Shown here: positions 1-64,000 of the stretch, piece by piece
Position numbering within the stretch: the stretch's first letter is position 1
Layout of the letters: each line of letters opens with the position of its first letter
Assembly: GCF_013450295.1 (NCBI RefSeq)
Contig: NZ_SKBR01000003.1
Location: forward strand, 186,001 to 250,000
Direction of reading: 5' to 3'
DNA length: 64,000 bases
DNA from: Streptomyces sp. AJS327
GTDB taxonomy: Bacteria > Actinomycetota > Actinomycetes > Streptomycetales > Streptomycetaceae
Notes under the pieces: model-generated
Database searches by the model: none
What the model was told of the DNA's origin: nothing
Seen by the model: the letters and a program-made list of their open reading frames with translations, nothing else
Program-made: the position numbers and the translations under genes

Positions 1-449
1 GGGATCCCCCTGCGTACGGCCGTCGTCCCGAGAGTGGGCGCGGCGCCGGAGTCCCACTAGCACGCTAGCGAGCGACAGCCGGTGACCATCAGGTCCCGGC
101 GAGCCTCTACCCGATCGAATGAGAGCGCGCCGTCCCGCTGACCCTCCGCCGGCACCGCCCTGACCTGCGAGGTCGCGAACCCCTCGGAGCTCCGGGCGCC
201 CCGGACCGCTCCCCGCGCCGGAAGCCAGGCCGTACTCGCGCCACCGGAACCCACCACGGCGTACAACGGACTGCGGCGGCACGCGAGTTCAGCCCCGTCC
301 GGCGCGCGGTGCACGGGCGGGGAGGCTCACGAGCCCCCGTGCCACCGGAGCACGACGGTTCGCCGGCGCCCCGGCCCACGCGGAACGCTCCGGTGCCCGC
401 TCGCCGCAGCGTCCCGACGGCGGATTCGGTGGCGTCAAGAGTGCTGGGT
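1..449. other. No convincing gene in the first 449 bases
   Basis: Several overlapping reading frames stay open here on both strands, but their translations are arginine/glycine/proline-rich GC-shadow peptides with no recognisable domain, signal peptide or ribosome-binding site. Nothing in this stretch looks like a structured RNA. It is probably the intergenic or 3' part of a neighbouring locus outside the window. Confidence 0.6.
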
Positions 450-788
450 TCAGGGACGTACCGGGTCTGACCCGTCCCGCGCACCGGTGATCTCGCCACC
501 CTCCCGCCCCGACTCCGCGCCAGACCGTGCCGACGGACCGGACCGTGCCGACGGACCGGACCGCACGGGCTGGACGGGCTGCACGGACCGGGCGGGGCGG
601 TCAGGCTGGACGGGCTCGGCGGGACGCCCGCGCACGGTGATCGTGCTGCGGCCGTCCACGACCGTCCGGACCTGGAGGGAGCCGCAGGCGCACCGCGTCC
701 AGAGGGTGTACCCCTCGCTGGTGGCGTGGCGGGAGAGGGTGCGCGGCGGTTGGTCGTCCGGCCATCCGCAGTACGGGCACGCGGACAT
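450..788 (-). CDS. Small zinc-ribbon-like protein of unknown function
   Basis: A 112-residue protein of unknown role. The start is placed at the ATG whose upstream GGAGGAG gives a good ribosome-binding site; the longer open frame further upstream is arginine/proline-rich and looks spurious. Residues 4-8 are CPYCG and residues 33-36 are CACG, a pair of cysteine knuckles typical of a zinc ribbon. The C-terminal 50 residues are low-complexity and include a duplicated RSGPSA unit that reflects a perfect 18-bp DNA duplication at 523-558. The gene is divergent from the LysR regulator. I do not recognise a characterised family. Binding of DNA, RNA or protein through the ribbon is possible but unproven. 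Confidence 0.6.
   Translation of the reverse strand: MSACPYCGWPDDQPPRTLSRHATSEGYTLWTRCACGSLQVRTVVDGRSTITVRGRPAEPVQPDRPARSVQPVQPVRSGPSARSGPSARSGAESGREGGEITGARDGSDPVRP
523..558. repeat. Two tandem copies of an 18-bp unit
   Basis: The unit GACCGTGCCGACGGACCG occurs twice head-to-tail (523-540 and 541-558) with a partial third copy after it. It lies inside the zinc-ribbon gene and encodes a duplicated hexapeptide in the low-complexity tail. Confidence 0.85.
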
Positions 789-1234
789 GGGGTCTCCTCC
801 TCGGGGACGTACGGTCACAGGCCCACGAACTCCCCCTCGCCACACGGCGATACGAGAGGGGGCGTGGGAACGCCAGCCGCGGATCGGTGTTCTCGGAACG
901 GCTCGCGGCCGGACGTGGGACTCGGCGGGGCGGCGGGCACGGCGGGGCGTGGGACTCGGCGGGGCGTCGTCGGTGTCGTTCCTCTTCCTGGTGTCGGCTG
1001 GTTCCGGGGGCGCCCGCAGCGGTTTCGGGACGCGCGCGGTCGCGCCCGGGAGGGTTCGGTCAGTCCGCCGAACCCCGGGGCGTCCCGGGCGTGTGACCGG
1101 CTTTCCCGCTCCCGCGCGAGGAGCGGGCGGACGGTGGGCGGTGCCCCCACCGGGGGCGCCACACACAAGCCTCGCGCGCCACCGTCATGTAGGTCCAGGT
1201 TCTCTTTCCGCAGACAATCGTGTACAACAGCTTC
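789..1234. other. Divergent intergenic region with an 18-bp direct repeat
   Basis: This 446-base spacer should hold the promoters of the zinc-ribbon gene and the LysR regulator. The 18-mer GTGGGACTCGGCGGGGCG occurs at 915-932 and again at 949-966, 34 bp apart start to start. Near the lysR start, CAATC at 1215-1219 and GATTG at 1237-1241 form a spaced inverted repeat that could be an autoregulatory LysR site. No open frame here is credible. Confidence 0.55.
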
Positions 1235-2140
1235 ATGATTGATCTGCGTCGCCTCTCCGTCCTCCGCGCCGTCGCGCACTACGGCACGGTGACGGCGGCA
1301 GCCGAGGCGGTACACCTGACACCCTCCGCCGCCTCGCAGCAAATACGCCAGCTGAGCAAGGAGTTGGACGTAGCGCTGCTGGAGCGGCACGGCCGCAGGG
1401 TGCGCCTGACCCCGGCGGCCCGCGGCCTGCTGCGGCACGCCGACCGGATCGCCGAGTACTGGCAGGAGGCCGAGGCGGAGCTGCACACCGCGCACCCCAC
1501 GGCGCTGCGGGGGCACGTGCGGCTCGCGGGCTTCCCCACCGCCGTCTGCTCCCTGCTCGCGCCGCTGGCGGCCCAACTACGCGCCGAGGGACCGGATCTC
1601 ACCGTCGAACTGCGGCAGGCCGAGCCGGGGGAGTGCTTCGACCTGCTGTTCTCGGGAGACGCCGACCTCGCGGTCGTGGAGGCCACCACCGACAGCCCGC
1701 CGCTGAACGACGCCCGGTTCCACCAACGTCCGCTCATGGACGACGCGTTCGACCTGCTGACTCCGGCTGACCACCCGCTGGCCACCGGACCCGCCCCGAA
1801 ACTCGGTGAGTTGGCGGACGAGCCGTGGATCCTGGCCGCTCCGCCGTGTTCGGCCCGGCAACTGGTGCTCGCCGCCTGCACCAGCGCCGGGTTCACTCCG
1901 GCCATCGCCCACCAGGTGTCCGAGTGGAGCGTGGTGGCGACGCTGGTGGCGCACGGGCTGGGAATCGCGCTGGTGCCGCGCGTCGTCCAGCTGCCGCCCC
2001 AACTGAACCTGGCACGAACCCCGTTGGACGGCGAGGTCCGCCCCTTCCGGCGGTTGCTGCGGGTGGTCCGGAGCGGGGACGAGCGGCATCCCACCATCGC
2101 CGCCGCGGCCTCCCGGCTCGACGCCCTCGCGCCGCGCTGA
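1235..2140 (+). CDS. LysR-family transcriptional regulator
   Basis: A 301-residue LysR-type regulator. The winged helix-turn-helix fills residues 1-60 (MIDLRRLSVLRAVAHYGTVT, then AAAEAVHLTPSAASQQIRQL), followed by a periplasmic-binding-protein-like effector domain. The ATG at 1235 was chosen over the in-frame GTG at 1220 because the family characteristically begins with MxDLRRL. Unlike many LysR genes it has no obvious divergent metabolic target; its divergent neighbour is a small zinc-ribbon protein. Downstream is a thioredoxin/NHL protein on the same strand after 217 bp. The effector is unknown. Confidence 0.9.
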   Translation: MIDLRRLSVLRAVAHYGTVTAAAEAVHLTPSAASQQIRQLSKELDVALLERHGRRVRLTPAARGLLRHADRIAEYWQEAEAELHTAHPTALRGHVRLAGFPTAVCSLLAPLAAQLRAEGPDLTVELRQAEPGECFDLLFSGDADLAVVEATTDSPPLNDARFHQRPLMDDAFDLLTPADHPLATGPAPKLGELADEPWILAAPPCSARQLVLAACTSAGFTPAIAHQVSEWSVVATLVAHGLGIALVPRVVQLPPQLNLARTPLDGEVRPFRRLLRVVRSGDERHPTIAAAASRLDALAPR

Positions 2141-2357
2141 CCGCCACCGTCCTCCGCCCGTCCGGCCCCGGGGCTCCCGTCTCCTCCACCCCGGACCGCC
2201 GTGACCCTCATCACCCCAGGTCACCGACGTACGGGAGTGCGGCGCGCTCCCCCCGGGGGCGGCACGGGTGGCAGCCGTCCGGCCCACCGGCCACCGCACG
2301 TCGGGCCTGGTCTCCGGGGGCTCGGGAGCGCCCGGGCCGGGATGGCACTCTGGAGAC

Positions 2358-4277
2358 ATGACCAAGCGCCCCCGCGTCCGCGCGCCCGAGCTGCGCGGAC
2401 GCGCCTGGATCAACACCGGCGGCCGGCGACTCTCCCTCGCGGAGCTGCGCGGCCGTCTGGTGGTGCTCGACTTCTGGACGTTCTGCTGCGTGAACTGCCT
2501 GCACGTGCTGGACGAGTTGCGCGCCCTGGAGGCCCGGCATCCGGACACCCTGGTCGTCGTGGGGGTGCACTCGCCGAAGTTCGCGCACGAGGCGGACCAC
2601 CAGGCGGTGCTGGACGCCGTCGAGCGGTACGGCGTCGAGCATCCGGTGCTGGACGACCCGGAGTTGGCGACCTGGCAGCAGTACGCGATCCGCGCCTGGC
2701 CCACGCTGGTCGTCATCGACCCCGAGGGGTACGTGGTGGCGCAGCACGCCGGAGAGGGCCATGTGCACGCCGTCGACGCGCTGGTGACCGAGCTGGAGGC
2801 GGAGCACGCGACGAAGGGCACCCTGCGCCGGGGCGCTGGCCCGTACGTACCGCCCGAGCCGGAACCGACCCACCTGCGCTTCCCCGGCAAGGTGATCGCG
2901 CTGCCGTCGCGCCCCACCGTGTCCGGCGACGGAGGCCCGGACGAGCCGGAGTCCGGCCCCCGGTTGCTGGTCTCGGACACCACCCGGCACCAGCTGGTGG
3001 AGCTGGCGGCGGACGGCGAGACGGTCATCCGCCGTGTCGGCACCGGCGAGCGGGGGCTCAGCGACAGCCCCGTCCGGCTCAGCGAACCGCAGGGCATGAC
3101 GCCGCTGCCGGACGGCCGCGTGATCGTCGCCGACACGGTCAACCACGCGCTGCGGATCTACGATCCGGGCACCGGCGCCGTCACGACCGTGGCCGGGACG
3201 GGCGCGCAGTGGATGTCCGGGGACCCCACCTCCGGCCCGGCGCGCGAGGTGCCGCTCTCCTCGCCGTGGGACGTGGCCTGGTTCCAGGACCGGGTGTGGA
3301 TCGCGATGGCCGGTATCCACCAGCTGTGGACGTACGATCCGGCGACGGAACGGGTGGCGGCGGTGGCCGGAACCCGGAACGAGGGCCTGGCCGACGGTCC
3401 GGCCGAGGCCGCCTGGTTCGCGCAGCCCTCGGGTCTGGCGGTCTCGTCCGACGGGGAGCGGCTCTGGATCGCGGACTCCGAGACCAGCGCGCTCCGCTGG
3501 ATCGACCGGGAGCTGACGGTGCGTACCGCCGTCGGCAGCGGCCTGTTCGACTTCGGTCACCGGGACGGCCCGGCGCCCGAGGCGCTGCTCCAGCACCCGC
3601 TGGGCGTCACCGCGCTGCCCGCCCCCGGCGGCGGGCCCGGCCCCGTCCTCGTCAGCGACACCTACAACCACGCCCTCCGGCTCTACGACCCGGTCAGCGA
3701 GGAGGTGAGCACCCTGGCGACCGACCTCAGGGAACCGTCCGACGCCCTGGTGCTCCCGCCCGCGCCCGGCGGCGCGGAGCGTGGCGAGGGCGGAGGGCCG
3801 CCGGAGGTCCTGGTGGTGGAGTCGGCGCGGCACCGGCTGACCCGGCTGCGGCTGCCCGTGGAGGCGGTGCCGGTCGACGCCGTCGCGCGCCGCACCCGGC
3901 GGGAGGCGACCGCGCTCGCGCCCGGCGAGGTACGGCTGGAGGTGGTCTTCCAGCCGCCCCACGGCCAGAAGCTCGACGAACGGTACGGACCGGCCACCCG
4001 GCTGCTGGTCAGCGCCACCCCACCGGAGTTGCTGGTGGACGGGGCGGGCCGGGGCACCGAGCTGCGCCGCACACTGCGGCTGGCCGACGGGGTGCCGGAG
4101 GGCGTGCTCCACGTGTCCGCGATGGCGGCGTCCTGCGACGAACCGGCGGGCGGCGCGGAGGCCGAGGAGTACCCGGCCTGCCATATGCACCAGCAGGACT
4201 GGGGGGTGCCGGTGCGGATCGGCCCGGAGGGCGCGGATCGGCTGCCACTGGTGCTGGCCGGGCTGGACGAGGGCTAG
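2358..4277 (+). CDS. Thioredoxin-like protein fused to NHL repeats
   Basis: A 639-residue fusion. Residues 1-150 form a TlpA/thioredoxin-like fold with the redox motif in WTFCCVNC (CxxC at Cys44-Cys47). The remainder is a multi-blade NHL beta-propeller: recurring segments such as LLVSDTTRHQLVELAADG, VIVADTVNHALRIYDP and VLVSDTYNHALRLYDP each form one blade. A C-terminal beta-rich region follows. No signal peptide is visible, so a cytoplasmic location is likely. Members of this family are widespread in actinobacteria, presumed to act in thiol-disulfide exchange with the propeller binding a partner; the substrate is unknown. The start sits just after GGAG at 2352-2355, unusually close, so a partly leaderless message is possible. 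Convergent with the aminopeptidase gene. Confidence 0.88.
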   Translation: MTKRPRVRAPELRGRAWINTGGRRLSLAELRGRLVVLDFWTFCCVNCLHVLDELRALEARHPDTLVVVGVHSPKFAHEADHQAVLDAVERYGVEHPVLDDPELATWQQYAIRAWPTLVVIDPEGYVVAQHAGEGHVHAVDALVTELEAEHATKGTLRRGAGPYVPPEPEPTHLRFPGKVIALPSRPTVSGDGGPDEPESGPRLLVSDTTRHQLVELAADGETVIRRVGTGERGLSDSPVRLSEPQGMTPLPDGRVIVADTVNHALRIYDPGTGAVTTVAGTGAQWMSGDPTSGPAREVPLSSPWDVAWFQDRVWIAMAGIHQLWTYDPATERVAAVAGTRNEGLADGPAEAAWFAQPSGLAVSSDGERLWIADSETSALRWIDRELTVRTAVGSGLFDFGHRDGPAPEALLQHPLGVTALPAPGGGPGPVLVSDTYNHALRLYDPVSEEVSTLATDLREPSDALVLPPAPGGAERGEGGGPPEVLVVESARHRLTRLRLPVEAVPVDAVARRTRREATALAPGEVRLEVVFQPPHGQKLDERYGPATRLLVSATPPELLVDGAGRGTELRRTLRLADGVPEGVLHVSAMAASCDEPAGGAEAEEYPACHMHQQDWGVPVRIGPEGADRLPLVLAGLDEG

Positions 4278-4348
4278 CCGACCGAGCGCCCCCACCGCCC
4301 CGTCCCGACCGGCCCCCGTCCCGGGTCCGGTACCTCCGCCCGAGGACG

Positions 4349-4362
4349 CCCCCGTACGGGGG
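4349..4362. terminator. Palindromic hairpin between convergent genes
   Basis: CCCCCGTACGGGGG is a perfect 14-bp palindrome between the convergent NHL and aminopeptidase genes, so it can serve as a two-way transcription stop. There is no T-run, as is usual for actinomycete terminators. Confidence 0.5.
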
Positions 4363-4380
4363 GCTCGGCGCTCCGGGACG

Positions 4381-5724
4381 TCAGCCCTCCAGGAAGGCGG
4401 TGAGGCAGTTGGCGAGGAGGTATGGGTCGCGGGCGCCGCACAGCTCGCGGGCCGAGTGCATGGAGAGGATCGCGACCCCGATGTCCACGGTGGAGATCCC
4501 GTGCCGGGCGGCGGTGATGGGGCCGATGGTGGTGCCGCAGGGCACCGCGTTGTTGGAGACGAAGGTCTGCCAGGGCACTCCGGCCCGCTCACACGCCTCC
4601 GCGAAGACGGCCCGCCCGGTCCCGTCGGTGGAGTACCGCTGGTTGACGTTGACCTTGAGGATGGGGCCGGCGTTCGGCATCGGGTGGTGCCCCGGCTCGT
4701 GCCGCTCCCCGTAGTTGGGGTGGACGGCGTGCCCGGTGTCGGAGGAGAGGCACACCGAACCGGCGTAGGCGCGGGCGCGGTCCTCGTACCCCCCGCCGCG
4801 CGCCAGCACCGCGCGCTCCAGGACGTTCCCGAGGAGCGGCCCGTCGGCGCCGGTGTCGGACTGGCTGCCGTTCTCCTCGTGGTCGAAGGCGGCGAGGACG
4901 GGGATGTGGCGCGGGTCGCCGCGCTCGGCGGCGGCGATCAGCGCGGCCACCCCGGCGTGCACCGACAGCAGGTTGTCCATCCGGGGCCCGGCCAGCAGCT
5001 CCCGGTCGCGGCCCAGGTACGCGGGCGGCTCCACGCTGTGCACCATCAGGTCCCAGCCGAGGACGTCCTCCGCCGGGACTTCGGCCTCCTCGGCGAGGAA
5101 GCGGACCAGGTCGCCCTCGCGTGGCTCACCGAGCCCCCAGATGGGGGTCATGTGGCGCTGGCGGTCCAGCTTGAGCCCGTCGTTGGCCTGCCGGTCGAGG
5201 TGGATGGCGAGCTGCGGCACCCGCAGCAGCGGCCGGTCCACGTTCACCAGCCGGGTGTGCGTGGCGGCCGGGGCCCCGGTGGTGGTCCGGCGCGGGTCCT
5301 CCCCGCGGACGGTGAGCCGCCCGGCCAGTCCGAGGTCGCGGTCGAGCCAGGTGTTGAGCAGGGTGCCCCCGTAAATCTCCACGGCGATCTGCCGCCAGCC
5401 GTGCGCCCCGGTGTCGGGCAGCGGCTTGACCCGCAGGTTGGGGGAGTCGGTGTGCGCGCCCACGATCCGGTACGGGGTGGCGGGCGTCGCGCCCTCGGGC
5501 ACGTACCAGGCGATCAGGGCGCCGCCGCGCAGCAGGTACTTCCCCCCGCGGGTGGCGTCCCAGGCGTCCGTCTCGTGGAGCTGCCGGAAGCCCGCCCCGT
5601 CCAGCAGCCGCGCGGCACTGCGGACCGCGTGGTAGGGCGTGGGCGAGGCCGTCAGGAACGCGAGCAGGTCGTCGGTGTGGCCGGGACCGAAGGGGGCCGC
5701 CGGGGGGTGGGGGTGCGAACTCAT
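4381..5724 (-). CDS. M18-family zinc aminopeptidase
   Basis: A 447-residue cytosolic metallo-aminopeptidase of family M18 (aspartyl aminopeptidase type), which removes N-terminal residues, often acidic, from peptides. The two-zinc site signatures are visible: GAHTDSP around residues 89-94, PRMDNL near 247, DHEENGSQSDTGADG near 281-295, and the C-terminal HPNYGERHEPGH followed by GPILKVN. Its length matches the family (about 430-450). The start MSSHPH was chosen because upstream codons run into the intergenic hairpin. A 13-bp hairpin lies just upstream; the acyl-CoA dehydrogenase behind it is on the same strand, so the two are probably separate transcription units. Confidence 0.93.
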   Translation of the reverse strand: MSSHPHPPAAPFGPGHTDDLLAFLTASPTPYHAVRSAARLLDGAGFRQLHETDAWDATRGGKYLLRGGALIAWYVPEGATPATPYRIVGAHTDSPNLRVKPLPDTGAHGWRQIAVEIYGGTLLNTWLDRDLGLAGRLTVRGEDPRRTTTGAPAATHTRLVNVDRPLLRVPQLAIHLDRQANDGLKLDRQRHMTPIWGLGEPREGDLVRFLAEEAEVPAEDVLGWDLMVHSVEPPAYLGRDRELLAGPRMDNLLSVHAGVAALIAAAERGDPRHIPVLAAFDHEENGSQSDTGADGPLLGNVLERAVLARGGGYEDRARAYAGSVCLSSDTGHAVHPNYGERHEPGHHPMPNAGPILKVNVNQRYSTDGTGRAVFAEACERAGVPWQTFVSNNAVPCGTTIGPITAARHGISTVDIGVAILSMHSARELCGARDPYLLANCLTAFLEG

Positions 5725-5743
5725 GGGCCTCAGCATACGAACG

Positions 5744-5788
5744 CGGAACATCCCGCCCTCACCCAATGGGCGGGAGCGGGATGTTCCG
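5744..5788 (-). terminator. Strong hairpin terminator after the acyl-CoA dehydrogenase gene
   Basis: CGGAACATCCCGC (5744-5756) and GCGGGATGTTCCG (5776-5788) are perfectly complementary 13-mers with a 19-base loop. The hairpin lies 26 bp beyond the acyl-CoA dehydrogenase stop and 20 bp before the aminopeptidase start, so it could terminate the former or attenuate read-through into the latter. Confidence 0.75.
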
Positions 5789-5813
5789 GATGAGGGGTGA
5801 GACGGCGAGCGGC

Positions 5814-7640
5814 TCAGAAGGCCGCTTCGTCGAGCTCCATCACGGACTGGTCGACGGCTTCGGCCAGCTCGCGCTGCACGGCGACACCTGGGAGGACGTT
5901 CGCCGCGAAGAACTTCGCCGCCGCGATCTTGCCCTCGTAGAAGGGCTTGTCCTTGGCGGAGGCGTTCGGCAGCCGCTCGGCCGCGACGGCGGCGCCGCGC
6001 AGCAGCAGGTAGCCGATCACCACGTCACCCGAGGTGAGCAGGAACCGGGTGGTGTTCAGACCGACCTTGTAGATGGCCTTCACGTCCTGCTCGGTGGCGG
6101 CCAGGTCGGTCAGCATGGTGCCGACGATGGACTCCAGGTCCGCGGCGGCCTTGCCGAGCTGCTCGCGGGAGCGCGCCAGCTCCTCCCCGCCGGGGGCCTC
6201 GGCCAGGAACTTCTTGATCTCCTCGGAGAGCGCGGTCAGCGCCTGGCCCTGGTTCCGGACCACCTTGCGGAAGAAGAAGTCCTGACCCTGGATGGCGGTG
6301 GTGCCCTCGTAGAGGGTGTCGATCTTGGCGTCCCGGATGTACTGCTCGATCGGGTACTCCTGGAGGTACCCGGAGCCGCCCAGCGTCTGGAGGGACTGCG
6401 CCAGCTGCTCGTAGGACTTCTCCGAGCCGTAGCCCTTGACGATCGGCAGCAGCAGGTCGTTCAGGGCGTGCGCGGCGGAGGCGTCCTCGCCGTTGTGCTC
6501 CCTGACGACGATCTCGTCCTGCACGCTGGCGGTGTACAGCACCAGCGACCGCATGCCCTCGGCGTACGCCTTCTGCGTCAGCAGGGAGCGGCGCACGTCC
6601 GGGTGGTGGGTGATGGTCACCCGGGGAGCGGTCTTGTCGGTGAACTGGGCCAGGTCGGCGCCCTGCACCCGCTCCTTGGCGTACTCCAGCGCGTTGAGGT
6701 AGCCGGTGGAGAGGGTGGCGATCGCCTTGGTGCCGACCATCATCCGCGCGAACTCGATGATCTTGAACATCTGGCGGATGCCGTCGTGCTTCTCCCCGAG
6801 CAGCCAGCCCTTGGCCGGGGTGTTGGCGCCGAAGGTCAGCTCACAGGTGTTGGAGACCTTCAGGCCCATCTTGTGCTCGACGTTGGTGGCGTAGACGCCG
6901 TTGCGCTCGCCCAGCTCACCGGTGTCCCAGTCGAAGTCGTACTTCGGCACGACGAACAGGCTCAGGCCCTTGGTGCCGGGGCCGTGGCCCTCGGGGCGGG
7001 CGAGCACGAAGTGCACGATGTTCTCGGACATGTCGTGCTCACCGGAGGTGATGAAGCGCTTCACGCCGTCGATGTGCCAGGTGCCGTCCGCCTGCTGTAC
7101 CGCGCGGGCACGACCGGCGCCCACGTCCGAGCCGGCGTCCGGCTCGGTGAGCACCATGGTCGAGCCCCACTGCCGCTCGGCCATCAGCTTCGCGATCTTG
7201 TTCTGCTCCGGGGTGCCCTCGTCGTAGAGCACGCCAGCGAAGGGCGGGCCGGAGGCGTACATCCACAGGGCCGGGTTGGAGCCCAGGATCGCCTCGGCGA
7301 AGCCCCAGAGCAGCGAGCGGGGGGCGGTGGTGCCACCGATCTCCTCGGGGATGCCGAGCCGCCACCACTCGGCGTCCATGTACGCCTGGTAGCTCTTCTT
7401 GAAGCTCTCCGGAACGGGTGCGGTGTTCGTCTCGGGGTCGAAGACCGGCGGGTTCCGGTCCCCGTCCTCGTACGACGCGGCCAGCTCGTTCTCGGCGAGA
7501 CGGAAGATCTCGTCCAGCACGTTCCTGGCGGTCTCCACGTCCATGTCGGCGAACGGCCCGGTGCCGTACACCGTGTCGCGACCGAGCACCTCGAAGAGGT
7601 TGAACTCGATGTCGCGGAGATTCGACTTGTAGTGCCCCAT
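5814..7640 (-). CDS. Acyl-CoA dehydrogenase (large, FadE type)
   Basis: A 608-residue FAD-dependent acyl-CoA dehydrogenase that would introduce the alpha-beta double bond of an acyl-CoA in beta-oxidation or a related catabolic route. Seen in order: N-terminal helical domain; FAD/substrate motifs [13 protein letters not shown] and RFITSGEHD; the C-terminal helical domain with [20 protein letters not shown] and [13 protein letters not shown], which contains the expected catalytic Glu; then a roughly 130-residue extra C-terminal domain typical of the 600-residue FadE subgroup. The start at MGHYKSN matches the conserved start of this actinobacterial group. Its substrate chain length cannot be read from sequence. 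It shares a 118-bp divergent promoter region with the SseB-like gene. Confidence 0.93.
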
Positions 7641-7696
7641 GGCGACGGCTCCGTAAGGCTCGTTCGTGCGTAACTGCTCAGCGTTCCACATCATGC

Positions 7697-7708
7697 TACC
7701 CGCCGGTA
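7697..7708. promoter_or_regulatory. Possible operator upstream of the acyl-CoA dehydrogenase
   Basis: TACCCGCCGGTA is an imperfect palindrome (TACC/GGTA arms) 57 bp upstream of the dehydrogenase start. It resembles short operators of fatty-acid regulators only in a general way; no regulator is assigned. Confidence 0.3.
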
Positions 7709-7745
7709 ATAAGAAGCAACCCCTCATCGCCGGTCTGTGACTCGT

Positions 7746-7751
7746 TACTCT
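7746..7751 (+). promoter_or_regulatory. -10 element for a probable leaderless sseB-like mRNA
   Basis: TACTCT fits the TAnnnT -10 pattern and ends seven bases before the ATG at 7759. There is no Shine-Dalgarno sequence between, which suggests transcription starts at or next to the start codon. Confidence 0.45.
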
Positions 7752-7758
7752 TTCCCGC

Positions 7759-8271
7759 ATGTACGGCTATGACCAGACGGCCTCCGCGGGACACGGCTAC
7801 CCCCACGCCGGTCACCCCGGCCACCCCGGGCAACAGCAGTACACCGCACCCCACGGGCCCCCGCCCCCGCACTACGGGCAACCGCCGCAGCAGCCGCTCT
7901 ACCCCGAGCCCTCGCCACCCTCCCTCCAGGAGGCGGTGCGGGCCTTCACCACCGGCACCATGACGGCCGAGGACTTCCAGGGCGTCTTCTCCACCGCGAA
8001 GGTGTACTGCCCGCGCGGTGAGACCCCCGGGTTCCTGGCGCTGCACAACACCCAGCAGCCGGTGATCCCCATGTTCAGCACCCTCAAGGAGCTGCGGGGC
8101 TACGCGGGCAAGGAGTCCCGGTACTTCGTGATCACCGGCGCCGAGGTGCTGGACCTCCTGCCCTCGGGGTACGGCTTCGTACTGGACATGGAGGGTGAGC
8201 ACCGCGTGGTCTTCGACGCCAAGGCCGTCGAGGAGATGGTCGACTTCGCCATGCGCCGGATGTACGGCTGA
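7759..8271 (+). CDS. SseB-like domain protein
   Basis: A 170-residue cytoplasmic protein. Residues 1-55 are a disordered Gly/His/Pro/Gln-rich segment; residues 55-170 form an SseB N-terminal-type domain ([20 protein letters not shown], then [21 protein letters not shown] and a final [13 protein letters not shown]). The SseB family name comes from enhanced serine sensitivity in E. coli, but the function of actinobacterial members is not established; they often occur near secretion or housekeeping genes. No ribosome-binding site precedes the ATG, consistent with a leaderless message. It is divergent from the acyl-CoA dehydrogenase and convergent with the HxlR gene. Confidence 0.8.
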
Positions 8272-8484
8272 CCCGCGCGCCCACGACCAGCGCAGCCACC
8301 CCGGCCACCGCGACCGCCCCGGGCCTCAGCCCCCGAGACCGCCGCGATCCGCACCCCCTGACGGCCACCGTGAGGGCCGTGATCCCCGCGGACGACACCG
8401 TCACCCCGTCCGTCTGATCGCCCGCGGCGCCTGAGGCGCTCTGGCCGCCCGGCTCACCGGCTCGGCACCGCGTCCCGCCCCTGA

Positions 8485-8506
8485 GCGACCCCCTCCGGGA
8501 GGTCGC
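8485..8506. terminator. Hairpin between convergent sseB-like and hxlR genes
   Basis: GCGACC (8485-8490) and GGTCGC (8501-8506) pair, and the ten bases between can extend the stem (CCCTCC with GGGA/GG). It lies 12 bp past the regulator's stop codon. Confidence 0.5.
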
Positions 8507-8517
8507 GAGGGGTCAGT

Positions 8518-8892
8518 TCAGTCGCGGAACTCCTCCGGGCATCCGGAACCGCCCTGCGGCAGGTGCCCCTCGGCCCAGCGGGTCAGCTCGACCATCGCCG
8601 GGCGGAGCGCGGCTCCGGCCTCGGTGAGGGTGTAGTGCACCCGCAGCGGGGGGCCGTCCTCGACCCGGCGGGCGACCAGGCCGAGCGCGCCCAGCTCGGA
8701 GAGCCGGCCGGACAGCATGCGCTCACTGATCCCGGGGACGGCGCGGCGCAGCTCGGTGAAGTGTCCCGGGCCGTTCATCAGCGCGGCGAGGATCAGGCCC
8801 GTCCAGCGCTTGCCGAGCAGCTGGAAGACACGGGTGATGTCGGCCGTCGGCTCCGTGCAGATCGTCCCCTCGCCCGGCGTGGACTCTGACAT
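8518..8892 (-). CDS. HxlR-family transcriptional regulator
   Basis: A 124-residue winged-helix regulator of the HxlR/YodB/QorR type. The HTH spans roughly residues 20-85 (FQLLGKRWTGLILAALMNGP, then HFTELRRAVPGISERMLSGR), followed by the family wing RVHYTLTEAGAALRPAM. One cysteine near the N-terminus (ICTEP) is where redox- or quinone-sensing family members carry their reactive cysteine. The start MSESTPG has GGAAGGGGG upstream. It is divergent from the azoreductase gene across 148 bp, so it most likely represses that gene, and perhaps itself, until an electrophile or diamide-like stress is met. Confidence 0.92.
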   Translation of the reverse strand: MSESTPGEGTICTEPTADITRVFQLLGKRWTGLILAALMNGPGHFTELRRAVPGISERMLSGRLSELGALGLVARRVEDGPPLRVHYTLTEAGAALRPAMVELTRWAEGHLPQGGSGCPEEFRD

Positions 8893-8970
8893 CGGACCCC
8901 CTTCCCGCGTCGGCTGCCGTGGCCCCCTCATCGCGCCAGGGTACTACCCCGGAAGCAGGAGATGAAAAAA

Positions 8971-9033
8971 AGTAAGCAGCTGTGCTATTAATAGTCACGT
9001 ACGTCAGCACACCTACTTATGCGCTACAAGGAG
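8971..9033 (+). promoter_or_regulatory. Divergent hxlR/azoR control region
   Basis: This AT-rich island stands out in GC-rich DNA. It holds AGTAAG (8971-8976) and CTACTTA (9013-9019), which form a loose inverted pair like HxlR half-sites, the palindromes TATTAATA (8986-8993) and ACGTACGT (8997-9004), and the ribosome-binding site AAGGAG (9028-9033) seven bases before the azoreductase ATG. The layout fits repression of azoR by the adjacent regulator. Confidence 0.55.
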
Positions 9034-9040
9034 TCTCCGC

Positions 9041-9691
9041 ATGGCCACGCTGCTGCACCTGGACGCGTCCCTCTTCTCCCGCGAGGGGTCCGTCTCCCGC
9101 GACGTCACCGCTTCCTTCCGAAACGCGTGGGAGGAGCAGCACCCGGAGGGCACCGTCATATACCGGGACCTGGCCGCCGAGCCGCTGCCGCACCTCGACG
9201 AGACCGTGGCGGTCGCGGGCTTCACCCCGCCCGCGCAGCGCACCCCCGAACAGGAGGCGGCCTTCGCCCCGCGCGAGACGCTCATCCGTGAACTGGAGCG
9301 GGCCGACGCGGTGTTGATCGGCGCGCCGATGTACAACTACACGATCTCCTCGACGCTGAAGGCGTGGCTGGACCACGTGATCGTGGTGGGCCGCACCACC
9401 GCCGCGGCGGAGCGGACGGCCGCCGGTACCCCGACGGTCGTCGTGGCGAGCCGGGGCGGCGGCTACGGGCCGGGCACCCCGCGGGAGAGCTTCGAGTTCG
9501 TGCTGAACTACCTGGGCAAGGTGCTGGGCGAGGAGATGGGGCTGGCGACCGAGTTCATCGTCCCCGAGCTGACCCTGGCCCCCACCACCCCCGGCATGGA
9601 GTCCCTGATCGACCTCGCCGCGCAGTCCCGCGCCGCGGCGCACGAGGCGGCGGGCGAGCGCGGGAAGAGCCTGGCCGCCGAGCTGCGCTGA
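9041..9691 (+). CDS. azoR: FMN-dependent NADH azoreductase / quinone reductase
   Basis: A 216-residue flavodoxin-fold oxidoreductase that uses NADH and FMN to reduce quinones, azo dyes and other electrophiles by two electrons. Family landmarks: the N-terminal phosphate-binding segment LHLDASLFSREGSVSRDV, the flavin motif IGAPMYNYTISSTLKAWLDHV, and the ASRGGGYGPGTP loop. Length matches AzoR (about 200-215). A perfect AAGGAG lies seven bases upstream of the ATG. Divergence from an HxlR regulator is the classic arrangement for quinone/electrophile stress control. A strong terminator follows at 9771. Confidence 0.93.
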   Translation: MATLLHLDASLFSREGSVSRDVTASFRNAWEEQHPEGTVIYRDLAAEPLPHLDETVAVAGFTPPAQRTPEQEAAFAPRETLIRELERADAVLIGAPMYNYTISSTLKAWLDHVIVVGRTTAAAERTAAGTPTVVVASRGGGYGPGTPRESFEFVLNYLGKVLGEEMGLATEFIVPELTLAPTTPGMESLIDLAAQSRAAAHEAAGERGKSLAAELR

Positions 9692-9770
9692 ACAGCCCGG
9701 TATCCCGCCCCGTCCCCGGGTCGGTCCCCCACCCCGGCCTCGGCCAGAGACACCAGCCCGCCCTCCACCG

Positions 9771-9802
9771 AACGGTCCGGACGCGCCCGCGTCCGGACCG
9801 TT
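9771..9802 (+). terminator. azoR hairpin terminator
   Basis: AACGGTCCGGACGC (9771-9784) pairs perfectly with GCGTCCGGACCGTT (9789-9802) around a four-base loop and is followed by TTTC-type sequence. This 14-bp stem is the clearest terminator in the window. Confidence 0.88.
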
Positions 9803-9831
9803 TCGTCGTGCGCGGCTTCGTCGTGCGCGGC
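9802..9831. repeat. Tandem 15-bp duplication
   Basis: TTCGTCGTGCGCGGC is repeated exactly twice, head to tail, immediately after the azoR terminator. Confidence 0.85.
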
Positions 9832-10648
9832 CGCCCCGGACCGTCCTGGGGCACGGAGTCCGGTGTCCGGTAGGCGGAGTCCGGGGCTCCCGTTCTGCGG
9901 GCGTCCGCCCTCTGGGCAACGGGGGCGGCGGACATGTGGAATGGCCTCCCCTCCGCGCGGAACGCGCACCGCGCCACGCCAGCACCCCCGCCACGACGGC
10001 CGGTTGACCGGAAGCGGTGGTTCCCACGGGGTCCCGGCGGGTCCGCGGCGTACGGCGACCGGCGGCGCGGGCTGGCGGCCGGAAGCGCGTCCCGCGCGCG
10101 GGCCCGGGTTGCTGCCCGCCTACTCCCCACCGGGCAGCACCCCGGAGGCCCGTGGCCAGCGGCTGCCCGAACACCTCGGCGCCGTACGGCGGATGGGCCT
10201 GGGCCCGGGCGGCCCGCGCGTCCGCCGACCGGTGCGGCGATCCAGCCAGCGGGGCCGACGGACCATCGGCGGCTGGCAGTCGGTGGGCATCAGTGGGCCA
10301 CCGGTGGGCAGTCCAGGGCGAGACGGTCGGTGGACACCTGGCGCGGGGCTCACACCGTCGGGTGAATCTGCCGTGCGCGGGCATAGTCCGCGGCGGCGCC
10401 CTCACCACCCCTCGGACCTGAGACGCGGTCCACGGCGGGCGGGCCGCGCGGCCCGCCGCGGGCGATCGCGGGCACGTCCGCCCGCTTGCCGGGCACGAGC
10501 GAACTGTGATGGCGTGTCCGGCCTCGGACCGTGTGGCAGCCGTCTGCCGCCGGGGAAGCGGCCCGCGGGGCACTGGACCAGGGATCCACTCCGATTCCGG
10601 GACCGCCTCGGCGTGGGTGACCCCCGTCGTTCGGACTCTGGCACACCC
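9832..10648. other. Gene-poor stretch of about 800 bases
   Basis: Long frames are open on both strands but all give Arg/Pro/Gly-rich translations without domains or ribosome-binding sites. I see no structured RNA and no mobile element. It may be a remnant of deleted genes or simply spacer. Confidence 0.55.
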
Positions 10649-10665
10649 TGGTCTATCCCAGACCA
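10649..10665. promoter_or_regulatory. Small perfect inverted repeat upstream of the 36-residue gene
   Basis: TGGTCT (10649-10654) and AGACCA (10660-10665) flank ATCCC, 25 bp before the start codon of the small zinc protein. It could be an operator or a 5' leader hairpin. Confidence 0.4.
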
Positions 10666-10689
10666 CCGAACGGGATACCGGACAGGACC

Positions 10690-10800
10690 ATGCCCGAAAC
10701 CAAGAAGCCGTCAACCCCCAAGCCGTGCACGCACCCCGGCACGGTGCGCCGTGGTGGCAAGATCTACTGCGAACGCTGCAACCGCCAGCTGTACCTGTAG
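10690..10800 (+). CDS. 36-residue zinc-knuckle microprotein
   Basis: A very short gene that is easy to miss. It encodes MPETKKPSTP, then KPCTHPGTVRRGGKIY, then CERCNRQLYL: a basic N-terminus, a CxH pair and a CxxC pair separated by 14 residues, which is the spacing of a tiny zinc knuckle or treble-clef fragment. An AGGA lies just upstream of the ATG. I recall similar 36-40 residue proteins with the same PCTHPG...CxRCxRQLYL pattern in streptomycetes, but none with a known function. The composition suggests nucleic-acid or ribosome association, as inference only. It stands alone, followed by a hairpin. Confidence 0.72.
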   Translation: MPETKKPSTPKPCTHPGTVRRGGKIYCERCNRQLYL

Positions 10801-10847
10801 CGGACCACCGCCACGCGGCGCGGGCCCCTCGGCTCCGCGTGGGCGGC

Positions 10848-10865
10848 GCGGCCCTCGCGGGCCGC
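10848..10865 (+). terminator. Hairpin after the small zinc protein gene
   Basis: GCGGCCC (10848-10854) and GGGCCGC (10859-10865) pair around a TCGC loop 48 bp beyond the stop codon; flanking GC pairs can extend it. Confidence 0.5.
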
Positions 10866-10891
10866 CCGACGGGCAGCGTCCCCCATTCAAA

Positions 10892-10921
10892 GGCTTATCG
10901 GACGCAACTAGGTGATAAGCC
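10892..10921. promoter_or_regulatory. Inverted repeat upstream of the DUF11 gene
   Basis: GGCTTATC (10892-10899) and GATAAGCC (10914-10921) are perfect complements with a 14-base spacer in a locally AT-richer patch, 136 bp before the DUF11 start. Candidate operator or leader stem. Confidence 0.45.
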
Positions 10922-11056
10922 CTCCTCCCGTGCAGCGCCCGCCCGGCCACACGGAAGAGTCCGGACTGCGAGTGACGATCCGCGGCTCGCCCCGGGCGTC
11001 CGTCGGTACGAGGCGCGGCCCGTGGCGGCCAGCGCTCCTCAGCACCCGGGAGTGAC

Positions 11057-12244
11057 ATGAGGCAGGGAAGACAGCGCGGCAGCACCCGGCAGGCCCCCGG
11101 CGCCCGGGGCGACGGCGTACGGCGGGCGCCGGGGCGCGGCCGCCGCCCGGCTCGGCCGCGCGGCGCGGCCCGGACGGCCGTGGCCCTGGTCGTGGCGGTG
11201 CTGGCGTCCGCCCTCCACCCCGCCGTCGCCGCCGGGCAGCACACGGCCGGCCGGGAGGGCCAGCGGGCCCCGGTCACCGTGGACTTGGCGCTCACCAAGG
11301 AGATCGCCTCGGACGATCCGATCGCCCCGGGGGAGACCTTCGAGTACACGCTGGTCGTCCGGAACACCGAGCGGACGGCCACCGCCACCGGGGTCCGGGT
11401 GACCGACAACCTGCCGGAGACGCTCCGTTACGTACGGGCCCGGGTCCTGCCGCCCGGACGGGCCGAACCGGCGCCGGTGGACTGCCCGGTCGACGGCCGG
11501 CGGGTGCGGTGCCCCGCCCTGGACCAGCTGCACGCCGGGGAGGCCGCGATCTACACCCTGACCGTCCGGCTCGCGCCCTCCTACCGGGGGACGGGCGAGG
11601 ACGTCGAGAACCACGCGACGGTGGAGAGCGACCACCCGGACCCCGACCCCGTCAACAACGGCGATCTGGCGGGGGTGCCCGGCGAGTTCGTGAAGCGGCC
11701 CACGGCCGATCTGGCGGTCACCAAACGGCCCGTCACCGGCGACCGGGTGGCGCCCGGCGAGACCTTCGCCTACGACCTGGCCGTCACCAACAAGGGCCCC
11801 TCGACGGCGCGGACGGTTCGGCTGTCCGACACGCTGCCGCCCGCCCTGGGGTTCGCCGGATCGCGGGACGGCTGCACCGCGCACGGCCAGCGGGTCAGCT
11901 GCCCGCCGCACGGCGAACTGCCGGACGACGGCACCGTCGTGCGGCGCGTCACGGTCCGGCTCGACCCGGGCTACGCCGGGGACGGCGGCGAGATCCTGAA
12001 CCGCGCGACCGCCACCGCCGAGACGCGGGACCCGGACCACTCCAACAACTCGGGCCCGGTGCCCGGCGTCGGACTGCCCGACCGCGCCTGTGACGTCTCG
12101 GAACCCTCCCGGTCGGGACCGAACTCCGCGCGGGTTCCCGGTCGTTGGGACGGCATGCCGGACGCGGCCGAACCGCCTGTCTGCCACGGGGCCCCGGCCC
12201 GCACCGGACCGCACCGCACGGTCGCGCGGGACAGCGCCGGGTGA
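11057..12244 (+). CDS. Secreted protein with two DUF11 repeats
   Basis: A 395-residue exported protein. A long arginine-rich n-region is followed by a hydrophobic core (TAVALVVAVLASALHPAVAA), making a Sec or possibly Tat-type signal peptide. Two DUF11 (Ig-like beta-sandwich) repeats follow, near residues 70-210 and 215-345, each with the signature VxxGxxFxYxLxVxNxGPSxAxxVxxxDxLP and a pair of cysteines (CPVDGRRVRC and CTAHGQRVSC) that may form a disulfide. Each ends with the NxATVxSxxxDPDxxNN motif. No sortase motif or C-terminal membrane anchor is visible. A cell-surface or extracellular structural role is inferred. A hairpin separates it from the convergent P450 gene. Confidence 0.82.
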   Translation: MRQGRQRGSTRQAPGARGDGVRRAPGRGRRPARPRGAARTAVALVVAVLASALHPAVAAGQHTAGREGQRAPVTVDLALTKEIASDDPIAPGETFEYTLVVRNTERTATATGVRVTDNLPETLRYVRARVLPPGRAEPAPVDCPVDGRRVRCPALDQLHAGEAAIYTLTVRLAPSYRGTGEDVENHATVESDHPDPDPVNNGDLAGVPGEFVKRPTADLAVTKRPVTGDRVAPGETFAYDLAVTNKGPSTARTVRLSDTLPPALGFAGSRDGCTAHGQRVSCPPHGELPDDGTVVRRVTVRLDPGYAGDGGEILNRATATAETRDPDHSNNSGPVPGVGLPDRACDVSEPSRSGPNSARVPGRWDGMPDAAEPPVCHGAPARTGPHRTVARDSAG

Positions 12245-12262
12245 CGGGCCGAACGCGCCGGG

Positions 12263-12286
12263 GCGCCCCGGTGGTCACCGGGGCGC
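12263..12286. terminator. Bidirectional terminator between DUF11 and P450 genes
   Basis: GCGCCCCGGT (12263-12272) and ACCGGGGCGC (12277-12286) form a perfect 10-bp stem with a GGTC loop in the 55-bp gap between two convergent genes. Confidence 0.8.
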
Positions 12287-12299
12287 GCGGCCGTCCCCG

Positions 12300-13643
12300 T
12301 CAGCGGGCGGTGACCGTCATGGGCACGTGGTCCGGGCCGGCCATCCCCGCGATCACCTCCTTGACGGTGTGCCCCGGCACCGGGCGCAGCCGCCAGCGTT
12401 GAAACAGCGTCGCCAGGGTGACCAGGATCTCGGCCCAGCTGAAGCTGTCCCCTATGCACTTCCGGCTGCCCGCGCCGAACGGCATGTAGGCCCCCCGCGG
12501 CAACTCCCGCATCCGCTCCGGGACCTGACGCTCGGGGTCGAACCGGTGGGGGTCCGGGTAGTGCTCGGGGTCGTAGTGCAGCGCGTACAGGCTGATCCCC
12601 ACCTCCGTGCCCTCCGGGATGGTGTAGCCGCCGAGGTCCACCGGCTCCAGCGCGCGGCGCATCAGCAGGGTGACCCCGTGCAGCCGGACCACCTCGTCGA
12701 TCACCTGCCGGAGGTAGACCAGCTTCGGCAGGTCGTCGTGGGTGACGGGCCGCCCGCCGAGCACCGTGTCGACCTCCTCCAGCAGCCGCTGCTCCACCTC
12801 GGGGTGACGGCCGACCTCGTGCATGGTCCAGGCGAGCGTGGCCGCGGCGGTGTCGGTACCCGCGACGAGCATCGTCATCAACTCGTCGCGGACCTCCCGG
12901 TCGGTCAGCCCGTCGCCGCTGTCCATGTCCCGCGCCGCGAGCAGCATGGACAGCAGGTCGGGGTGGTCCTCCGGGTCACGGTCGGCCTCCCGGGTGGCGG
13001 TGACCACCTCGTCGAGCACCTTCCGCAGCCGGGCGGCGGCGAGGTCGAACTTGCGGTTCGGGCCCAGCGGCACCCGGTCGAGGATCTTCGGGGAGACCGC
13101 CCGGATCAGCATCATCTTCAGGACGGTCGGCACGTCCCGGCCGATCACCTCCACCGCCGGTTTGCCGATGTCGGTGGAGAACATGCAGGCGGCGAGCGTC
13201 TCGATGGTGTGGCTGCCCATCACCTCCTCCACCGCGAGCCGCTGTCCCGGCTCCCAGGAGTCGGCGAGGGCCTCCGCCTGGCGGGCCATGATGCGGGTGT
13301 AGTCGGCGATCCGCTCGTGGTGGAAGACGGGCTGGATCATGCGGCGGTGCTGCCGGTGCACGTCACCCGTCGCGGTGGCCAGGCCACGGCCGACCAGCGG
13401 CTGCATCCGGTCGAAAAGCCGCCCTTTCTCGAAATAGCGGCCCTTGGTCGCCAGCACCTCGTAGGTCAGCTCGGACGAGGTGGCGAAGCAGATGGGCATG
13501 GTGCCCAGATGGATGCGGACCAGCGGGCCCGCCTCCGGCAGCCCCTTGAGGAAGGCATGCGGTTTGCGCCACAGGGCCGCGGTGTGTCCGAGCACGGGAA
13601 GGTGTCCGGGGGCGCGGGGCAGGTGCTTCAGCGAGGGCGGCAT
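12300..13643 (-). CDS. Cytochrome P450, pentalenene-oxygenase-like
   Basis: A 447-residue cytochrome P450 that would hydroxylate or further oxidise a hydrocarbon using external ferredoxin and reductase. All canonical motifs are present: oxygen-binding I-helix AGTDT at residues 261-265, K-helix ExxR at Glu317-Arg320 (EVVR), and the heme-thiolate loop FGAGSRKCIG with Cys396. The N-terminus (LPRAPGHLPVLGHTAALWRK, GPLVRIHLGT) resembles the CYP183/CYP170 group that oxidises cyclised sesquiterpenes. It is the third gene of a minus-strand operon, 241 bp behind the terpene synthase, so the terpene product is its likely substrate. The ATG at 13643 follows GAGAGGA-type sequence. No ferredoxin gene is nearby. 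Confidence 0.9.
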   Translation of the reverse strand: MPPSLKHLPRAPGHLPVLGHTAALWRKPHAFLKGLPEAGPLVRIHLGTMPICFATSSELTYEVLATKGRYFEKGRLFDRMQPLVGRGLATATGDVHRQHRRMIQPVFHHERIADYTRIMARQAEALADSWEPGQRLAVEEVMGSHTIETLAACMFSTDIGKPAVEVIGRDVPTVLKMMLIRAVSPKILDRVPLGPNRKFDLAAARLRKVLDEVVTATREADRDPEDHPDLLSMLLAARDMDSGDGLTDREVRDELMTMLVAGTDTAAATLAWTMHEVGRHPEVEQRLLEEVDTVLGGRPVTHDDLPKLVYLRQVIDEVVRLHGVTLLMRRALEPVDLGGYTIPEGTEVGISLYALHYDPEHYPDPHRFDPERQVPERMRELPRGAYMPFGAGSRKCIGDSFSWAEILVTLATLFQRWRLRPVPGHTVKEVIAGMAGPDHVPMTVTAR

Positions 13644-13884
13644 TGGGGGGTCCTCTCGGCGTGTGTGGTGCTGGTGCGGATCCTCACCTGTGGTCTCCGG
13701 CGCTCGGTGTGGTCGCGGGACACGCCCCGCGCGGACGCGGGCCTCCCGCACCGAACGCCCGGACCCGGCTGGTGCTGTGTGGAGGGGTGGCGCTCCGGTC
13801 TCCGGTCACGTGGTACCGACGCCCGCGCTGGTGCCCCGTCGGCGCGCTCCGCCTCGACCGGCGGACGGCGCGCGGCGGTTCGCG

Positions 13885-14979
13885 CTACACGGGCGTCCGC
13901 TCGCCGTCCAGCGCGCTCTGCCACCACCAGGTGATGGACGGGATGTCGAGCGGCGCCGGATCGTCGTCGGTCGGGGTGGCGGAGAAGGTGTTCGGCAACG
14001 CGGCCGGATCGTCGGGGGTGGTGTAGCGGATGGAGCTGATGCCCCAGTCCTGTCCCGCGCGGATGAAGGCGTCCAGGCTGTCGAGGTAGCGCCGCAGCCG
14101 CGGGCTGGCCGTGGCCCGCACTCCCGCGCTGACCTCCAGGTAGCGGCAGAGCACCCGGTCCCGCTGGCTGATGGCGGTGACCAGCGCCTCGTGCGCGGAC
14201 AGTCCGTGGTGCCACTCCAGCACCCGCACGATGTTGAGGTAGTAGTCCCCGCTCTTGGCTTCCTTGTGGTGCGAGAAGAGGTCGTTGTCCCAGCAGATGA
14301 CGAAGAACGCCATCTCCTCCAGCGCCCGCACCCGCTCCTGGTCGCCCTCGCCGGAGGGCAGTTCGTAGCCGTACGCGGCCTCCAGCAGGGGCAGCACCAC
14401 CGAGGTGGCCCCGTCGTGCAGGCGCATCACCGTGTAGTCGTCCACCGTCGGCACGGTGCCCGCGCCGCGGTGGGCCGCCTCCCAGGTGACGGCGTAGAAG
14501 TACTCGCGCAGCGCGTGGATCCAGCGGGCCAGCTGGCTGGGCGTGGCCCACTGATCCAGCCGGGCGCGGAGGTCACGTAGCCCGTCGGCCAGCGCGTCCT
14601 CGGGCAGCACCGCGGAGTGGGGAGCCTGCGCGACGCGCAGCAACCGGCCCAGCGGGGTCACGAAGTCCGGGCCGAGACCGCCGTCGACCTCGCTCACCTC
14701 ACAGTGGCCGTCGTCGACGCCGAAGAGCCACAGGACGAAGTCGGCCAGTATCTCCACCACCTCCTCCCGCCCCTCGGGCAGGATCCGGGCGGCAAAGGTG
14801 CCGATGTCGTGGTTGACCAACTGGCCACGGAGCGCCGGGGATCCGATGCGGTACCGCTCGGCCCAGGCGCGGGTGTGCGCGCTGACGGCCTCGTGGTGCG
14901 GGTGGATCGCCGGGCTGAACGGCGTGTAGAGCGGGGGTATTCGCAGCTGTCGCTGGGATCTCACGTCCACCTCGGTCAT
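13885..14979 (-). CDS. Class I terpene synthase
   Basis: A 364-residue class I terpene cyclase that would ionise a prenyl diphosphate, probably farnesyl, and cyclise it. Magnesium motifs: an aspartate-rich motif DDGHCE at residues 89-94 (a DDxxxE variant) and a perfect NSE triad NDLFSHHKE at 232-240. The diphosphate-sensor Arg is probably Arg186 and the C-terminal RY pair is Arg318-Tyr319. Length fits bacterial sesquiterpene synthases (about 330-370). The ATG overlaps the stop of the upstream P450 by one base (TGATG), indicating translational coupling. The product cannot be predicted from sequence. No prenyltransferase is encoded beside it. Confidence 0.92.
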   Translation of the reverse strand: MTEVDVRSQRQLRIPPLYTPFSPAIHPHHEAVSAHTRAWAERYRIGSPALRGQLVNHDIGTFAARILPEGREEVVEILADFVLWLFGVDDGHCEVSEVDGGLGPDFVTPLGRLLRVAQAPHSAVLPEDALADGLRDLRARLDQWATPSQLARWIHALREYFYAVTWEAAHRGAGTVPTVDDYTVMRLHDGATSVVLPLLEAAYGYELPSGEGDQERVRALEEMAFFVICWDNDLFSHHKEAKSGDYYLNIVRVLEWHHGLSAHEALVTAISQRDRVLCRYLEVSAGVRATASPRLRRYLDSLDAFIRAGQDWGISSIRYTTPDDPAALPNTFSATPTDDDPAPLDIPSITWWWQSALDGERTPV

Positions 14980-16493
14980 CAGCTCCACCGCCCGGTCCGG
15001 GTGGCGTTCTTCCGTCGCAGCCAGCCCCGTTGCCGGGGGTCGGCCGCCGTCGACGGTTCGTGCGCGCCGGACGGCGCGGTGGAGGGGGCGGGAGGGGGGG
15101 ATGGGGGAGCGGCCGGCGGAAGCTCCGCCGACTGCCCGGGTACGGACATCGCCGCCTGCCGGACCACGGAGTTCGCGGGCTCCGGCGAGACCCCGACGGG
15201 CTCGCCGGAGGTCCGGCGCGGCGTGAACACGACCGGCAGATGCGTCAGATGGGACGAGAGCCAGGAGTCGTCCCACTCCAGTTCGTCCTCCCCGACCGCG
15301 AGCCGTAGGTCGGGCAGCAGGTGCAGCAGGGCGTCGATGCCTGTCTCGGCGATACCCCGCCCGATGTCCTGCCCGGGGCACTCGTGCGGGCCGCCGCTGA
15401 ACGACAGGTGCGAGCGGTTGCGGTGCACCGGAACGGAGAGGTCGGGGCGGACGGCCGGGTCCGAGTTGCCCGCCAGCAGTCCCAGCAGCAGCAGGTCGCC
15501 CTCGCGGATCTCCTGACCGGCCAGCGTGGTGTCGCCGGTGGCCCAGCGGCCCGGCACCACCGTCATCGGCGGGCTGTCCCACAGCACCTGGTCGAGCGCG
15601 TCGGTCAGGGTCATGCTCGCCCCGGCCAGGTTGGCGCGCAGCCGCCGGTCGGTGAAGGTGACGACGAGCGTGCTCGTGATCAGGTTCGTGGTGGTCGTGT
15701 TCGCTGAGATCAACAGGAACCGCAGGTGCTCCAGGACCTCGTGGTCGGCCAGCCCCTCCTCGTGGAGTATCAGCCAGGAGGTGATGTCCTGGCCCGGCGT
15801 ACCGCGCTTGCGCTCCACCAGCTCCCGCAGCAGCGAGACGATCAGGGTGTTGCTCTCCCCCGCCGAGGCGGTGCCCCGGATCACGTCCTGCACCCAGGTG
15901 ACCAGCTGCGGGCCGTGCTGCTCGGACAGCCCGATCAGCCGGGACATCACCAGCATCGGCAGCTGCGCGGCGAACTGCGAGACCAGGTCGGCGCGGCCGG
16001 TGGTGCCGAACTGCTGCACCAACTGCCCGGTGAAACGGTTCACATAGCGGCGCATGCCGTGCCGGTCGACGCGGCCGATGCTCTGCGTCACCGCGGAGCG
16101 GAGCCGCTTGTGCTCCTCACCGTCGGCGAAGGAGCAGACCGGCTGCCAGGCGGTGACCGGGGCCAGCGGGTGTTCCGGGGTGACCTGGCCCTGCCGCACG
16201 GCGGTCCACAGCCGGGAGTCGCGGGAGAACTTCGAGGGCGTGCGGACCACTTCCAGTACCTCGCGGTGGCCCAGGACCAGCCAGGCGGGAAGGTCCCCGG
16301 GGATACGCACGGGAGCGACCGCGCCGTACTCCCCGCGCAACCGCTCGTAGAGCGCGGCGCGTTCGGAGGCCCCCTCGATCGCGTCGAGCCGGGGCGCTCC
16401 GTGCGCCGGACACCCCGGCGGAGGCGAAGCGGAACCGACGGAGTCGGGCGAGTTGGGGTCTAGCGTCACGATGCCTCCGAGTTGGCAGATCAC
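14979..16493 (-). CDS. CYP157-like cytochrome P450 lacking the ExxR motif
   Basis: A 504-residue P450-fold protein heading the terpene operon. The heme loop is intact (FSGGPHECPG, Cys372), but the K-helix ExxR is replaced by DQVLW (Asp301-Trp305), where the family-wide Arg should be. The I-helix reads SANTTTTN instead of AGxxT. Replacement of ExxR by an E/D-Q-x-L-W sequence is the known hallmark of the streptomycete CYP157 family; the heme-side sequence (GRWATGDTTLAGQEI, LLLLGLLAGNSDP) also looks CYP157-like. A 75-residue Pro/Ala/Ser-rich tail is unusual. The GTG at 16493 is taken as start; a GTG at 16469 after CGGAGG is an alternative. Its single-base overlap with the terpene synthase implies a joint role. 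Confidence 0.88.
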   Translation of the reverse strand: MICQLGGIVTLDPNSPDSVGSASPPPGCPAHGAPRLDAIEGASERAALYERLRGEYGAVAPVRIPGDLPAWLVLGHREVLEVVRTPSKFSRDSRLWTAVRQGQVTPEHPLAPVTAWQPVCSFADGEEHKRLRSAVTQSIGRVDRHGMRRYVNRFTGQLVQQFGTTGRADLVSQFAAQLPMLVMSRLIGLSEQHGPQLVTWVQDVIRGTASAGESNTLIVSLLRELVERKRGTPGQDITSWLILHEEGLADHEVLEHLRFLLISANTTTTNLITSTLVVTFTDRRLRANLAGASMTLTDALDQVLWDSPPMTVVPGRWATGDTTLAGQEIREGDLLLLGLLAGNSDPAVRPDLSVPVHRNRSHLSFSGGPHECPGQDIGRGIAETGIDALLHLLPDLRLAVGEDELEWDDSWLSSHLTHLPVVFTPRRTSGEPVGVSPEPANSVVRQAAMSVPGQSAELPPAAPPSPPPAPSTAPSGAHEPSTAADPRQRGWLRRKNATRTGRWS

Positions 16494-17392
16494 GGTGCGG
16501 CCCTACCCTCCAGGGCGGGCGGCAGCCACGGCACACCCCCGAGCCTCCCACCGTCCCGCGTCCGGAACGGCCGGGGCGGCGCAACCGGAGGCCGACCTGA
16601 CCGGAGACAGCATAGGTCAGCCATTCGTGTAGCGCCTGCGGAGTCACGGAGCGTCAACTCGCATCGTGGACAGGGGAGTAGGGGATCCTCCGTCAACTCC
16701 GACGCGGGGTGGTCGCCGCCGGTGGCAACCTCGGGGAGGCGCCAGAAACCATCCCTCCCCCCGTTCACGTCCTCCGACACCTCGGGTCGTCACCGGCTCC
16801 GGAACGACCCACCCCAGCACACGGTGACGGACCCCCCGGACACTCCGCTTCCGCACGGCTCCCCCACGGGTCCGGAGGCCCCGCCACACACGCCCCACAC
16901 ACGCCCCACGGGCGTAACGGAACGCGAACGAGGGGTCGTCCGGGCGCACCGGCAGGGCTTGGGACCGGGCCCGCGCGCTCCGGCGGACGCGCCCGTGACG
17001 CGGTGACGGGGCGTTCGGAATTCGTCCCTCCGCCTCCGGTGGAGGGTGGCCGGAACACCACCGGTACGTGCTCATCTTGTGTGTGACGTGAAAACTTCAT
17101 GTGCCATGGGGGACTTGGGTGTGATACAGGCACCTCGTCACAGAACCACCGGTCCCCGCGAGCCCCAACTGGACCCATGAGTAACGGCGTTCACGTCGCA
17201 CGGGGCGACGCGACACCCGGGGCGACGGCCGGGCCGGAGCGCCCGTCCGGCGGAGGCACCGGAACGGGCGGCACGGCCGTGGAACGCCAGTTGTGACGTA
17301 CGCCCGGTGGTCCCGTACAACCCCGGCGGGGTGGGAGAGGTCATAGGGACGAACGTCTGGACACCCAACAGTCCCCCCACAGGAGGCAGTTC
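16494..17392. other. Long upstream region of the terpene operon and the FG-GAP gene
   Basis: About 900 bases between divergent genes. A duplicated ACACACGCCCC lies near 16882-16905. An AT-richer patch around 17070-17125 carries the inverted repeat ACGTGAA-AAC-TTCATGT (17086-17102, one mismatch) and probably holds a promoter. A 39-codon frame (17177-17296) is open but has no ribosome-binding site and no family resemblance. No regulator gene is encoded beside the terpene operon. Confidence 0.5.
17086..17102. promoter_or_regulatory. Candidate operator upstream of the FG-GAP gene
   Basis: ACGTGAA and TTCATGT flank AAC, a 17-bp near-palindrome with one mismatch in an AT-richer island. No binding protein can be named. 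Confidence 0.35.
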
Positions 17393-18829
17393 GTGCGTAA
17401 ACGCACTACCCGTCTGCTCATCTCGACGGCCGCCGCGCTGGCCATCACCGGTGCCGTGCCGGTCGCCTGGGCGAACATCGACACCGGGGCCCAGGCCGCG
17501 GCCTGCGAGCCGAGCGACGCCAAGCCCGGTGCCGTCACCCCACGGGTGGACTTCGACAACGACGGCAAGGCCGACCTGCTGACCACCGCCCCCGACGGCA
17601 CCATCGACGGCAAGGAGAAGGCGGGCTACCTCACCGTCGTCTACGGCTCCGCCGACGGCGCCGACCTGGAGCGGACGCAGCAGATCAGCCAGGACAACTT
17701 CGGGCTGCCCGGGGCGAAGGAGAACAACCGCTTCGGCACCCGCACCGCCGCTCGCGACCTGAACGGCGACGGCTACACCGACCTCGCCGCCCACTCCCAC
17801 CTCGGCGGCACCGACGGCGAGGGCACCCTCACCATCATCTGGGGTTCGCCGGAGGGCCTGGTCGAGGCCACCACCGTGCAGACCGACCTCGGCGGCGCCG
17901 GGCTCGCCGCCGGCGACTTCGACGGGGACGGCAACGCCGACCTGATCGCGGACGTCCGCGAGGAGAAGGGCCTGCTCAAGGGCCCGTTCACGGACGACGG
18001 CGCCCCGGCGGGCACCGGCGCCGTCCCGGGCCCGGGCTTCACCGACACCGAGGTCACCGACGTCATCGCCGGGGACATGACCGGGGACGGCGTGGACGAC
18101 CTGGTCAGCTTCGGCCGCTTCCAGAACAACGGCGAGTCCGCGATCTTCAGCGAGGGCGGCCCGGACGGCCTGACCGAGTCCGACGTCAAGATGCCCTCCG
18201 GCTCCACCGGCGCCATCGGCGACGTGGACAAGGACGGCTACGGCGACCTCGTCTTCCGCCTCTACCCGAACGGGGACGCGGAGGAGTTCGCCGGGGTCGT
18301 GCAGGTGCTGCACGGCTCGAAGTCCGGACCGGACCTCGACCGTGAGTCGCCCGAGTTCGTGCAGGGCTCGGACGGCGTGCCCGGCGCCAAGGAGGACGGC
18401 GACCAGTTCGGCGCCTCCATCGACGTCGGTGACGTGACCGGCGACGGCTACGCCGACGTGGCCGTCGGCTCCCCCGGCGAGAATGTGCGCGGCGCCGACG
18501 GCGCCGGAACCACCGTGCTGCTGCGCGGCGGCTGCTCCGGCGTGACCGGCAAGGACTCCGAAGCCCTCGACCAGAGCACCCCGGACGTCCCGGGCGCGCT
18601 GGAGGCCGAGGACCGGTTCGGCACGACCGTGCGGCTGCTCGACATGGACGGCGACGGCAAGCAGGACATGGCCGTCGGCTCCCCCGGCGAGAACGACGGT
18701 GACGGCGCCGCCTGGGTCGTCCCCGGGACGGCCGACGGGCTGAGCGGCCCCGGCACCACGTCCTTCGGGCCCGGTGACCTGAACGCCCCGCCCGCCAAGG
18801 CCCGCCTCGGGCAGGACATGGCCCGCTGA
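17393..18829 (+). CDS. Secreted FG-GAP/VCBS beta-propeller protein
   Basis: A 478-residue secreted protein. The first 30 residues (MRKRTTRLLISTAAALAITG) are a Sec signal peptide. The mature part is an integrin-alpha-like beta-propeller with at least seven calcium-binding DxDxDG loops, for example DFDNDGKAD, DLNGDGYTD, DFDGDGNAD, DMTGDGVDD, DVDKDGYGD, DVTGDGYAD and DMDGDGKQD, plus GSPGEN turns. Such proteins are common in streptomycete secretomes and are thought to bind ligands or surfaces; no catalytic site is visible. GTG start with a perfect AGGAGG six bases upstream. Two hairpins follow. Confidence 0.9.
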   Translation: MRKRTTRLLISTAAALAITGAVPVAWANIDTGAQAAACEPSDAKPGAVTPRVDFDNDGKADLLTTAPDGTIDGKEKAGYLTVVYGSADGADLERTQQISQDNFGLPGAKENNRFGTRTAARDLNGDGYTDLAAHSHLGGTDGEGTLTIIWGSPEGLVEATTVQTDLGGAGLAAGDFDGDGNADLIADVREEKGLLKGPFTDDGAPAGTGAVPGPGFTDTEVTDVIAGDMTGDGVDDLVSFGRFQNNGESAIFSEGGPDGLTESDVKMPSGSTGAIGDVDKDGYGDLVFRLYPNGDAEEFAGVVQVLHGSKSGPDLDRESPEFVQGSDGVPGAKEDGDQFGASIDVGDVTGDGYADVAVGSPGENVRGADGAGTTVLLRGGCSGVTGKDSEALDQSTPDVPGALEAEDRFGTTVRLLDMDGDGKQDMAVGSPGENDGDGAAWVVPGTADGLSGPGTTSFGPGDLNAPPAKARLGQDMAR

Positions 18830-18979
18830 CCCCGCGCCCCGGACCAGCCCCCGAGCGGGGAGGGCACGGGGCGCCGACGGCCGCCAGCAGACGGCCGAGG
18901 AGAGCCCGGAGCGGGCGCCCACGGCGCCGCGCTCCACCGCACACCCGACGGACCCGCGGGCCCGTCGGGAAGGCCAGCC

Positions 18980-19011
18980 GTTGACGTCCCGTGGTGGGGC
19001 GGGACGTCAAC
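18980..19011 (+). terminator. First hairpin after the FG-GAP gene
   Basis: GTTGACGTCCC (18980-18990) and GGGACGTCAAC (19001-19011) are perfect complements around a ten-base loop. Confidence 0.65.
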
Positions 19012-19020
19012 GCGCCAGCC

Positions 19021-19056
19021 GGGGCCGACCGTTCATCCGCCGGGACGGTCGGCCCC
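19021..19056. terminator. Second hairpin, between FG-GAP and thioesterase genes
   Basis: GGGGCCGACCGT (19021-19032) and ACGGTCGGCCCC (19045-19056) form a perfect 12-bp stem followed by TCTC. Lying between convergent genes, it can stop transcription from both sides. Confidence 0.75.
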
Positions 19057-19065
19057 TCTCATCCG

Positions 19066-19145
19066 CCCACGTTGACTACCGCTGGCCGTCGTTCACCGCC
19101 GCTGACCGTCGCTGACCGTCGTTGACTGCCGTCGGCCGTCGCTGC
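19066..19145. repeat. Degenerate short tandem repeats (GCTGACCGTC-like)
   Basis: About 80 bases consist of imperfect copies of a ten-base unit resembling GCTGACCGTC / GTTGACTGCC. They lie between the second hairpin and the thioesterase stop and have no coding sense. Confidence 0.6.
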
Positions 19146-19180
19146 GAACGGCGGGGCCGTACCACGCGGGAACAGCCGCC

Positions 19181-19993
19181 CTACCCGTCCGAGGACACCA
19201 GACGCCGTACGACCTCGCCCAGCAACTCCCGTGCCTCACCGGACTCGTGGGGGAAGAAGTGCCCCCCGGGGAAGACCCGCACCGCGCAACCGCCTTCGGT
19301 GACCGACTCCCATTCCTCCATCCACCGCACGGGCGCGAGCGGATCGTCCGCACCCGCCAGAACCGTGACCGGACAGCTGAGCGCCCGCCCCGGCCGGTGA
19401 CGGTAGGTCTCCGCGAGTTCGAGGTCCGCGCGGAGGACGGACAGCACCGCCTCCACCATCTCCGCGCTACACGTCCCCTCTTCCGGTAGCCGGAGGAAAC
19501 TCCCGGCCTGGCCGAGCAGTTCGGGAGTCGGCAGCCGGTGCATCGGGGCACGGGGTGGCCAGCGCGGCGGAGGCACCATGCCCGAGACGACCAGCGCCGA
19601 GGGCGGAAGCGCCCCCGTGTCCGCGCCACGCCCGTCAAGTCGCCGCCCGAGTTCGTAGGCGAGCAGCGCGCCCATGCTGTGCCCGTACAGCACGTACGGC
19701 ACATCCAGCAACGGCACCATGACGGCCGCGAGTTCGTCCACCAGCGGAGCCAGCCGCAGCTGCGGCGACTCGGCCACCCGTCGTCCCCGGCCCGGCGGTT
19801 CGACGGCGCACAGCTCCACCTCCGGCCCCAGCCCCCGAGTCCACGGGGCGTAGCTGAGCGCGCCCGCCCCCGCGTGCGGAAGACAGAACAGCCGTACCCG
19901 GGGCGGTGGTTCGGCGTTCAGCCGCCGCCAGGGGAACCAGAGCCGACACGCGGCGGCGTCCGGGTCGTCGGCTGGTACGCGCTCCGTCGGCAT
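19181..19993 (-). CDS. Type II thioesterase (orphan)
   Basis: A 270-residue alpha/beta-hydrolase of the type II thioesterase family, which removes aberrant acyl groups from carrier proteins of polyketide and nonribosomal peptide synthases. The GHSMGA nucleophile elbow places Ser106; Asp216 in GADDPLAP and His245 in GGHFFPHE complete the triad. The family N-terminus RLFCLPHAGAGALSYAPW is intact. The start MPTERVP has GGAGGGGG upstream, somewhat distant. No PKS or NRPS gene occurs in this window, so the enzyme must serve a cluster elsewhere or be a relic of one. It is isolated, flanked by hairpins and an 830-bp gene-free stretch. Confidence 0.9.
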   Translation of the reverse strand: MPTERVPADDPDAAACRLWFPWRRLNAEPPPRVRLFCLPHAGAGALSYAPWTRGLGPEVELCAVEPPGRGRRVAESPQLRLAPLVDELAAVMVPLLDVPYVLYGHSMGALLAYELGRRLDGRGADTGALPPSALVVSGMVPPPRWPPRAPMHRLPTPELLGQAGSFLRLPEEGTCSAEMVEAVLSVLRADLELAETYRHRPGRALSCPVTVLAGADDPLAPVRWMEEWESVTEGGCAVRVFPGGHFFPHESGEARELLGEVVRRLVSSDG

Positions 19994-20825
19994 CACTGCC
20001 CAACCCCCTCCATCGGCTCTCTCCCCCGGCTGCCCGGCTGCCCGGCCAGCGTCCCCGCCACCCGCCTTCCGGCTCTCCGGCTCTCCGGCTCTCCGGCCAG
20101 CGTCCCGGCCCGCTGCTTTTCCGGGTGCCCCTTCCAGCTCTACCCCGCCGGATCCGGTTCGCCCCACGGCCGCGCCGTCCACTCCCCGCCATGCGCGACG
20201 GACGGCCGGGAGGGAGCGGGGAAGACCAACTGGGCCGGGTAGCGAAGACGGTCAGGACAGTGGGCGACCGGACGGCCGGGCGGAGTGGTCGGGCGGACGG
20301 CCGAGCGGAAGGGCCCGGACCCGGAGGACGAGGAGGGACGGCCGGGCGGAAGGACCGGCTCCGCAGAGCGGCCCCGGAAGGCGGCTGGCGCTGAGGGCGG
20401 CCGGGACGGTTGGTCGTTCGACGAGTGGGGTCATTCAACGAGTGGTCGTTTTCGGCCTTCTCTTCGCACCCGGCACCGCCCCGGGCCGCGCCCCCGCTCG
20501 GTCATCACGAACGGCATCCCGGCCCCACCGCCTCACCCACGACACCGGCCCCACCCCGCCCAGCTCCTCGAACTCACGCCCCAGCACCACCCGTTCCCCG
20601 CCGCTCCGCGCCCCGGGCCGTTCTCCTGCCATCCCTCCGTCCACCCCGTCCGCACGCCACGGCGGTCGTGTCACACCACCCCGGTGCGCCCCCGGCCCCA
20701 CCCGGCGTACGCGGTCTCCGGCGGCGCACTCCCCGGGATCCTCCGCGCACCGGCGGACAGCCGGAACCGGACGCGGGGCGCTGCCGGAGGTGTAGGCGGG
20801 GCGCGTGAGGGCCACGCTGGACACC
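19994..20825. other. Gene-poor region with short tandem repeats
   Basis: This 832-base stretch has no convincing gene. CCGGCTCT is repeated three times at 20069-20092, and a GCCCGGCT/GCCCGGCC pair precedes it. The rest is C-rich on the plus strand between 20460 and 20780, giving long Pro/Arg frames that I regard as spurious. It presumably carries the promoters of both flanking genes. Confidence 0.5.
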
Positions 20826-21941
20826 ATGACCGCTGACTGCCCCCGATCACCGCGGTATCCGTCGCCCACGCCCCCGGCGACCGACGACCAGGTGTCCGCG
20901 TACCGTCGCGCGCTCGGCATCCCCGAGATCGTCGACCTGCATACGCACTTCATGCCGTACCGCGTGCTGCGCAAGGTGTGGGACTACTTCGACACCGCGA
21001 GCGACCGTCTCGGCTTCCCCTGGCCCATCCACTACCGGACGGCGGAAGAGGACCGGGTCGCCCGGCTGCGCGCCATGGACGTGGGCCGCTGGACCGCCCT
21101 CGTCTACCCGCACAAGGCGGATATGGCGGAGTGGCTCACCGACTGGGCGCTGGAATTCGCCGCCCGCCATCCGGACTGCGTTCCGGGCGGCACCTTCTAT
21201 CCGGAGCCCGACGCGGACACACAGGTGGAACGGGCGCTGGGGCGGGGCGCCCGGATATTCAAGGCCCACCTCCAGGTCGGCTCCTACGATCCGCGCGACC
21301 CTCGGCTCGACCCGGTGTGGGGACGGTTGGCCGAGGCCCGCACGCCGGTCGTCTGCCACTGCGGACACGGCCCGGAGACCGGCGAGGCCACCGGCGTCGG
21401 GCCCATCACCGAGGTGCTGCGCCGCCATCCCGACCTGGTGCTCGTCGTCGCCCACCTGGGCATGCCCGACTACACCGCGTTCCTGGACCTCGCGGAGCGC
21501 CACCCGTCCCTCATGTTCGACACCACGATGGTCTTCACCGACTTCACGGAGCGGATCGCGCCCTTCCCACCCCGGGAACGCGCCCGCCTCGCGGAACTCG
21601 GCGAACGGATCGTCCTCGGCACGGACTTCCCGAACATCCCCTACTCCTACGCCCACCAGCTCAGCGCGCTCCACCGGCTGGACCTCGGCGAGGACTGGCT
21701 CCGGGGCGTGCTGTACGAGAACGGCACCCGGCTGCTGGACCAGGCCGAGGCCGCCGCCCTCCGCCCCACCCCGGTCCCCTCTCGTGCGGGCAGTACGGGC
21801 GGTGCGGGCAGTACGGGTGACGCCGGTGACACGGGTGGTACGGACGGCGCGGGCACTACCGGCGGTACCGGCCGTACTGGCAGTAACGGCGGTACGGAGA
21901 TGAGCGGTACGCGGACAGACGGCAGAGGGGGCGGGCGGTAG
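20826..21941 (+). CDS. Amidohydrolase-family (TIM-barrel) hydrolase with Gly/Thr-rich tail
   Basis: A 371-residue protein. Residues 30-315 form an amidohydrolase-related TIM barrel: DLHTHFM gives the HxH metal pair (His39, His41), CHCGHG and VVAHLGMPDY supply further ligands, and LGTDFPNIPY carries the conserved Asp. The family includes decarboxylases and lactonases acting on small acids; the substrate here is unknown. Residues 320-371 are an abrupt low-complexity tail (GSTGGAGSTGDAGDTGG and similar) produced by a 9-bp-periodic DNA repeat. The ATG at 20826 was chosen; an in-frame GTG at 20805 is possible. Sixty-odd bases of spacer separate it from the J-domain-like gene, probably co-transcribed. 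Confidence 0.85.
   Translation: MTADCPRSPRYPSPTPPATDDQVSAYRRALGIPEIVDLHTHFMPYRVLRKVWDYFDTASDRLGFPWPIHYRTAEEDRVARLRAMDVGRWTALVYPHKADMAEWLTDWALEFAARHPDCVPGGTFYPEPDADTQVERALGRGARIFKAHLQVGSYDPRDPRLDPVWGRLAEARTPVVCHCGHGPETGEATGVGPITEVLRRHPDLVLVVAHLGMPDYTAFLDLAERHPSLMFDTTMVFTDFTERIAPFPPRERARLAELGERIVLGTDFPNIPYSYAHQLSALHRLDLGEDWLRGVLYENGTRLLDQAEAAALRPTPVPSRAGSTGGAGSTGDAGDTGGTDGAGTTGGTGRTGSNGGTEMSGTRTDGRGGGR
21783..21898 (+). repeat. Nine-base-periodic repeat encoding the amidohydrolase tail
   Basis: Variations on GGCAGTACG / GGCGGTGCG recur about twelve times in frame and encode Gly-Ser/Gly-Thr tripeptides. The repeat looks like a recent minisatellite-type expansion of the 3' end. Confidence 0.75.
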
Positions 21942-22037
21942 GGGGACGGGCGGGGCCGGAACCGGCGGTACGGGGGTGGGCGGAGGTCCGAGCGGCTGGG
22001 ACGTCGGGGCCCGGCGGGATGCGTAAGGTGGGGACCG

Positions 22038-23009
22038 ATGAGCGCTAACCCGGAAGTTGATCGGCCAGCCGAGTCGTCCACCGGGCCCTCCCCGGCCCGG
22101 CCCGGCGAGCGGACACCCCCGCCCGACCCGGCCGGTGGCCCGGATTGGAGCGGCGGGACCGACGCGGCCAGCCCGGGCGACTCCCCCACGGCCGACCCGG
22201 CGCCGGACGTCGAGGCCGAGGCCGTCGAACGGCTCGACCGGGCCGTGCGCACCGCCGAGACGGCCCTGATCGAGTACGAGATCGCGGTCGAGACCTTCCG
22301 GGTGGAGGTCGACAACTTCTCGCGCCTGCACCACCAGCGGCTCGGCCCGATGTACGCCCGGCTGGACGAGCTGGACGCGCAGATCGCCGAGGCGGTCGCC
22401 GCCCGCACCGGCGATCCGGAGGACGAACGCCGGGCGCGGGAGGCCCGGGGCGTGGTGATGCCCATGCCGGGGGTGGAGGAGCTGTTCATGGGCTGGATCG
22501 ACTCCGGCGGGTTCAGCCCGGAGGCCGAGGCCATGCTCAGCGAGAAGCCGGTCACCCCGCCCTCCCGGGTGCGTCCCAGCGAGGAGGCCCGCCGCGCCTA
22601 CCGCGAGCTGGTCCGCCAGGCACACCCTGACCTCGCCCAGGACGACGCCGAACGCGAACGGCGTGAGGCGTTCATCGTCCGCGTCAACCGCGCCTACGCC
22701 GAGGGCGACACCGCGACGCTGGAGGAGCTGGCGCGGGAGTGGGCCGCCGGTCCGGCCGCTCCGCAGCCACAGGCCAGCCGGGCCGAGGAGCTGTACGCAC
22801 GGTTGGAGTGGCTGGCGCGGCGCAAGGAGATGCTCGCCGAGGTCGCCGCCGAACTGGAGGAGAGCGCGATCGGCGCCATGCTCCGGATGGCACCCGACGA
22901 TCCGGACGCGCTGCTGGAGGAGATCGCCGAGCAGCTGCTGGCCCAGGTCGCCGAGCGGGAGGCTGAACTGGAGCGCCAACGGGCGCTGTTGGAACCGTCG
23001 CAGGAGTGA
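22038..23009 (+). CDS. J-domain-like coiled-coil protein
   Basis: A 323-residue cytosolic protein of unknown role. Residues 1-58 are disordered, Pro/Gly/Asp-rich. Residues 60-135 are strongly helical and charged (coiled coil). Residues 180-235 match a J-domain: ARRAYRELVRQAHPDLAQDD carries the diagnostic HPD at 196-198, and REAFIVRVNRAYAEGD matches the helix after the HPD loop. Residues 245-323 are a second coiled coil. The HPD motif suggests it stimulates an Hsp70 (DnaK) partner, but the zinc-finger and G/F region of DnaJ are absent. TAAGGT eight bases before the ATG suggests a near-leaderless start. Confidence 0.75.
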   Translation: MSANPEVDRPAESSTGPSPARPGERTPPPDPAGGPDWSGGTDAASPGDSPTADPAPDVEAEAVERLDRAVRTAETALIEYEIAVETFRVEVDNFSRLHHQRLGPMYARLDELDAQIAEAVAARTGDPEDERRAREARGVVMPMPGVEELFMGWIDSGGFSPEAEAMLSEKPVTPPSRVRPSEEARRAYRELVRQAHPDLAQDDAERERREAFIVRVNRAYAEGDTATLEELAREWAAGPAAPQPQASRAEELYARLEWLARRKEMLAEVAAELEESAIGAMLRMAPDDPDALLEEIAEQLLAQVAEREAELERQRALLEPSQE

Positions 23010-23107
23010 GCCCTCTCCACCCTCCCGCTTCGAACTCGGAGATCCGGGCTCGGGAGATCCGGAGTCGCGAGGGGGTTGGGAGATCCGAGGTCGGGTGGTT
23101 CCGGGTC

Positions 23108-23134
23108 GGAGGTCCGGGGTTGGAGGTCCGGGGT
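23108..23134. repeat. Direct repeat in the J-domain/rhodanese gap
   Basis: GGAGGTCCGGGGT occurs at 23108-23120 and 23122-23134, and related GGAGATCCG-type units lie upstream between 23038 and 23090. The 246-base gap is otherwise featureless. Confidence 0.65.
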
Positions 23135-23255
23135 GAGGAAGTCTCTCGGCGCCCCGGCGGGCAGGGGCTTCGTGTGACGCGATGGGAAGGTGTCCCGGCC
23201 GGGCGACGGCCGAGGGCCAGCGGGAAGAACGAGCGACAGCGGAGGCGCGACAACC

Positions 23256-23633
23256 ATGAACTTCGGTCCATTTCCGCAGATGGACGCGGCTGAGGTACCC
23301 GAGGACGCACTGCTGCTCGACGTCCGCGAGGACGACGAGTGGGCGGCGGGCCACGCCGACGGCGCCCTGCACATCCCCCTGGGCGAGGTGATCGACCGGC
23401 TCTCCGAGATCATCGAGCGTGCCGGTGCCACCCCGGACACCCCGGGCGGGGAACCCGGGACGCCCGTCCGGCGGGTCCACGTGATCTGCCGCGTCGGTGG
23501 ACGGTCGGCACAGGTCACGCAGTACCTGCTGCAACAGGGGCTGGACGCGGTCAACGTGGACGGCGGCATGCTCGCCTGGGAGCAGGCGGGCCGCCCCCTG
23601 GTGGGCGAGGCCCAGCCCCCCTACATCCGCTAG
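23256..23633 (+). CDS. Single-domain rhodanese (sulfurtransferase)
   Basis: A 125-residue single-domain rhodanese. LLLDVREDDEWAAGHADGALHIPLGEV is split here by the usual insert and followed by VICRVGGRS, which places the persulfide-carrying Cys78 in a CRxGxRS loop. Its role is sulfane-sulfur transfer or detoxification in the cytoplasm. A 15-residue Pro/Gly-rich insert (GATPDTPGGEPGT) precedes the catalytic strand. The ATG follows GGAGGCG. The neighbouring J-domain-like gene lies upstream on the same strand. Confidence 0.9.
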   Translation: MNFGPFPQMDAAEVPEDALLLDVREDDEWAAGHADGALHIPLGEVIDRLSEIIERAGATPDTPGGEPGTPVRRVHVICRVGGRSAQVTQYLLQQGLDAVNVDGGMLAWEQAGRPLVGEAQPPYIR

Positions 23634-24080
23634 CGCCCCACCTCCGGGCAACACCACCGAAGCTCCGCCACCGACGTTCCGCCACCACGGATGCGCACCG
23701 CGCCCACCCGGCCCGGATCGACGCGGACCGCGCCGCCACGGCCGGTCCGCCGGGCCCAGGGCGCGGTGGCTGTGCCCGCCAAGGCCGGTCTGTCCGGACC
23801 ACGTCCGCCGGACCGTGCCCGGTCGGAGTGCGGCAGGTCCTCGGGAACACTCGGGCGACGCACGGGACGACCCCACGCACCGCCCACCCGAGCCCCCATC
23901 CGGCGCCCCCACGGCGCGGAACCGGCGCCGACGGTGACGTCCCCGAGCGGAGCCCACGGAGCGGATGACAGAGGCGGCGACGACAATGGGGGAGACCACG
24001 ACGGTCACGGGTCCCAGGCTCCGAACTGTGCGCTCGTGCACCGCGGAAGCCCCCGCACCCCAGAAGGGAGCCGGACCACC
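23634..24080. other. 447-base spacer without a recognisable gene
   Basis: Open frames here translate to Arg/Pro-rich peptides only. It must hold the acetyltransferase promoter; no specific motif stands out. Confidence 0.5.
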
Positions 24081-24497
24081 GTGTGGAAGTGTGAGCACGT
24101 GCTCGGCGCCAGTCTCGCCGTCCAGGAGGTCGCGGCGCTGTACCGCGCGTCCACCCTCGCCGAACGGCGTCCGGTGGACAACGAGGAGCGCTTCGCCCGG
24201 ATGCTGGCCGGTGCGAACCTGGTCATCACCGCCCGCGCCAGGGACGGCCGTCTCATCGGTATCGCGCGGTCCATCACCGACGGCGCGTACGCCACCTACC
24301 TCAGCGATCTGGCCGTCAGCACCGCGTTCCAGGGACGTGGCGTCGGGCGCGATCTGATCCGCGCCACCCGGGAGGCGGCACCGCAGGCCAAACTGATCCT
24401 GCTCGCGGCCCCGGCCGCGGTCGACTACTACCCGCATGTCGGCTTCACCCGGCACGAGTCCGCCTGGACCCTTCCGGAGATGGCGAACGAACTCTAG
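24081..24497 (+). CDS. GNAT-family N-acetyltransferase
   Basis: A 138-residue acetyltransferase. The acetyl-CoA pyrophosphate loop is visible as AFQGRGVGRDLI (Q/R-x-x-G-x-G), preceded by the beta-4 strand YLSDLAVS and followed by the family signature YYPHVGFTRHESAW. The GTG at 24081 is taken as start because GAAGGGAG lies about ten bases upstream and the protein then has normal GNAT length. Substrate unknown; members of this compact subgroup often acetylate small amines or protein lysines. Confidence 0.85.
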   Translation: MWKCEHVLGASLAVQEVAALYRASTLAERRPVDNEERFARMLAGANLVITARARDGRLIGIARSITDGAYATYLSDLAVSTAFQGRGVGRDLIRATREAAPQAKLILLAAPAAVDYYPHVGFTRHESAWTLPEMANEL

Positions 24498-24990
24498 GGC
24501 CCGCACCACGGCCCTCTCGCCCCACGTCCTCAGCCAGCCCCTCATCCGCCACCGCTCCTCATCCGCCACAGCCTCATCCCGTACCTCACCTCACCGGCCC
24601 GCCGCGCGGTCGCTCCACGGCCAGGCCGCCCCTCCGCACGTCCGCTCGGAGGGGAAAACCCACACGCGCCCACCCCACGATCGCCCACCCTGATCGCCAC
24701 TGATCACCACCGATCCCGGCAACTCCAGCCCGGGGGCCGCCCTTTCCTGCGGCACCAGTTCCGAGCACGTTCCGGCAGCACCGCACGGGAGCGGCCGGAG
24801 CACTCCGGGAACACCAACCCGGCGGCACGAGGCCGCCGCCACGGAACCGCGTACGCGACCAGCCACTCTGCCCCGGGCGCACCGGCCTGGTCTCGCTCCG
24901 CCCGGCGCCGGAACGGGTGTCGGGAGGCGTGCCCTTCCGCGGGGGCGCCCGCTGGGCACGGCCCCGAGGAACGACCGGCGTCCGACGCCC
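24498..24990. other. Spacer between convergent GNAT and paaE genes
   Basis: About 490 bases with no credible frame. The paaE-proximal end carries a hairpin (24983-25000). Confidence 0.5.
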
Positions 24991-25000
24991 TCAGGCGTCG
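24983..25000 (-). terminator. Hairpin overlapping the paaE stop codon
   Basis: CGACGCC and GGCGTCG pair around CTCA. The stop codon of paaE sits within the structure, so it probably protects or terminates the paa operon transcript. Confidence 0.55.
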
Positions 25001-26082
25001 AAGTCCGCCTCCACCGAGGATGTGACCGGACGGGACTGGCAGGCCAGCACGTACCCGGCGGCCAACTCCTCTGGTTCGAGGGCGTAGTTGCGGTCCATCC
25101 GCACCTCCCCGGAGACCAGCCGCGCCCGGCAGGTCCCGCACACCCCGCCCTTGCAGGCGTACGGAGCGTCCGCCCGATGCCGGAGGACGGTCTCCAGCAG
25201 CGTCTCGCCCTCAGCCACCGGCCAGCTACCCCCACGCCCGTCCAGGGTGGCGGTGAGCGTGGCCGCGACGGGGGCCTCGGCGCCCTCGGCGGTGGAATGC
25301 GAGGCGACGGATATCCGGGAACTCCTCGGTTCCCCCTCCGGGGCCTCGTCGACGTGGAAGATCTCCTGATGAACGCGGGAGCGTGGCACGCCCAGCGCGC
25401 GGAGGGCGCTCGTGGCTCCCTCGACGAGTCCGAGCGGCCCGCAGAGGTACCAGCCGTCCACACCTCCGACGGGCAGCAGTCCGGGCAACAGCTCGGTCAG
25501 CCGGTCGGCGCTGAGCCTGCCCGAGACCAGGCCGGCCTGCTGTTCCTCCCGGGACACCACGGCGACCAGCTGGAAGCGGTCCGGGAAGCGGTCCTTCAGG
25601 TCGGCCACCTCCTCCAGGAACATCGTGGAGGCGGCGGAACGGTCGCTGCGGATCAGGGAGAAACGGGCCGCGGGCTCACTGGTCAGCGCCGACGCCACGA
25701 TGGAGAGCAGCGGCGTGATCCCACTGCCTCCCACGACGCCCGCAAAGTGCCCGGGACGCGGTTCCAGGGTGAAACGCCCGGTGGGAGGCAGCACGTCGAC
25801 GGTGTCGCCCACGGCGAGTTCCTTGAGGGCGTACGTGGAGAACTCGCCGCCCTCGACACGGCGGATCCCGATCCGGAGGGTGTGCGGCCGCGGGCTCGCC
25901 GGGTCACAGAGCGAGTAGGTACGCCGCGACTCCCCGCCCCGGCCGTCGGTACGGCGCAGCGCGATGTGCTGGCCGGGGGTGAAGCCGAAGCGGGGACGCA
26001 GTTCCTCGGGCACGGCGAAGCTGACCGCCGCCGCGTCGTCCGTCAGCCAGTCGATCGCGGTGACACGCAGTGGGTGGAACAC
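24991..26082 (-). CDS. paaE: Phenylacetyl-CoA epoxidase reductase subunit PaaE
   Basis: A 363-residue NAD(P)H-dependent reductase that feeds electrons to the PaaABC epoxidase. An FAD/NAD ferredoxin-reductase module comes first (RRTYSLCDP for FAD; GGSGITPLLSI and LCGPLGLVEG for NADPH), followed by a C-terminal plant-type 2Fe-2S ferredoxin with CKGGVCGTC and a later Cys. The order matches PaaE and its length equals the E. coli protein (about 356). Last gene of a five-gene operon, three bases after paaD. A 25-residue Ala/Ser/Glu linker separates reductase and ferredoxin. Confidence 0.96.
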   Translation of the reverse strand: MFHPLRVTAIDWLTDDAAAVSFAVPEELRPRFGFTPGQHIALRRTDGRGGESRRTYSLCDPASPRPHTLRIGIRRVEGGEFSTYALKELAVGDTVDVLPPTGRFTLEPRPGHFAGVVGGSGITPLLSIVASALTSEPAARFSLIRSDRSAASTMFLEEVADLKDRFPDRFQLVAVVSREEQQAGLVSGRLSADRLTELLPGLLPVGGVDGWYLCGPLGLVEGATSALRALGVPRSRVHQEIFHVDEAPEGEPRSSRISVASHSTAEGAEAPVAATLTATLDGRGGSWPVAEGETLLETVLRHRADAPYACKGGVCGTCRARLVSGEVRMDRNYALEPEELAAGYVLACQSRPVTSSVEADFDA

Positions 26083-26085
26083 GGC

Positions 26086-26658
26086 TCACACCTCCTTGAA
26101 GTGGTCGAAGGGCTCCAGGCAGGGAGCGCAGCGGCGCAGGGCCTTGCACGCGGTGGACGAGAAGCGGCTGAGCAGTGTGGTGTCCGCCGATCCGCAGTGC
26201 GGGCAGCGGATGCCCAGCTCCAGCGGTATCGGACCGGAGGTGTCCCGGGCGCCGCCCCGGGGCGGCGCTATCCCGAACTCGGCCAGTTTCCGGCGGCCTT
26301 CCTGGGTGATGTCGTCCGTGCTCCAGGGCGGGGTCAGCACGGTGCGGATCGCCACCTCGGCGATCCCCCGCTGGCGCAGCCGCTGTTCGATGTCGGCGCA
26401 CATCGCCTCTATGGCGGGGCATCCGGTGTAGGTGGGCGTCAGCTTCACCTCGACTCGTTCCTCGCTCGGGGCCCGGACGCCACGGATCACGCCGAGTTCG
26501 GCGAGGCTCACCACGGGAAGTTCCGGATCGGGAACCGCACCGACCAGGCTCAGCAACTCCCGTTCCAGCGCGGTCGGCTGGTCCGTGGGCTCGGCGCCCG
26601 GTGTGGCGGTGTCGGGCTCTCGCGCGGTCCGGAGGCCGGGGTTCGGGGAGTTCACCAT
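26086..26658 (-). CDS. paaD: Phenylacetyl-CoA epoxidase assembly protein PaaD
   Basis: A 190-residue PaaD: a DUF59/MIP18-like domain (LLSLVGAVPDPELPVVSLAE, then LTPTYTGCPAIEAMCADIEQ) with a C-terminal zinc- or cluster-binding region CPHCGS...CKALRRCAPC. PaaD is needed for iron or Fe-S maturation of the epoxidase complex rather than catalysis. A 30-residue Thr/Pro-rich N-terminal extension precedes the domain. It overlaps paaC by seven bases, a sign of translational coupling. Confidence 0.93.
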   Translation of the reverse strand: MVNSPNPGLRTAREPDTATPGAEPTDQPTALERELLSLVGAVPDPELPVVSLAELGVIRGVRAPSEERVEVKLTPTYTGCPAIEAMCADIEQRLRQRGIAEVAIRTVLTPPWSTDDITQEGRRKLAEFGIAPPRGGARDTSGPIPLELGIRCPHCGSADTTLLSRFSSTACKALRRCAPCLEPFDHFKEV

Positions 26659-27449
26659 GAGGCTCCCGGGTGGCTCCGGTGGAGGTGCTGCATCTCGGCC
26701 AGCATGCGCCCGAACGGTTCGGTGTGGATGCCCTGGCGGCCCGCTCCGGCCGCCCAGGTCACGCCCTGCGGCGTCTCGGGCGGGGTGAGGGTTGCCCGTT
26801 CCAGCACCGCGCGAACGCTCGTCGTCCACCTCTCGCGCAGCGCGGCCCACTCCACGTCCAGGCCCTCCAGGGGCTGGAACAGCTCCTCCGTGTACCACCA
26901 GAGCGAGTCGAGCGCGCGCTGCGCGCGGCGGTGGCTCTCCGGGGTTCCGTCGCCCAGCCGGAGGGTCCAGTGCTCGGCGTGGTCGCGGTGGTACGCCACC
27001 TCACGGACCGCCTTCGTGGCGAGCGGCACCGCCCGGGGACCGGTGGCGAGCGCGCCGTACAACAGCTCCTGCCAGGAGGAGAAGAGCAGCTGGCGGAGGA
27101 TGGTGTGGGCGAAGTCGCCGTTGGGCTGTTCGACCAACTGGCAGTTGTGGAAGGCGCGTTCCTCCCGGAGGAAGGCGAGGTCGTCCTCCGCTCCGACCTC
27201 GGAGTAGAGCGTCCGGGCCTGGCCGAGCAGGTCCAGCGCGATGTTGGCCAGGGCCAGTTCCTCTTCCAGGACCGGTGCCCAGCCCGCCCATTCCCCCAGC
27301 CGCTGGGAGAGGACAAGGGCGTCGTCGGCGAGCGGCAGCAGCGCGGACGGTGCGACGCCGGACGCGGACGCGGTGGAAGTCTGGGGCGCCGCTCCGGGCA
27401 CTGCCCGCTCGCCGCCGGGGGAGGGCGGGGGCGTGGTGCGCGCGGTCAC
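26652..27449 (-). CDS. paaC: Phenylacetyl-CoA epoxidase structural subunit PaaC
   Basis: A 265-residue ferritin-like subunit paralogous to PaaA that holds the catalytic subunit but has a degenerate di-iron site. Characteristic stretches: LGEWAGWAPVLEEELALANI, LDLLGQARTLYSEVG, REVAYHRDHAEHWTLRLGDG and WWYTEELFQP. The first 35 residues are a Thr/Pro/Ser-rich extension. GTG start overlapping paaB by four bases. Confidence 0.95.
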   Translation of the reverse strand: MTARTTPPPSPGGERAVPGAAPQTSTASASGVAPSALLPLADDALVLSQRLGEWAGWAPVLEEELALANIALDLLGQARTLYSEVGAEDDLAFLREERAFHNCQLVEQPNGDFAHTILRQLLFSSWQELLYGALATGPRAVPLATKAVREVAYHRDHAEHWTLRLGDGTPESHRRAQRALDSLWWYTEELFQPLEGLDVEWAALRERWTTSVRAVLERATLTPPETPQGVTWAAGAGRQGIHTEPFGRMLAEMQHLHRSHPGASW

Positions 27450-27726
27450 AGGTTCCGCACCCCCTCGGGCACCTCGTAGAAGGTGGGGTGGCGGTAGGGC
27501 TTGTCAGCGGCGGGTTCGAAGAACGGGTCCTTCTCGTCCGGCGAGGAGGCGGTGATCTCGCGGGAGGGCACGACCCAGAGTGAGACGCCCTCCGAGCGCC
27601 GGGTGTAGAGGTCACGGGCGTTCCGCAGCGCCATCTCGGCGTCCGGGGCGTGCAGGCTTCCGGCGTGGGTGTGGGAGAGGCCACGCCTGCTGCGGACGAA
27701 CACCTCCCAGAGCGGCCAGTCGGCAC

Positions 27727-27730
<4 letters not shown>
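27446..27730 (-). CDS. paaB: Phenylacetyl-CoA epoxidase small subunit PaaB
   Basis: A 94-residue PaaB, the small structural subunit that bridges PaaAC heterodimers. The family pattern [20 protein letters not shown] followed by [20 protein letters not shown] and a C-terminal [15 protein letters not shown] is complete. ATG overlaps the paaA stop by four bases (ATGA). Confidence 0.96.
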
Positions 27731-28851
<1,121 letters not shown>

Positions 28852-28980
28852 CGAGCCCCCTTGCTCGCCCTCCGGCCGGGCACGGCAGCGCCGCCTCCCG
28901 GCCGCGTTACCAACCAAAACCAGCGCCACGACCACGAACGCCTGGTCGGCGGGCGGGCCCTGGGCTGTCCGGGCCGACCT

Positions 28981-28998
28981 ACCGACCGATCGTTCGGT
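28981..28998. promoter_or_regulatory. Predicted PaaR (TetR) operator in front of paaA
   Basis: ACCGACCGATCGTTCGGT contains the palindromic core ACCGAtcgtTCGGT. The same 18 bases recur exactly in front of paaN (48102-48119), next to a PaaR-like TetR gene. It lies 130 bp upstream of the paaA start. Confidence 0.8.
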
Positions 28999-29851
28999 TC
29001 AATGGTGAGGCGCGGCCCCAGAGGGTGTCAAGGCTCGAATACGCTGAGGCGGCCGTGGGGGCGGCACGGCACCAGGCGCGGCGCGGTCCGCGTCGGCCGC
29101 GTCCCCTCCCCAGCGGCGCCCGGCGGCGCCCGTCCGACCGTCGGCCTTTCCAACACCCCTGCCACACCGGTCAGTTCACCGATCCGACGACTCCGGTGAA
29201 CCCGAGATCCCAGCGGGCGCCGACCGGCGGGCGCTGGACCCGAGACGGGCACTCGGCGCGTTCGAGGGCCGCGCTCCCCGGAGCGCGGACGATCGGGCGG
29301 AGCTGGCGCCACGGAGCCGGAGGATCGGGGAGGCCGAGCCGCCGGGTGGACGAGTCGGGGGGCAGCGGGCGATATCAGGCGAGACCGGGCGGCGCGGACC
29401 GTACCCCGCGAGTGCGCCTCCCCCGGCCCACCGGAGACCGGCACCGGAATCCCCGGGAGTTGGTGCGGGCGTGCGGTGGCGCGCCGTACGGTGCGAGCGG
29501 CACCGTACGCCGCCCGGCGGAGCGCCCCGCCGCCTCGCGGACGCCGTCCGGGGAACGCGGGCCGGGCGCGAGCCGGGATCGCGGCCTGGTCGCGGACCGC
29601 GCACGCGCACCGGACACAACGGGCAGGGGCGCGGTCCCGGAGGGCGGGAGCGCGCACGGCGCCCCGCGCGCGAGCCCGGGCACGGCGGGCCGGGCGGGCG
29701 GGTCGGGAGAGCCGGGGTTCCCGGACTCCGGGGCTGGAGGCCGGGGCCACAGGGGGGTGGCCGAGCGCCGGTGACGGCGGTTGGCCAGGATTGGGTGCGG
29801 CACGGCGGCCAGGACCGCCGGAGCCACCGGAGGATGGGGAGCAGGGAGGGC
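28999..29851. other. Gene-poor region between paa operon and DUF5819 gene
   Basis: About 850 bases with only shadow frames. At 29485-29509 CGTACGGTGC and GCACCGTACG form a perfect 10-bp stem with a five-base loop. No coding signal, RNA or element is recognised. Confidence 0.5.
29485..29509. terminator. Perfect hairpin in the 29-kb spacer
   Basis: CGTACGGTGC / GCACCGTACG with loop GAGCG. It is not near the 3' end of a recognised gene, so it may be a terminator of an unseen transcript or an operator. Confidence 0.4.
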
Positions 29852-30544
29852 ATGGAGCCACAGGGACGCCAGGCGCCGGACGCCGAGCGGAGCGGTAGCG
29901 GACAGGGTGGCCTCGCCACGCTCTCCGGGCCCGCGCGCGCCGTCGTGGCGATAGCCGTCGCGGTCGTCATGGTCGCCGTCGCCGTCCATCTGGCGATGGT
30001 GTTCCTGCACGTCGCGCCGGACAACACCATCAGCAAGAAGCACGACCAGACGATCGATGACTACATCTATCCCGAGTTCGAGCAGAACTGGAAGCTCTTC
30101 GCGCCCAACCCGCTACAGCAGAACGTCGCGGTGCACGCGCGGGCCCGGGTCGCGCAGGAGGACGGTAGCGCGCGGGTCACTCGATGGGTGAACCTCTCCG
30201 CGATGGACGGCCGCGCCATCGACGGCAGTCTCGCGCCCAGCCACACCGTGCAGAACGAACTCCGGCGCGGCTGGGAGTTCTTCAGTAACTGGCACGACTC
30301 CAAGGGCAAGCCGGTGGGGCTCCGTGGCGAACTCTCGGAGCGCTACATCAAGCGGATCGTCATGCTCCGCCTCGGCCACGAGTTTGACGGCGGCACCGTG
30401 GAACGCATCCAGGTGCGGTCGGCGATCACCCCGGTGGCCGTGCCGGACTGGAGCGACGAGAAGCAGGACGTGAAGACCACCTACCGCGTGCAGCCCTGGT
30501 GGCAGGTAACCAGCGCGGACCTTCCCAAGGGCGGCGGCAAGTGA
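29852..30544 (+). CDS. DUF5819-family membrane-anchored protein
   Basis: A 230-residue protein. One N-terminal membrane segment (residues about 28-50, AVVAIAVAVVMVAVAVHLAM) is followed by an extracytoplasmic domain with the DUF5819 pattern YIYPEFEQNWKLFAPNPLQQ and WVNLSAMDG. Function unknown. The ATG at 29852 is tentative; ATG 29834 is also in frame and both have GGAGG-type sequence too close. Its stop overlaps the GTG of the HTTM gene (GTGA), a strong sign that the two proteins work together in the membrane. Confidence 0.82.
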   Translation: MEPQGRQAPDAERSGSGQGGLATLSGPARAVVAIAVAVVMVAVAVHLAMVFLHVAPDNTISKKHDQTIDDYIYPEFEQNWKLFAPNPLQQNVAVHARARVAQEDGSARVTRWVNLSAMDGRAIDGSLAPSHTVQNELRRGWEFFSNWHDSKGKPVGLRGELSERYIKRIVMLRLGHEFDGGTVERIQVRSAITPVAVPDWSDEKQDVKTTYRVQPWWQVTSADLPKGGGK

Positions 30545-32124
30545 GCGAACAGCACGGACAGCGAGCCCAACCACCGCGGCACCCCGGGGCGCCCGTCCCG
30601 TCCGCAGAGGGCGCGGACCCGGACGTCCCGCGGGCCCCCTGGCACCGGCCCGCGTGGCGGGTCCGCGCGGAGACGAGCGTGGCCCACGGCCTGGAGCGGG
30701 TCACCGGCGCCGCGCTCGGGCCCTACCAGTCGGCGGTCGTGCGCATCGGTTTCGCCGCCACCTGGCTGCTCTTCCTGCTCCGCGAGTGGCCACACCGGCA
30801 CGAGCTGTACGGGCCGGACAGCCCGTGGGGCTGGGACCTCGCCGAGCGGCTGGTCGACTCCAACGGCGCGTTCACCATCCTGCTCTGGTCGGACAGCGAG
30901 AGCTGGTTCGAGTTCGTCTATCTCTTCGCGATGGCCGCGAGCCTGGCGCTGCTGCTCGGCTGGCGCACCCGGGCCGCCTCGGTGCTGTTCATGGTCGGGG
31001 TGCTCGGACTACAGAACCGCAGCGTCTTCATGGGCGACGGCGGCGACAACGTCATCCATCTGATCGCGATGTACCTGGTGTTGACCCGATGTGGTCAGGT
31101 CTGGTCGCTGGACGCCCGCCGGGCCCGCGCGCGGGAGACCTCGTCGCCACCGGGTGACGCGACCGGCGTGGTGCTCTGGTCGGTTCTCGGCGCCATCCTG
31201 TTCGGCGCCACCTCGGTGGGCGGCTTCAGCACCGGCTGGGCGCTGTTCCTCTGGGGACTCTGGCTGATCCACGGACTGTGGTGGACGGTGAACCGGCTGG
31301 CGCCCGAAGGCGAGCCCCGCCGGGTCTGCGACATCCTCGCCAACCTGGCGCACAACGGGGCCCTGCTCGTCATCATGGCGGAGGTCTGCCTGATCTACGC
31401 CACGGCGGGCTGGTACAAGATCCAGGGGTCTCGCTGGCAGGACGGCACGGCCGCCTACTACCCGCTGCACCTGGACTACTTCTCGCCCTGGCCCTGGCTG
31501 GGCGACCTGGTCGCCAGCAGCGGTACGGCGATCATGGTGATGACCTACGCGACCGTCATCACCCAGGTCGCCTTCCCCTTCACGCTGTTCAACCGGCGGG
31601 TCAAGAACGTCCTGCTGGCCGTCATGATCGCGGAACACCTCAGCATCGCGGTCCTGATGGGACTGCCCTTCTTCTCGATGGCCATGATCGCCGCCGACGC
31701 GGTCTTCCTGCCCACGGCCCTGCTGGTCTGGCTCGGGGCCCGCGCCTCCGGGCTCGGCGCCCGCGTGCGCGGTCGGCTCCCCGCGCGACGCCGACCGGCC
31801 ACCGACCCGTCGGCGGACCCGTTCGAGGCGGACGATCCGGGCGACGGCCCCGGCCCTCACCCCGCCGACCGGTCGGGCGAGCACCGCGATCCGGCGTACG
31901 CCGCTCCGCCCGTCCACGCCTCCGCGAGCCCCACCGGCCCGGACCCCGCGCTGCCCGCCCAGCGGACCGTCGCCACGGGGGCGTCACCGGCGGACGGGAG
32001 CGCCGGGGCGGGCGCACCGGCGGACGGCGCGCGGCGGACGGACGGCGAACAGCCCTCCGGCCGGGACGAACCGGACGGCGGCAACCGGCTGTCCTGGGGC
32101 CGCCCGGATTCCCCCGACGGCTGA
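30541..32124 (+). CDS. HTTM-domain polytopic membrane protein
   Basis: A 527-residue integral membrane protein. Residues 60-420 hold about eight to ten hydrophobic helices with the HTTM (vitamin-K-dependent gamma-carboxylase-related) pattern: VVRIGFAATWLLFLL, WGWDLAERLVD, NRSVFMGDGGDNVIHLIAMY, LIYATAGWYKIQGSRWQDGT. The 105-residue C-tail is disordered, Pro/Ala/Asp-rich and cytoplasmic. HTTM proteins share the fold of the eukaryotic carboxylase but bacterial functions are mostly unknown. Translationally coupled to the DUF5819 gene upstream; that pair recurs in actinobacteria, suggesting a two-part membrane module. Confidence 0.88.
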   Translation: MSEQHGQRAQPPRHPGAPVPSAEGADPDVPRAPWHRPAWRVRAETSVAHGLERVTGAALGPYQSAVVRIGFAATWLLFLLREWPHRHELYGPDSPWGWDLAERLVDSNGAFTILLWSDSESWFEFVYLFAMAASLALLLGWRTRAASVLFMVGVLGLQNRSVFMGDGGDNVIHLIAMYLVLTRCGQVWSLDARRARARETSSPPGDATGVVLWSVLGAILFGATSVGGFSTGWALFLWGLWLIHGLWWTVNRLAPEGEPRRVCDILANLAHNGALLVIMAEVCLIYATAGWYKIQGSRWQDGTAAYYPLHLDYFSPWPWLGDLVASSGTAIMVMTYATVITQVAFPFTLFNRRVKNVLLAVMIAEHLSIAVLMGLPFFSMAMIAADAVFLPTALLVWLGARASGLGARVRGRLPARRRPATDPSADPFEADDPGDGPGPHPADRSGEHRDPAYAAPPVHASASPTGPDPALPAQRTVATGASPADGSAGAGAPADGARRTDGEQPSGRDEPDGGNRLSWGRPDSPDG

Positions 32125-32247
32125 CCGAACGCCCGCCGCGCCCACCCCGGTTGGCCCCGTCCGGTCCGGCGGGGTCGCGACTCCGGTGGGGCGCGGCGGA
32201 CGGTCCGGGTGGGCGGACGCGGGCCAGAGCAGCCGCCACCCGGCCCG

Positions 32248-32253
32248 TACAGT
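32248..32253 (+). promoter_or_regulatory. -10 element for a probable leaderless methyltransferase mRNA
   Basis: TACAGT ends seven bases before the GTG at 32261 and no Shine-Dalgarno sequence is present; this decided the start codon. Confidence 0.4.
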
Positions 32254-32260
32254 GAGCGGC

Positions 32261-33136
32261 GTGAGCGGGGAGAACGGTGGGCACGGCGGAAGCGCCGGTC
32301 ACGGCGAAGGCGGCGCAAGCGGCGAAGGTGGCGGGGGCGCGGCGGCGACCGGTGCCGGCCCGGCCCGCTGGGCCGCCCTCCACGACGCGGACCACGTCCT
32401 GCTGGACGGATTCCACGCACTGAAGCACGCGCTCCGGTTCGGCGCCGAGGTGCCTGTCGCCCTCACCCGGGACCGCGCGGCCGCGCTGGACCTCGCCCAC
32501 GCCCTCGCCCCCGACCGTGTCGCGGTGCTGGAGTCGCTGCTCACCGAGGTGAGCGGGGAGGAACTGCGCCGCCTGGTACCCCGTCCGCACCCCACTGGCG
32601 TGGCCGCGCTCGCCGTCCGGGACTCCGGCGCGGGTGCCGAGCCTCCGGCGCACGCCGCCTCCGCCCGCACGGCGCCCGTCGTGGTGCTCGACAACCCCCG
32701 GAACCTCGGCAACCTGGGGGCCGTCGTGCGGCTGGCCGCCGGATGCTCCGCTTCGGCCGTCCTCACCACCGGTTCCCTGGACCCCTGGCACCCGCAGGCG
32801 GTGCGGTCCAGCGCCGGGCTGCACTTCGCGCTCCCGGTCGGGCACCGCACCGTGGACGAGCTGCCCGAGGGCCCGCTCTACGCCCTGGATCCGGAGGGCG
32901 ACGACCTGCGGGAACTGCCGCTTCCGGACGGCGCGCTCCTCGCCTTCGGCTCCGAGCGACACGGACTCTCCGCCGAACTCCGGTCCCGCGCGGACCATTT
33001 GGTCGCGCTGCCGATGCGCCCGCTGGTCTCCAGCTACAACCTGGCCACCAGCGTGGCCATGACGCTCTACCACTGGATGGCGCGGGGACGCCCCGAGCCG
33101 TACGCCGCCGAACCGGACGGTTCCAGCGGCTCCTGA
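32261..33136 (+). CDS. SpoU/TrmH-family RNA 2'-O-methyltransferase
   Basis: A 291-residue SPOUT-class methyltransferase that would methylate a ribose 2'-OH in rRNA or tRNA using S-adenosylmethionine. The knot signatures are intact: motif 1 VVVLDNPRNLGNLGAVVRLA, motif 2 LLAFGSERHGLS, motif 3 LPMRPLVSSYNLATSVAMTLYHW. An N-terminal substrate-binding domain precedes it after a Gly/Glu/Ser-rich leader of about 30 residues. GTG 32261 is chosen because a TACAGT -10 lies seven bases upstream; GTG 32252 is in frame. The exact RNA target is not predictable. Confidence 0.88.
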   Translation: MSGENGGHGGSAGHGEGGASGEGGGGAAATGAGPARWAALHDADHVLLDGFHALKHALRFGAEVPVALTRDRAAALDLAHALAPDRVAVLESLLTEVSGEELRRLVPRPHPTGVAALAVRDSGAGAEPPAHAASARTAPVVVLDNPRNLGNLGAVVRLAAGCSASAVLTTGSLDPWHPQAVRSSAGLHFALPVGHRTVDELPEGPLYALDPEGDDLRELPLPDGALLAFGSERHGLSAELRSRADHLVALPMRPLVSSYNLATSVAMTLYHWMARGRPEPYAAEPDGSSGS

Positions 33137-33314
33137 GGTCCCGGCCGCCCTCACCAGCGCGGCCGCGCGGACCCCGCCGCCCCCACCCGGCCCGTCCACG
33201 CCGCGACCGGCCGCGACCGGCTGCGACCGAAGTGATCCCGCGCCCGCGCACGCCCCGTCCGACCTCCGCGTCCTCCGGCCGCGGCCCGTCGGACTCCGTC
33301 GGCGGCCCGGCCGG

Positions 33315-34532
33315 TCAGGGGGCGCCCCGCGCTGCCGTCGCGCGCGCCGCGCGGGCGGCCATCCGGCGGCTGGCCAGCCGGAACTCCTCGGGTCCCGCTA
33401 TCCGGTAGGGGACGCCGACCGCCGCGACCACCCCGGCGAGCCAGTCCCAGTCGTCCGCGTGTGTGGTGTACCGGCAGCGGTCCGCGCCGACGGCCTCCAG
33501 GCCGCCGAACTCGGCGATCAGCCGGGGCGCCACCCGCGCGAGGGGCGCTTCGAACAGCACGACGCCGTCGCCGCCGGGGGTCCGGCCGGGAAGGCCGGAC
33601 GGCCCACCCATCGGCCCGGCGGGAAGCGGGCGCGGCACGAACGTGTCGCCGGGGACGCGCACCTCCCGGACCCGGTCGATCCGGAAGCTCCGCCAGTCGC
33701 CCCGGTCGAGGTCCCAGCCGAGCAGGTACCAGCGGTGCGCCCGCAACAGCTGCCGGTACGGCTCGACCCGGCGCTCGGTCACGTCGCCGTCCGGCCGGAC
33801 GTACCGGAACCGGACGTGGGACCGCAGTCGGACGGCCGAGGCCAGCGTCCCGAGCGCCGTCAGCCCGTCCGCGCCGCCCACGGGCCGTGCGCCGGGAGCG
33901 GGCCGTTCGGCAGGAGCGGGCCGTTCGGCGGGAGCGGGCCGTTCGGCGGGAGCGGGCCGTTCGGCGGGAGAGGGCCGGGGCTCCTCGGCCCGGCCGGGGA
34001 CGGGTGCGTTCGCGTACGAGCGTGCGCCCGGGGCGCTCCGGTGCGGCCGGGCGCTGACGTCCGCCATGCTCCCGAACCCGGCGTCCCCCGGTTCCGTCCG
34101 GCGGTCGCCGCGCTCCTCGTCCGCCGCGCGCACGCCGCCCGCGACGGCCTCGGTACCGGCGCGCACGGCCGCGACCCTCGTCCGCAGCCGTGCGGGAAGC
34201 ACCTGTTCCAGGTGGTGAAGGGCGCTGCTCCCCGGCCCACCGGTGCCGTCCTCCCAGCCGGCGGTCACGTGCCGCAGCCCGACGGCGAGGGCCAGCGCCT
34301 CCTCCTCGGACATCGGCAGGACCGGCATCCCGCCCGCGTCCGCGAGGCGGTAGCCGCCGCCGGTGCCCGCCACGGACTCCACCCGGTAACCCAGTCCCCG
34401 GAGCCGTTCGACGTCCCGGCGGAGCGTGCGCGGCGACACACTCAGCCGCGCCGCGAGGTGAGCACCGCTCCACGGCTGTCCGTGGCGGAGCAGGCTCAGT
34501 AGCCGGAGGGTGCGTGCGCTGGGGTCTCCCAT
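33315..34532 (-). CDS. WYL-domain transcriptional regulator with expanded repeat linker
   Basis: A 405-residue regulator: an N-terminal DeoR-like winged HTH (residues 1-60, LRLLSLLRHGQPWSGAHLAA, then LSVSPRTLRRDVERLRGLGY) and a WYL domain near residues 230-290 (RFRYVRPDGDVTERRVEPYR, then WYLLGWDLDRGDWRSFRIDR), a fold that senses small ligands or nucleic acids. Between them is an 80-residue linker with four or more PAERPA repeats; most relatives are about 320 residues without it. It is divergent from the NmrA-like reductase, with 24-bp DNA repeats in between, so it probably regulates that gene and itself. Confidence 0.9.
   Translation of the reverse strand: MGDPSARTLRLLSLLRHGQPWSGAHLAARLSVSPRTLRRDVERLRGLGYRVESVAGTGGGYRLADAGGMPVLPMSEEEALALAVGLRHVTAGWEDGTGGPGSSALHHLEQVLPARLRTRVAAVRAGTEAVAGGVRAADEERGDRRTEPGDAGFGSMADVSARPHRSAPGARSYANAPVPGRAEEPRPSPAERPAPAERPAPAERPAPAERPAPGARPVGGADGLTALGTLASAVRLRSHVRFRYVRPDGDVTERRVEPYRQLLRAHRWYLLGWDLDRGDWRSFRIDRVREVRVPGDTFVPRPLPAGPMGGPSGLPGRTPGGDGVVLFEAPLARVAPRLIAEFGGLEAVGADRCRYTTHADDWDWLAGVVAAVGVPYRIAGPEEFRLASRRMAARAARATAARGAP
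33894..33965 (-). repeat. 18-bp tandem repeat x4 inside the WYL regulator
   Basis: The unit GGGAGCGGGCCGTTCGGC is repeated four times (one base differs in copy two) and encodes PAERPA hexapeptides on the minus strand. In-frame 18-bp steps mean copy-number change would keep the reading frame. Confidence 0.9.
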
Positions 34533-34635
34533 CGCCTCAGCCTGCCACCCCGTGACCGGGATCCGCCCCCGCCCACCCGTCCGGAACCGGCCAACACCCC
34601 GCGACCAGGAACGGGCGCGCGCCCCAGCCAACGGG

Positions 34636-34718
34636 ACCTGACGGCTCCTCGCAGCCAGAAACTGACGGCCCCTCGCCGCCCGGAACTGACGGCGTATCGC
34701 GGCCAGGAACTGGCCGCG
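34636..34718. promoter_or_regulatory. Array of 24-bp repeats plus palindrome in the divergent promoter region
   Basis: CTGACGG starts at 34638, 34662 and 34686, and the variant CTGGCCG at 34710: four units spaced exactly 24 bp. The last is embedded in CGCGGCCA-ggaac-TGGCCGCG (34698-34718), a perfect 8-bp inverted repeat. Spacing of a little over two helical turns puts the sites on nearly the same DNA face, as in cooperative operators. The array lies between the WYL regulator and the NmrA-like gene. Confidence 0.7.
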
Positions 34719-34817
34719 AAACTTCCTACTGTTCCCGCCGAGCCAGCCGCTCACCGCGTGTCCCACGCGGGGCGGGAACCGGTGGCCGCGGGGAGCGCGG
34801 CGGAGAGGGAGTGCCGA

Positions 34818-35780
34818 ATGACCATCGTCGTCACCACACCGACCGGAAACGTCGGTTCGCGTACGGTCCAGCTGCTGCTTCAGGCGGGTGTGCGCCCACG
34901 GTTGCTCGTCCGCGACCCCGGACGGCTGGACGCGGCGACCCGCGCCCGGGCGGAGGTCCGCGTCGGCGACCTCACCGACACCGCGTTCGTCCGGGAGGCG
35001 ACGCGCGGCGCGGACAGCGTCCTCTGGGTCGACCCCACCCCCGCCACGGTGGCCGCACCGGTCGAGACGTCGCTGCGCACGGCGGACGGTCTGGTGGAGG
35101 CGGCACGCGCGGGTGAGGTCGCTCGCGTGGTGCTGCTGAGCAGTGTCGGGGCCGAACTCCGCCACGGGGCCGGGCACATCGACGCGCTCGGCGGCATCGA
35201 GGAACGACTGGACGCCACCGGGGCCGACGTGCTGCACCTGCGCTGCGGCTACTTCTTCAGCAACCTGTGGACCGAACTCGACGGGCTGGCCCGCGGGGTG
35301 CTGACCACCGCCTTCGACCCGGACCGGCCGATGGCCTGGGTCGACCCGCGGGACATCGGTGAGGTGGCGGCGGCGCGGCTGCTCTCGTCGGCCTGGCGGG
35401 GCCGGGTGGTGCAGGGGGTGCACGGGCCGGAGGACCTCAGTCCCGCCGATGTCGCGCGGATCCTGTCCGAGGTGCTGGGCCGCCCCATCCGGCTGGACGC
35501 GCTCAGCGACGCGGACGTACGCGCGGGGCTGCGCGGGGCCGGGCTGCCGCCCGGTGCGGTTGAGGCCATCGCCGGGATGAGTGCGGGAACTCGCCACCTC
35601 ACCCCCGATCCGCCACGCGGTCCGCTCACCACGACGCCGGGCACGCTCACGGCGTGGGCGTCCACGCGCCTGCGCCCGGCGCTGGCCAGCCACGGCGGTG
35701 CGGAGGCGCGCGGAACCGGCGCGGAGGACTCAGCCCCGCGCCGGGAGGGCACCGCCCCGCCTCCCGCCGACCGTTCCTGA
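34818..35780 (+). CDS. NmrA-like NAD(P)-binding reductase
   Basis: A 320-residue atypical short-chain dehydrogenase of the NmrA/HSCARG type. It opens with the Rossmann motif TTPTGNVGSRTVQLLL, followed by VVLLSSVGAE and LRCGYFFSNL. Members act as NAD(P)H-dependent azo- or quinone reductases, or as redox sensors. The start has AGAGGGAG upstream. The C-terminal 30 residues are low complexity. Divergence from the WYL regulator suggests inducible control through the 24-bp repeats. Confidence 0.85.
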   Translation: MTIVVTTPTGNVGSRTVQLLLQAGVRPRLLVRDPGRLDAATRARAEVRVGDLTDTAFVREATRGADSVLWVDPTPATVAAPVETSLRTADGLVEAARAGEVARVVLLSSVGAELRHGAGHIDALGGIEERLDATGADVLHLRCGYFFSNLWTELDGLARGVLTTAFDPDRPMAWVDPRDIGEVAAARLLSSAWRGRVVQGVHGPEDLSPADVARILSEVLGRPIRLDALSDADVRAGLRGAGLPPGAVEAIAGMSAGTRHLTPDPPRGPLTTTPGTLTAWASTRLRPALASHGGAEARGTGAEDSAPRREGTAPPPADRS

Positions 35781-35854
35781 AGCGCGCGCCCGGGAAGCGG
35801 CGGGGTTCCGCCCCTGGACGGCCCCGGGTTCCGGCGGCCCGAGGTCCCCGAGGA

Positions 35855-35870
35855 CTCCGGGGTTCCGGAG
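35855..35870. terminator. Hairpin between convergent nmrA-like and bpa genes
   Basis: CTCCGG and CCGGAG pair around GGTT in the 210-bp gap; neighbouring GGGGTTCC repeats allow alternative pairings. Confidence 0.4.
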
Positions 35871-35990
35871 CCCCGCAGGAAGCTGCTCCTCCGGTCGCGC
35901 TCCACGGGACCGGCCCGGTTCCACGTCCTGCTGTCACGCCGGTTCCGCGCCGCGAGGGCGACGGCGGCGTCACCACAGGCATCATCACTG

Positions 35991-36560
35991 TCAGAGGTAG
36001 GGGCCACCGGAACGGGCCTGGGTGCCGGGCAGGTCACCGGCCTCGGCCTCGTCGGGCACCGCGCCGGGGGGCAGGGCCCTGCGCATCTGCTCCAACTGCG
36101 CCCGGGCCGCCATCTGCTGGGCGAACAGCGCGGTCTGGATGCCGTGGAAGAGCCCCTCCAGCCATCCGACGAGCTGCGCCTGGGCGATCCGCAGTTCGGC
36201 GTCGGTCGGCGCCGAGTCCTCGGCGAACGGCAGTGACAGCCGCTCCAGTTCGTCGATCAGCTCCGGGGCGAGACCGTCCTCCAGCTCCTTGATAGAGCTG
36301 GTGTGGATCTCCTTGAGCCGCGCCCGGCTGGCTTCGTCCAGCGGCGCCGCCTTCACCTCTTCCAGCAGCTGCTTGATCATGCTGCCGATGCGCATGACCT
36401 TCGCGGGCTGTTCGACCATCTCCGTGACCGGGACCTCAGCCTGCTCGTCGCCTTCACCATCACTGTCCCTGGAGGCAGTGCTGCCGAGAGCCATTCCGTC
36501 CGGGCCCACGACCAGGACCTGCGGGCTCTCCTGCGATCGTTCGTTGCTCGGCTGCGTCAT
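35991..36560 (-). CDS. bpa: Bacterial proteasome activator (Bpa/PafE)
   Basis: A 189-residue ATP-independent proteasome activator. Family sequence MRIGSMIKQLLEEVKAAPLD, then LEDGLAPELIDELERLSLPF and AQLVGWLEGLFHGIQTALFA form the four-helix bundle that assembles a dodecameric ring. The C-terminus ends GGPYL, the HbYX-like tail that docks into the 20S alpha-ring pockets. Bpa stimulates degradation of unfolded proteins such as HspR-type substrates. ATG 36560 chosen over an in-frame ATG three codons upstream. Its presence implies a 20S proteasome elsewhere in the genome. Confidence 0.93.
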   Translation of the reverse strand: MTQPSNERSQESPQVLVVGPDGMALGSTASRDSDGEGDEQAEVPVTEMVEQPAKVMRIGSMIKQLLEEVKAAPLDEASRARLKEIHTSSIKELEDGLAPELIDELERLSLPFAEDSAPTDAELRIAQAQLVGWLEGLFHGIQTALFAQQMAARAQLEQMRRALPPGAVPDEAEAGDLPGTQARSGGPYL

Positions 36561-36944
36561 ACCCCCCATTCTGCATCCATCCCCGGGAGGCGGCCGGACG
36601 AGGGCGGTGACCGGACGGTAGGGGGAACTCCGGGGGATCCGCCCGTCCGCGCAGCCGTGAGGCCGTTCCGGACGGGACGGACGACCCGGGCGGGACAGGC
36701 GGTCCGGTGGGACGGGCCACGCGGCGGCACTCCGCCGGAACGGTCACCTCCGGCGCCGGAGGTGCACCCTCGCGCGACGGTACGAAACCGCCGTACCGGG
36801 ACCGTACCGGGAGCGTCGCCGGACCCGTCGTACGAGAACGGACGGGGAGAAGCGGAAGTCGACCGGGGAACACCCGGGCGGGTGGGTCCTCCGGTCACGG
36901 CTGACGCGCGGAAGGGCCAGGCCGCCGGCACGACACGGACAGGC
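36561..36944. other. Spacer with short CCGTACCGGGA repeats
   Basis: No gene is evident in these 384 bases. CCGTACCGGGA is duplicated near 36790-36812; the rest looks like ordinary spacer. Confidence 0.5.
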
Positions 36945-37436
36945 TCAGCCGCGGCGCATCCTGAACCCGATGAAGGCGAGCCCGAGTCCGATCGAGGCGA
37001 GTCCGGCGCCCAACGGCAGCACCGGCAGGACCTGTCCGGTCGGCGTCGCCCCGTCCTCCTCCTCGGTGGGCGTGGGCTCCCAGCTGGCGTCCGGCCCGTC
37101 GGGGGACGGGCCCCGGCTCACGCCGAGCGGGTCCGCCGCGTGGAGAGGACGGGGCGCCCAGGGCGGCGAGGGAGCCACCCCCGGCCGCCGCACCGTCTCC
37201 GCGCCGGGCCCTCCCGCGCCGGTGGTCAGCGCCGAGAGCCCCGCCGTCCACGCGTCCGCCGTCCGGGCCCGGTGCGGGACGGTGCCGTGGGCGTCCGTGG
37301 CGGGGCCGGGCCACGTGGCGGTGACGGCGGGCGGTGACGCGGCGGCCACTTCGGTGGGCGCGGCGGCCAGTGACAGGGCGGCACAGCAGACGGCGGCGAG
37401 CCGGTGTCCGCGTCTGCCCTGCCCCACGTGTCGCAC
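36945..37436 (-). CDS. Secreted protein with C-terminal membrane anchor
   Basis: A 163-residue exported protein of unknown function. GTG start preceded by GGAAGGG eight bases away gives a signal peptide (RRGHRLAAVCCAALSLAAAP). The middle is low-complexity Ala/Pro/Gly. The C-terminus has a Glu/Asp/Thr segment, a hydrophobic helix (LPVLPLGAGLASIGLGLAFI) and a positively charged RMRRG tail, the layout of surface proteins retained in the membrane. A canonical LPxTG/LAxTG sortase motif is not present. The longer frame upstream lacks a ribosome-binding site. Confidence 0.6.
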   Translation of the reverse strand: MRHVGQGRRGHRLAAVCCAALSLAAAPTEVAAASPPAVTATWPGPATDAHGTVPHRARTADAWTAGLSALTTGAGGPGAETVRRPGVAPSPPWAPRPLHAADPLGVSRGPSPDGPDASWEPTPTEEEDGATPTGQVLPVLPLGAGLASIGLGLAFIGFRMRRG

Positions 37437-37623
37437 TGCGCTGACCCTTCCGAGCCGGACCGTTCGCGATGTCACCAGCGTCACACAGCGGAACAGTCCC
37501 GGCATTTCGGATGCGGCACCTCGGAGGGTGCTTCGGGTGGGAAGGGGAGCGGAACGGTCGGCGCGCGTGCCGGGGCACGCGCCGCGCGACCGCGCCGGGA
37601 GGCGAATCGGCGGCTCCCGGGCG

Positions 37624-38604
37624 TCAGCTAGTCGTCAGCAGCACCTTGCCGACGTGCGTGCTCTCCTCCAGCACCCGGTGCGCCTCCGCAGCCTCGCGCA
37701 GCGGAATCGTCCGGTCGACGACGCCGCGCACCCGGCCGTCCGCCAGCAGCGGCCACACGTGCTCGCGCGCCTCCGCCACGATCCTCGCCTTCTCCTCTTC
37801 GGGCCGCCCCCGGAGCGAGGTCGCCGCGACGGACGCCCGCTTCCGCAGCAGCGCCCCGAGGTTCAGCTCGGCCGTCGCACCGCCCTGCAAGCCGATGATC
37901 ACCAGTCGGCCGTCGGTCGCGAGCGCCCGCACGTTCCGCTCCAGGTACCGGGCGCCGACGATGTCCAGGATGACGTCGGCGCCGTGACCGTCCGTCGCCT
38001 CCCGCAGCTCGGACAGGAAGTCCTGCTCGCGGTAGTTGACGAGCACGTCCGCGCCGAGCTCCGCGCAGCGGCGCAGTTTGGCGTCGCTGCCCGCCGTGAC
38101 GGCGACCCGCGCCCCGAGCGTCTTCGCCAGCTGGATCGCCATCGTGCCGATACCGCTGCCGCCGCCGTGCACCAGCAGCGTCTCGCCCGGCCGGAGCGCC
38201 GCGTGCATGAACACGTTCGACCAGACGGTACAGACGACCTCCGGAAGACCGCCCGCGTCCGTCAGCGAGACGCCCTCCGGCACCGGCAGCAACTGCCCCA
38301 CGGGCACGGCGACCCGCTCCGCGTAGCCGCCGCCGGCGAGCAGCGCGCACACCTCGTCCCCGACCGACCAGCCACTCACCCCGGGGCCCAGCGCCGCGAC
38401 GCGCCCGGAGCACTCCAGGCCGGGGTAGGGCGAAGCGCCGGGCGGCGGGTCGTAGAACCCCTGCCGCTGTAGCAGATCGGCGCGGTTGACGCCGCTCGCC
38501 ACCACATCGACGAGGACCTGCCCCTCGGCCGGTTCGGGATCGGGCACCTCGGCCCAGGTCAGCGCGGACGCGTCGCCCGGCTCGGGAATCGTGATCGCAT
38601 GCAT
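37624..38604 (-). CDS. NADPH:quinone oxidoreductase (zinc-less MDR family)
   Basis: A 326-residue medium-chain reductase of the quinone-oxidoreductase/TP53I3-like type. Landmarks: ASGVNRADLLQRQGFYDPPP, GLECSGRVAALG, and the NADPH Rossmann loop LLVHGGGSGIGTMAIQLAK with AGSDAK. Zinc ligands of alcohol dehydrogenases are missing, as usual for quinone reductases. It would reduce quinones or enones in the cytoplasm. Start MHAITIPEPG agrees with the family. Located 130 bp downstream of the potassium-channel gene on the same strand. Confidence 0.92.
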   Translation of the reverse strand: MHAITIPEPGDASALTWAEVPDPEPAEGQVLVDVVASGVNRADLLQRQGFYDPPPGASPYPGLECSGRVAALGPGVSGWSVGDEVCALLAGGGYAERVAVPVGQLLPVPEGVSLTDAGGLPEVVCTVWSNVFMHAALRPGETLLVHGGGSGIGTMAIQLAKTLGARVAVTAGSDAKLRRCAELGADVLVNYREQDFLSELREATDGHGADVILDIVGARYLERNVRALATDGRLVIIGLQGGATAELNLGALLRKRASVAATSLRGRPEEEKARIVAEAREHVWPLLADGRVRGVVDRTIPLREAAEAHRVLEESTHVGKVLLTTS

Positions 38605-38734
38605 GGAGGCGACGCTACTCCCCGCCCCTCCCCGCCCCGCGCCCCCGTCACCGCCATCCCGTCGAACCCTCAGGACACGGACGCCGAACGCCACAGCCGC
38701 CGCCACGCCGTCCGGCGGAGCCGCCTCGGACGGC

Positions 38735-39889
38735 TCAACGACCCGGCGGGCTCCCCGGCGGTCGGCTGGCCCGCTTGATGACCACCAGCCGGTCCGTCAG
38801 CTGGAGGGTCCCGGCCTCCGGATCGTCGAAGCTGAGCAGCCGGTGTCCCCGCACCACCGTCACCACCAGGTCCTCGCACTCACGCGGGGAACGTCCCGCC
38901 TCGGCCTTGGTGACCGGCCGCTCCTTCAGGTCGAGGCCGGTGCCCTGGTGGATCAGGTCCTCCAGCACCTCGCTGGCGTTCGGGCTGGTGGTGGCCAGGC
39001 CCAGCAGCCGCCCCGCCGCGCTGGCGCTGGTGATCACCGCGTCGGCGCCGGACTGCCGCAGCAGCGGCGCGTTCTCCTCCTCCCGCACCGCAGCGATGAT
39101 CTTTATCCGGGAGTTGAGCTGCCGGGCCGTCAAGGTCACCAGCACCGCGGTGTCGTCCCGCTGCGGCGCGATGACGATCTGCTGGGCGCGCTGCACCTCC
39201 GCGCGCTTCAGCACCTCACTGCGGCTGCCGTCCCCGGTGACCCCGGCGAACCCCTCCGCGTTCGCGGCGTTCACCACGTGGTGGTTGGGGTCGATGATCA
39301 CGACGCGTTCCCTGCTCAGGCCGCTCGACAGCAGGGTCTGGATCGCGGACCGGCCCTTCGTCCCGAAGCCGACGACGACGGTGTGGTCGCGCAAGGCGGA
39401 CCTCCAGCGGGAGTGGCGCCACTGCTCACGGGTGCGTTCGGTGAGCGCCTCAAGTGTGGTGCCGATGAGGATGATCAGGAAGAGCACCCGCAGCGGCGTG
39501 ATCAGCAGCACGTTCACCAGCCGTGCGGTGTCGCTGGTGGGGGCGATGTCACCGTAACCGGTCGTGGAGAGCGTGACGGTCGTGTAGTAGACGCAGTCCA
39601 GCAGGGAGACGGAGTCGTCGAAGTTGTCCCGGTAGTCGTCCCGCTCGACGTAGACCAGCAGGACGGTCAGCACCAGCACCCCCAGCGCCGCCAGCAGCCG
39701 CCGCGCGACCTGCCGGAAGGGACTGACCTCGGGCCGGGGCAACCGCACCGTCCGCTGCACGTCCTGCGAGAACGTGTCCGACGGCAGGGGGAGTTGACTG
39801 ACCCGGCCGGACCGCCGCCGCGAGCCACCGCCGACGCCGCCACCACGCCGTCCCCCGGCGTCCCGCCGGGTACGCGCCGCGCGCTTCAC
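38735..39889 (-). CDS. Potassium channel with RCK (TrkA-N) domain
   Basis: A 384-residue potassium channel. Residues 1-35 are Arg/Gly-rich and cytoplasmic; two membrane helices (about 65-82 and 127-145) flank a pore loop with selectivity filter TTGYGD at 109-114. An RCK/TrkA-N Rossmann domain follows (VVVGFGTKGRSAIQTL, VVIIDPN, VTGDGSRSEVL), then a TrkA-C-like region. Such two-helix channels form tetramers gated by nucleotides or ions. The start overlaps the moeA stop by four bases (ATGA), so it is the distal gene of the bkd-mob-moe unit. Confidence 0.93.
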   Translation of the reverse strand: MKRAARTRRDAGGRRGGGVGGGSRRRSGRVSQLPLPSDTFSQDVQRTVRLPRPEVSPFRQVARRLLAALGVLVLTVLLVYVERDDYRDNFDDSVSLLDCVYYTTVTLSTTGYGDIAPTSDTARLVNVLLITPLRVLFLIILIGTTLEALTERTREQWRHSRWRSALRDHTVVVGFGTKGRSAIQTLLSSGLSRERVVIIDPNHHVVNAANAEGFAGVTGDGSRSEVLKRAEVQRAQQIVIAPQRDDTAVLVTLTARQLNSRIKIIAAVREEENAPLLRQSGADAVITSASAAGRLLGLATTSPNASEVLEDLIHQGTGLDLKERPVTKAEAGRSPRECEDLVVTVVRGHRLLSFDDPEAGTLQLTDRLVVIKRASRPPGSPPGR

Positions 39890-41739
39890 CGGGGCAGCTC
39901 CAACAGTTCGACCTGGGTGCCCCCCGCGACGCCCCCCGGTGGCACCACGGCCAGCGCGTCGGCGCCCGCGACACCCCGCAGCATCGCCGGGCCGGAGTAG
40001 CGCAGCGGCCGCACGGCGGCCCCCGGCACGCGCATCACCGGAACGAGCCGGGTGTCGACCGGATGGCCGCGCACCTCACCGTCCAGCACCGCGTATCCGC
40101 TGGGCACCCGCGGCATCCCCCCGAGCCGCCGCAGCAACGGCTCGGCCAGCGACAGCAGACCGGCGAGCGCCGCCAGCGGATTGCCCGGCAGCCCCACCAG
40201 ATGACGCCCGGCCCGCGGAACCCCGGCCGGGGCCCCCTCCGGTTCCGGTCCCGGCTCCGCCAGCACCTCGGCCAGCGCGTCCATCCGCCACCCCCCGTCC
40301 TCTCCCACCCCGCACAGCCGGTCGCCGCGGCTGGCCTTCCCGGCCGCCGGGGGAGCGGGGCGCGACGCGGAACGCAGCCGGGGACGCCCCGCCGCGCCAT
40401 CCGAACCGGTCTCCGTCTCCGGTCCGGCGTCCTCCGCCACCTCGGGCAGCTCCGCGAGAAGCATCGGATGACCGGGGCGCACGCGCACCCCGTCCACGAG
40501 AAGCCGGGCACCGAGCCGCTCCAGCGTCCGGTGCAGGTGGTCGACCGGCCCGGCGGCGGTCCCGCCGGTCGTGACGACCAGCTCCGCGGTGGAGGTCGCC
40601 ACCGCCTCGAACAGCGCGTCCGCGTCGTCCCCCAGCCAGCGGACCGCGCTCACCTCCACGCCGAGCCCGGCCAGCCACGGCGCCACCATCGGGCCGAGCG
40701 CGTCCCGGATCCGGCCCTCCTCGGGAAGTCCCCGGCGCAGCAACTCCTCGCCGAGCACCAGGATCTCCACCCGCGGCCGCCGCACCACGTCCAGGCGGTC
40801 GTACCCGGCCGCGGCGGCCAGGCCGAGCACCACCGGGGACACCCACACCCCGGCGGGCAGCAGCCGATCCCCCGAACGGCACTCCTGACCCCGGGGACGG
40901 ATGTCCGTACCCGGCTGCGGCGCCTCCCGGACGACCCCACCGGCGTCCGCCTCGCTCAACCGGCGCAGCTGGCCCTGCCGGACCTCGCCGTACTCCGATC
41001 GCAACACCGCCGTCGCCCCCCGGGGCACTCGGGCTCCGGTGGCGATGGGCACCGCGGCGCCGTCGGCCAGCGGCAGCGGCGCCCGGCGATCACCCGCCAG
41101 CAGCCCCGCGCCTCCCGGAACCGCCGGGCCCCCGGACTCCTCCTCCGCCTCCGGCCCGCCCTCGGCCGCGTGCGGATCCACCAGCTCCCACGGTCCCGGG
41201 CCCGCCACCGCCCAGCCGTCCATCGCCGAGGTGTCGAACGGCGGCAGGTCGGTCAGCGCGCGCAGCGGCGCGGCGAGCGTGTGGTGCAGCGCCTCGTCCA
41301 GCGGCAGCGTCACCGGCGGCAGCGTGCCGCCCGCCGCCCAGGCGCACGCCCGCGCCTCCTCCCAGCCGGTGGCCTGCTCCCGGTGCCGGGGCGCGCCGGA
41401 GGTCCGCGCGGCGCCCGCCGACGGTGCGGACCGCTCCGCGCCGTCCACCGGTGTGGTCGCCTCGGCGTCGCCGCCCCACGATCCGCCACCCGGCGCGGAG
41501 TCGGCCGCGGCGTCCACCGGGTCCGGGGCGGCGTCCCCCGCGGATGGGCACGCGTCCGCCTGTGCGGCGGGCACGCCCGCGCCCTCCGGGAGTCGTCCCG
41601 CGGGCAGCGGCGCCGCGCCCGGCCCGAACGCACTCCCCACCGCGCCGGTCGACCACGCCTCTCCCCCGGCGGATCCGTCGGGCGCCCGCCCGCTGTTCGC
41701 CAACGCCACCGCCTCATCCAGTTCGTCAGCGCCGCTCAT
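39886..41739 (-). CDS. moeA: Molybdopterin molybdenumtransferase MoeA (extended)
   Basis: Inserts molybdate into adenylated molybdopterin to form molybdenum cofactor. Core MoeA features: LDEALHHTLAAPLRALTDLP, FDTSAMDGWAV, IATGARVPRGATAVLRSEYG, VVTTGGTAAGPVDHLHRTLE (the GGxS/T MPT-binding loop) and VGLPGNPLAALAGL. At 617 residues it is about 200 longer than typical MoeA. An N-terminal 110-residue Ala/Pro/Gly-rich region and a 90-residue insert before the GLPGNP motif account for this. It overlaps the mobA-like gene by 14 bases. A true start inside the N-terminal region is possible. Confidence 0.9.
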   Translation of the reverse strand: MSGADELDEAVALANSGRAPDGSAGGEAWSTGAVGSAFGPGAAPLPAGRLPEGAGVPAAQADACPSAGDAAPDPVDAAADSAPGGGSWGGDAEATTPVDGAERSAPSAGAARTSGAPRHREQATGWEEARACAWAAGGTLPPVTLPLDEALHHTLAAPLRALTDLPPFDTSAMDGWAVAGPGPWELVDPHAAEGGPEAEEESGGPAVPGGAGLLAGDRRAPLPLADGAAVPIATGARVPRGATAVLRSEYGEVRQGQLRRLSEADAGGVVREAPQPGTDIRPRGQECRSGDRLLPAGVWVSPVVLGLAAAAGYDRLDVVRRPRVEILVLGEELLRRGLPEEGRIRDALGPMVAPWLAGLGVEVSAVRWLGDDADALFEAVATSTAELVVTTGGTAAGPVDHLHRTLERLGARLLVDGVRVRPGHPMLLAELPEVAEDAGPETETGSDGAAGRPRLRSASRPAPPAAGKASRGDRLCGVGEDGGWRMDALAEVLAEPGPEPEGAPAGVPRAGRHLVGLPGNPLAALAGLLSLAEPLLRRLGGMPRVPSGYAVLDGEVRGHPVDTRLVPVMRVPGAAVRPLRYSGPAMLRGVAGADALAVVPPGGVAGGTQVELLELPR

Positions 41740-42610
41740 CGTGCTCTTCCGCCACCCAGCGGCGCGCCAGCTCCGCCGCCTGCCGCGCCGCCCGCGCCAC
41801 CTCCTCCGGGGACCCGCCCCGCTGCGCCGCCGCGTATCCCACCAGGAACGTCGTCAGCGGGGCGGCGGGCCGCGCCACCGAATGCGCCGCGTCCCGCGCG
41901 AGATCCAGCAGCGCCGCGGTGAGGTTCGGTTCCGACGGCGCGGGGGAACCCAGATCGAGTTCGATGCCCAGCTCGGCCATGACTGCGGTCGTCCATTCAT
42001 CCAGCACGGAGCCATGCTCCCTGATCCGCGCACGAGCCGAGGCGATGTCCTCCCAGGTGTCGCAGTCCACCGCCGCTCCGGCACCCACCTCCGAGGACGC
42101 CGACTCCGCGACGGGCACGGGGACCCGGCGCAGCGACAACCCCGGCAGCAGCAACCGCATCGGAAGCCCCGCGAGGCTCCCGTACTCCACGCGCGACAGC
42201 GCGAGTTCCCGCCGCAGCGCGTCCGCCCGGTAGGCCGCCACCAGCGGCTGGTCACGGCCGTCGAACAGCAGCGCGCCCTCCTCGGCGGCGGGCGCCAGCA
42301 GCTCCCGCACCGTCCCGGCGTCCAGGAACGGCAGATCCGCCGAGAGCACCAGGACCACCTCGGCCGTGCAGTGCCGCAGCCCGGCCTCCAGCGCGGCCAG
42401 CGGGCCGGAGCCCGGAGGTTCCTCCAGGGCCCAGCCGACCCGCCGGACGGTCGGCCGACGCGGTCCGACGACCGTCGTGGACGCGGCGTCCGCGCAGGCG
42501 GACAGGGTGCGGTCCAGCAGGGTGCGCCCCCCGACGGTGACGGACATCTTGTCCACCCCGCCGAGACGGCGCGCCCCGCCACCCGCGATGACGATGGCGT
42601 CGTAGTTCAC
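41726..42610 (-). CDS. MobA-like nucleotidyltransferase fused to DUF6457
   Basis: A 294-residue fusion. Residues 1-190 are a MobA-type NTP transferase (VIAGGGARRLGGVDKM is the GTP loop; VLVLSADLPFLD the metal site), which would attach GMP to molybdenum cofactor. Residues 200-294 form a small helical DUF6457 domain (LDEWTTAVMAELGIELDL, then TAALLDLARDAAHSVARPAA). The combination with moeA supports a molybdenum-cofactor role. It starts three bases after bkdC, pointing to one transcript with bkdABC. Confidence 0.88.
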   Translation of the reverse strand: MNYDAIVIAGGGARRLGGVDKMSVTVGGRTLLDRTLSACADAASTTVVGPRRPTVRRVGWALEEPPGSGPLAALEAGLRHCTAEVVLVLSADLPFLDAGTVRELLAPAAEEGALLFDGRDQPLVAAYRADALRRELALSRVEYGSLAGLPMRLLLPGLSLRRVPVPVAESASSEVGAGAAVDCDTWEDIASARARIREHGSVLDEWTTAVMAELGIELDLGSPAPSEPNLTAALLDLARDAAHSVARPAAPLTTFLVGYAAAQRGGSPEEVARAARQAAELARRWVAEEHDERR

Positions 42611-42613
42611 ACC

Positions 42614-44095
42614 TCAGAGCGTACGGAGCAGCAGCGCGGGTTGTTCCACGCGGTCCGCCACGTACCGCAGGAAACCGCCCGCCGTGCCGCCGTCACACAC
42701 CCGGTGGTCGAAGGTGAACGAGAGCTGAACCACCCGGCGTAGCGCCAACTCGCCCTGATGTGCCCAGGGTTTCTCGGCTATGCGGCCCACCCCGAGCATC
42801 GCCGCCTCCGGGTGGTTGAGGATCGGCGTGGAGCCGTCCACCCCGAAGACGCCGTAGTTGTTCAGGGTGAACGTGCCGCCGGTCAGCTCCCCGGGGGTGA
42901 GGGACCCGGCGCGGGCGCGCTCCGTCAGCCGGGCCAGCTCGGTGGTCAGCTGGCCCGCGTCCCGGGCCTGGGCGTCCCGGACGACGGGCACCACCAGGCC
43001 CCGGTCGGTCTGCGCCGCGAAGCCCAGGTGCACCGCCGGAAGCTGGACGATCTCCTGTGTCTCCGGGTCGACCGTGGCGTTCAGCTCCGGATACCGGGTC
43101 AGCGCCGCGACGCAGATCCGGCCCAGCAGTGCCAGCAGCGAGATCGGCGGCGACTCCCCGCCGTCGTTCATCGCCCGCCGGGCGGCCAGGAGTTCCGTCG
43201 CGTCCGCGTCGACCCAGCAGGTGGCGTCCGGGATCTCCCGGCGGCTGCGGCTGAGCTTCGCCGCCACCGCCCCCCGGAACCCGGTCAGCGGCACCCGCAC
43301 CTCCGCGCCGGGCGACGCCACACCGGACAGCGGCGCACCGGCCGCGCCCGCCACCGGCGCGGTGCCCGGGGCGGTGTCCGACGGGGCGGCGTCCACTCCC
43401 GCGTCCGCACCGCGCACCGCGCGCTCCACGTCGGCCCGCAGCACCAGTCCGCTCGGCCCGCTGCCCGCCACCCGCGAGAGGTCCAGCCCGTGTTCCCGGG
43501 CCAGCCGACGGACCAGCGGAGAGATCACCGGCACCGCCCGGGGCGCCCCTCCGTTCCCTCCCGGCGCGCCACCCCGCGCGCCCCCGTACGCCGCCGCACC
43601 GCCCGCCCGCGCCCCCGGCACCGCGGCGGCCACCGGCTCGGCCACCGCGCCGGACCGGCGGTCGGCCCGCAGCCGGGCACGGCGCCGCCCGCCCGCGCCG
43701 GGTCGCGTGCCATAGCCGACCAGCACGTTCCCCGAGCCGCCGACGTGCTCCGCCTCCGGCAGACCCGGACCGGCCCCACCCGGTCCTGCCGCCTCCGGCG
43801 CCTCGCCACCCCCGCTGCCGCCACCGGCAGCCCTACCGGCACCGGCGGCGTCGCCGGACGCCACGGCCACCAGGGGCGCCCCGACAGGGATCTCCTCACC
43901 CTCGGCGGCGTACCGGGCCGTCACCACGCCGGCGTACGGACAGGGCACGTCGACCAGCGCCTTGGCCGTCTCCACCTCCACCACCGACTGGTCCACCGAC
44001 ACCACCTCACCCACCGCCACCAGCCACCGGACGACCGTCGCCTCCGTCAGCCCCTCGCCCAGATCGGGCAGCGCGAACTCCCGGACCTCAGCCAT
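42614..44095 (-). CDS. bkdC: Branched-chain 2-oxoacid dehydrogenase E2 (BkdC)
   Basis: A 493-residue dihydrolipoyl acyltransferase. A lipoyl domain (residues 1-80) carries the swinging-arm Lys45 in VETAKALVD; a 120-residue Ala/Gly/Pro hinge follows; the peripheral-subunit-binding domain lies around VISPLVRRLAREHGLDLSRV; the catalytic domain ends with TFDHRVCDGGTAGG (His and Asp of HxxxDG). It transfers branched acyl groups to CoA, supplying isobutyryl-, isovaleryl- and 2-methylbutyryl-CoA starters for fatty acids and polyketides. Overlaps bkdB by eight bases. Confidence 0.94.
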   Translation of the reverse strand: MAEVREFALPDLGEGLTEATVVRWLVAVGEVVSVDQSVVEVETAKALVDVPCPYAGVVTARYAAEGEEIPVGAPLVAVASGDAAGAGRAAGGGSGGGEAPEAAGPGGAGPGLPEAEHVGGSGNVLVGYGTRPGAGGRRRARLRADRRSGAVAEPVAAAVPGARAGGAAAYGGARGGAPGGNGGAPRAVPVISPLVRRLAREHGLDLSRVAGSGPSGLVLRADVERAVRGADAGVDAAPSDTAPGTAPVAGAAGAPLSGVASPGAEVRVPLTGFRGAVAAKLSRSRREIPDATCWVDADATELLAARRAMNDGGESPPISLLALLGRICVAALTRYPELNATVDPETQEIVQLPAVHLGFAAQTDRGLVVPVVRDAQARDAGQLTTELARLTERARAGSLTPGELTGGTFTLNNYGVFGVDGSTPILNHPEAAMLGVGRIAEKPWAHQGELALRRVVQLSFTFDHRVCDGGTAGGFLRYVADRVEQPALLLRTL

Positions 44096-45143
44096 GGGTA
44101 CGCCCCCCGTCCCCCGCCACCCAGTCGCTCTCCCACTGCAACCGGGCCACGGCGTCCAGGATCCGGTCCACGCCGGGCAGATGGTGCGCCTCCAACATGG
44201 GCGGCGGGTACGGGATGTCGAACCCCGCCACCCGCAGCACCGGCGCCTCCAGATAGTGGAAACAGCGCTCGGTGACCCGCGCCGCGATCTCCCCGCCCGG
44301 TCCCGCGAACCCCGGGGACTCGTGCACCACGACCGCGCGGCCGGTGCGCCGCACCGACTCCACGACCGTCTCCTCGTCGAACGGGACGAGCGAGCGGAGG
44401 TCGACGACCTCCACCTCCCACCCCTCCTCGGCGGCCGCCTCGGCGGCCTCCAGGCAGAGCGGTACCGACGGCCCGTAGGTGATCAACGTCGCCGAAGCGC
44501 CGCGGCGGCGCACCACCGCCGAACCGATCCCCGGCACCTCCTCCGGCGCCGCCGGATCCCACGCGGCCTTCGACCAGTACAGCCGCTTCGGCTCCAGGAC
44601 CACGACCGGATCGTCCGACGCGATCGCCGCCCGCAACAGCCCGTAGGAGTCCGCGACCGTCGCCGGGGTGACGACGTGCAGGCCGGGCGTCGCCATGTAG
44701 TAGGCCTCCGAGGAGTCGCTGTGGTGCTCCACACCACCGATGCCGCCGCCGTACGGCACCCGCACCGTGATCGGCATCGGCAGCGCCCCGCGCGTCCGGT
44801 TCCGCATCCGCGAGACGTGCGAGACGAGTTGCTCGAACGCCGGATAGGCGAAGGCGTCGAACTGCATCTCGACGACGGGCCGCAGCCCGTACATCGCCAT
44901 CCCGACCGCCGTCCCCAGAATGCCCGCCTCGGCGAGCGGGGTGTCCGAACAGCGATCCGCGCCGAACTCCTCGGCCAGCCCGTCCGTCACCCGGAAGACC
45001 CCGCCCAGGGTGCCCACGTCCTCTCCGAGGACGTGCACCCGCGGGTCCTCCGCCATGGCGTCCCGCATCGCCTGCCGCAACGCCTGGGCCACGGCGGCCG
45101 TCTGGCGGTCGGCGGCCGCCGGTGTCCGCACCGCTGTCCCCAT
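44088..45143 (-). CDS. bkdB: Branched-chain 2-oxoacid dehydrogenase E1 beta (BkdB)
   Basis: A 351-residue E1-beta subunit that with BkdA forms the TPP-dependent decarboxylase. Conserved: LGEDVGTLGGVFRVTDGLAE, DTPLAEAGILGTAVGMAMYG, VRVPYGGGIGGVEHHSDSSE and VVDLRSLVPFDEETVVESV. The ATG shares its A with the bkdA stop (TGATG), as in other bkd operons. No E3 lipoamide dehydrogenase gene is present nearby, so a shared one must be used. Confidence 0.95.
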   Translation of the reverse strand: MGTAVRTPAAADRQTAAVAQALRQAMRDAMAEDPRVHVLGEDVGTLGGVFRVTDGLAEEFGADRCSDTPLAEAGILGTAVGMAMYGLRPVVEMQFDAFAYPAFEQLVSHVSRMRNRTRGALPMPITVRVPYGGGIGGVEHHSDSSEAYYMATPGLHVVTPATVADSYGLLRAAIASDDPVVVLEPKRLYWSKAAWDPAAPEEVPGIGSAVVRRRGASATLITYGPSVPLCLEAAEAAAEEGWEVEVVDLRSLVPFDEETVVESVRRTGRAVVVHESPGFAGPGGEIAARVTERCFHYLEAPVLRVAGFDIPYPPPMLEAHHLPGVDRILDAVARLQWESDWVAGDGGRTHG

Positions 45144-46291
45144 CAGCGCTCCCCTCCCCGAACCGCCGCGCCGCCGCCGGCGCCCTCCTCGGCCGCCAAC
45201 TCGGCGCGCAGCAGCGCCTCCTGCTCCCGCAGCTGACCCGTCCGCCGCGCGTACACGTGGTCGAACAGCTCGCCCGGGTCCAGCCGCGGCTCCCGGTGCA
45301 TCTCCTCCCGCATGCGCTCCGCCATCCGCTCCGCTGCCTCCGCCTCCGCACGCACGCCCGCGTCGTCCAGCAACTCCCGGGAGCGCAGCTCACGTTCCAG
45401 CAGCGCCACCGGATCGTGCGCCCGCCACTGCTCCACCTCGTCCGCCGTGCGGTACCGGCCCGCGTCATCGGCGTTGGTATGCGCCTCGATCCGGTAGGTG
45501 ACCGCCTCCACCAGCGTGGGCCCGTCGCCCTCCCGGGCGCGTTCCACCGCCTCCAGCAGGACCTTGTGCACCGCCGCCGCGTCGTTGCCGTCCACCAGCC
45601 GGCCCGGCATGCCGTACCCCACCGCCTTGTGCGCGAGCGACGGGGCGGCCGTCTGCTTCTCCAACGGCACCGAGATCGCGAACCCGTTGTTCTGTACCAG
45701 GAACACCACCGGAGCCCGCCACACGGCGGCGAAGTTCAACGCCTCGTGGAAGTCGCCCTCACTCGTGCCGCCGTCTCCGACGAGCGCCAGCGCGACGACG
45801 CTCTCGCCCTGGAGGCGGGCGGCGTGCGCCAGCCCCACCGCGTGCGGCAACTGCGTGGCCAGCGGGGTGCTCAGCGGGGCGACCCGGGACTCCCGGGGGT
45901 CGTATCCGCTGTGCCAATCGCCCCGCAGCAGCGACAGCACCTCCACCGGATCCAGCCCCCGCGCCACCGCCGCGAGCGTGTCGCGGTAGCTCGGAAAGAG
46001 CCAGTCCCGCTCCTCCAGCGCCAGCGCCGCGGCGACCTGGCACGCCTCCTGACCCGCCGAGGACGGATAGACCGCCAGCCGCCCCTGTTTGGTGAGCGCC
46101 GTCGCCTGCTGGTTGTACCGGCGGCCGCGCACCACCCCGGAGTACAGGCGGCGCAGCGCCTCCTCGTCGAGCGACGCTCCCGTGCCGAGCAACCGGAACG
46201 GCTCCGCGTCCGGCAGCAACGGCTCCGGATCCACCCGTGGACTCCAGCCGGGAGCGGAACGGTGGGCGCCTGGCTGCTCTAGGACCGTCAT
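45143..46291 (-). CDS. bkdA: Branched-chain 2-oxoacid dehydrogenase E1 alpha (BkdA)
   Basis: A 382-residue E1-alpha subunit binding thiamine diphosphate. The TPP motif GDGGTSEGDFHEALNFAAVW ends at QNNGFAIS; the phosphorylation-loop region YRIEAHTNADDAGRYR is conserved. GAGGAGG lies eight bases before the ATG at 46291. First gene of bkdABC-mobA-moeA-kch on the minus strand; divergent from the Lrp-type regulator across 171 bp that contains the operator-like sequence at 46348-46361. Confidence 0.95.
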   Translation of the reverse strand: MTVLEQPGAHRSAPGWSPRVDPEPLLPDAEPFRLLGTGASLDEEALRRLYSGVVRGRRYNQQATALTKQGRLAVYPSSAGQEACQVAAALALEERDWLFPSYRDTLAAVARGLDPVEVLSLLRGDWHSGYDPRESRVAPLSTPLATQLPHAVGLAHAARLQGESVVALALVGDGGTSEGDFHEALNFAAVWRAPVVFLVQNNGFAISVPLEKQTAAPSLAHKAVGYGMPGRLVDGNDAAAVHKVLLEAVERAREGDGPTLVEAVTYRIEAHTNADDAGRYRTADEVEQWRAHDPVALLERELRSRELLDDAGVRAEAEAAERMAERMREEMHREPRLDPGELFDHVYARRTGQLREQEALLRAELAAEEGAGGGAAVRGGER

Positions 46292-46347
46292 GACGAGCAC
46301 CTCCTCAGGGGGCGGCGGATCGGTTCGGGAGCGCACCGCACTCCCCT

Positions 46348-46361
46348 ACCGATTGTTCGGT
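46348..46361. promoter_or_regulatory. Paa-operator-like palindrome in front of bkdA
   Basis: ACCGATTGTTCGGT differs by one base from the 14-bp core ACCGATCGTTCGGT found before paaA and paaN and keeps both ACCGA/TCGGT arms. It lies 57 bp upstream of bkdA in an AT-richer promoter patch between bkdA and bkdR. Confidence 0.6.
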
Positions 46362-46462
46362 CGCCAGCACATTTTGGCTACGGGTGCCCTCAGCCTGTGG
46401 ACAAACGGTTCCGCGGTCCCTTCCATGGCGGCAGGATGTCCACGGTGGGGAGGTTCGCGGGT

Positions 46463-47041
46463 ATGCCGGAAGAACAGATGGCCAATGGATCTCCGCCGGA
46501 CACGGCCGACGGCGGCGGACCCCACCGACCCACCGGCGACCCGCCCCCCAACAGCCCCCGCACCCACACCGCGACCGACCCCCCACACCGGCCCGCACGC
46601 CCCCTCGACGCCGTCGACCGGGACATCCTGCGGCTCCTGCGCGCCGACGGCCGCGCCTCCGTCAGGTCCGTCGCCGAACGCGTGCACATCTCCCGCGCCA
46701 ACGCCTACGCGCGCATCAACCGGCTGCTGGACGACGGCGTCATCCGCGGCTTCAGCGCCCGGATCGACCAGGAACGCGCGGGCCAGGGCGCCTCCGCCTA
46801 CATCACCCTGAAAATCGTCCAGGACACCTGGCGCAGCGTCCGCGAGCAGCTCCGCCAACTCCCGGGTGTCTCCCACATGGCGCTGGTCAGCGGCGACTTC
46901 GACGTGCTGCTCCTGGTCCACACCGCCGACAACCGGGCGCTGCGGGACCTCGTCCTCACCCGCATCCAGTCCATCCCCGAGGTCCTCAGCACCAGGACGC
47001 TCCTCGTCTTCGAGGAGACCGACCTGGAGCCCGACCCGTGA
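46463..47041 (+). CDS. bkdR: Lrp/AsnC-family regulator of the bkd operon (BkdR-like)
   Basis: A 192-residue Lrp-type regulator. After a 45-residue Pro/Thr/Gly-rich leader comes the HTH (LDAVDRDILRLLRADGRASV, then AERVHISRANAYARINRLLD) and the RAM ligand-binding domain (GQGASAYITLKIVQDTWRSV, then GVSHMALVSGDFDVLLLVHT). Divergence from bkdABC matches Lrp-type BkdR activators that respond to branched-chain amino acids. ATG 46463 (after GGGGAGG) is preferred; ATG 46478 is an alternative. The leader is longer than usual. Confidence 0.88.
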   Translation: MPEEQMANGSPPDTADGGGPHRPTGDPPPNSPRTHTATDPPHRPARPLDAVDRDILRLLRADGRASVRSVAERVHISRANAYARINRLLDDGVIRGFSARIDQERAGQGASAYITLKIVQDTWRSVREQLRQLPGVSHMALVSGDFDVLLLVHTADNRALRDLVLTRIQSIPEVLSTRTLLVFEETDLEPDP

Positions 47042-47107
47042 CCCCACACGCCCGCCCGACTCCGCGCGCCCGCCCCCGACACGGCCCACCGGCCGGGCAC
47101 CTCGCGG

Positions 47108-47713
47108 TCAGACGCGCAGACCGGCGAAGGCGGTGCGGATCACCGCCTCCGCGACCTCGTCCCGCGCGACCAGACCCTCCCGCCCCGCGCCCCGGCCCGA
47201 GGCGCGCGGGCGGTACCACTCCACGATCGAATTGATCATTCCGAACAGCAGCCGGGTAGCGAGGCGCACATCCACGTCGGAGCGGAGGTCCCCCTCCGCC
47301 ACCGCCCGCCGCAGCAACTCCGCCACCCGCTGGTCGAACTCCCGGCGCCGCGCCATCGCCCACCGCTCGGTGTCGGTGTTCCCCCGCACCCGCAACAGCA
47401 GCGTCACGTACGGCAACTCGTCCAGCAGCACTTCCACCGTGCGCCTGGTGACGTACTCCAGACGCTCCACCGCGCGCCCCTCGCACGCCCCGGGCTCCAC
47501 GAGGATGCCGAAGAGGCCGTCCAGCGCCCGGCTTATGGCACGGCGCAGCAGCTCCTCCTTGCCCCGCACGTGGTGGTAGATCGACGACTTGGAGATCCCG
47601 GCGGCCTTCGACAGATGCTCCATGGAGGTGCCGTCGTAGCCACGCTCGTTGAACACCGCGACAGCGACCTGGAGCAGGGAGTCTGGCGTGTAGGTGTCGC
47701 GCTTGGCCGGCAT
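47108..47713 (-). CDS. TetR-family regulator, PaaR-like
   Basis: A 201-residue TetR repressor. HTH at residues 10-58 (LLQVAVAVFNERGYDGTSME, then SKAAGISKSSIYHHVRGKEE); the C-terminal ligand domain includes LPYVTLLLRVRGNTDTERWA. It is divergent from paaN and matches the actinobacterial PaaR type that represses phenylacetate genes until phenylacetyl-CoA binds. TACCAT seven bases before the ATG and the absence of a ribosome-binding site point to a leaderless start at 47713, although the frame remains open further upstream through a 12-bp repeat. Confidence 0.87.
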   Translation of the reverse strand: MPAKRDTYTPDSLLQVAVAVFNERGYDGTSMEHLSKAAGISKSSIYHHVRGKEELLRRAISRALDGLFGILVEPGACEGRAVERLEYVTRRTVEVLLDELPYVTLLLRVRGNTDTERWAMARRREFDQRVAELLRRAVAEGDLRSDVDVRLATRLLFGMINSIVEWYRPRASGRGAGREGLVARDEVAEAVIRTAFAGLRV

Positions 47714-47720
47714 GCTGACG

Positions 47721-47726
47721 ATGGTA
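47721..47726 (-). promoter_or_regulatory. -10 element for a leaderless paaR mRNA
   Basis: On the minus strand TACCAT ends seven bases before the ATG at 47713; no Shine-Dalgarno is present. This fixed the start codon. Confidence 0.45.
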
Positions 47727-47769
47727 CGCAGTCCCTTCGCGATCTCCCCGGCCGCGCTCCGCCCCCGCC

Positions 47770-47829
47770 CCGGCCTCCTCTCCGGCCTCCTCTCCGGCTC
47801 CCTGTCCGGCTCCCTGTCCGGACTCCTGC
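47770..47829. repeat. Five degenerate 12-bp tandem units between paaR and paaN
   Basis: CCGGCCTCCTCT (x2), CCGGCTCCCTGT (x2) and CCGGACTCCTGC run consecutively. On the minus strand they keep the frame upstream of paaR open and would encode REPD/RRPE tetrapeptides if translated. Confidence 0.85.
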
Positions 47830-48101
47830 CTGGCTCCTGCCCGGCCTCCTCTCGGGTCCCGTCTCCGGTCCCGCGCTCCAGTCCGCCCCCCTTCTCGCTC
47901 CGACCGTGGTTCGCCGCCCCCAGCCCGACCCGCCCGGTCGCGGCCCGTACCGGCCCATACCGGTCCGGCCGCGGCCGATCACGGTTCCGGCACGGCCCCC
48001 ACCCACACACACGGTCATCCGCTGTCCGCCCACCACCACCGCCCGATCAGCGCGAACGCCGTCCCTCGGCCAGTTATCCACAGGCTCCGACCACCCCTTG
48101 C
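47830..48101. other. Rest of the paaR/paaN divergent region
   Basis: No gene is seen. The paaN-proximal end carries the operator at 48102-48119, and AGTTATCCACAGG occurs near 48072. It resembles a DnaA box (TTATCCACA) in isolation. Confidence 0.5.
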
Positions 48102-48119
48102 ACCGACCGATCGTTCGGT
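48102..48119. promoter_or_regulatory. Predicted PaaR operator in front of paaN
   Basis: Identical over 18 bases (ACCGACCGATCGTTCGGT) to the site in front of paaA. It lies 53 bp before the paaN start and about 390 bp from the paaR start, so it should control paaN. Confidence 0.82.
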
Positions 48120-48172
48120 ACCAGTATCTATCTCCGTCACCACCGCCCAGCCCGACGAGGAGTTGGTCCGCC

Positions 48173-49873
48173 GTGCCCACCGGAACCGCAGTCGACGCCG
48201 CCCAGCTGATCAACCGGCACCGCGCCACGCTCGACCAGGCCATCGCAGCCATCGGCGACCGGGAGTTCTGGACCCCCCACCCCGAACACCCCAAGGCGTA
48301 CGGCGAGAACGGCTCACTCAGCGCGGCGGAGGGCAAGGCGGCGTTCGAGGCCCTCCTCGGCGCCCGCTTCGACCTCCCCGGCCAACCCGGCACCGTCGAC
48401 TGGACCGCCACCGAACGCTCCCCCTACGGCCTGGAACTCGGTGTCTCCTACCCCCACGCCGATCCGGGGGTACTCCTCCCCGCGATGCGCGCCGCCATGG
48501 CGTCCTGGCGCACCGCTGGCCCCGAGGCCCGGGCGGCGGTCTGCCTGGAGGTGCTGGCCCGTATCAACGCCCGCACCCACGAGTTCGCGCACGCGGTGAT
48601 GCACACCAGCGGTCAGGCGTTCATGATGGCGCTCCAGGCCGGAGGGCCACACGCCCAGGACCGCGGTCTGGAAGCCGTCGCGTACGCCTACGCCGAGCAG
48701 ACCCGCACGCCCGGCACCGCGGAGTGGGTGAAGCCGCAGGGCAAACGCGACCCCCTGCGGCTCAACAAGAGCTTCACCGCGGTCGGCCGCGGCGTCTCCC
48801 TGCTGATCGGCTGCAACACCTTCCCCACCTGGAACGGCTACCCCGCCTTCTTCGCCTCGCTGGCGGCGGGCAACCCCGTACTCGTCAAACCCCACCCGCG
48901 CGCCATCCTGCCGCTGGCGCTGACGGTCCGCACCGCCCGCGAGGTACTCACCGAGGCGGGCTTCGACCCGAACCTGGTAGCTCTCACCACCGAACACGAG
49001 GGGGAGGGCATCGCCAAGGACCTCGCGCTGCGGCCGGAAGTCCGCGTCATCGACTACACCGGCTCCACCGCCTTCGGCGACTGGCTGGAGGAAAACGCCC
49101 GGCAGGCACGGGTGTTCACCGAGAAGGCGGGCGTCAACACCGTCATCCTCGACTCGACCGACCACTACCAGGGGTTGCTGAGCAACCTCGCCTTCTCCCT
49201 CTCGCTGTACAGCGGCCAGATGTGCACCACCCCGCAGAACCTGCTGATCCCCCGGGACGGAATCGCCACCGACGTCGGCCACAAGACGTACGAGGAGGTC
49301 GTCAGCGACCTCGCCGCCGCCGTCTCGGGCCTGCTCGGGGACGACGGCCGGGCCAACGCCCTGCTCGGCGCGATCGTCAACCCGCAGGTGCGCGAACGCG
49401 TCGACGACGCGGGCGCCTTGGGCGAGGTGGCCCTGGCCAGCCGAGCCGTCGAGAACCCCGACTTCCCCGAAGCCACCGTCCGTACCCCGGTCATCATCAA
49501 ACTGGACGCGGCCAAGCCGGAGGCCGAACCGCACTACCTCTCCGAGTGCTTCGGCCCGCTCTCCTTCGCCATCGCCGTCGACTCCTCCAGCGACGCCGCC
49601 GGTCTGCTGCGCCGCACCATCCGCGAGAAGGGCGCCATGACGGTGTCCGCGTACACCACCTCACCCGACGTGGAGCGGCTCATCGAGGAAGTGTGCTTCG
49701 ACGAGTGCGCCCAGCTCTCCCTCAACCTGACCAGCGGGGTCTACGTCAACCAGACCGCCGCGTTCTCCGACTTCCACGGCTCGGGCGGCAATCCGGCGGC
49801 CAACGCGGCGCTCTGCGACGCGGCCTTCGTCGCGGACCGGTTCCGGATGGTGGAGGTCCGCCGCCCCGCCTGA
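48173..49873 (+). CDS. paaN: PaaN-type aldehyde dehydrogenase of phenylacetate degradation
   Basis: A 566-residue aldehyde-dehydrogenase-fold protein of the PaaN type. Cofactor/active-site landmarks: LIGCNTFPTWNGYPAFFASL, VKPHPRAILPLALTVRTARE, TGSTAFGDWLEENA and the catalytic Cys in SGQMCTTPQNLL. It lacks the MaoC-like hydratase domain fused to E. coli PaaZ (formerly PaaN), so it would handle only the oxidation of the ring-opened semialdehyde; a separate hydratase is required. GTG start with GAGGAG ten bases upstream. Control by PaaR through the operator at 48102 is inferred. Confidence 0.92.
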   Translation: MPTGTAVDAAQLINRHRATLDQAIAAIGDREFWTPHPEHPKAYGENGSLSAAEGKAAFEALLGARFDLPGQPGTVDWTATERSPYGLELGVSYPHADPGVLLPAMRAAMASWRTAGPEARAAVCLEVLARINARTHEFAHAVMHTSGQAFMMALQAGGPHAQDRGLEAVAYAYAEQTRTPGTAEWVKPQGKRDPLRLNKSFTAVGRGVSLLIGCNTFPTWNGYPAFFASLAAGNPVLVKPHPRAILPLALTVRTAREVLTEAGFDPNLVALTTEHEGEGIAKDLALRPEVRVIDYTGSTAFGDWLEENARQARVFTEKAGVNTVILDSTDHYQGLLSNLAFSLSLYSGQMCTTPQNLLIPRDGIATDVGHKTYEEVVSDLAAAVSGLLGDDGRANALLGAIVNPQVRERVDDAGALGEVALASRAVENPDFPEATVRTPVIIKLDAAKPEAEPHYLSECFGPLSFAIAVDSSSDAAGLLRRTIREKGAMTVSAYTTSPDVERLIEEVCFDECAQLSLNLTSGVYVNQTAAFSDFHGSGGNPAANAALCDAAFVADRFRMVEVRRPA

Positions 49874-49916
49874 CCGGAACGGCACACGCCCCGCTCACCC
49901 CCGCTCGCTCTCACAC

Positions 49917-49943
49917 CCTCTGCCGTCACCGGGACGGCAGAGG
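49917..49943 (+). terminator. paaN hairpin terminator
   Basis: CCTCTGCCGTC (49917-49927) and GACGGCAGAGG (49933-49943) form a perfect 11-bp stem with a five-base loop 44 bp after the stop. Confidence 0.85.
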
Positions 49944-50495
49944 TGGAGAACCGGCGGCTCATGGTCCCCAACCCAGCACAGGAGGCGTGGTGTTCGGCGT
50001 TTCGACACCAGCTCGGGTCGACACCGGTTCGGGGACCTCGGCGTACGCGGGAGAGCGACCACACAACTGCACAGCGCGCTGCCACCGCCCCGCAAAGACT
50101 GGGACCAGAGGGCTGGCACCAGCGGCGGAAGCCTCGGGCGATGTCTTAGGTGAAGCCGTCAGGTGAAGCCGTCAGGCGGGATCTTGGACACAGGGTTAGT
50201 CGCACGGGATTCGGCGCCACGGCCTGGGCGGACGCGGTAACCGGGCCGACGTGTCAGTGGGAGTCGGCACGGGCCTCAGCCGGTTTCCTCCAGGAAGGCC
50301 CGGTCAGGCCCTCAGCAAAGCCCGGTCAGGCAGAGCCAGTCGGGCAGAAGTCGCCCAGTGAGAGCCGCCAGAGAGAGCCGGTTGCCGGGCCTCTCACCGG
50401 TTCGGTAACCGGAGGCCGTCCGGTAACCGGAGGCCGATCATCGGCGAGTGCGGTCGGGTCCGGTCGCCGGAGACTGGTCTCCGGTCCGGTCAGAC
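49944..50495. other. Spacer rich in short direct repeats
   Basis: About 550 bases without a gene. AGGTGAAGCCGTC is duplicated in tandem at 50148-50173. CGGTAACCGGAGGCCG occurs at 50403-50418 and 50421-50436. GCCCGGTCAGGC-like units recur around 50300-50330. No coding signal is seen. Confidence 0.6.
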
Positions 50496-50524
50496 GGCCC
50501 GGTAACCGGGTAGGTCACCGGGCC
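50496..50524 (-). terminator. Hairpin after the PASTA-type kinase gene
   Basis: GGCCCGGTAACC (50496-50507) and GGTCACCGGGCC (50513-50524) pair with one mismatch around GGGTA, ten bases beyond the kinase stop. Confidence 0.7.
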
Positions 50525-50533
50525 GGCCGGGCA

Positions 50534-52204
50534 TCAGCCGGGGTGGCCGCTGGAGACGGTGAAGTCGACCTTGTCCTTCTTGGGGTCGAACGGCTCCATG
50601 CTGTCCGGGCTGTGCTCAAGAACGGTGTTCTTGCCCCACTGGTTCTCGTCCTCGGTGGTCGTCTCGCCGAGCTTCCAGCCCGCCTTGCGAATGCACGCCT
50701 TCGCGGAGGAGAGGTCGGTGCTCCGGAGGTCCGGGAAGCTGATCTTGTCCTTGTCGTTGTACGCCTCACGTGCCTCGGTGCACTTGGTGGCGTCCACGGT
50801 GCGGGACTTGTCCGGGCCCTTGAAGGACTCGCTCGGCTCGGGGTCGGAACCGCCGCTGTCCCCGCCGTCGTCGCCTCCGCCGCCGGGGCCTCCGGCGCCC
50901 GGGTCCTTGCTGGCACCGGGCGACTTGTCCTTGCCGGCCTGCTCTTCGCCGCCACCGTCCCCGCCGTTCGACGAGAGGACGAGGGCCAGGGTGACGATCA
51001 CCGCTACCGCCGCCACGGCCACGCTCGCGATGACCGCGACGTTCTTCTTACCGCCGCCGCCACCCGCGTTCTGGGGGGACATGTTGTACGGCGGCGGGGT
51101 CTGAGCGCCCTGGCCGTAGGCGGGAGTGGGGGCGTAGCCATGTCCCAGCTGGGCGGTGTGGGGGGTGGGAGGCGGGGTCGAGGGACCGAACCCGCCGGTG
51201 TAGGGCTGCTGCCCGGTGCTCGGGTCGGCGCCGACGGGCGGGAAGACCGCCTGGCCCACACCCGCACCGCTGTTGGCCGGACCGCCACCGCTGACGATCA
51301 TCGGCGCCGCGCCGGAGGCGCCACCGGCGTTGCCGACGCGGGTGGACTCCTCGCGCATGGACTCAGCGGACGGGAAGCGCTCGTTGGGGTTCTTCTTGAG
51401 GCTCCGGGCGACGAGGGCGTCCACGGCCGGGGTGATGGACTGGTTGATCGTCGAGGGGGCGACGGGCTCTTCCTGCACATGCGCGTAGGCGATGGCCAGC
51501 GGGGAGTCCGCGTCGAACGGGAGCCGCCCGGTGAGCAGTTCGAAGAGCATGATGCCGACCGAGTAGAGGTCGGACCGGGCGTCCACGCCCCGGCCGAGCG
51601 CCTGCTCGGGGGAGAGGTACTGCGGGGTGCCGACGACCATGCCGGTCTGTGTCATGGAGGTCACGCCGGACTGCATGGCGCGGGCGATACCGAAGTCCAT
51701 CACCTTGACGACGCCGCGCTTGGTCACCATGACGTTCCCGGGCTTGATGTCCCGGTGCACGAGGCCCATCTCGTGGCTGATCTCCAGCGCGGCCAGCACG
51801 TCGCCAGTGATCTTGAGTGCCTTGTCGGCGGGCATCGCGCCGTACTGCGCGACGTCCGCGTCGAGGACGTTGCGCAGCGGCTGGCCCTCGACGTACTCCA
51901 TGACGATGTACGGGACGGTCGAACCGTCGATGTCGTCCTCGCCGGAGTCGAAGACGGAGACGATGTTGGGGTGCGCGAGCCGGGCCACGGACTGGGCCTC
52001 ACGGCGGAAGCGCTCACGGAAGGACTGTTCGCGGCCGAGTTCGGTGTGCAGCGTCTTGACCGCGACCTGGCGGTCCAGCACGGCGTCGTGGGCGAGGAAC
52101 ACGGACGCCATGCCACCGGCGCCGAGCAAGGACTGAAGCTGGAAGCGCCCGCCGACCGTGCGGCCCACGTAGTTTCCGGCTGCTTGTGCGCCGTCGTCAC
52201 TCAT
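50534..52204 (-). CDS. Membrane Ser/Thr protein kinase with PASTA-like sensor domain
   Basis: A 556-residue transmembrane kinase. Cytoplasmic kinase domain residues 20-285: P-loop LLGAGGMASVF, catalytic Lys50, HRDIKPGN with Asp152, DFG Asp170 and activation loop TSMTQTGMVVGTPQYLSPEQ. A Gly/Pro/Gln-rich juxtamembrane segment, one membrane helix (about 395-420) and an extracellular Gly/Asp/Ser linker lead to a single PASTA-like domain at the C-terminus (FPDLRSTDLSSAKACIRKAG, then GWKLGETTTEDENQWGKN), suggesting cell-wall fragment sensing. The start MSDDGAQ has GGGGGAA upstream. Divergent from a second kinase. Confidence 0.93.
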   Translation of the reverse strand: MSDDGAQAAGNYVGRTVGGRFQLQSLLGAGGMASVFLAHDAVLDRQVAVKTLHTELGREQSFRERFRREAQSVARLAHPNIVSVFDSGEDDIDGSTVPYIVMEYVEGQPLRNVLDADVAQYGAMPADKALKITGDVLAALEISHEMGLVHRDIKPGNVMVTKRGVVKVMDFGIARAMQSGVTSMTQTGMVVGTPQYLSPEQALGRGVDARSDLYSVGIMLFELLTGRLPFDADSPLAIAYAHVQEEPVAPSTINQSITPAVDALVARSLKKNPNERFPSAESMREESTRVGNAGGASGAAPMIVSGGGPANSGAGVGQAVFPPVGADPSTGQQPYTGGFGPSTPPPTPHTAQLGHGYAPTPAYGQGAQTPPPYNMSPQNAGGGGGKKNVAVIASVAVAAVAVIVTLALVLSSNGGDGGGEEQAGKDKSPGASKDPGAGGPGGGGDDGGDSGGSDPEPSESFKGPDKSRTVDATKCTEAREAYNDKDKISFPDLRSTDLSSAKACIRKAGWKLGETTTEDENQWGKNTVLEHSPDSMEPFDPKKDKVDFTVSSGHPG

Positions 52205-53617
52205 CTGACTGTTTCCCCCTCGGCGGCGCTGCCCCCGCACAGGTACGTCCGAGCCTGCCGGAGCGATGGCCCAGTGATCCCAATATATTCAGGCCCCAAG
52301 TCTGCCCGAGGGCTGGGGCACGTCAAGTTCGTTGCCCGTTCCGTAACCGGATGCGCATCGTGTGACGGGCCCGTCGTGACCTCCGAAAGCGCGCCTGACG
52401 GCCGCGTCGCGAGCGCTCGTCTCACCCGCCACGCACCCCTCCAATCCATCCCTTTTCTCCCGTTTCCCCAACCCCCGGCGCCGCCGCCCCGATTCCGGAA
52501 CCGCGCTGTCCGCACCGGCCTCCACCGTTCGCGACGTCACCTCCCGTCCCGCACTCCTCTCCCCTGCTTCTTCCGCCACTTCTCCCGCTTCTCCCGCTGC
52601 CTTCTTCCACACCTCCTTCTGACCCGTCCGCCACCTCGTCCCTTGCCTCTGCTCTTGCCTCTGCTCTTGCCTTTTTCGGCTACTTCCGCCGCCCCGCCCA
52701 CACCCCTCCCCTCCGTCCCCTCCGTCTTCCGTGCGCCTCCCCTCCACCTCTCCGCCGGTCCTACCAACCCCTCCTACCAACCCCCGCTGATTCCCGCGCT
52801 TCCCCTCCCGTGCCCGTCCGTCGCGCCTCTCCGCCCCCGTCCGTCGGGCGTCCCCGCCCGCCTCCCCCTCGGGCGTCTCCGTCGTCCGTGTCCGTCGCGC
52901 TGTCGTGCGGTCCGCTCCCGCCCGTGGCGATCTCTCGGTCGGGTCCCCGTCCCGGGGCCTCGCCCCGACCCCCGTCCCGGCCTCTCATCTACGTCCCTCG
53001 CCTCGGTCTCTCGTCCCGTCGGTGCCCCGGTTCGTCCCGGCGATCTCCCGCGTCTGCCCGCTCCTCCCGTCACGGGACCGGACGGTCGGGCAGGGGACCG
53101 GCCGGGCGGACAGCGGTGCGGCGGGATCGGGTGGGCGCGGGCGCGGGTCCGGCGCAACCGGCCCGAGGGGCGCGCACCCAGTCCTCACGCCCTGGAGGAG
53201 AAGTCGAACACTCGGGGACCGGAGCACTCGGGGAGCCGGAGAAGCGCTCGGGGAGAGACGGAGGACCCCCGGAGGAACCGGAGGGAGCGCTCCGGACAGG
53301 GGCCGGGGCACGGGCGGAACAGGCGAGGGTAAACACCTGAGAAGGAGTGTTTCCGATGACATGAGAGCCCTGTCACCCTGGGCCGTCCATCGGCCGATTT
53401 CCCGCTGTCACCTGCGGTTCACCGTCCGCGTAGGGGGTTTCCGGACGCCCGGGCGTCAACGGCCTGCGACGTTGGGGGGCAACTTGCGAGTGAGGCGTCG
53501 CAGCCGGTTGGATACCCCTCCGTCCCCCATTCACATACCTCACCCTGCCTGTAGCCTCCATGCGGGGGAGTGCGGGGAGCACGCACCGCCCGCGAATCCG
53601 ATTGACGGCGAGGACTG
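52205..53617. other. 1.4-kb spacer between two divergent kinases, with a long pyrimidine-rich tract
   Basis: From about 52500 to 52800 the plus strand is strongly pyrimidine-rich (CTTCTTCC, CTTCTCCCGC and similar), including TTGCCTCTGCTC twice in tandem near 52654-52677. Frames on either strand give Ser/Pro or Glu/Gly/Arg-rich peptides without domains. Near the second kinase a candidate leader lies at 53342-53618: AAGGAG, a two-codon ATG-ACA-TGA, and an 85-codon frame ending TGATG at the kinase start. Confidence 0.5.
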
Positions 53618-53618
53618 A
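53361..53618 (+). CDS. Possible 85-codon upstream frame coupled to the kinase start
   Basis: An open frame starting at ATG 53361 ends in TGA sharing its A with the kinase ATG (TGATG). Its ATG overlaps the stop of a two-codon frame (ATG-ACA-TGA at 53356-53364) preceded by a well-placed AAGGAG. The 85-residue product is Arg/Pro-rich with five cysteine or histidine clusters near the end (CSLHAGECGEH), and resembles nothing I know. It could be a leader that tunes kinase translation rather than a functional protein. Equally it may be coincidence in GC-rich DNA. Confidence 0.25.
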   Translation: MRALSPWAVHRPISRCHLRFTVRVGGFRTPGRQRPATLGGNLRVRRRSRLDTPPSPIHIPHPACSLHAGECGEHAPPANPIDGED

Positions 53619-55231
53619 TGGCACAGACGCAGGGCGCCGGGGGCCCCGAGGACCCCGACGCGACAAGCGGCTCCATGCCCGATTCGCCGGAGCTGTGGGG
53701 TAACAACGGCCTGGTCGGCGACGGCCGCTACCGGCTGACTCACCGCCTCGGCCGGGGCGGAATGGCGGAGGTCTTCGGCTCCGAGGACCTGCGGCTGGGC
53801 CGCACGGTCGCCGTCAAGCTGCTGCGCTCGGATCTCGCGGAGGATCCGGTCTCCAAGGCGCGCTTCACACGCGAGGCACAGTCCGTCGCGGGGTTGAACC
53901 ACCACGCGGTGGTGGCGGTGTACGACTCCGGCGAGGAGCTGATCGGCTCCAACATCACGCCGTACATCGTGATGGAGTTGGTCGAGGGCCGTACGATCCG
54001 TGACCTGCTGCTCACCGCCGAGGCGCCCCCGCCGGACCAGGCGCTGATCATCGTCTCCGGGGTGCTGGAGGCGCTGGCCTACAGCCACCACCACGGCATC
54101 GTGCACCGGGACATCAAGCCCGCGAACGTGATCATCACCTCCGGCGGCGCGGTCAAGGTGATGGACTTCGGTATCGCGCGGGCGCTGCACGGCGCGTCGA
54201 ACACCATGACGCAGACCGGCATGGTGATGGGCACGCCCCAGTACCTCTCGCCGGAACAGGCGTTGGGGAAGACCGTCGACACCCGCTCCGACCTGTACGC
54301 GACGGGCTGCCTGCTCTACGAACTGCTGACGCTCCGCCCGCCGTTCACCGGTGAGACGCCGCTCTCGGTGGTCTACCAGCACGTGCAGGACGATCCGGTG
54401 CTGCCGTCCGAGGTGTCGGACGTGGTGCCGCCGGAGCTGGACGGCCTGGTGATGCGGGCGCTGGCCAAGGACCCGGACGACCGGTTCCAGACGGCCGAGG
54501 AGATGCGCGGGCTGGCGCAGTACGCGCTACAGATGCTGCACGAGCAGGGCAGCCACACCGGCGGTACCTGGAACACCGGCGCCATCGCGCAGCACGGCTC
54601 GACTCCGGCGATGGGCGTGCCCAGCGCGGGACATCCGGTGCACGGCGACACCTCGCAGCTGGGGCCGCCGCTGCTGATGGGCCGTCCCGACCGGGATGAC
54701 GGCGGGTTCGAGGGCGGTCACCGCACGTCGGGCCGCCAGGGCGGCGGCAAGGGCGGCAAGTACGCGCTGATCGCGTTTCTCGCGGTGATCGCCATCGCGG
54801 CCGGGGTGTTCTTCGCGGTGAACGCCAGCACCGACGAGGGCGGCAACAAGCCTCCGCCGTCCACCTCGTCCTCGGCGCCGAAGGACGACGAGACGACCGA
54901 GGATCCGACGGACAGCCCCACACCGACCGAAGAGGACAACACCGAGCCCGGGGCGACGACGGGTGACACGGGGCAGCCACCGGAGCCGACCCCGACCGAC
55001 ACGCTTCCGAGCGAGACGGACACCAGCCCGACGGACGAGCCCACCGATCCGCCCAGTGAGACGGACAACGGGGGCGCCGGTGGCAACCCGGCGGGCGGCG
55101 GTGACGGCGGCCCGGACCCCTCGGACTCGGACGAACCGCCGCCCACGGACGAGGAGCCGAACGGCGGCGCCGACGTGGGCGCCTCGGGCGACAACGGCGG
55201 CGAGGGCACCGAAGCCGGGCCCAACGGCTGA
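53618..55231 (+). CDS. Membrane Ser/Thr protein kinase with acidic Thr/Pro-rich extracellular tail
   Basis: A 537-residue transmembrane kinase. Kinase domain residues 38-300: LGRGGMAEVF, Lys67, HRDIKPAN with Asp165, DFG Asp183, and MTQTGMVMGTPQYLSPEQAL in the activation loop. One membrane helix near residues 380-402 (KYALIAFLAVIAIAAGVFFA). The extracellular part is about 130 residues of Thr/Pro/Asp/Glu/Ser with no PASTA domain, unlike its divergent paralogue. The kinase domains are very similar, so gene duplication is likely. Weak ribosome-binding site (GAGG). Confidence 0.92.
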   Translation: MAQTQGAGGPEDPDATSGSMPDSPELWGNNGLVGDGRYRLTHRLGRGGMAEVFGSEDLRLGRTVAVKLLRSDLAEDPVSKARFTREAQSVAGLNHHAVVAVYDSGEELIGSNITPYIVMELVEGRTIRDLLLTAEAPPPDQALIIVSGVLEALAYSHHHGIVHRDIKPANVIITSGGAVKVMDFGIARALHGASNTMTQTGMVMGTPQYLSPEQALGKTVDTRSDLYATGCLLYELLTLRPPFTGETPLSVVYQHVQDDPVLPSEVSDVVPPELDGLVMRALAKDPDDRFQTAEEMRGLAQYALQMLHEQGSHTGGTWNTGAIAQHGSTPAMGVPSAGHPVHGDTSQLGPPLLMGRPDRDDGGFEGGHRTSGRQGGGKGGKYALIAFLAVIAIAAGVFFAVNASTDEGGNKPPPSTSSSAPKDDETTEDPTDSPTPTEEDNTEPGATTGDTGQPPEPTPTDTLPSETDTSPTDEPTDPPSETDNGGAGGNPAGGGDGGPDPSDSDEPPPTDEEPNGGADVGASGDNGGEGTEAGPNG

Positions 55232-55240
55232 CGACTACTG

Positions 55241-55274
55241 GCTGACAACCGCTGACAACCGCTGGCTGACAACC
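55241..55274. repeat. Three copies of GCTGACAACC
   Basis: GCTGACAACC occurs at 55241-55250, 55251-55260 and 55265-55274, just after the kinase stop. The remaining spacer up to the next gene has no other feature. Confidence 0.75.
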
Positions 55275-55486
55275 CCCTGGCGCTGACGGACACGCGCTGG
55301 GGTGGCCGACGGCGGCCGTCATCCGCTGACAGGCCGGACCGGCTGGCCGCCCACGACTGACCCCGACCGTCGGCCGTCCGATGCCGCCCCACACCGCCTG
55401 ACCAGCGGCCGGACCGGTCAGGCCGGTCGGCGGCGGCGCGCAGCGGGGCCGGGCTCGGCGTCAGCTCGTACGGGCGGTCGCTCGCT

Positions 55487-55492
55487 TACGAT
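55487..55492 (+). promoter_or_regulatory. -10 element for a probable leaderless APH-like mRNA
   Basis: TACGAT ends seven bases before the GTG at 55500, with no Shine-Dalgarno between; it decided the start. Confidence 0.45.
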
Positions 55493-55499
55493 CTCGATC

Positions 55500-56567
55500 G
55501 TGCCGCAGCTGATCCCGCACGCCCTCCCCGAGCGCACGCTCCGCGCGCTGCTGCGCCGGTACGGTGCGGGCGATCCGCTGTGCTGTGAGCCGCTGTCCCA
55601 GGGGTTGCTGAACGACGGCTACCGGGTGGTGACCACGCGGGGGCGGTTCTTCCTCAAACACCACCTGGACAAGCCGCACCTGGACGGGGATCCGGCGGCC
55701 CCGGCGGGCCTGGCCCGCATCGAACGGCAGCACCGGGCGACGGCGCGGCTGGGGGCGCTGGGTATCCCGGTGGTCCCGCCGGTTCCGGACCCCGAGGGCC
55801 GTACGGTGACGGTGCTGAACGGCCGCTGTTACGCGCTGCATCCCTGGCTGGAGGGGCGGCACCGGTACGGCTCGGAGCTGGCGGCGGGGGAGTGCCGTCA
55901 GCTCGGCGCGCTGCTCGGCCAGGTCCACACCCGGCTGACGCAGGTCATACCGCCCCTTCCGGCACCACCACCGTCGAGCGCGGATCCGGCGGCGACCGAG
56001 GTGCTGATCGACGAGCTGCTGGACCGGCTGCGGGCCCGGCGCGCCCGCGCCTGCTACGACGCCTTCGACACGCTGGCGGAACACCGGCTGCTGGAGCGGC
56101 GGGTGCTGCTGCGCCGGTACGCGGCCTTCCGGCCCCCGGCGGCGCTGGCCCCGTCGGCGGGCTGGGTGCACGGTGACTTCCACCCCCTCAACCTGCTGTA
56201 TCCGGTCACGGCCCCGGGGCGCGCTCCGCTGGCGATCCTGGACTGGGACCGGCTGGCGGTGCTGCCACGGGCGGAGGAGACGGTGCGGGGCGCGGCGATC
56301 TTCTTCGTCCGGGCGGACGGCACGCTGGACCTGCCACGAGTGCGGTGCTTCGCGCGGGCCTACCGACGGACGGCGTCGGTGGGCGCGGAGGAGCTGAGCG
56401 CGGCGGTGCACCGGGTCTGGTGGGAGCGGCTGAACGACTTCTGGATGCTGCGCTGGCGCTACCAGCTGGGGGATCGCCGGACGGACGGGCAGTTCCCGGC
56501 GACGGCGGCGCTGGCCGTGTGGTGGTGCCGGGAGTACGAGGCGGTCCGGTCGGCCTTTTGCGACTGA
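55500..56567 (+). CDS. Aminoglycoside-phosphotransferase-family kinase
   Basis: A 355-residue APH/CHK-type small-molecule kinase. ATP-binding lobe: LSQGLLNDGYRVVTTRGRFF (beta strands) with LKHHLDK. Catalytic Brenner motif GWVHGDFHPLNLLY (His-Gly-Asp-x-His-x-x-Asn) and metal motif ILDWDRL. The substrate is more likely a sugar, choline-like or homoserine compound than an antibiotic; no resistance context is present. The start is GTG 55500, based on the TACGAT -10 element; the longer frame upstream is Arg/Gly-rich. Confidence 0.85.
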   Translation: MPQLIPHALPERTLRALLRRYGAGDPLCCEPLSQGLLNDGYRVVTTRGRFFLKHHLDKPHLDGDPAAPAGLARIERQHRATARLGALGIPVVPPVPDPEGRTVTVLNGRCYALHPWLEGRHRYGSELAAGECRQLGALLGQVHTRLTQVIPPLPAPPPSSADPAATEVLIDELLDRLRARRARACYDAFDTLAEHRLLERRVLLRRYAAFRPPAALAPSAGWVHGDFHPLNLLYPVTAPGRAPLAILDWDRLAVLPRAEETVRGAAIFFVRADGTLDLPRVRCFARAYRRTASVGAEELSAAVHRVWWERLNDFWMLRWRYQLGDRRTDGQFPATAALAVWWCREYEAVRSAFCD

Positions 56568-56967
56568 GACGGGGCGAGGCGCGGGTTCCGGGCTGCGGGT
56601 TCCGGGCTGCGGGGCACGGCGCCGGGCCTTCGGGTTCCGGGCGCCGGGCGCGGCGTGGCCCGGATGGCGTAGCCGGACAGGTCCCGGGGCGCGGGGTGGC
56701 GAAGACTGGCCGGGCGGGGCCGGTGAGGGCCGGGTGCGGTACCCCGCCTCCGGCCCGGGTGCGGGCGACGCGGAGCTGAACGGAAACGTCAGGAGCTGGC
56801 CGGGACGGATCACGACAGATCACGACCGGCCGAGGTTGGCCATTGCCGGTCACGGCGGTTCACGACCGGCCGATGCTGGACCGGACCTGGCCGGACCGAC
56901 CGGACTGGCCGGACCCGGACGTGCGCGATCAGCGGCGCGTGCCCGCGGAGTGTGGAAGGGGCGTCTC
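56568..56967. other. Repeat-rich 400-base spacer before doxX
   Basis: GGGTTCCGGGCTGC is duplicated at about 56583-56611, and ACGACCGGCCGA occurs twice between 56821 and 56873 with many CCGGAC/CTGGCCGGA variants. No gene is visible. Confidence 0.5.
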
Positions 56968-57513
56968 ATGACGTACCGGAACAGGGTTGATCTGGGGCTG
57001 CTCGCGTTGCGGCTGGGCACCGGCGGTGTGCTGGTCGCCCACGGCACACAGAAACTGTTCGGCTGGTTCGGCGGCTCCGGGCTGGAGGCGACGGCGGCGG
57101 GCATGGAGCAGATGGGCTACCGGCCGGGGCGGCCGAACGCGATCGCCGCCGGGGTGGGAGAGACGGGTGGCGGGGTCCTGCTCGCGCTGGGCCTCGCGAC
57201 CCCCGCGGCGGGCGCGGCGGCGGCCGGGGTGATGGCGGGCGCCGTGTGTGTGCACGCGCCGTCGGGCTTCTTCAGCATGGAGGGCGGCTTCGAGTACCCG
57301 GCGTTTCTGGGCTCGACGGCGGCCGCCCTGGGCCTGGCCGGGCCGGGACGCTTCTCGCTGGACCGGGTGACCGGGCACGCCTTCAACCAGCCGTGGCTGC
57401 TGGCGGTGTCCTTCGCGGGAGCGGTCGCCGCCGCCGCGGCGACCGTGACCCGTCGGGCGCGTGGTCAGTCGGCGGAGGAGGAGCCGGACTCCCCGGCGGC
57501 CTCGGCGGACTGA
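56968..57513 (+). CDS. DoxX-family membrane protein
   Basis: A 181-residue four-helix membrane protein of the DoxX family. Helices lie near residues 5-28, 50-75, 80-95 and 125-150; the family motif RLGTGGVLVAHGTQKLFGWF is at the N-terminus. Mycobacterial DoxX partners with superoxide dismutase and a thiosulfate sulfurtransferase in oxidant defence; the adjacent thioredoxin here fits such a redox theme. GGAAGGGGC precedes the ATG. Its 3' end overlaps the thioredoxin gene by 49 bases on the other strand. Confidence 0.9.
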   Translation: MTYRNRVDLGLLALRLGTGGVLVAHGTQKLFGWFGGSGLEATAAGMEQMGYRPGRPNAIAAGVGETGGGVLLALGLATPAAGAAAAGVMAGAVCVHAPSGFFSMEGGFEYPAFLGSTAAALGLAGPGRFSLDRVTGHAFNQPWLLAVSFAGAVAAAAATVTRRARGQSAEEEPDSPAASAD

Positions 57514-57851
57514 CGGACCTCGTCCATGTCGAGCCCGCGGGCCTGACCGATGAGGTCCTCCAGGACGTTCTCCGGGAGGGCGCCGGGCTCCGAGAAGACC
57601 ACGATCCGGTCGCGGATGATCGCGAGCGTGGGGATCGACTGGATCTCGAAGGCTCCGGCCAGTTCCTGCTGCGCCTCGGTGTCGACCTTGGCGAAGAGGA
57701 GGTCGGGGTGGCGTTCGGCGGCCGACTCGTAGACCGGCCCGAAGGAGCGGCACGGACCGCACCAGCTGGCCCAGAAATCGATCAGGACGAAGTCGTTGGC
57801 GGTCACGATCTCGTCGAAGTTGTCCTTGGTCAGCTCGACAGTGCTGCTCAT
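57465..57851 (-). CDS. trxA: Thioredoxin
   Basis: A 128-residue thioredoxin with the classic active site WCGPC (Cys31, Cys34), preceded by FVLIDFWAS and followed by the cis-Pro loop SIPTLAI. A 20-residue Ser/Glu/Asp/Ala-rich tail extends beyond the domain; its coding end overlaps the 3' end of doxX (57465-57513) in antisense. It lies divergently upstream of the pirin gene. A dithiol reductant for cytoplasmic proteins. Confidence 0.95.
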   Translation of the reverse strand: MSSTVELTKDNFDEIVTANDFVLIDFWASWCGPCRSFGPVYESAAERHPDLLFAKVDTEAQQELAGAFEIQSIPTLAIIRDRIVVFSEPGALPENVLEDLIGQARGLDMDEVRQSAEAAGESGSSSAD

Positions 57852-57953
57852 ATGCTCTCCTGCGGTGGGTAGCTCCCCGGACGGTCCGCGACCTCTCCAG
57901 GGAAGACGATGACGCGGTGCCGCGCATTCCCGGCACCCGGAAGGTGTAATCCC

Positions 57954-59072
57954 ATGAGTAATCTCGACCTTCGTCCCTCACCGACCGAGTGCGGTGGCCG
58001 GGCCGACACGGCCGCGCGGCCCGTCCGGGAACTGCTGGAACCCCGTCGGGTACCGCTGGGAGAGAGCACCGAGGTGCGCAGGCTGCTGCCCAACCTCGGT
58101 CGGCGCATGGTCGGCGCGTGGTGTTTCGTCGACCACTACGGTCCGGACGACATCGCGGAGGAACCGGGGATGCGGGTTCCGCCACATCCGCACATCGGCC
58201 TCCAGACCGTCAGCTGGCTGCACCAGGGCGAGGTGGTGCACCGGGACAGCCTCGGCAGTCACCAGCGGGTCGGGCCACGGGAGCTGGGGCTGATGACCTC
58301 GGGCCGGGCGATCGCGCACTCCGAGGAGTCCCCCCGGGACCACGCCCGGTTCCTGCTCGGCGCGCAGCTCTGGGTGGCGCTGCCGGACGCCCACCGGAAC
58401 ACGGCACCCGCGTACGAGTACCACGCGGCGCTGCCGGAGGTGGCGGGCGCCGGAGCGGGCGCGGGGCTCAGCGCGACGGTGCTCCTCGGCGAGCTGGACG
58501 GCGCGCGGTCGCCGGGCACCACGTACTCGCCGCTGGTCGGCGCCGACCTGACGCTGGACGAGGGGGCCGAGGCGCGGCTGCCCGTCGATCCGGACTTCGA
58601 GTACGCGGTGCTGACGATGGACGGCCGCACCGAGGTGGACGGCGTACGGCTCGATCCGGGGTCGATGCTGTATCTGGGGTGCGGGCGGCGGGAGTTGCCG
58701 CTGCGCGCGGAGAGCGCGGCGGGCCTGCTGCTGCTGGGCGGCGAGCCGTTCGAGGAGAAGCTGGTGATGTGGTGGAACTTCGTCGCCCGGACGCACGAGG
58801 AGATCGCCGGGGCGCGGGCCGACTGGATGGCGGGGCAGGGCGCCGGGGCCTCGGCGGGTGAGCAACCGTCGGCGCCGCCCCGCCGCACCCCGTCCGGCGA
58901 GGGACCGGCGGGGACGACAGGGGGAGCCGGGGCCGCCGCCGCGGACGGGGCGGTGGGCGAGGGGCCACGCGGCGCGGACCGCTTCGGCGGTGTCGAGGGG
59001 TACGACGGTCCGCCGCTGCCCGCGCCGATGCTGCCGGCCACCCCGCTGAAGGCCCGGGGCCGCACCCGCTGA
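57954..59072 (+). CDS. Pirin-family cupin protein
   Basis: A 372-residue pirin (bicupin). The N-terminal cupin has the metal ligands in RVPPHPHIGLQTVSWLHQGE (HxH...) and GQ-type loop RDSLGSHQRVGPRELGLMTS, GRAIAHSEES. The C-terminal cupin is intact (EEKLVMWWNFVARTHEEIAG). Pirins can act as quercetinases or redox-dependent regulators. A 75-residue Gly/Ala/Pro-rich tail is unusual. GGAAGG precedes the ATG at 57954; divergent from trxA across 102 bp. Confidence 0.92.
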   Translation: MSNLDLRPSPTECGGRADTAARPVRELLEPRRVPLGESTEVRRLLPNLGRRMVGAWCFVDHYGPDDIAEEPGMRVPPHPHIGLQTVSWLHQGEVVHRDSLGSHQRVGPRELGLMTSGRAIAHSEESPRDHARFLLGAQLWVALPDAHRNTAPAYEYHAALPEVAGAGAGAGLSATVLLGELDGARSPGTTYSPLVGADLTLDEGAEARLPVDPDFEYAVLTMDGRTEVDGVRLDPGSMLYLGCGRRELPLRAESAAGLLLLGGEPFEEKLVMWWNFVARTHEEIAGARADWMAGQGAGASAGEQPSAPPRRTPSGEGPAGTTGGAGAAAADGAVGEGPRGADRFGGVEGYDGPPLPAPMLPATPLKARGRTR

Positions 59073-59296
59073 GCCGGGGCGCCACCCCCGGCGGAGATCC
59101 GGGCGCCGGGCGGAGCGGGCGCCGGACGCCGGACGGGCGGGTACCTCGCTGCGCGGGTACCCGGAAGCCCGGGTACGCGTATCGGAGCGCCCACGGCGTC
59201 CGGGGTTCCGGCGCCTCGCGGCACGGGCGGCGGATTTCCCCGTATGTCCAGGTTTCACCGGGTCCCGGTCTCACATACTGAACCGGCTTCGCTCTT

Positions 59297-59317
59297 CCCG
59301 CGCTCCACTGGCGCGGG
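59297..59317 (+). terminator. Probable pirin terminator
   Basis: Seven-base perfect stem CCCGCGC/GCGCGGG with a seven-base loop, followed by TTAA. Confidence 0.5.
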
Positions 59318-59361
59318 TTAACGTGCGGGTGTCCGTGGTTCGCGAGGCCGTGACCAGTGAT

Positions 59362-59389
59362 GTCCCGACGTCCACCGGACGTTCGGGAC
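59362..59389 (+). promoter_or_regulatory. Bulged hairpin upstream of the second E1 alpha gene
   Basis: The two arms pair over 12 bases with one bulged T. It lies about 240 bp before the start codon, so it could be a terminator, a leader stem or an operator. Confidence 0.4.
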
Positions 59390-59630
59390 GGCCGGGGCCT
59401 TAGTTGGAAATCCGAGCAAAGTTGCAGGTCAGTGGGGCCTCATGCGTCTATGGGGTTATTGGCACACGACTGTGGCGGGCCACGACCGGGACAGCAGTCA
59501 CCGCTCGGTTCCCGTCCGCGACGCACCCACCCCGTGCGGCGAGCGGGACTGGGCGAGCCTCCCCCCGCCAGCGGGTGGGGGAGCACCAGGCCACCGGCGA
59601 CCCCGGGGCCGGACAGACGGAGGAGCACAC

Positions 59631-61076
59631 GTGACCGTGGAGAGCACTGCCGCGCGTGGCAGCACGCGCCGTAGCGGCGCCGGAGGAGAGCGCGCCGCGG
59701 CATCGGCGGCCCAGTCGGGCGCCGGGGACAGCGCGCGGGACGCGGCCGGGGCACCGTCCGCCGCCCCGGCGACGAGCCGCACCGGGGATGGCGCGAACCG
59801 GAACGGCGGCCGGAGCGCCACGAAGGCGCCCGCGAAGACCGCCGCGAAGACCTCCAAGGCCACGAAGCCGGCGAAGACCGATAAGGCAGCCAAGACCGCG
59901 AAGTCCGCGAAGAGCGGCGGCGGCGCCAGGGCCAGCGCCACGAGCCGGTCCGCGAAGGCCAGCGCCACGGCCAGGGCGGCGCGCGGCACCGGCGCCGAGC
60001 CGGAGCTGGTCCAGCTGCTCACGCCCGAGGGCGAGCGCGTCACGCACCCCGACTACTCCGTCGACCCGAGCGCCGAGGAACTGCGCGGTCTGTACCGCGA
60101 CATGGTCCTCACCCGTCGCTTCGACGCCGAGGCCACCGCCCTCCAGCGGCAGGGCGAACTCGGCCTGTGGGCCTCGCTGCTGGGCCAGGAGGCCGCGCAG
60201 ATCGGCTCCGGCCGGGCGCTCCGCCACGACGACTACGTCTTCCCCACCTACCGCGAGCACGGCGTGGCCTGGTGCCGGGACGTCGACCCCACGCTGCTGC
60301 TGGGCATGTTCCGCGGGGTGAACAACGGCGGCTGGGACCCGTCCACCAACAACTTCCACCTGTACACGATCGTCATCGGCTCCCAGGTGCTGCACGCCAC
60401 CGGGTACGCCATGGGCGTCGCGAAGGACGGCGCGGACTCCGCCGTCGTCGCCTACTTCGGCGACGGTGCCTCCAGCCAGGGCGACGTGGCCGAGGCGTTC
60501 ACCTTCGCCTCCGTCTACAACGCGCCCGTCGTGTTCTTCTGCCAGAACAACCAGTGGGCCATCTCCGAGCCCACCGAGCGCCAGTCCCGGGTGCCGCTCT
60601 ACCGGCGCGCCGAGGGCTTCGGCTTCCCCGGCGTCCGCGTCGACGGCAACGACGTGCTCGCCTGCCTCGCCGTCACCCGGGAGGCGGTGCGCCGGGCGCG
60701 CGCGGGCGAGGGCCCGATGCTCGTCGAGGCGTTCACCTACCGCATGGGCGCCCACACCACCTCCGACGACCCCACCCGCTACCGGCGCGACGAGGAGCGC
60801 GAGGAGTGGGAGGCCAAGGACCCGATCCTGCGGCTGCGCCGCTACCTGGAGGCCTCCGGGCAGGCCGACGACGCCTTCTTCGCCGCGATCGACGAGGAGA
60901 GCGAGGCCGAGGGACGGCACGTGCGCGAGGTCATCCGCACCATGCCAGACCCCGACACCATGGCGATTTTCGAGAACGTCTACGCCGACGGGCACGCGCT
61001 CGTGGACGAGGAGCGGGCGCAGTTCGCCGACTACCTCGCGTCCTTCGCCGACGGTGCTCACGAGGAGGCCCGCTGA
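59631..61076 (+). CDS. 2-oxoacid dehydrogenase E1 alpha with histone-like N-terminal extension
   Basis: A 481-residue TPP-dependent E1-alpha subunit, probably for branched-chain 2-oxoacids. TPP motif GDGASSQGDVAEAFTFASVY to QNNQWAIS; the loop YRMGAHTTSDDPTRYRRDEE is conserved. The first 120 residues are extraordinary: Ser/Ala/Gly-rich, then a run of AKT/KAT/SAK repeats (KAPAKTAAKTSKATKPAKT and onward), resembling a histone H1 or HupS-type tail. The core is otherwise about 360 residues, as normal. GTG start after GGAGGAG. First of three overlapping or adjacent genes E1a-E1b-E2. Confidence 0.9.
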   Translation: MTVESTAARGSTRRSGAGGERAAASAAQSGAGDSARDAAGAPSAAPATSRTGDGANRNGGRSATKAPAKTAAKTSKATKPAKTDKAAKTAKSAKSGGGARASATSRSAKASATARAARGTGAEPELVQLLTPEGERVTHPDYSVDPSAEELRGLYRDMVLTRRFDAEATALQRQGELGLWASLLGQEAAQIGSGRALRHDDYVFPTYREHGVAWCRDVDPTLLLGMFRGVNNGGWDPSTNNFHLYTIVIGSQVLHATGYAMGVAKDGADSAVVAYFGDGASSQGDVAEAFTFASVYNAPVVFFCQNNQWAISEPTERQSRVPLYRRAEGFGFPGVRVDGNDVLACLAVTREAVRRARAGEGPMLVEAFTYRMGAHTTSDDPTRYRRDEEREEWEAKDPILRLRRYLEASGQADDAFFAAIDEESEAEGRHVREVIRTMPDPDTMAIFENVYADGHALVDEERAQFADYLASFADGAHEEAR

Positions 61077-61077
61077 G

Positions 61078-62112
61078 ATGACCGGAACCACAACCTCCGC
61101 CCCGGCCGCCGCCGTTCCGTCCAGCGGCTCCACGGCGCCCCGGAAGCTGCCGCTCGCCAAGGCGATCAACGAGTCGCTGCGGAACGCGATGGAGAACGAC
61201 CCGAAGGTCCTCGTGATGGGCGAGGACGTCGGCAAGCTCGGCGGCGTCTTCCGCGTCACCGACGGACTCCAGAAGGACTTCGGCGAGGACCGGGTCATCG
61301 ACACCCCGCTAGCCGAGTCCGGCATCGTCGGCACCGCGATCGGCCTCGCGCTGCGCGGCTACCGCCCCGTCGTGGAGATCCAGTTCGACGGGTTCGTCTT
61401 CCCGGCGTACGACCAGATCGTCACCCAGCTCGCCAAGACGCACGCCCGCTCGCTGGGCACCGTCCGGCTGCCCGTCGTGATCCGCATCCCCTACGGCGGC
61501 GGCATCGGCGCGGTCGAGCACCACAGCGAGTCGCCCGAGGCGCTGTTCGCGCACGTCGCGGGGTTGAAGTGCGTCTCCCCCTCGAACTCGGCGGACGCCT
61601 ACTGGATGCTCCGGCAGGCCATCGAGTGCGACGACCCGGTGATCTTCTTCGAGCCGAAGCGGCGCTACTGGGAGAAGACCGCCTTCGACCCGAACGCCAT
61701 CCCCGGCTCCCCGCACACCGCCCAGGTCGTGCGGGAGGGCACCGCGCTCACCCTCGCCGCCTACGGCCCGATGGTGAAGGTCTGTCAGGAGGCGGCGGAC
61801 GCCGCCGCCGAGGAGGGCAACGCGCTGGAGGTCGTCGACCTCCGCTCCATCTCCCCGATCGACTTCGACACCCTCCAGCGGTCGGTCGAGAAGACGGGCA
61901 GGCTGGTCGTCGTGCACGAGGCGCCGGTCTTCCTCGGATCGGGCTCCGAGATCGCGGCCCGGATCACCGAGCGCTGCTTCTACCACCTGGAAGCGCCGGT
62001 ACTGCGGGTGGGCGGCTTCCACTCCCCGTATCCTCCGGCTCGGCTGGAGGACGAGTACCTTCCGGGTCTGGACCGGGTGCTCGATGCCGTCGACCGCGCG
62101 CTGGCGTACTGA
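61078..62112 (+). CDS. 2-oxoacid dehydrogenase E1 beta (second copy)
   Basis: A 344-residue E1-beta subunit. MGEDVGKLGGVFRVTDGLQK, DTPLAESGIVGTAIGLALRG, IRIPYGGGIGAVEHHSESPE and VVDLRSISPIDFDTLQRSVE match BkdB. Its ATG lies one base after the E1-alpha stop (TGAGATG) and the ribosome-binding site GAGGAGG lies within that gene's end. It belongs to a second complex beside bkdABC. Confidence 0.93.
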   Translation: MTGTTTSAPAAAVPSSGSTAPRKLPLAKAINESLRNAMENDPKVLVMGEDVGKLGGVFRVTDGLQKDFGEDRVIDTPLAESGIVGTAIGLALRGYRPVVEIQFDGFVFPAYDQIVTQLAKTHARSLGTVRLPVVIRIPYGGGIGAVEHHSESPEALFAHVAGLKCVSPSNSADAYWMLRQAIECDDPVIFFEPKRRYWEKTAFDPNAIPGSPHTAQVVREGTALTLAAYGPMVKVCQEAADAAAEEGNALEVVDLRSISPIDFDTLQRSVEKTGRLVVVHEAPVFLGSGSEIAARITERCFYHLEAPVLRVGGFHSPYPPARLEDEYLPGLDRVLDAVDRALAY

Positions 62113-62132
62113 GGACCGGGAGAGTCGTGACG

Positions 62133-63617
62133 ATGACTGACAGCGGTACCCGCTTCCGCGAGTTCAAGATGCCCGATGTGGGGGAGGGCCTCACCGAGGC
62201 CGAGATCCTCACGTGGTACGTCCAGCCCGGTGACACCGTCGCCGACGGGCAGGTCGTCTGCGAGGTGGAGACCGCCAAGGCCGCCGTCGAGCTGCCCATC
62301 CCCTTCAACGGCACGGTGCACGAACTGCGCTTCGGGGAGGGCACGACCGTCGACGTCGGCACCTCCATCATCTCCGTGGACACCGATCCCGGCGCGGGCC
62401 CGGCGACCGGCGGCGCGGCTGCCGCCGAACCGGCCGCCACCCCGGAACCCGCTGCGGAGTCCAGCGCGGAGACGGACGAGGACACCGAGGAGTCCGGCGC
62501 CCGCCAGCCGGTCCTCGTCGGCTACGGCGTGGCCCGCGGCTCCACCAAGCGCAGGCCCCGCAAGCCGCGGGGCGACACACCCGCCGAGGGCGGCCTCCCC
62601 GCGCAGACCCCGAGCGTCCCCGAGCCCGCCGGTGCCACGGTCAACGGCTACGGCGGCGCCACCGCCCCGGCCGCTCCCGGCGGCACGGAACGCCCGCTGG
62701 CCAAGCCCCCGGTGCGGAAGCTGGCGAAGGACCTCGGCGTCGACCTGACCCGCGTCACCCCCACCGGCCCCGACGGCGTCATCACCCGCGAGGACGTGCA
62801 CGCCGCCGCCGGGCCCGCCAGCACGCCCGAACCGGCGGCGGCTCCGGCGGCCGCACCCGCCGCCACGGCGGCACCGGCGGCCTCCGCACCGGCGGAGCCG
62901 ACCGGGGAGCCGGGCGCGCGGGAGGTCCGCGTCCCCATCAAGGGGGTACGCAAGGCCACCGCGCAGGCCATGGTCAACAGCGCCTTCACCGCCCCGCACG
63001 TCACCGAGTTCGTGACGGTCGACGTCACCCGTACCGTCCGGCTGGTCGAGGACCTCAGGAAGGACCCGGACATGGCCGGGCTCCGCGTCAACTCGCTGCT
63101 GCTGGTGGCGAAGGCGTTCCTCACCGCGATCCGGCGCCACCCCGAGGTCAACGCCGCCTGGGACGAGGAGAACCAGGAGATCGTCCGCAAGGAGTACGTC
63201 AACCTCGGTATCGCGGCGGCCACTCCCCGTGGGCTGATCGTCCCGAACATCAAGGACGCCCAGCGGCTCACCCTGCCCGAACTCTCCTCCGAGCTGAGCG
63301 AGTTGGTGAGCACCGCCAAGGAGGGCCGGACGAGCCCCGCCGCCATGCAGGGCGGCACGGTGACGATCACGAACGTCGGCGTCTTCGGCGTCGACACCGG
63401 CACGCCCATCCTGAACCCCGGCGAGTCCGCGATCCTGGCCTTCGGCCAGATCCGGCAGCAGCCCTGGGTCCACAAGGGCAAGGTCAAGCCGCGCCACGTC
63501 ACCACCCTCGCGCTCTCCTTCGACCACCGCCTGGTCGACGGCGAACTGGGCTCGCGGGTGCTGGCGGACACGGCCGCCGTACTGGAGCGCCCCAAGCGGC
63601 TGATGACGTGGACGTGA
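62133..63617 (+). CDS. 2-oxoacid dehydrogenase E2 acyltransferase (second copy)
   Basis: A 494-residue E2. Lipoyl domain residues 8-85 with Lys49 in VETAKAAVEL; subunit-binding domain near PPVRKLAKDLGVDLTRVTPT; catalytic domain ends LSFDHRLVDGELGSRVLADT (His/Asp of HRxxDG). Two long Ala/Pro hinges separate the domains. ATG 62133 is preferred because GGGAG is ten bases upstream; GTG 62127 is in frame. No E3 gene follows; a strong hairpin ends the operon. Confidence 0.93.
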   Translation: MTDSGTRFREFKMPDVGEGLTEAEILTWYVQPGDTVADGQVVCEVETAKAAVELPIPFNGTVHELRFGEGTTVDVGTSIISVDTDPGAGPATGGAAAAEPAATPEPAAESSAETDEDTEESGARQPVLVGYGVARGSTKRRPRKPRGDTPAEGGLPAQTPSVPEPAGATVNGYGGATAPAAPGGTERPLAKPPVRKLAKDLGVDLTRVTPTGPDGVITREDVHAAAGPASTPEPAAAPAAAPAATAAPAASAPAEPTGEPGAREVRVPIKGVRKATAQAMVNSAFTAPHVTEFVTVDVTRTVRLVEDLRKDPDMAGLRVNSLLLVAKAFLTAIRRHPEVNAAWDEENQEIVRKEYVNLGIAAATPRGLIVPNIKDAQRLTLPELSSELSELVSTAKEGRTSPAAMQGGTVTITNVGVFGVDTGTPILNPGESAILAFGQIRQQPWVHKGKVKPRHVTTLALSFDHRLVDGELGSRVLADTAAVLERPKRLMTWT

Positions 63618-63649
63618 TCCACGCCTGACGCGGCCGCCCCGCGCCACCT

Positions 63650-63685
63650 CCGGCCACCGCCCCGGTCCGTCCGGGCGGTGGCCGG
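63650..63685 (+). terminator. Strong terminator after the second E1/E2 cluster
   Basis: CCGGCCACCGCCC (63650-63662) pairs perfectly with GGGCGGTGGCCGG (63673-63685) around a ten-base loop 32 bp after the E2 stop. Confidence 0.82.
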
Positions 63686-63820
63686 CGACGTCCCGGGGGC
63701 CGAACCGGACCGCCGGACCGAACCGCCGAACCCGGCGGCCGAACCCGGGGGCCGAACCCAGCGCGGGACGGCGGGTGTCCGTATGCCGGACAGGGACCTC
63801 ACACGCATCCCTGTTGTATC

Positions 63821-63826
63821 TAAGAT
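63821..63826 (+). promoter_or_regulatory. -10 element for a leaderless gntR mRNA
   Basis: TAAGAT ends six bases before the ATG at 63833 in an AT-richer patch; no Shine-Dalgarno is present. Confidence 0.5.
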
Positions 63827-63832
63827 GTGCAC

Positions 63833-64000
63833 ATGCCTACCGCTCCCGCCTCGGCCAAGCGCCCACCCGCCGCCGAACGCGTCTACGCGCACGTCAAACA
63901 GGCCGTGCTGGAACGGCGTTACGAAGGCGGGATGCTGCTCACCGAAGGGGAGCTGGCGGGCGCCGTCGGCGTCTCCCGCACCCCCGTCCGCGAGGCGCTG
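63833..64000 (+). CDS. GntR-family transcriptional regulator (5' part)
   Basis: Only the first 56 codons lie in the window. They encode MPTAPASAKRPPAAERVYAH, then VKQAVLERRYEGGMLLTEGE and LAGAVGVSRTPVREAL, the GntR winged-helix HTH with its SRTPVREAL signature, so it belongs to the FadR/FCD-like side of the family. It is probably leaderless. It may regulate the adjacent E1/E2 cluster or a gene outside the window; its effector domain is not visible. Confidence 0.85.
   Translation, partial: MPTAPASAKRPPAAERVYAHVKQAVLERRYEGGMLLTEGELAGAVGVSRTPVREAL

Follow-up and report, generated by a model that had tools for sequence, protein, structure and literature searches.

We observed that an ExxR-less P450 family is linked by gene position both to conservons – the actinobacterial G-protein systems encoded by cvnA-B-C-D – and to terpene synthases. 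The member that led us to this family, CYPA, lies in the window, the 64,000-nucleotide stretch of Streptomyces sp. AJS327 DNA analyzed here. We propose, with a probability of roughly 45%, that the window carries one half of a split terpenoid-signaling locus in which CYPA serves as the ligand-binding input of a terpenoid-responsive G-protein circuit.

An operon headed by an ExxR-less P450

The first-pass annotation of the window had described a CYP157-like P450 without ExxR, a terpene synthase gene overlapping it and a normal second P450 adjoining, and this description was right. The features concerned are:

12300–13643, minus strand: CYPB, an ordinary P450 with ExxR (EVVR), assigned by NCBIfam scores
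13885–14979, minus strand: terpene synthase of the selina-4(15),7(11)-diene synthase family (NF041565, 551.7 bits, cut-off 450; PF19086)
14979–16469, minus strand: CYPA, an ExxR-less CYP157/CvnE-like P450 of 496 amino acids, placed by a GGAGG-GTG start and comparison with relatives
14982–15035, minus strand: C-terminal tail of CYPA, basic and Trp-containing, 3′ of a Pro/Ala-rich linker
15378–15380, minus strand: heme-ligand codon, Cys364, placed by alignment
15579–15590, minus strand: K-helix residues 294–297, reading QVLW at the ExxR site, placed by alignment
15687–15707, minus strand: I-helix SANTTTT, residues 255–261, with Thr258 at the acid position and Thr259 at the alcohol position

The CYPA reading frame, read directly from the sequence, is open throughout 14979–16493. 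As its start we prefer the GTG at 16469, which has GGAGG ahead of it, to the earlier 16493; a GTG with a GGAG-type site is readable at the equivalent position in three relatives (L009, L011 and L012). The I-helix and heme Cys both read as originally claimed, with Cys372 becoming Cys364 from the corrected start. Aligned to solved P450s, the ExxR columns of CYPA hold Q-V-L-W (E to Q and R to W) with a D immediately ahead, and the K-helix contains no ExxR, which bears out the reported DQVLW.

The P450 fold of CYPA was matched by phmmer (1.9e-38 to 7cl9); Pfam PF00067 gave no match at 1e-3. A structure model built from nine rows, with a mean pLDDT of 67 (39 for an earlier model from five rows), matched CYP154C2/C1 in Foldseek at E ~1e-17 with a TM score of 0.68–0.70 by target; this predicted structure confirms the fold only. 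The last 25 amino acids include a Trp and at least three Arg or Lys in 56 of 69 CYPA family members, and in the 11 tails tested for an amphipathic helix the hydrophobic moment was no higher than in shuffles.

The stop codon of CYPA (TGA, 14981–14979) and the start codon of the synthase (ATG, 14979–14977) share one base, confirming the TGATG junction. Only this junction overlaps, because CYPB probably starts at the ATG at 13643, 241 nt past the synthase stop. A promoter and terminator scan returned zero sites. The synthase lies above the NF041565 equivalog cut-off, making selina-4(15),7(11)-diene its predicted product, and shares 47–62% identity with the further homologues found in the same genus. 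The top NCBIfam models for CYPB are albaflavenone monooxygenase and pentalenene oxygenase, both below cut-off: CYPB falls short of the CYP170/CYP183 equivalog thresholds (NF051859, 351.8 of 700 bits; NF045812, 308.8 of 800 bits).

The K-helix substitution is a family trait. Across 69 family members, the window counted and L019_6070, L019_15171 and the outgroup loci L137–L140 omitted (the first two also from a tree), the Arg position of ExxR is Trp in every one. This rules out a sequencing error at DQVLW, an alternative that the first-pass annotation had raised. The heme Cys is likewise kept in 69/69, and the ExxR Glu is replaced in 60/69. The K-helix motifs are EQVLW (19), EQSLW (13), EEVMW (8), DQVLW (7), EQVMW (7), DQVMW (5), EQTLW (3), NRVLW (2) and five singletons. 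The I-helix varies: its acid position is Glu in 47 members and its alcohol position Thr in 34.

Linkage to conservons and terpene synthases

The CYPA family is of the CvnE type, with genes mostly in fifth place behind cvnA-B-C-D. In every one of 33 fetched loci (one from the window's own genome, the others being the 32 top-ranking places elsewhere) cvnD adjoins a CYPA-like gene, which directly follows it; the same holds for three Kitasatospora loci (L009, L010 and L016) and for L084, L094, L097, L098 and L017. The window CYPA does not follow a cvnD, and no cvn match was found in the window between 7001 and 22000. The first-pass annotation had set this gene apart from the conservon-linked CYP157s. 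Its CYP157-like assignment stands, but the gene is not an exception, as the family is conservon-linked and the same genome holds a matching conservon, L141.

L141 lies on another contig and is CvnE-less. It comprises adjacent genes for a kinase-like CvnA, a roadblock CvnB, a DUF742 CvnC and a GTPase CvnD – gene types taken from the annotation of L016, to whose four genes they are 61, 79, 70 and 77% identical in the same order. In a conservon tree that omits loci without a match to one of CvnA–D (L110, L132, L135 and L011, for example), L141 branches as the sister of L084/L098, which are conservons of full loci (SH-aLRT 95). The dxr neighborhood of L141 is not common to the other loci. A general link of CYPA-type conservons to the MEP genes dxr/ispG was rejected, as it appeared in the window's own genome only among the loci scanned (L142–L168 included).

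Conservon, CYPA, synthase and CYPB occur together in one locus in L084, L094, L097 and L098, all of the same genus, and on the Embleya plasmid L017. Three full loci read cvnA-B-C-D-CYPA-TPS-CYPB, a seven-gene row of which the window order is the right half; the CYPA-TPS-CYPB order is common to the window, L084, L095, L097 and L098. In other genomes the four parts are dispersed in varied pairings, mostly retained within one genome, including CYPA-CYPB pairs with synthase and conservon elsewhere (L142–L144 and L148–L153). Of 75 extracted CYPA-type genes, 50 stand beside a conservon, 45 of them without CYPB near.

CYPA-type genes are common in any case: 21 of the 25 same-genus genomes searched hold one at E ≤ 1e-115, so presence alone says little. 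A terpene synthase lies within 5 kb of 9/27 CYPA-type conservons and of 0/123 others listed (Fisher 6e-8). This comparison covers the best 150 of 244 CvnD matches, the remaining 94 being weaker; among the 123 are some conservons whose CvnE P450s are more distant, and synthases were counted by PF19086 only, two-domain hits merged. The nearby synthases belong to several families. Most CYPA-type conservons (18/27) have no synthase within 5 kb, and terpenes therefore cannot be assumed for all.

Among the neighborhoods of 27 other selinadiene synthases (~15 kb each, two shorter), a conservon was present in 11, CYPA in 9, both in 4 and neither in 11. CYPA and CYPB (at least 48% identity) lie within 7 kb of each other in 20/24 synthase genomes – 19/24 if the weak pair of G279 is dropped – and in 0/33 fetched loci. 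The conservon clade occurs in 22/24 selinadiene-synthase genomes and 1/24 relatives (Fisher 4e-10, uncorrected for relatedness), the two groups being sampled differently and one relative, G012, having no conservon placed in the tree. The clade is absent from G197 and was not seen in the incomplete G066. In three genomes (G064, G052 and G279) CYPA stands beside an out-of-clade conservon with no strong CYPB near. Of 60 plasmid records with a CYPA match, the best 8 were opened. On plasmids, a synthase match of at least 56% occurs in two records, L017 and L020, each of which has CYPA and CYPB beside the synthase; a third plasmid, L018, carries CYPA alone, with CYPB ~54 kb off.

A candidate terpenoid-responsive circuit

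We reasoned that these parts could form a signaling path. The synthase would convert FPP to a selinadiene, which CYPB would oxidize. CYPA would bind the terpenoid product, or be set by its own heme or redox state, and would act as a soluble input docking on a sensor-less kinase, CvnA. Docked CYPA would then switch the CvnB/C/D GTPase module, so that the cell would read a terpenoid made by itself or a neighbor. Among 12 CvnA proteins checked for hydrophobicity, 11 have their strong stretches confined to residues 1–65, either a single stretch or a pair separated by a short loop; three (L082, L094 and L112) have an extra weak stretch at about residue 250, and one (L130) has none. A receptor role is also suggested by the invariant Trp and Cys of CYPA together with its variable I-helix acid and alcohol positions.

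The main rival is a real contender, though we hold it doubtful: CYPA would be a working monooxygenase or peroxygenase that oxidizes the selinane again once CYPB has acted, and the conservon would do no more than control the cluster. The first-pass annotation had suggested terpene oxidation as one possible role. Terpenoid pathways often use two P450s, and the one-base overlap with the synthase gene, the close link to CYPB in 20/24 genomes and the invariant heme Cys all fit such an enzyme. With that Cys kept, and the I-helix Glu often kept, catalysis by CYPA is possible. It has to be set against the replacement of the ExxR Arg in every family member and of the Glu in most. Where CYPB is near (n=25), the I-helix alcohol position of CYPA is T in only 7 members, otherwise G (7), N (6) or P (5), whereas CYPB relatives retain the full set (ExxR and Cys in 23/23 and I-helix Thr in 22/23 ungapped rows). 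Oxygen-activating residues that vary in CYPA and are near-fixed in CYPB argue, at the sequence level, against a catalytic role, as does the presence of the same family behind conservons without an adjoining CYPB.

That last distribution also bears on a further alternative, which we consider improbable: CYPA would serve CYPB or the synthase as an activating or chaperone subunit, comparable to P450-derived glycosyltransferase activators. The CYPA-CYPB pairs that lack a neighboring synthase and conservon are consistent with it, and the NCBIfam model of such activators matches CYPA weakly (72.8 bits, cut-off 343). Known P450-derived activators of that kind have lost the heme Cys, however, which CYPA invariably keeps, and most extracted CYPA-type genes stand beside a conservon, few of these with CYPB near. 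Coincidence – a common CYP157 gene drifting beside a terpene gene – is very improbable and already disfavored: the family is frequent, and variable chromosome arms are a usual location for conservons as well as for terpene genes, but chance fits poorly with the synthase proximity (9/27 and 0/123), the CYPA-CYPB pairing (20/24 and 0/33), a gene order shared by five loci and the involvement of several synthase families.

The receptor reading has a wider form, which we offer tentatively and think unlikely as a whole: self-made sesquiterpenoids, produced by a synthase together with an ordinary P450, would be actinobacterial signals, CvnE/CYP157 ExxR-less heme proteins would be their receptors feeding the kinase-GTPase module, different conservons would be paired with different synthases and each would respond to a terpenoid of its own, and CYP157 P450s would be receptors, not enzymes. 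We found no ligand for any CvnE-type P450 in the literature consulted; the recurrent, specific gene link to terpene synthases, one above all, suggests a ligand class. With L141 located as the likely partner of the window CYPA, a single genome can serve to examine both. If true, the proposal would account for the retention of P450s that lack the motif most conserved among P450s, and some of the numerous terpene genes in these bacteria would acquire a function.

Comparison with known systems

The pairing of a sesquiterpene synthase with an ordinary P450 resembles the albaflavenone locus (epi-isozizaene synthase and CYP170A1) and the pentalenene oxygenase CYP183A1, from which the window differs in that CYPB scores under both model cut-offs. 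No CvnE-type P450 is known in the albaflavenone and pentalenene loci. The first-pass annotation knew of no description of the window's arrangement, and we found no paper on it in the open-access literature, judged mostly from listings.

CYP157s lack the K-helix Arg and have EQSLW/EVLW motifs, according to the passages of PMC3599690 on this family, which also quote a P450 family rule of >40% identity. The window CYPA shares 44–48% identity with 13 relatives, none of them a named CYP157 sequence, whose K-helix has the published CYP157C1 motif EQSLW. Like CYP157C1 of S. coelicolor and CYP157A2/C2 of S. avermitilis, it has no K-helix Arg and keeps the heme Cys, and it shows both the E/Q-x-x-W K-helix and the Cys of that family. 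It differs in its DQVLW, its missing I-helix acid and its place in a terpene operon with no adjoining conservon; a conservon link of the gene family is common to both.

In the portions of PMC13343842 that treat them, accessory CvnE and CvnF proteins accompany CvnA proteins without a sensory domain; for CvnE11, contact with the CvnA11 HATPase domains is predicted. The introduction of that paper states that neither type has been assessed biochemically and its text leaves their role as an open question. The cvn9–12 conservons are treated in PMC8510531. The CYPA relatives resemble these CvnE accessory P450s in lying directly after cvnD, and the CvnA of the relatives' loci seems to have no outside domain, whereas the window P450 lies apart from its likely conservon, L141, which is on another contig.

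A P450 family that lacks the ExxR arginine

The terpene locus of the window consists of three genes.

12300-13643, minus strand: CYPB, an ordinary P450 (PF00067)
13885-14979, minus strand: terpene synthase (NCBIfam score)
14979-16469, minus strand: CYPA, an ExxR-less P450

As the first-pass annotation had proposed, CYPA overlaps the synthase gene by one base (TGATG) and its K-helix lacks ExxR, with QVLW filling the corresponding columns. Both its sequence (phmmer 1.9e-38 against 7cl9) and a structure model of moderate quality, with CYP154C2/C1 as the best fold matches, identify CYPA as a P450, although PF00067 does not match it at 1e-3. The I-helix reads SANTTTT, and the heme cysteine, Cys364, is present. 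The synthase exceeds the NCBIfam cut-off for selina-4(15),7(11)-diene synthase (551.7 versus 450 bits). CYPB matches PF00067 at 3e-84, its top NCBIfam scores being albaflavenone monooxygenase and pentalenene oxygenase, both under cut-off.

Relatives of CYPA were drawn from genomes and plasmids (the latter 8 of 60 matching records), and the missing ExxR arginine is a trait of the whole family: all 69 aligned members, the window's included, have tryptophan at this position, and all keep the heme cysteine. The ExxR glutamate position varies (Q 57, E 9, R 2, D 1), the I-helix acid position is glutamate in 47 of 69 and the I-helix alcohol position is threonine in 34 of 69. In the 25 members with CYPB nearby, the alcohol position is T in 7, G in 7, N in 6 and P in 5. 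Among CYPB homologues (25 aligned rows, of which the 23 ungapped at motif sites were scored), ExxR and the cysteine occur in 23/23 and the I-helix threonine in 22/23. These residue counts indicate that CYPB has kept the oxygen-activation set and that CYPA has not.

By a simple rule, 56 of the 69 CYPA members carry a basic, tryptophan-containing C-terminal tail behind a Pro/Ala linker. The tail is absent from a divergent subgroup (L022, L130, L132 and L023, of which L022 and L023 lie on linear plasmids) with the I-helix HTTT, in which a 7-epi-alpha-eudesmol synthase family gene lies within 0.1 kb of CYPA, or at 2.3 kb in L023. Another locus (L158, 4675-14588) holds two CYPA-like genes (44-45%), each reading NRVLW and mirror-arranged with CYPB-like genes; no synthase or conservon match was found there.

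Conservons beside CYPA and the likely partner of the window

The CYPA family belongs to a conservon, the actinobacterial cvnA-B-C-D G-protein system. In each of the 33 fetched loci, comprising L140 from the window's own genome and the 32 best further hits of a same-genus CYPA search, a cvnD gene adjoins the CYPA-like gene, and cvnD lies within 1.5 kb of 50 of 75 extracted CYPA-like genes, a set partly picked by synthase. In Kitasatospora loci L009 and L010 and plasmid L016, CYPA relatives (59-62%) sit directly behind cvnA-B-C-D. No conservon was found near CYPA in the window or in Streptantibioticus silvisoli (L012).

Beside the S. silvisoli copy of the three-gene set (L012) is an extra P450-like gene (14566-15879) with no heme cysteine and no Pfam match, followed by an ordinary P450 gene. 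At L011 (7680-11536), cvnA, cvnB and cvnC accompany CYPA; cvnD gave no match at this site, where a CvnD-like reading frame begins and runs directly into CYPA. In L140 (P450 genes ~6871-9308), the other CYP157-like protein of the window's genome has the K-helix DVLH, with histidine for arginine; its gene follows its own conservon and precedes an ordinary P450 gene.

A likely partner conservon for the window is L141, on another contig of the same genome: a complete cvnA-B-C-D without a P450, whose CvnD was found at 77% identity. In a tree of joined CvnA-D from 65 loci, L141 is sister to L084 and L098 (SH-aLRT 95), conservons of full loci, in which conservon, CYPA, synthase and CYPB stand together. 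All three fall within a 26-row clade (SH-aLRT 95) comprising three Kitasatospora loci, L108 and 22 loci from 22 synthase genomes, of which 11 are orphan conservons, 7 adjoin the synthase and 4 are full loci; the Embleya conservon (L017) lies outside. The clade is therefore present in 22 of 24 synthase genomes, the exceptions being G066 (82% complete) and G197 (the most divergent synthase, 47%), versus 1 of 24 synthase-less relatives (G001-G024), namely G006 with L108 (Fisher 4e-10, ignoring kinship and with genome sets drawn differently). No conservon of G012 entered the tree; the best CvnD of this genome is at 64%.

The L141 conservon (7655-15094) is located ~0.5 kb upstream of apparent dxr, rseP and ispG genes. 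Two of these belong to the MEP isoprenoid pathway, and no other locus scanned showed such a neighbourhood.

Terpene synthases at CYPA-type conservons

Searching 295 same-genus genomes for the synthase (E<=1e-70) identified 28 places in 24 genomes, our own included. The 27 other neighbourhoods contain a conservon in 11 cases, CYPA in 9, both in 4 and neither in 11, and CYPB is present in one of these last 11. Three loci (L084, L097, L098) read cvnA-B-C-D-CYPA-TPS-CYPB on a single strand, TPS being the synthase; the window and L095 have exactly the last three genes, and all seven occur in L094 and Embleya L017, there with TPS and CYPB inverted. Seven loci read cvnABCD-TPS without CYPA, and in those genomes CYPA lies elsewhere with CYPB. 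Twenty of the 24 synthase genomes have CYPA and CYPB (at least 48%) within 7 kb of each other, or 19 without a weak pair in G279; none of the 33 fetched loci does. Of three plasmid records with a synthase match, L017 and L020 (at least 56%) have CYPA and CYPB adjoining; the third (37.5%) has its match distant from CYPA. Four genomes (G046, G173, G234, G306) encode two selinadiene-synthase-like genes each; in two of them, G046 and G234, one copy accompanies the conservon and the other CYPA and CYPB.

The association extends to other synthase families. Across 25 genomes (G000-G024; 99 PF19086 loci after merging two-domain genes), and among the 150 of 244 CvnD matches listed, a synthase lies within 5 kb of 9/27 CYPA-bearing conservons versus 0/123 others (Fisher 6e-8), and within 20 kb of 10/27 versus 5/123. 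Ten adjacent synthases were scored, and the only one above cut-off was the 7-epi-alpha-eudesmol synthase of L130; the best models for the other nine were selinadiene (4), encapsulin-cargo terpene cyclase NF041168 (2), and eudesmol, cubebol and isoafricanol synthase (1 each). Mapped on the CYPA tree, nearness to any synthase requires 17 changes, nearness to CYPB 6 and nearness to a conservon 3. Our reading is that the conservon link of CYPA is old and that the terpene link has been gained and lost many times.

In five genomes (G009, G011, G013, G022, G024), the distance between a two-domain terpene synthase gene, presumably of the geosmin type, and a conservon outside the CYPA-type count is ~9-20 kb.

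A proposed terpenoid input to a G-protein system

The best-supported reading makes CYPA the input component of a G-protein system, with a terpenoid as its ligand. The synthase and CYPB would make this terpenoid; CYPA would bind it, contact CvnA and thereby signal into the G-protein system. The main rival, that CYPA performs a second oxidation, draws its weight from the heme cysteine that the family keeps and the I-helix glutamate that it often keeps. A role for CYPA as input is suggested by the linkage, by variable catalytic residues set against a fixed cysteine and tryptophan, and by the hydrophobic pattern of CvnA: 11 of 12 CvnA proteins checked have one or two strong hydrophobic stretches near the N-terminus and that of L130 has none, with a further weak stretch near residue 250 in L082, L094 and L112.

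Parts of this arrangement have precedents. PMC3599690 reports that CYP157 lacks ExxR and is linked to conservons. PMC7369989 names CYP157 as one of the P450 families that recur most in gene clusters, and has P450-containing clusters most commonly of the terpene type; its section 7 neither connects the two nor mentions conservons. The available text of a conservon paper (PMC8510531) has 'sesquiterpene' in its reference list. In the open-access literature, as far as its texts were accessible, no description was found of a conservon, CvnE (the accessory P450 of conservons), CYP157 or EXXR-less P450 joined with a terpene synthase, nor was the arrangement found under selinadiene synthase with P450 or gene cluster, or under roadblock with terpene synthase. 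On the proposed mechanism, PMC13343842 reports that CvnE and CvnF go with CvnA proteins that lack a sensory domain; a CvnE11-CvnA11 contact is predicted there, and CvnE/CvnF are suggested as possible sensory inputs or modulators.
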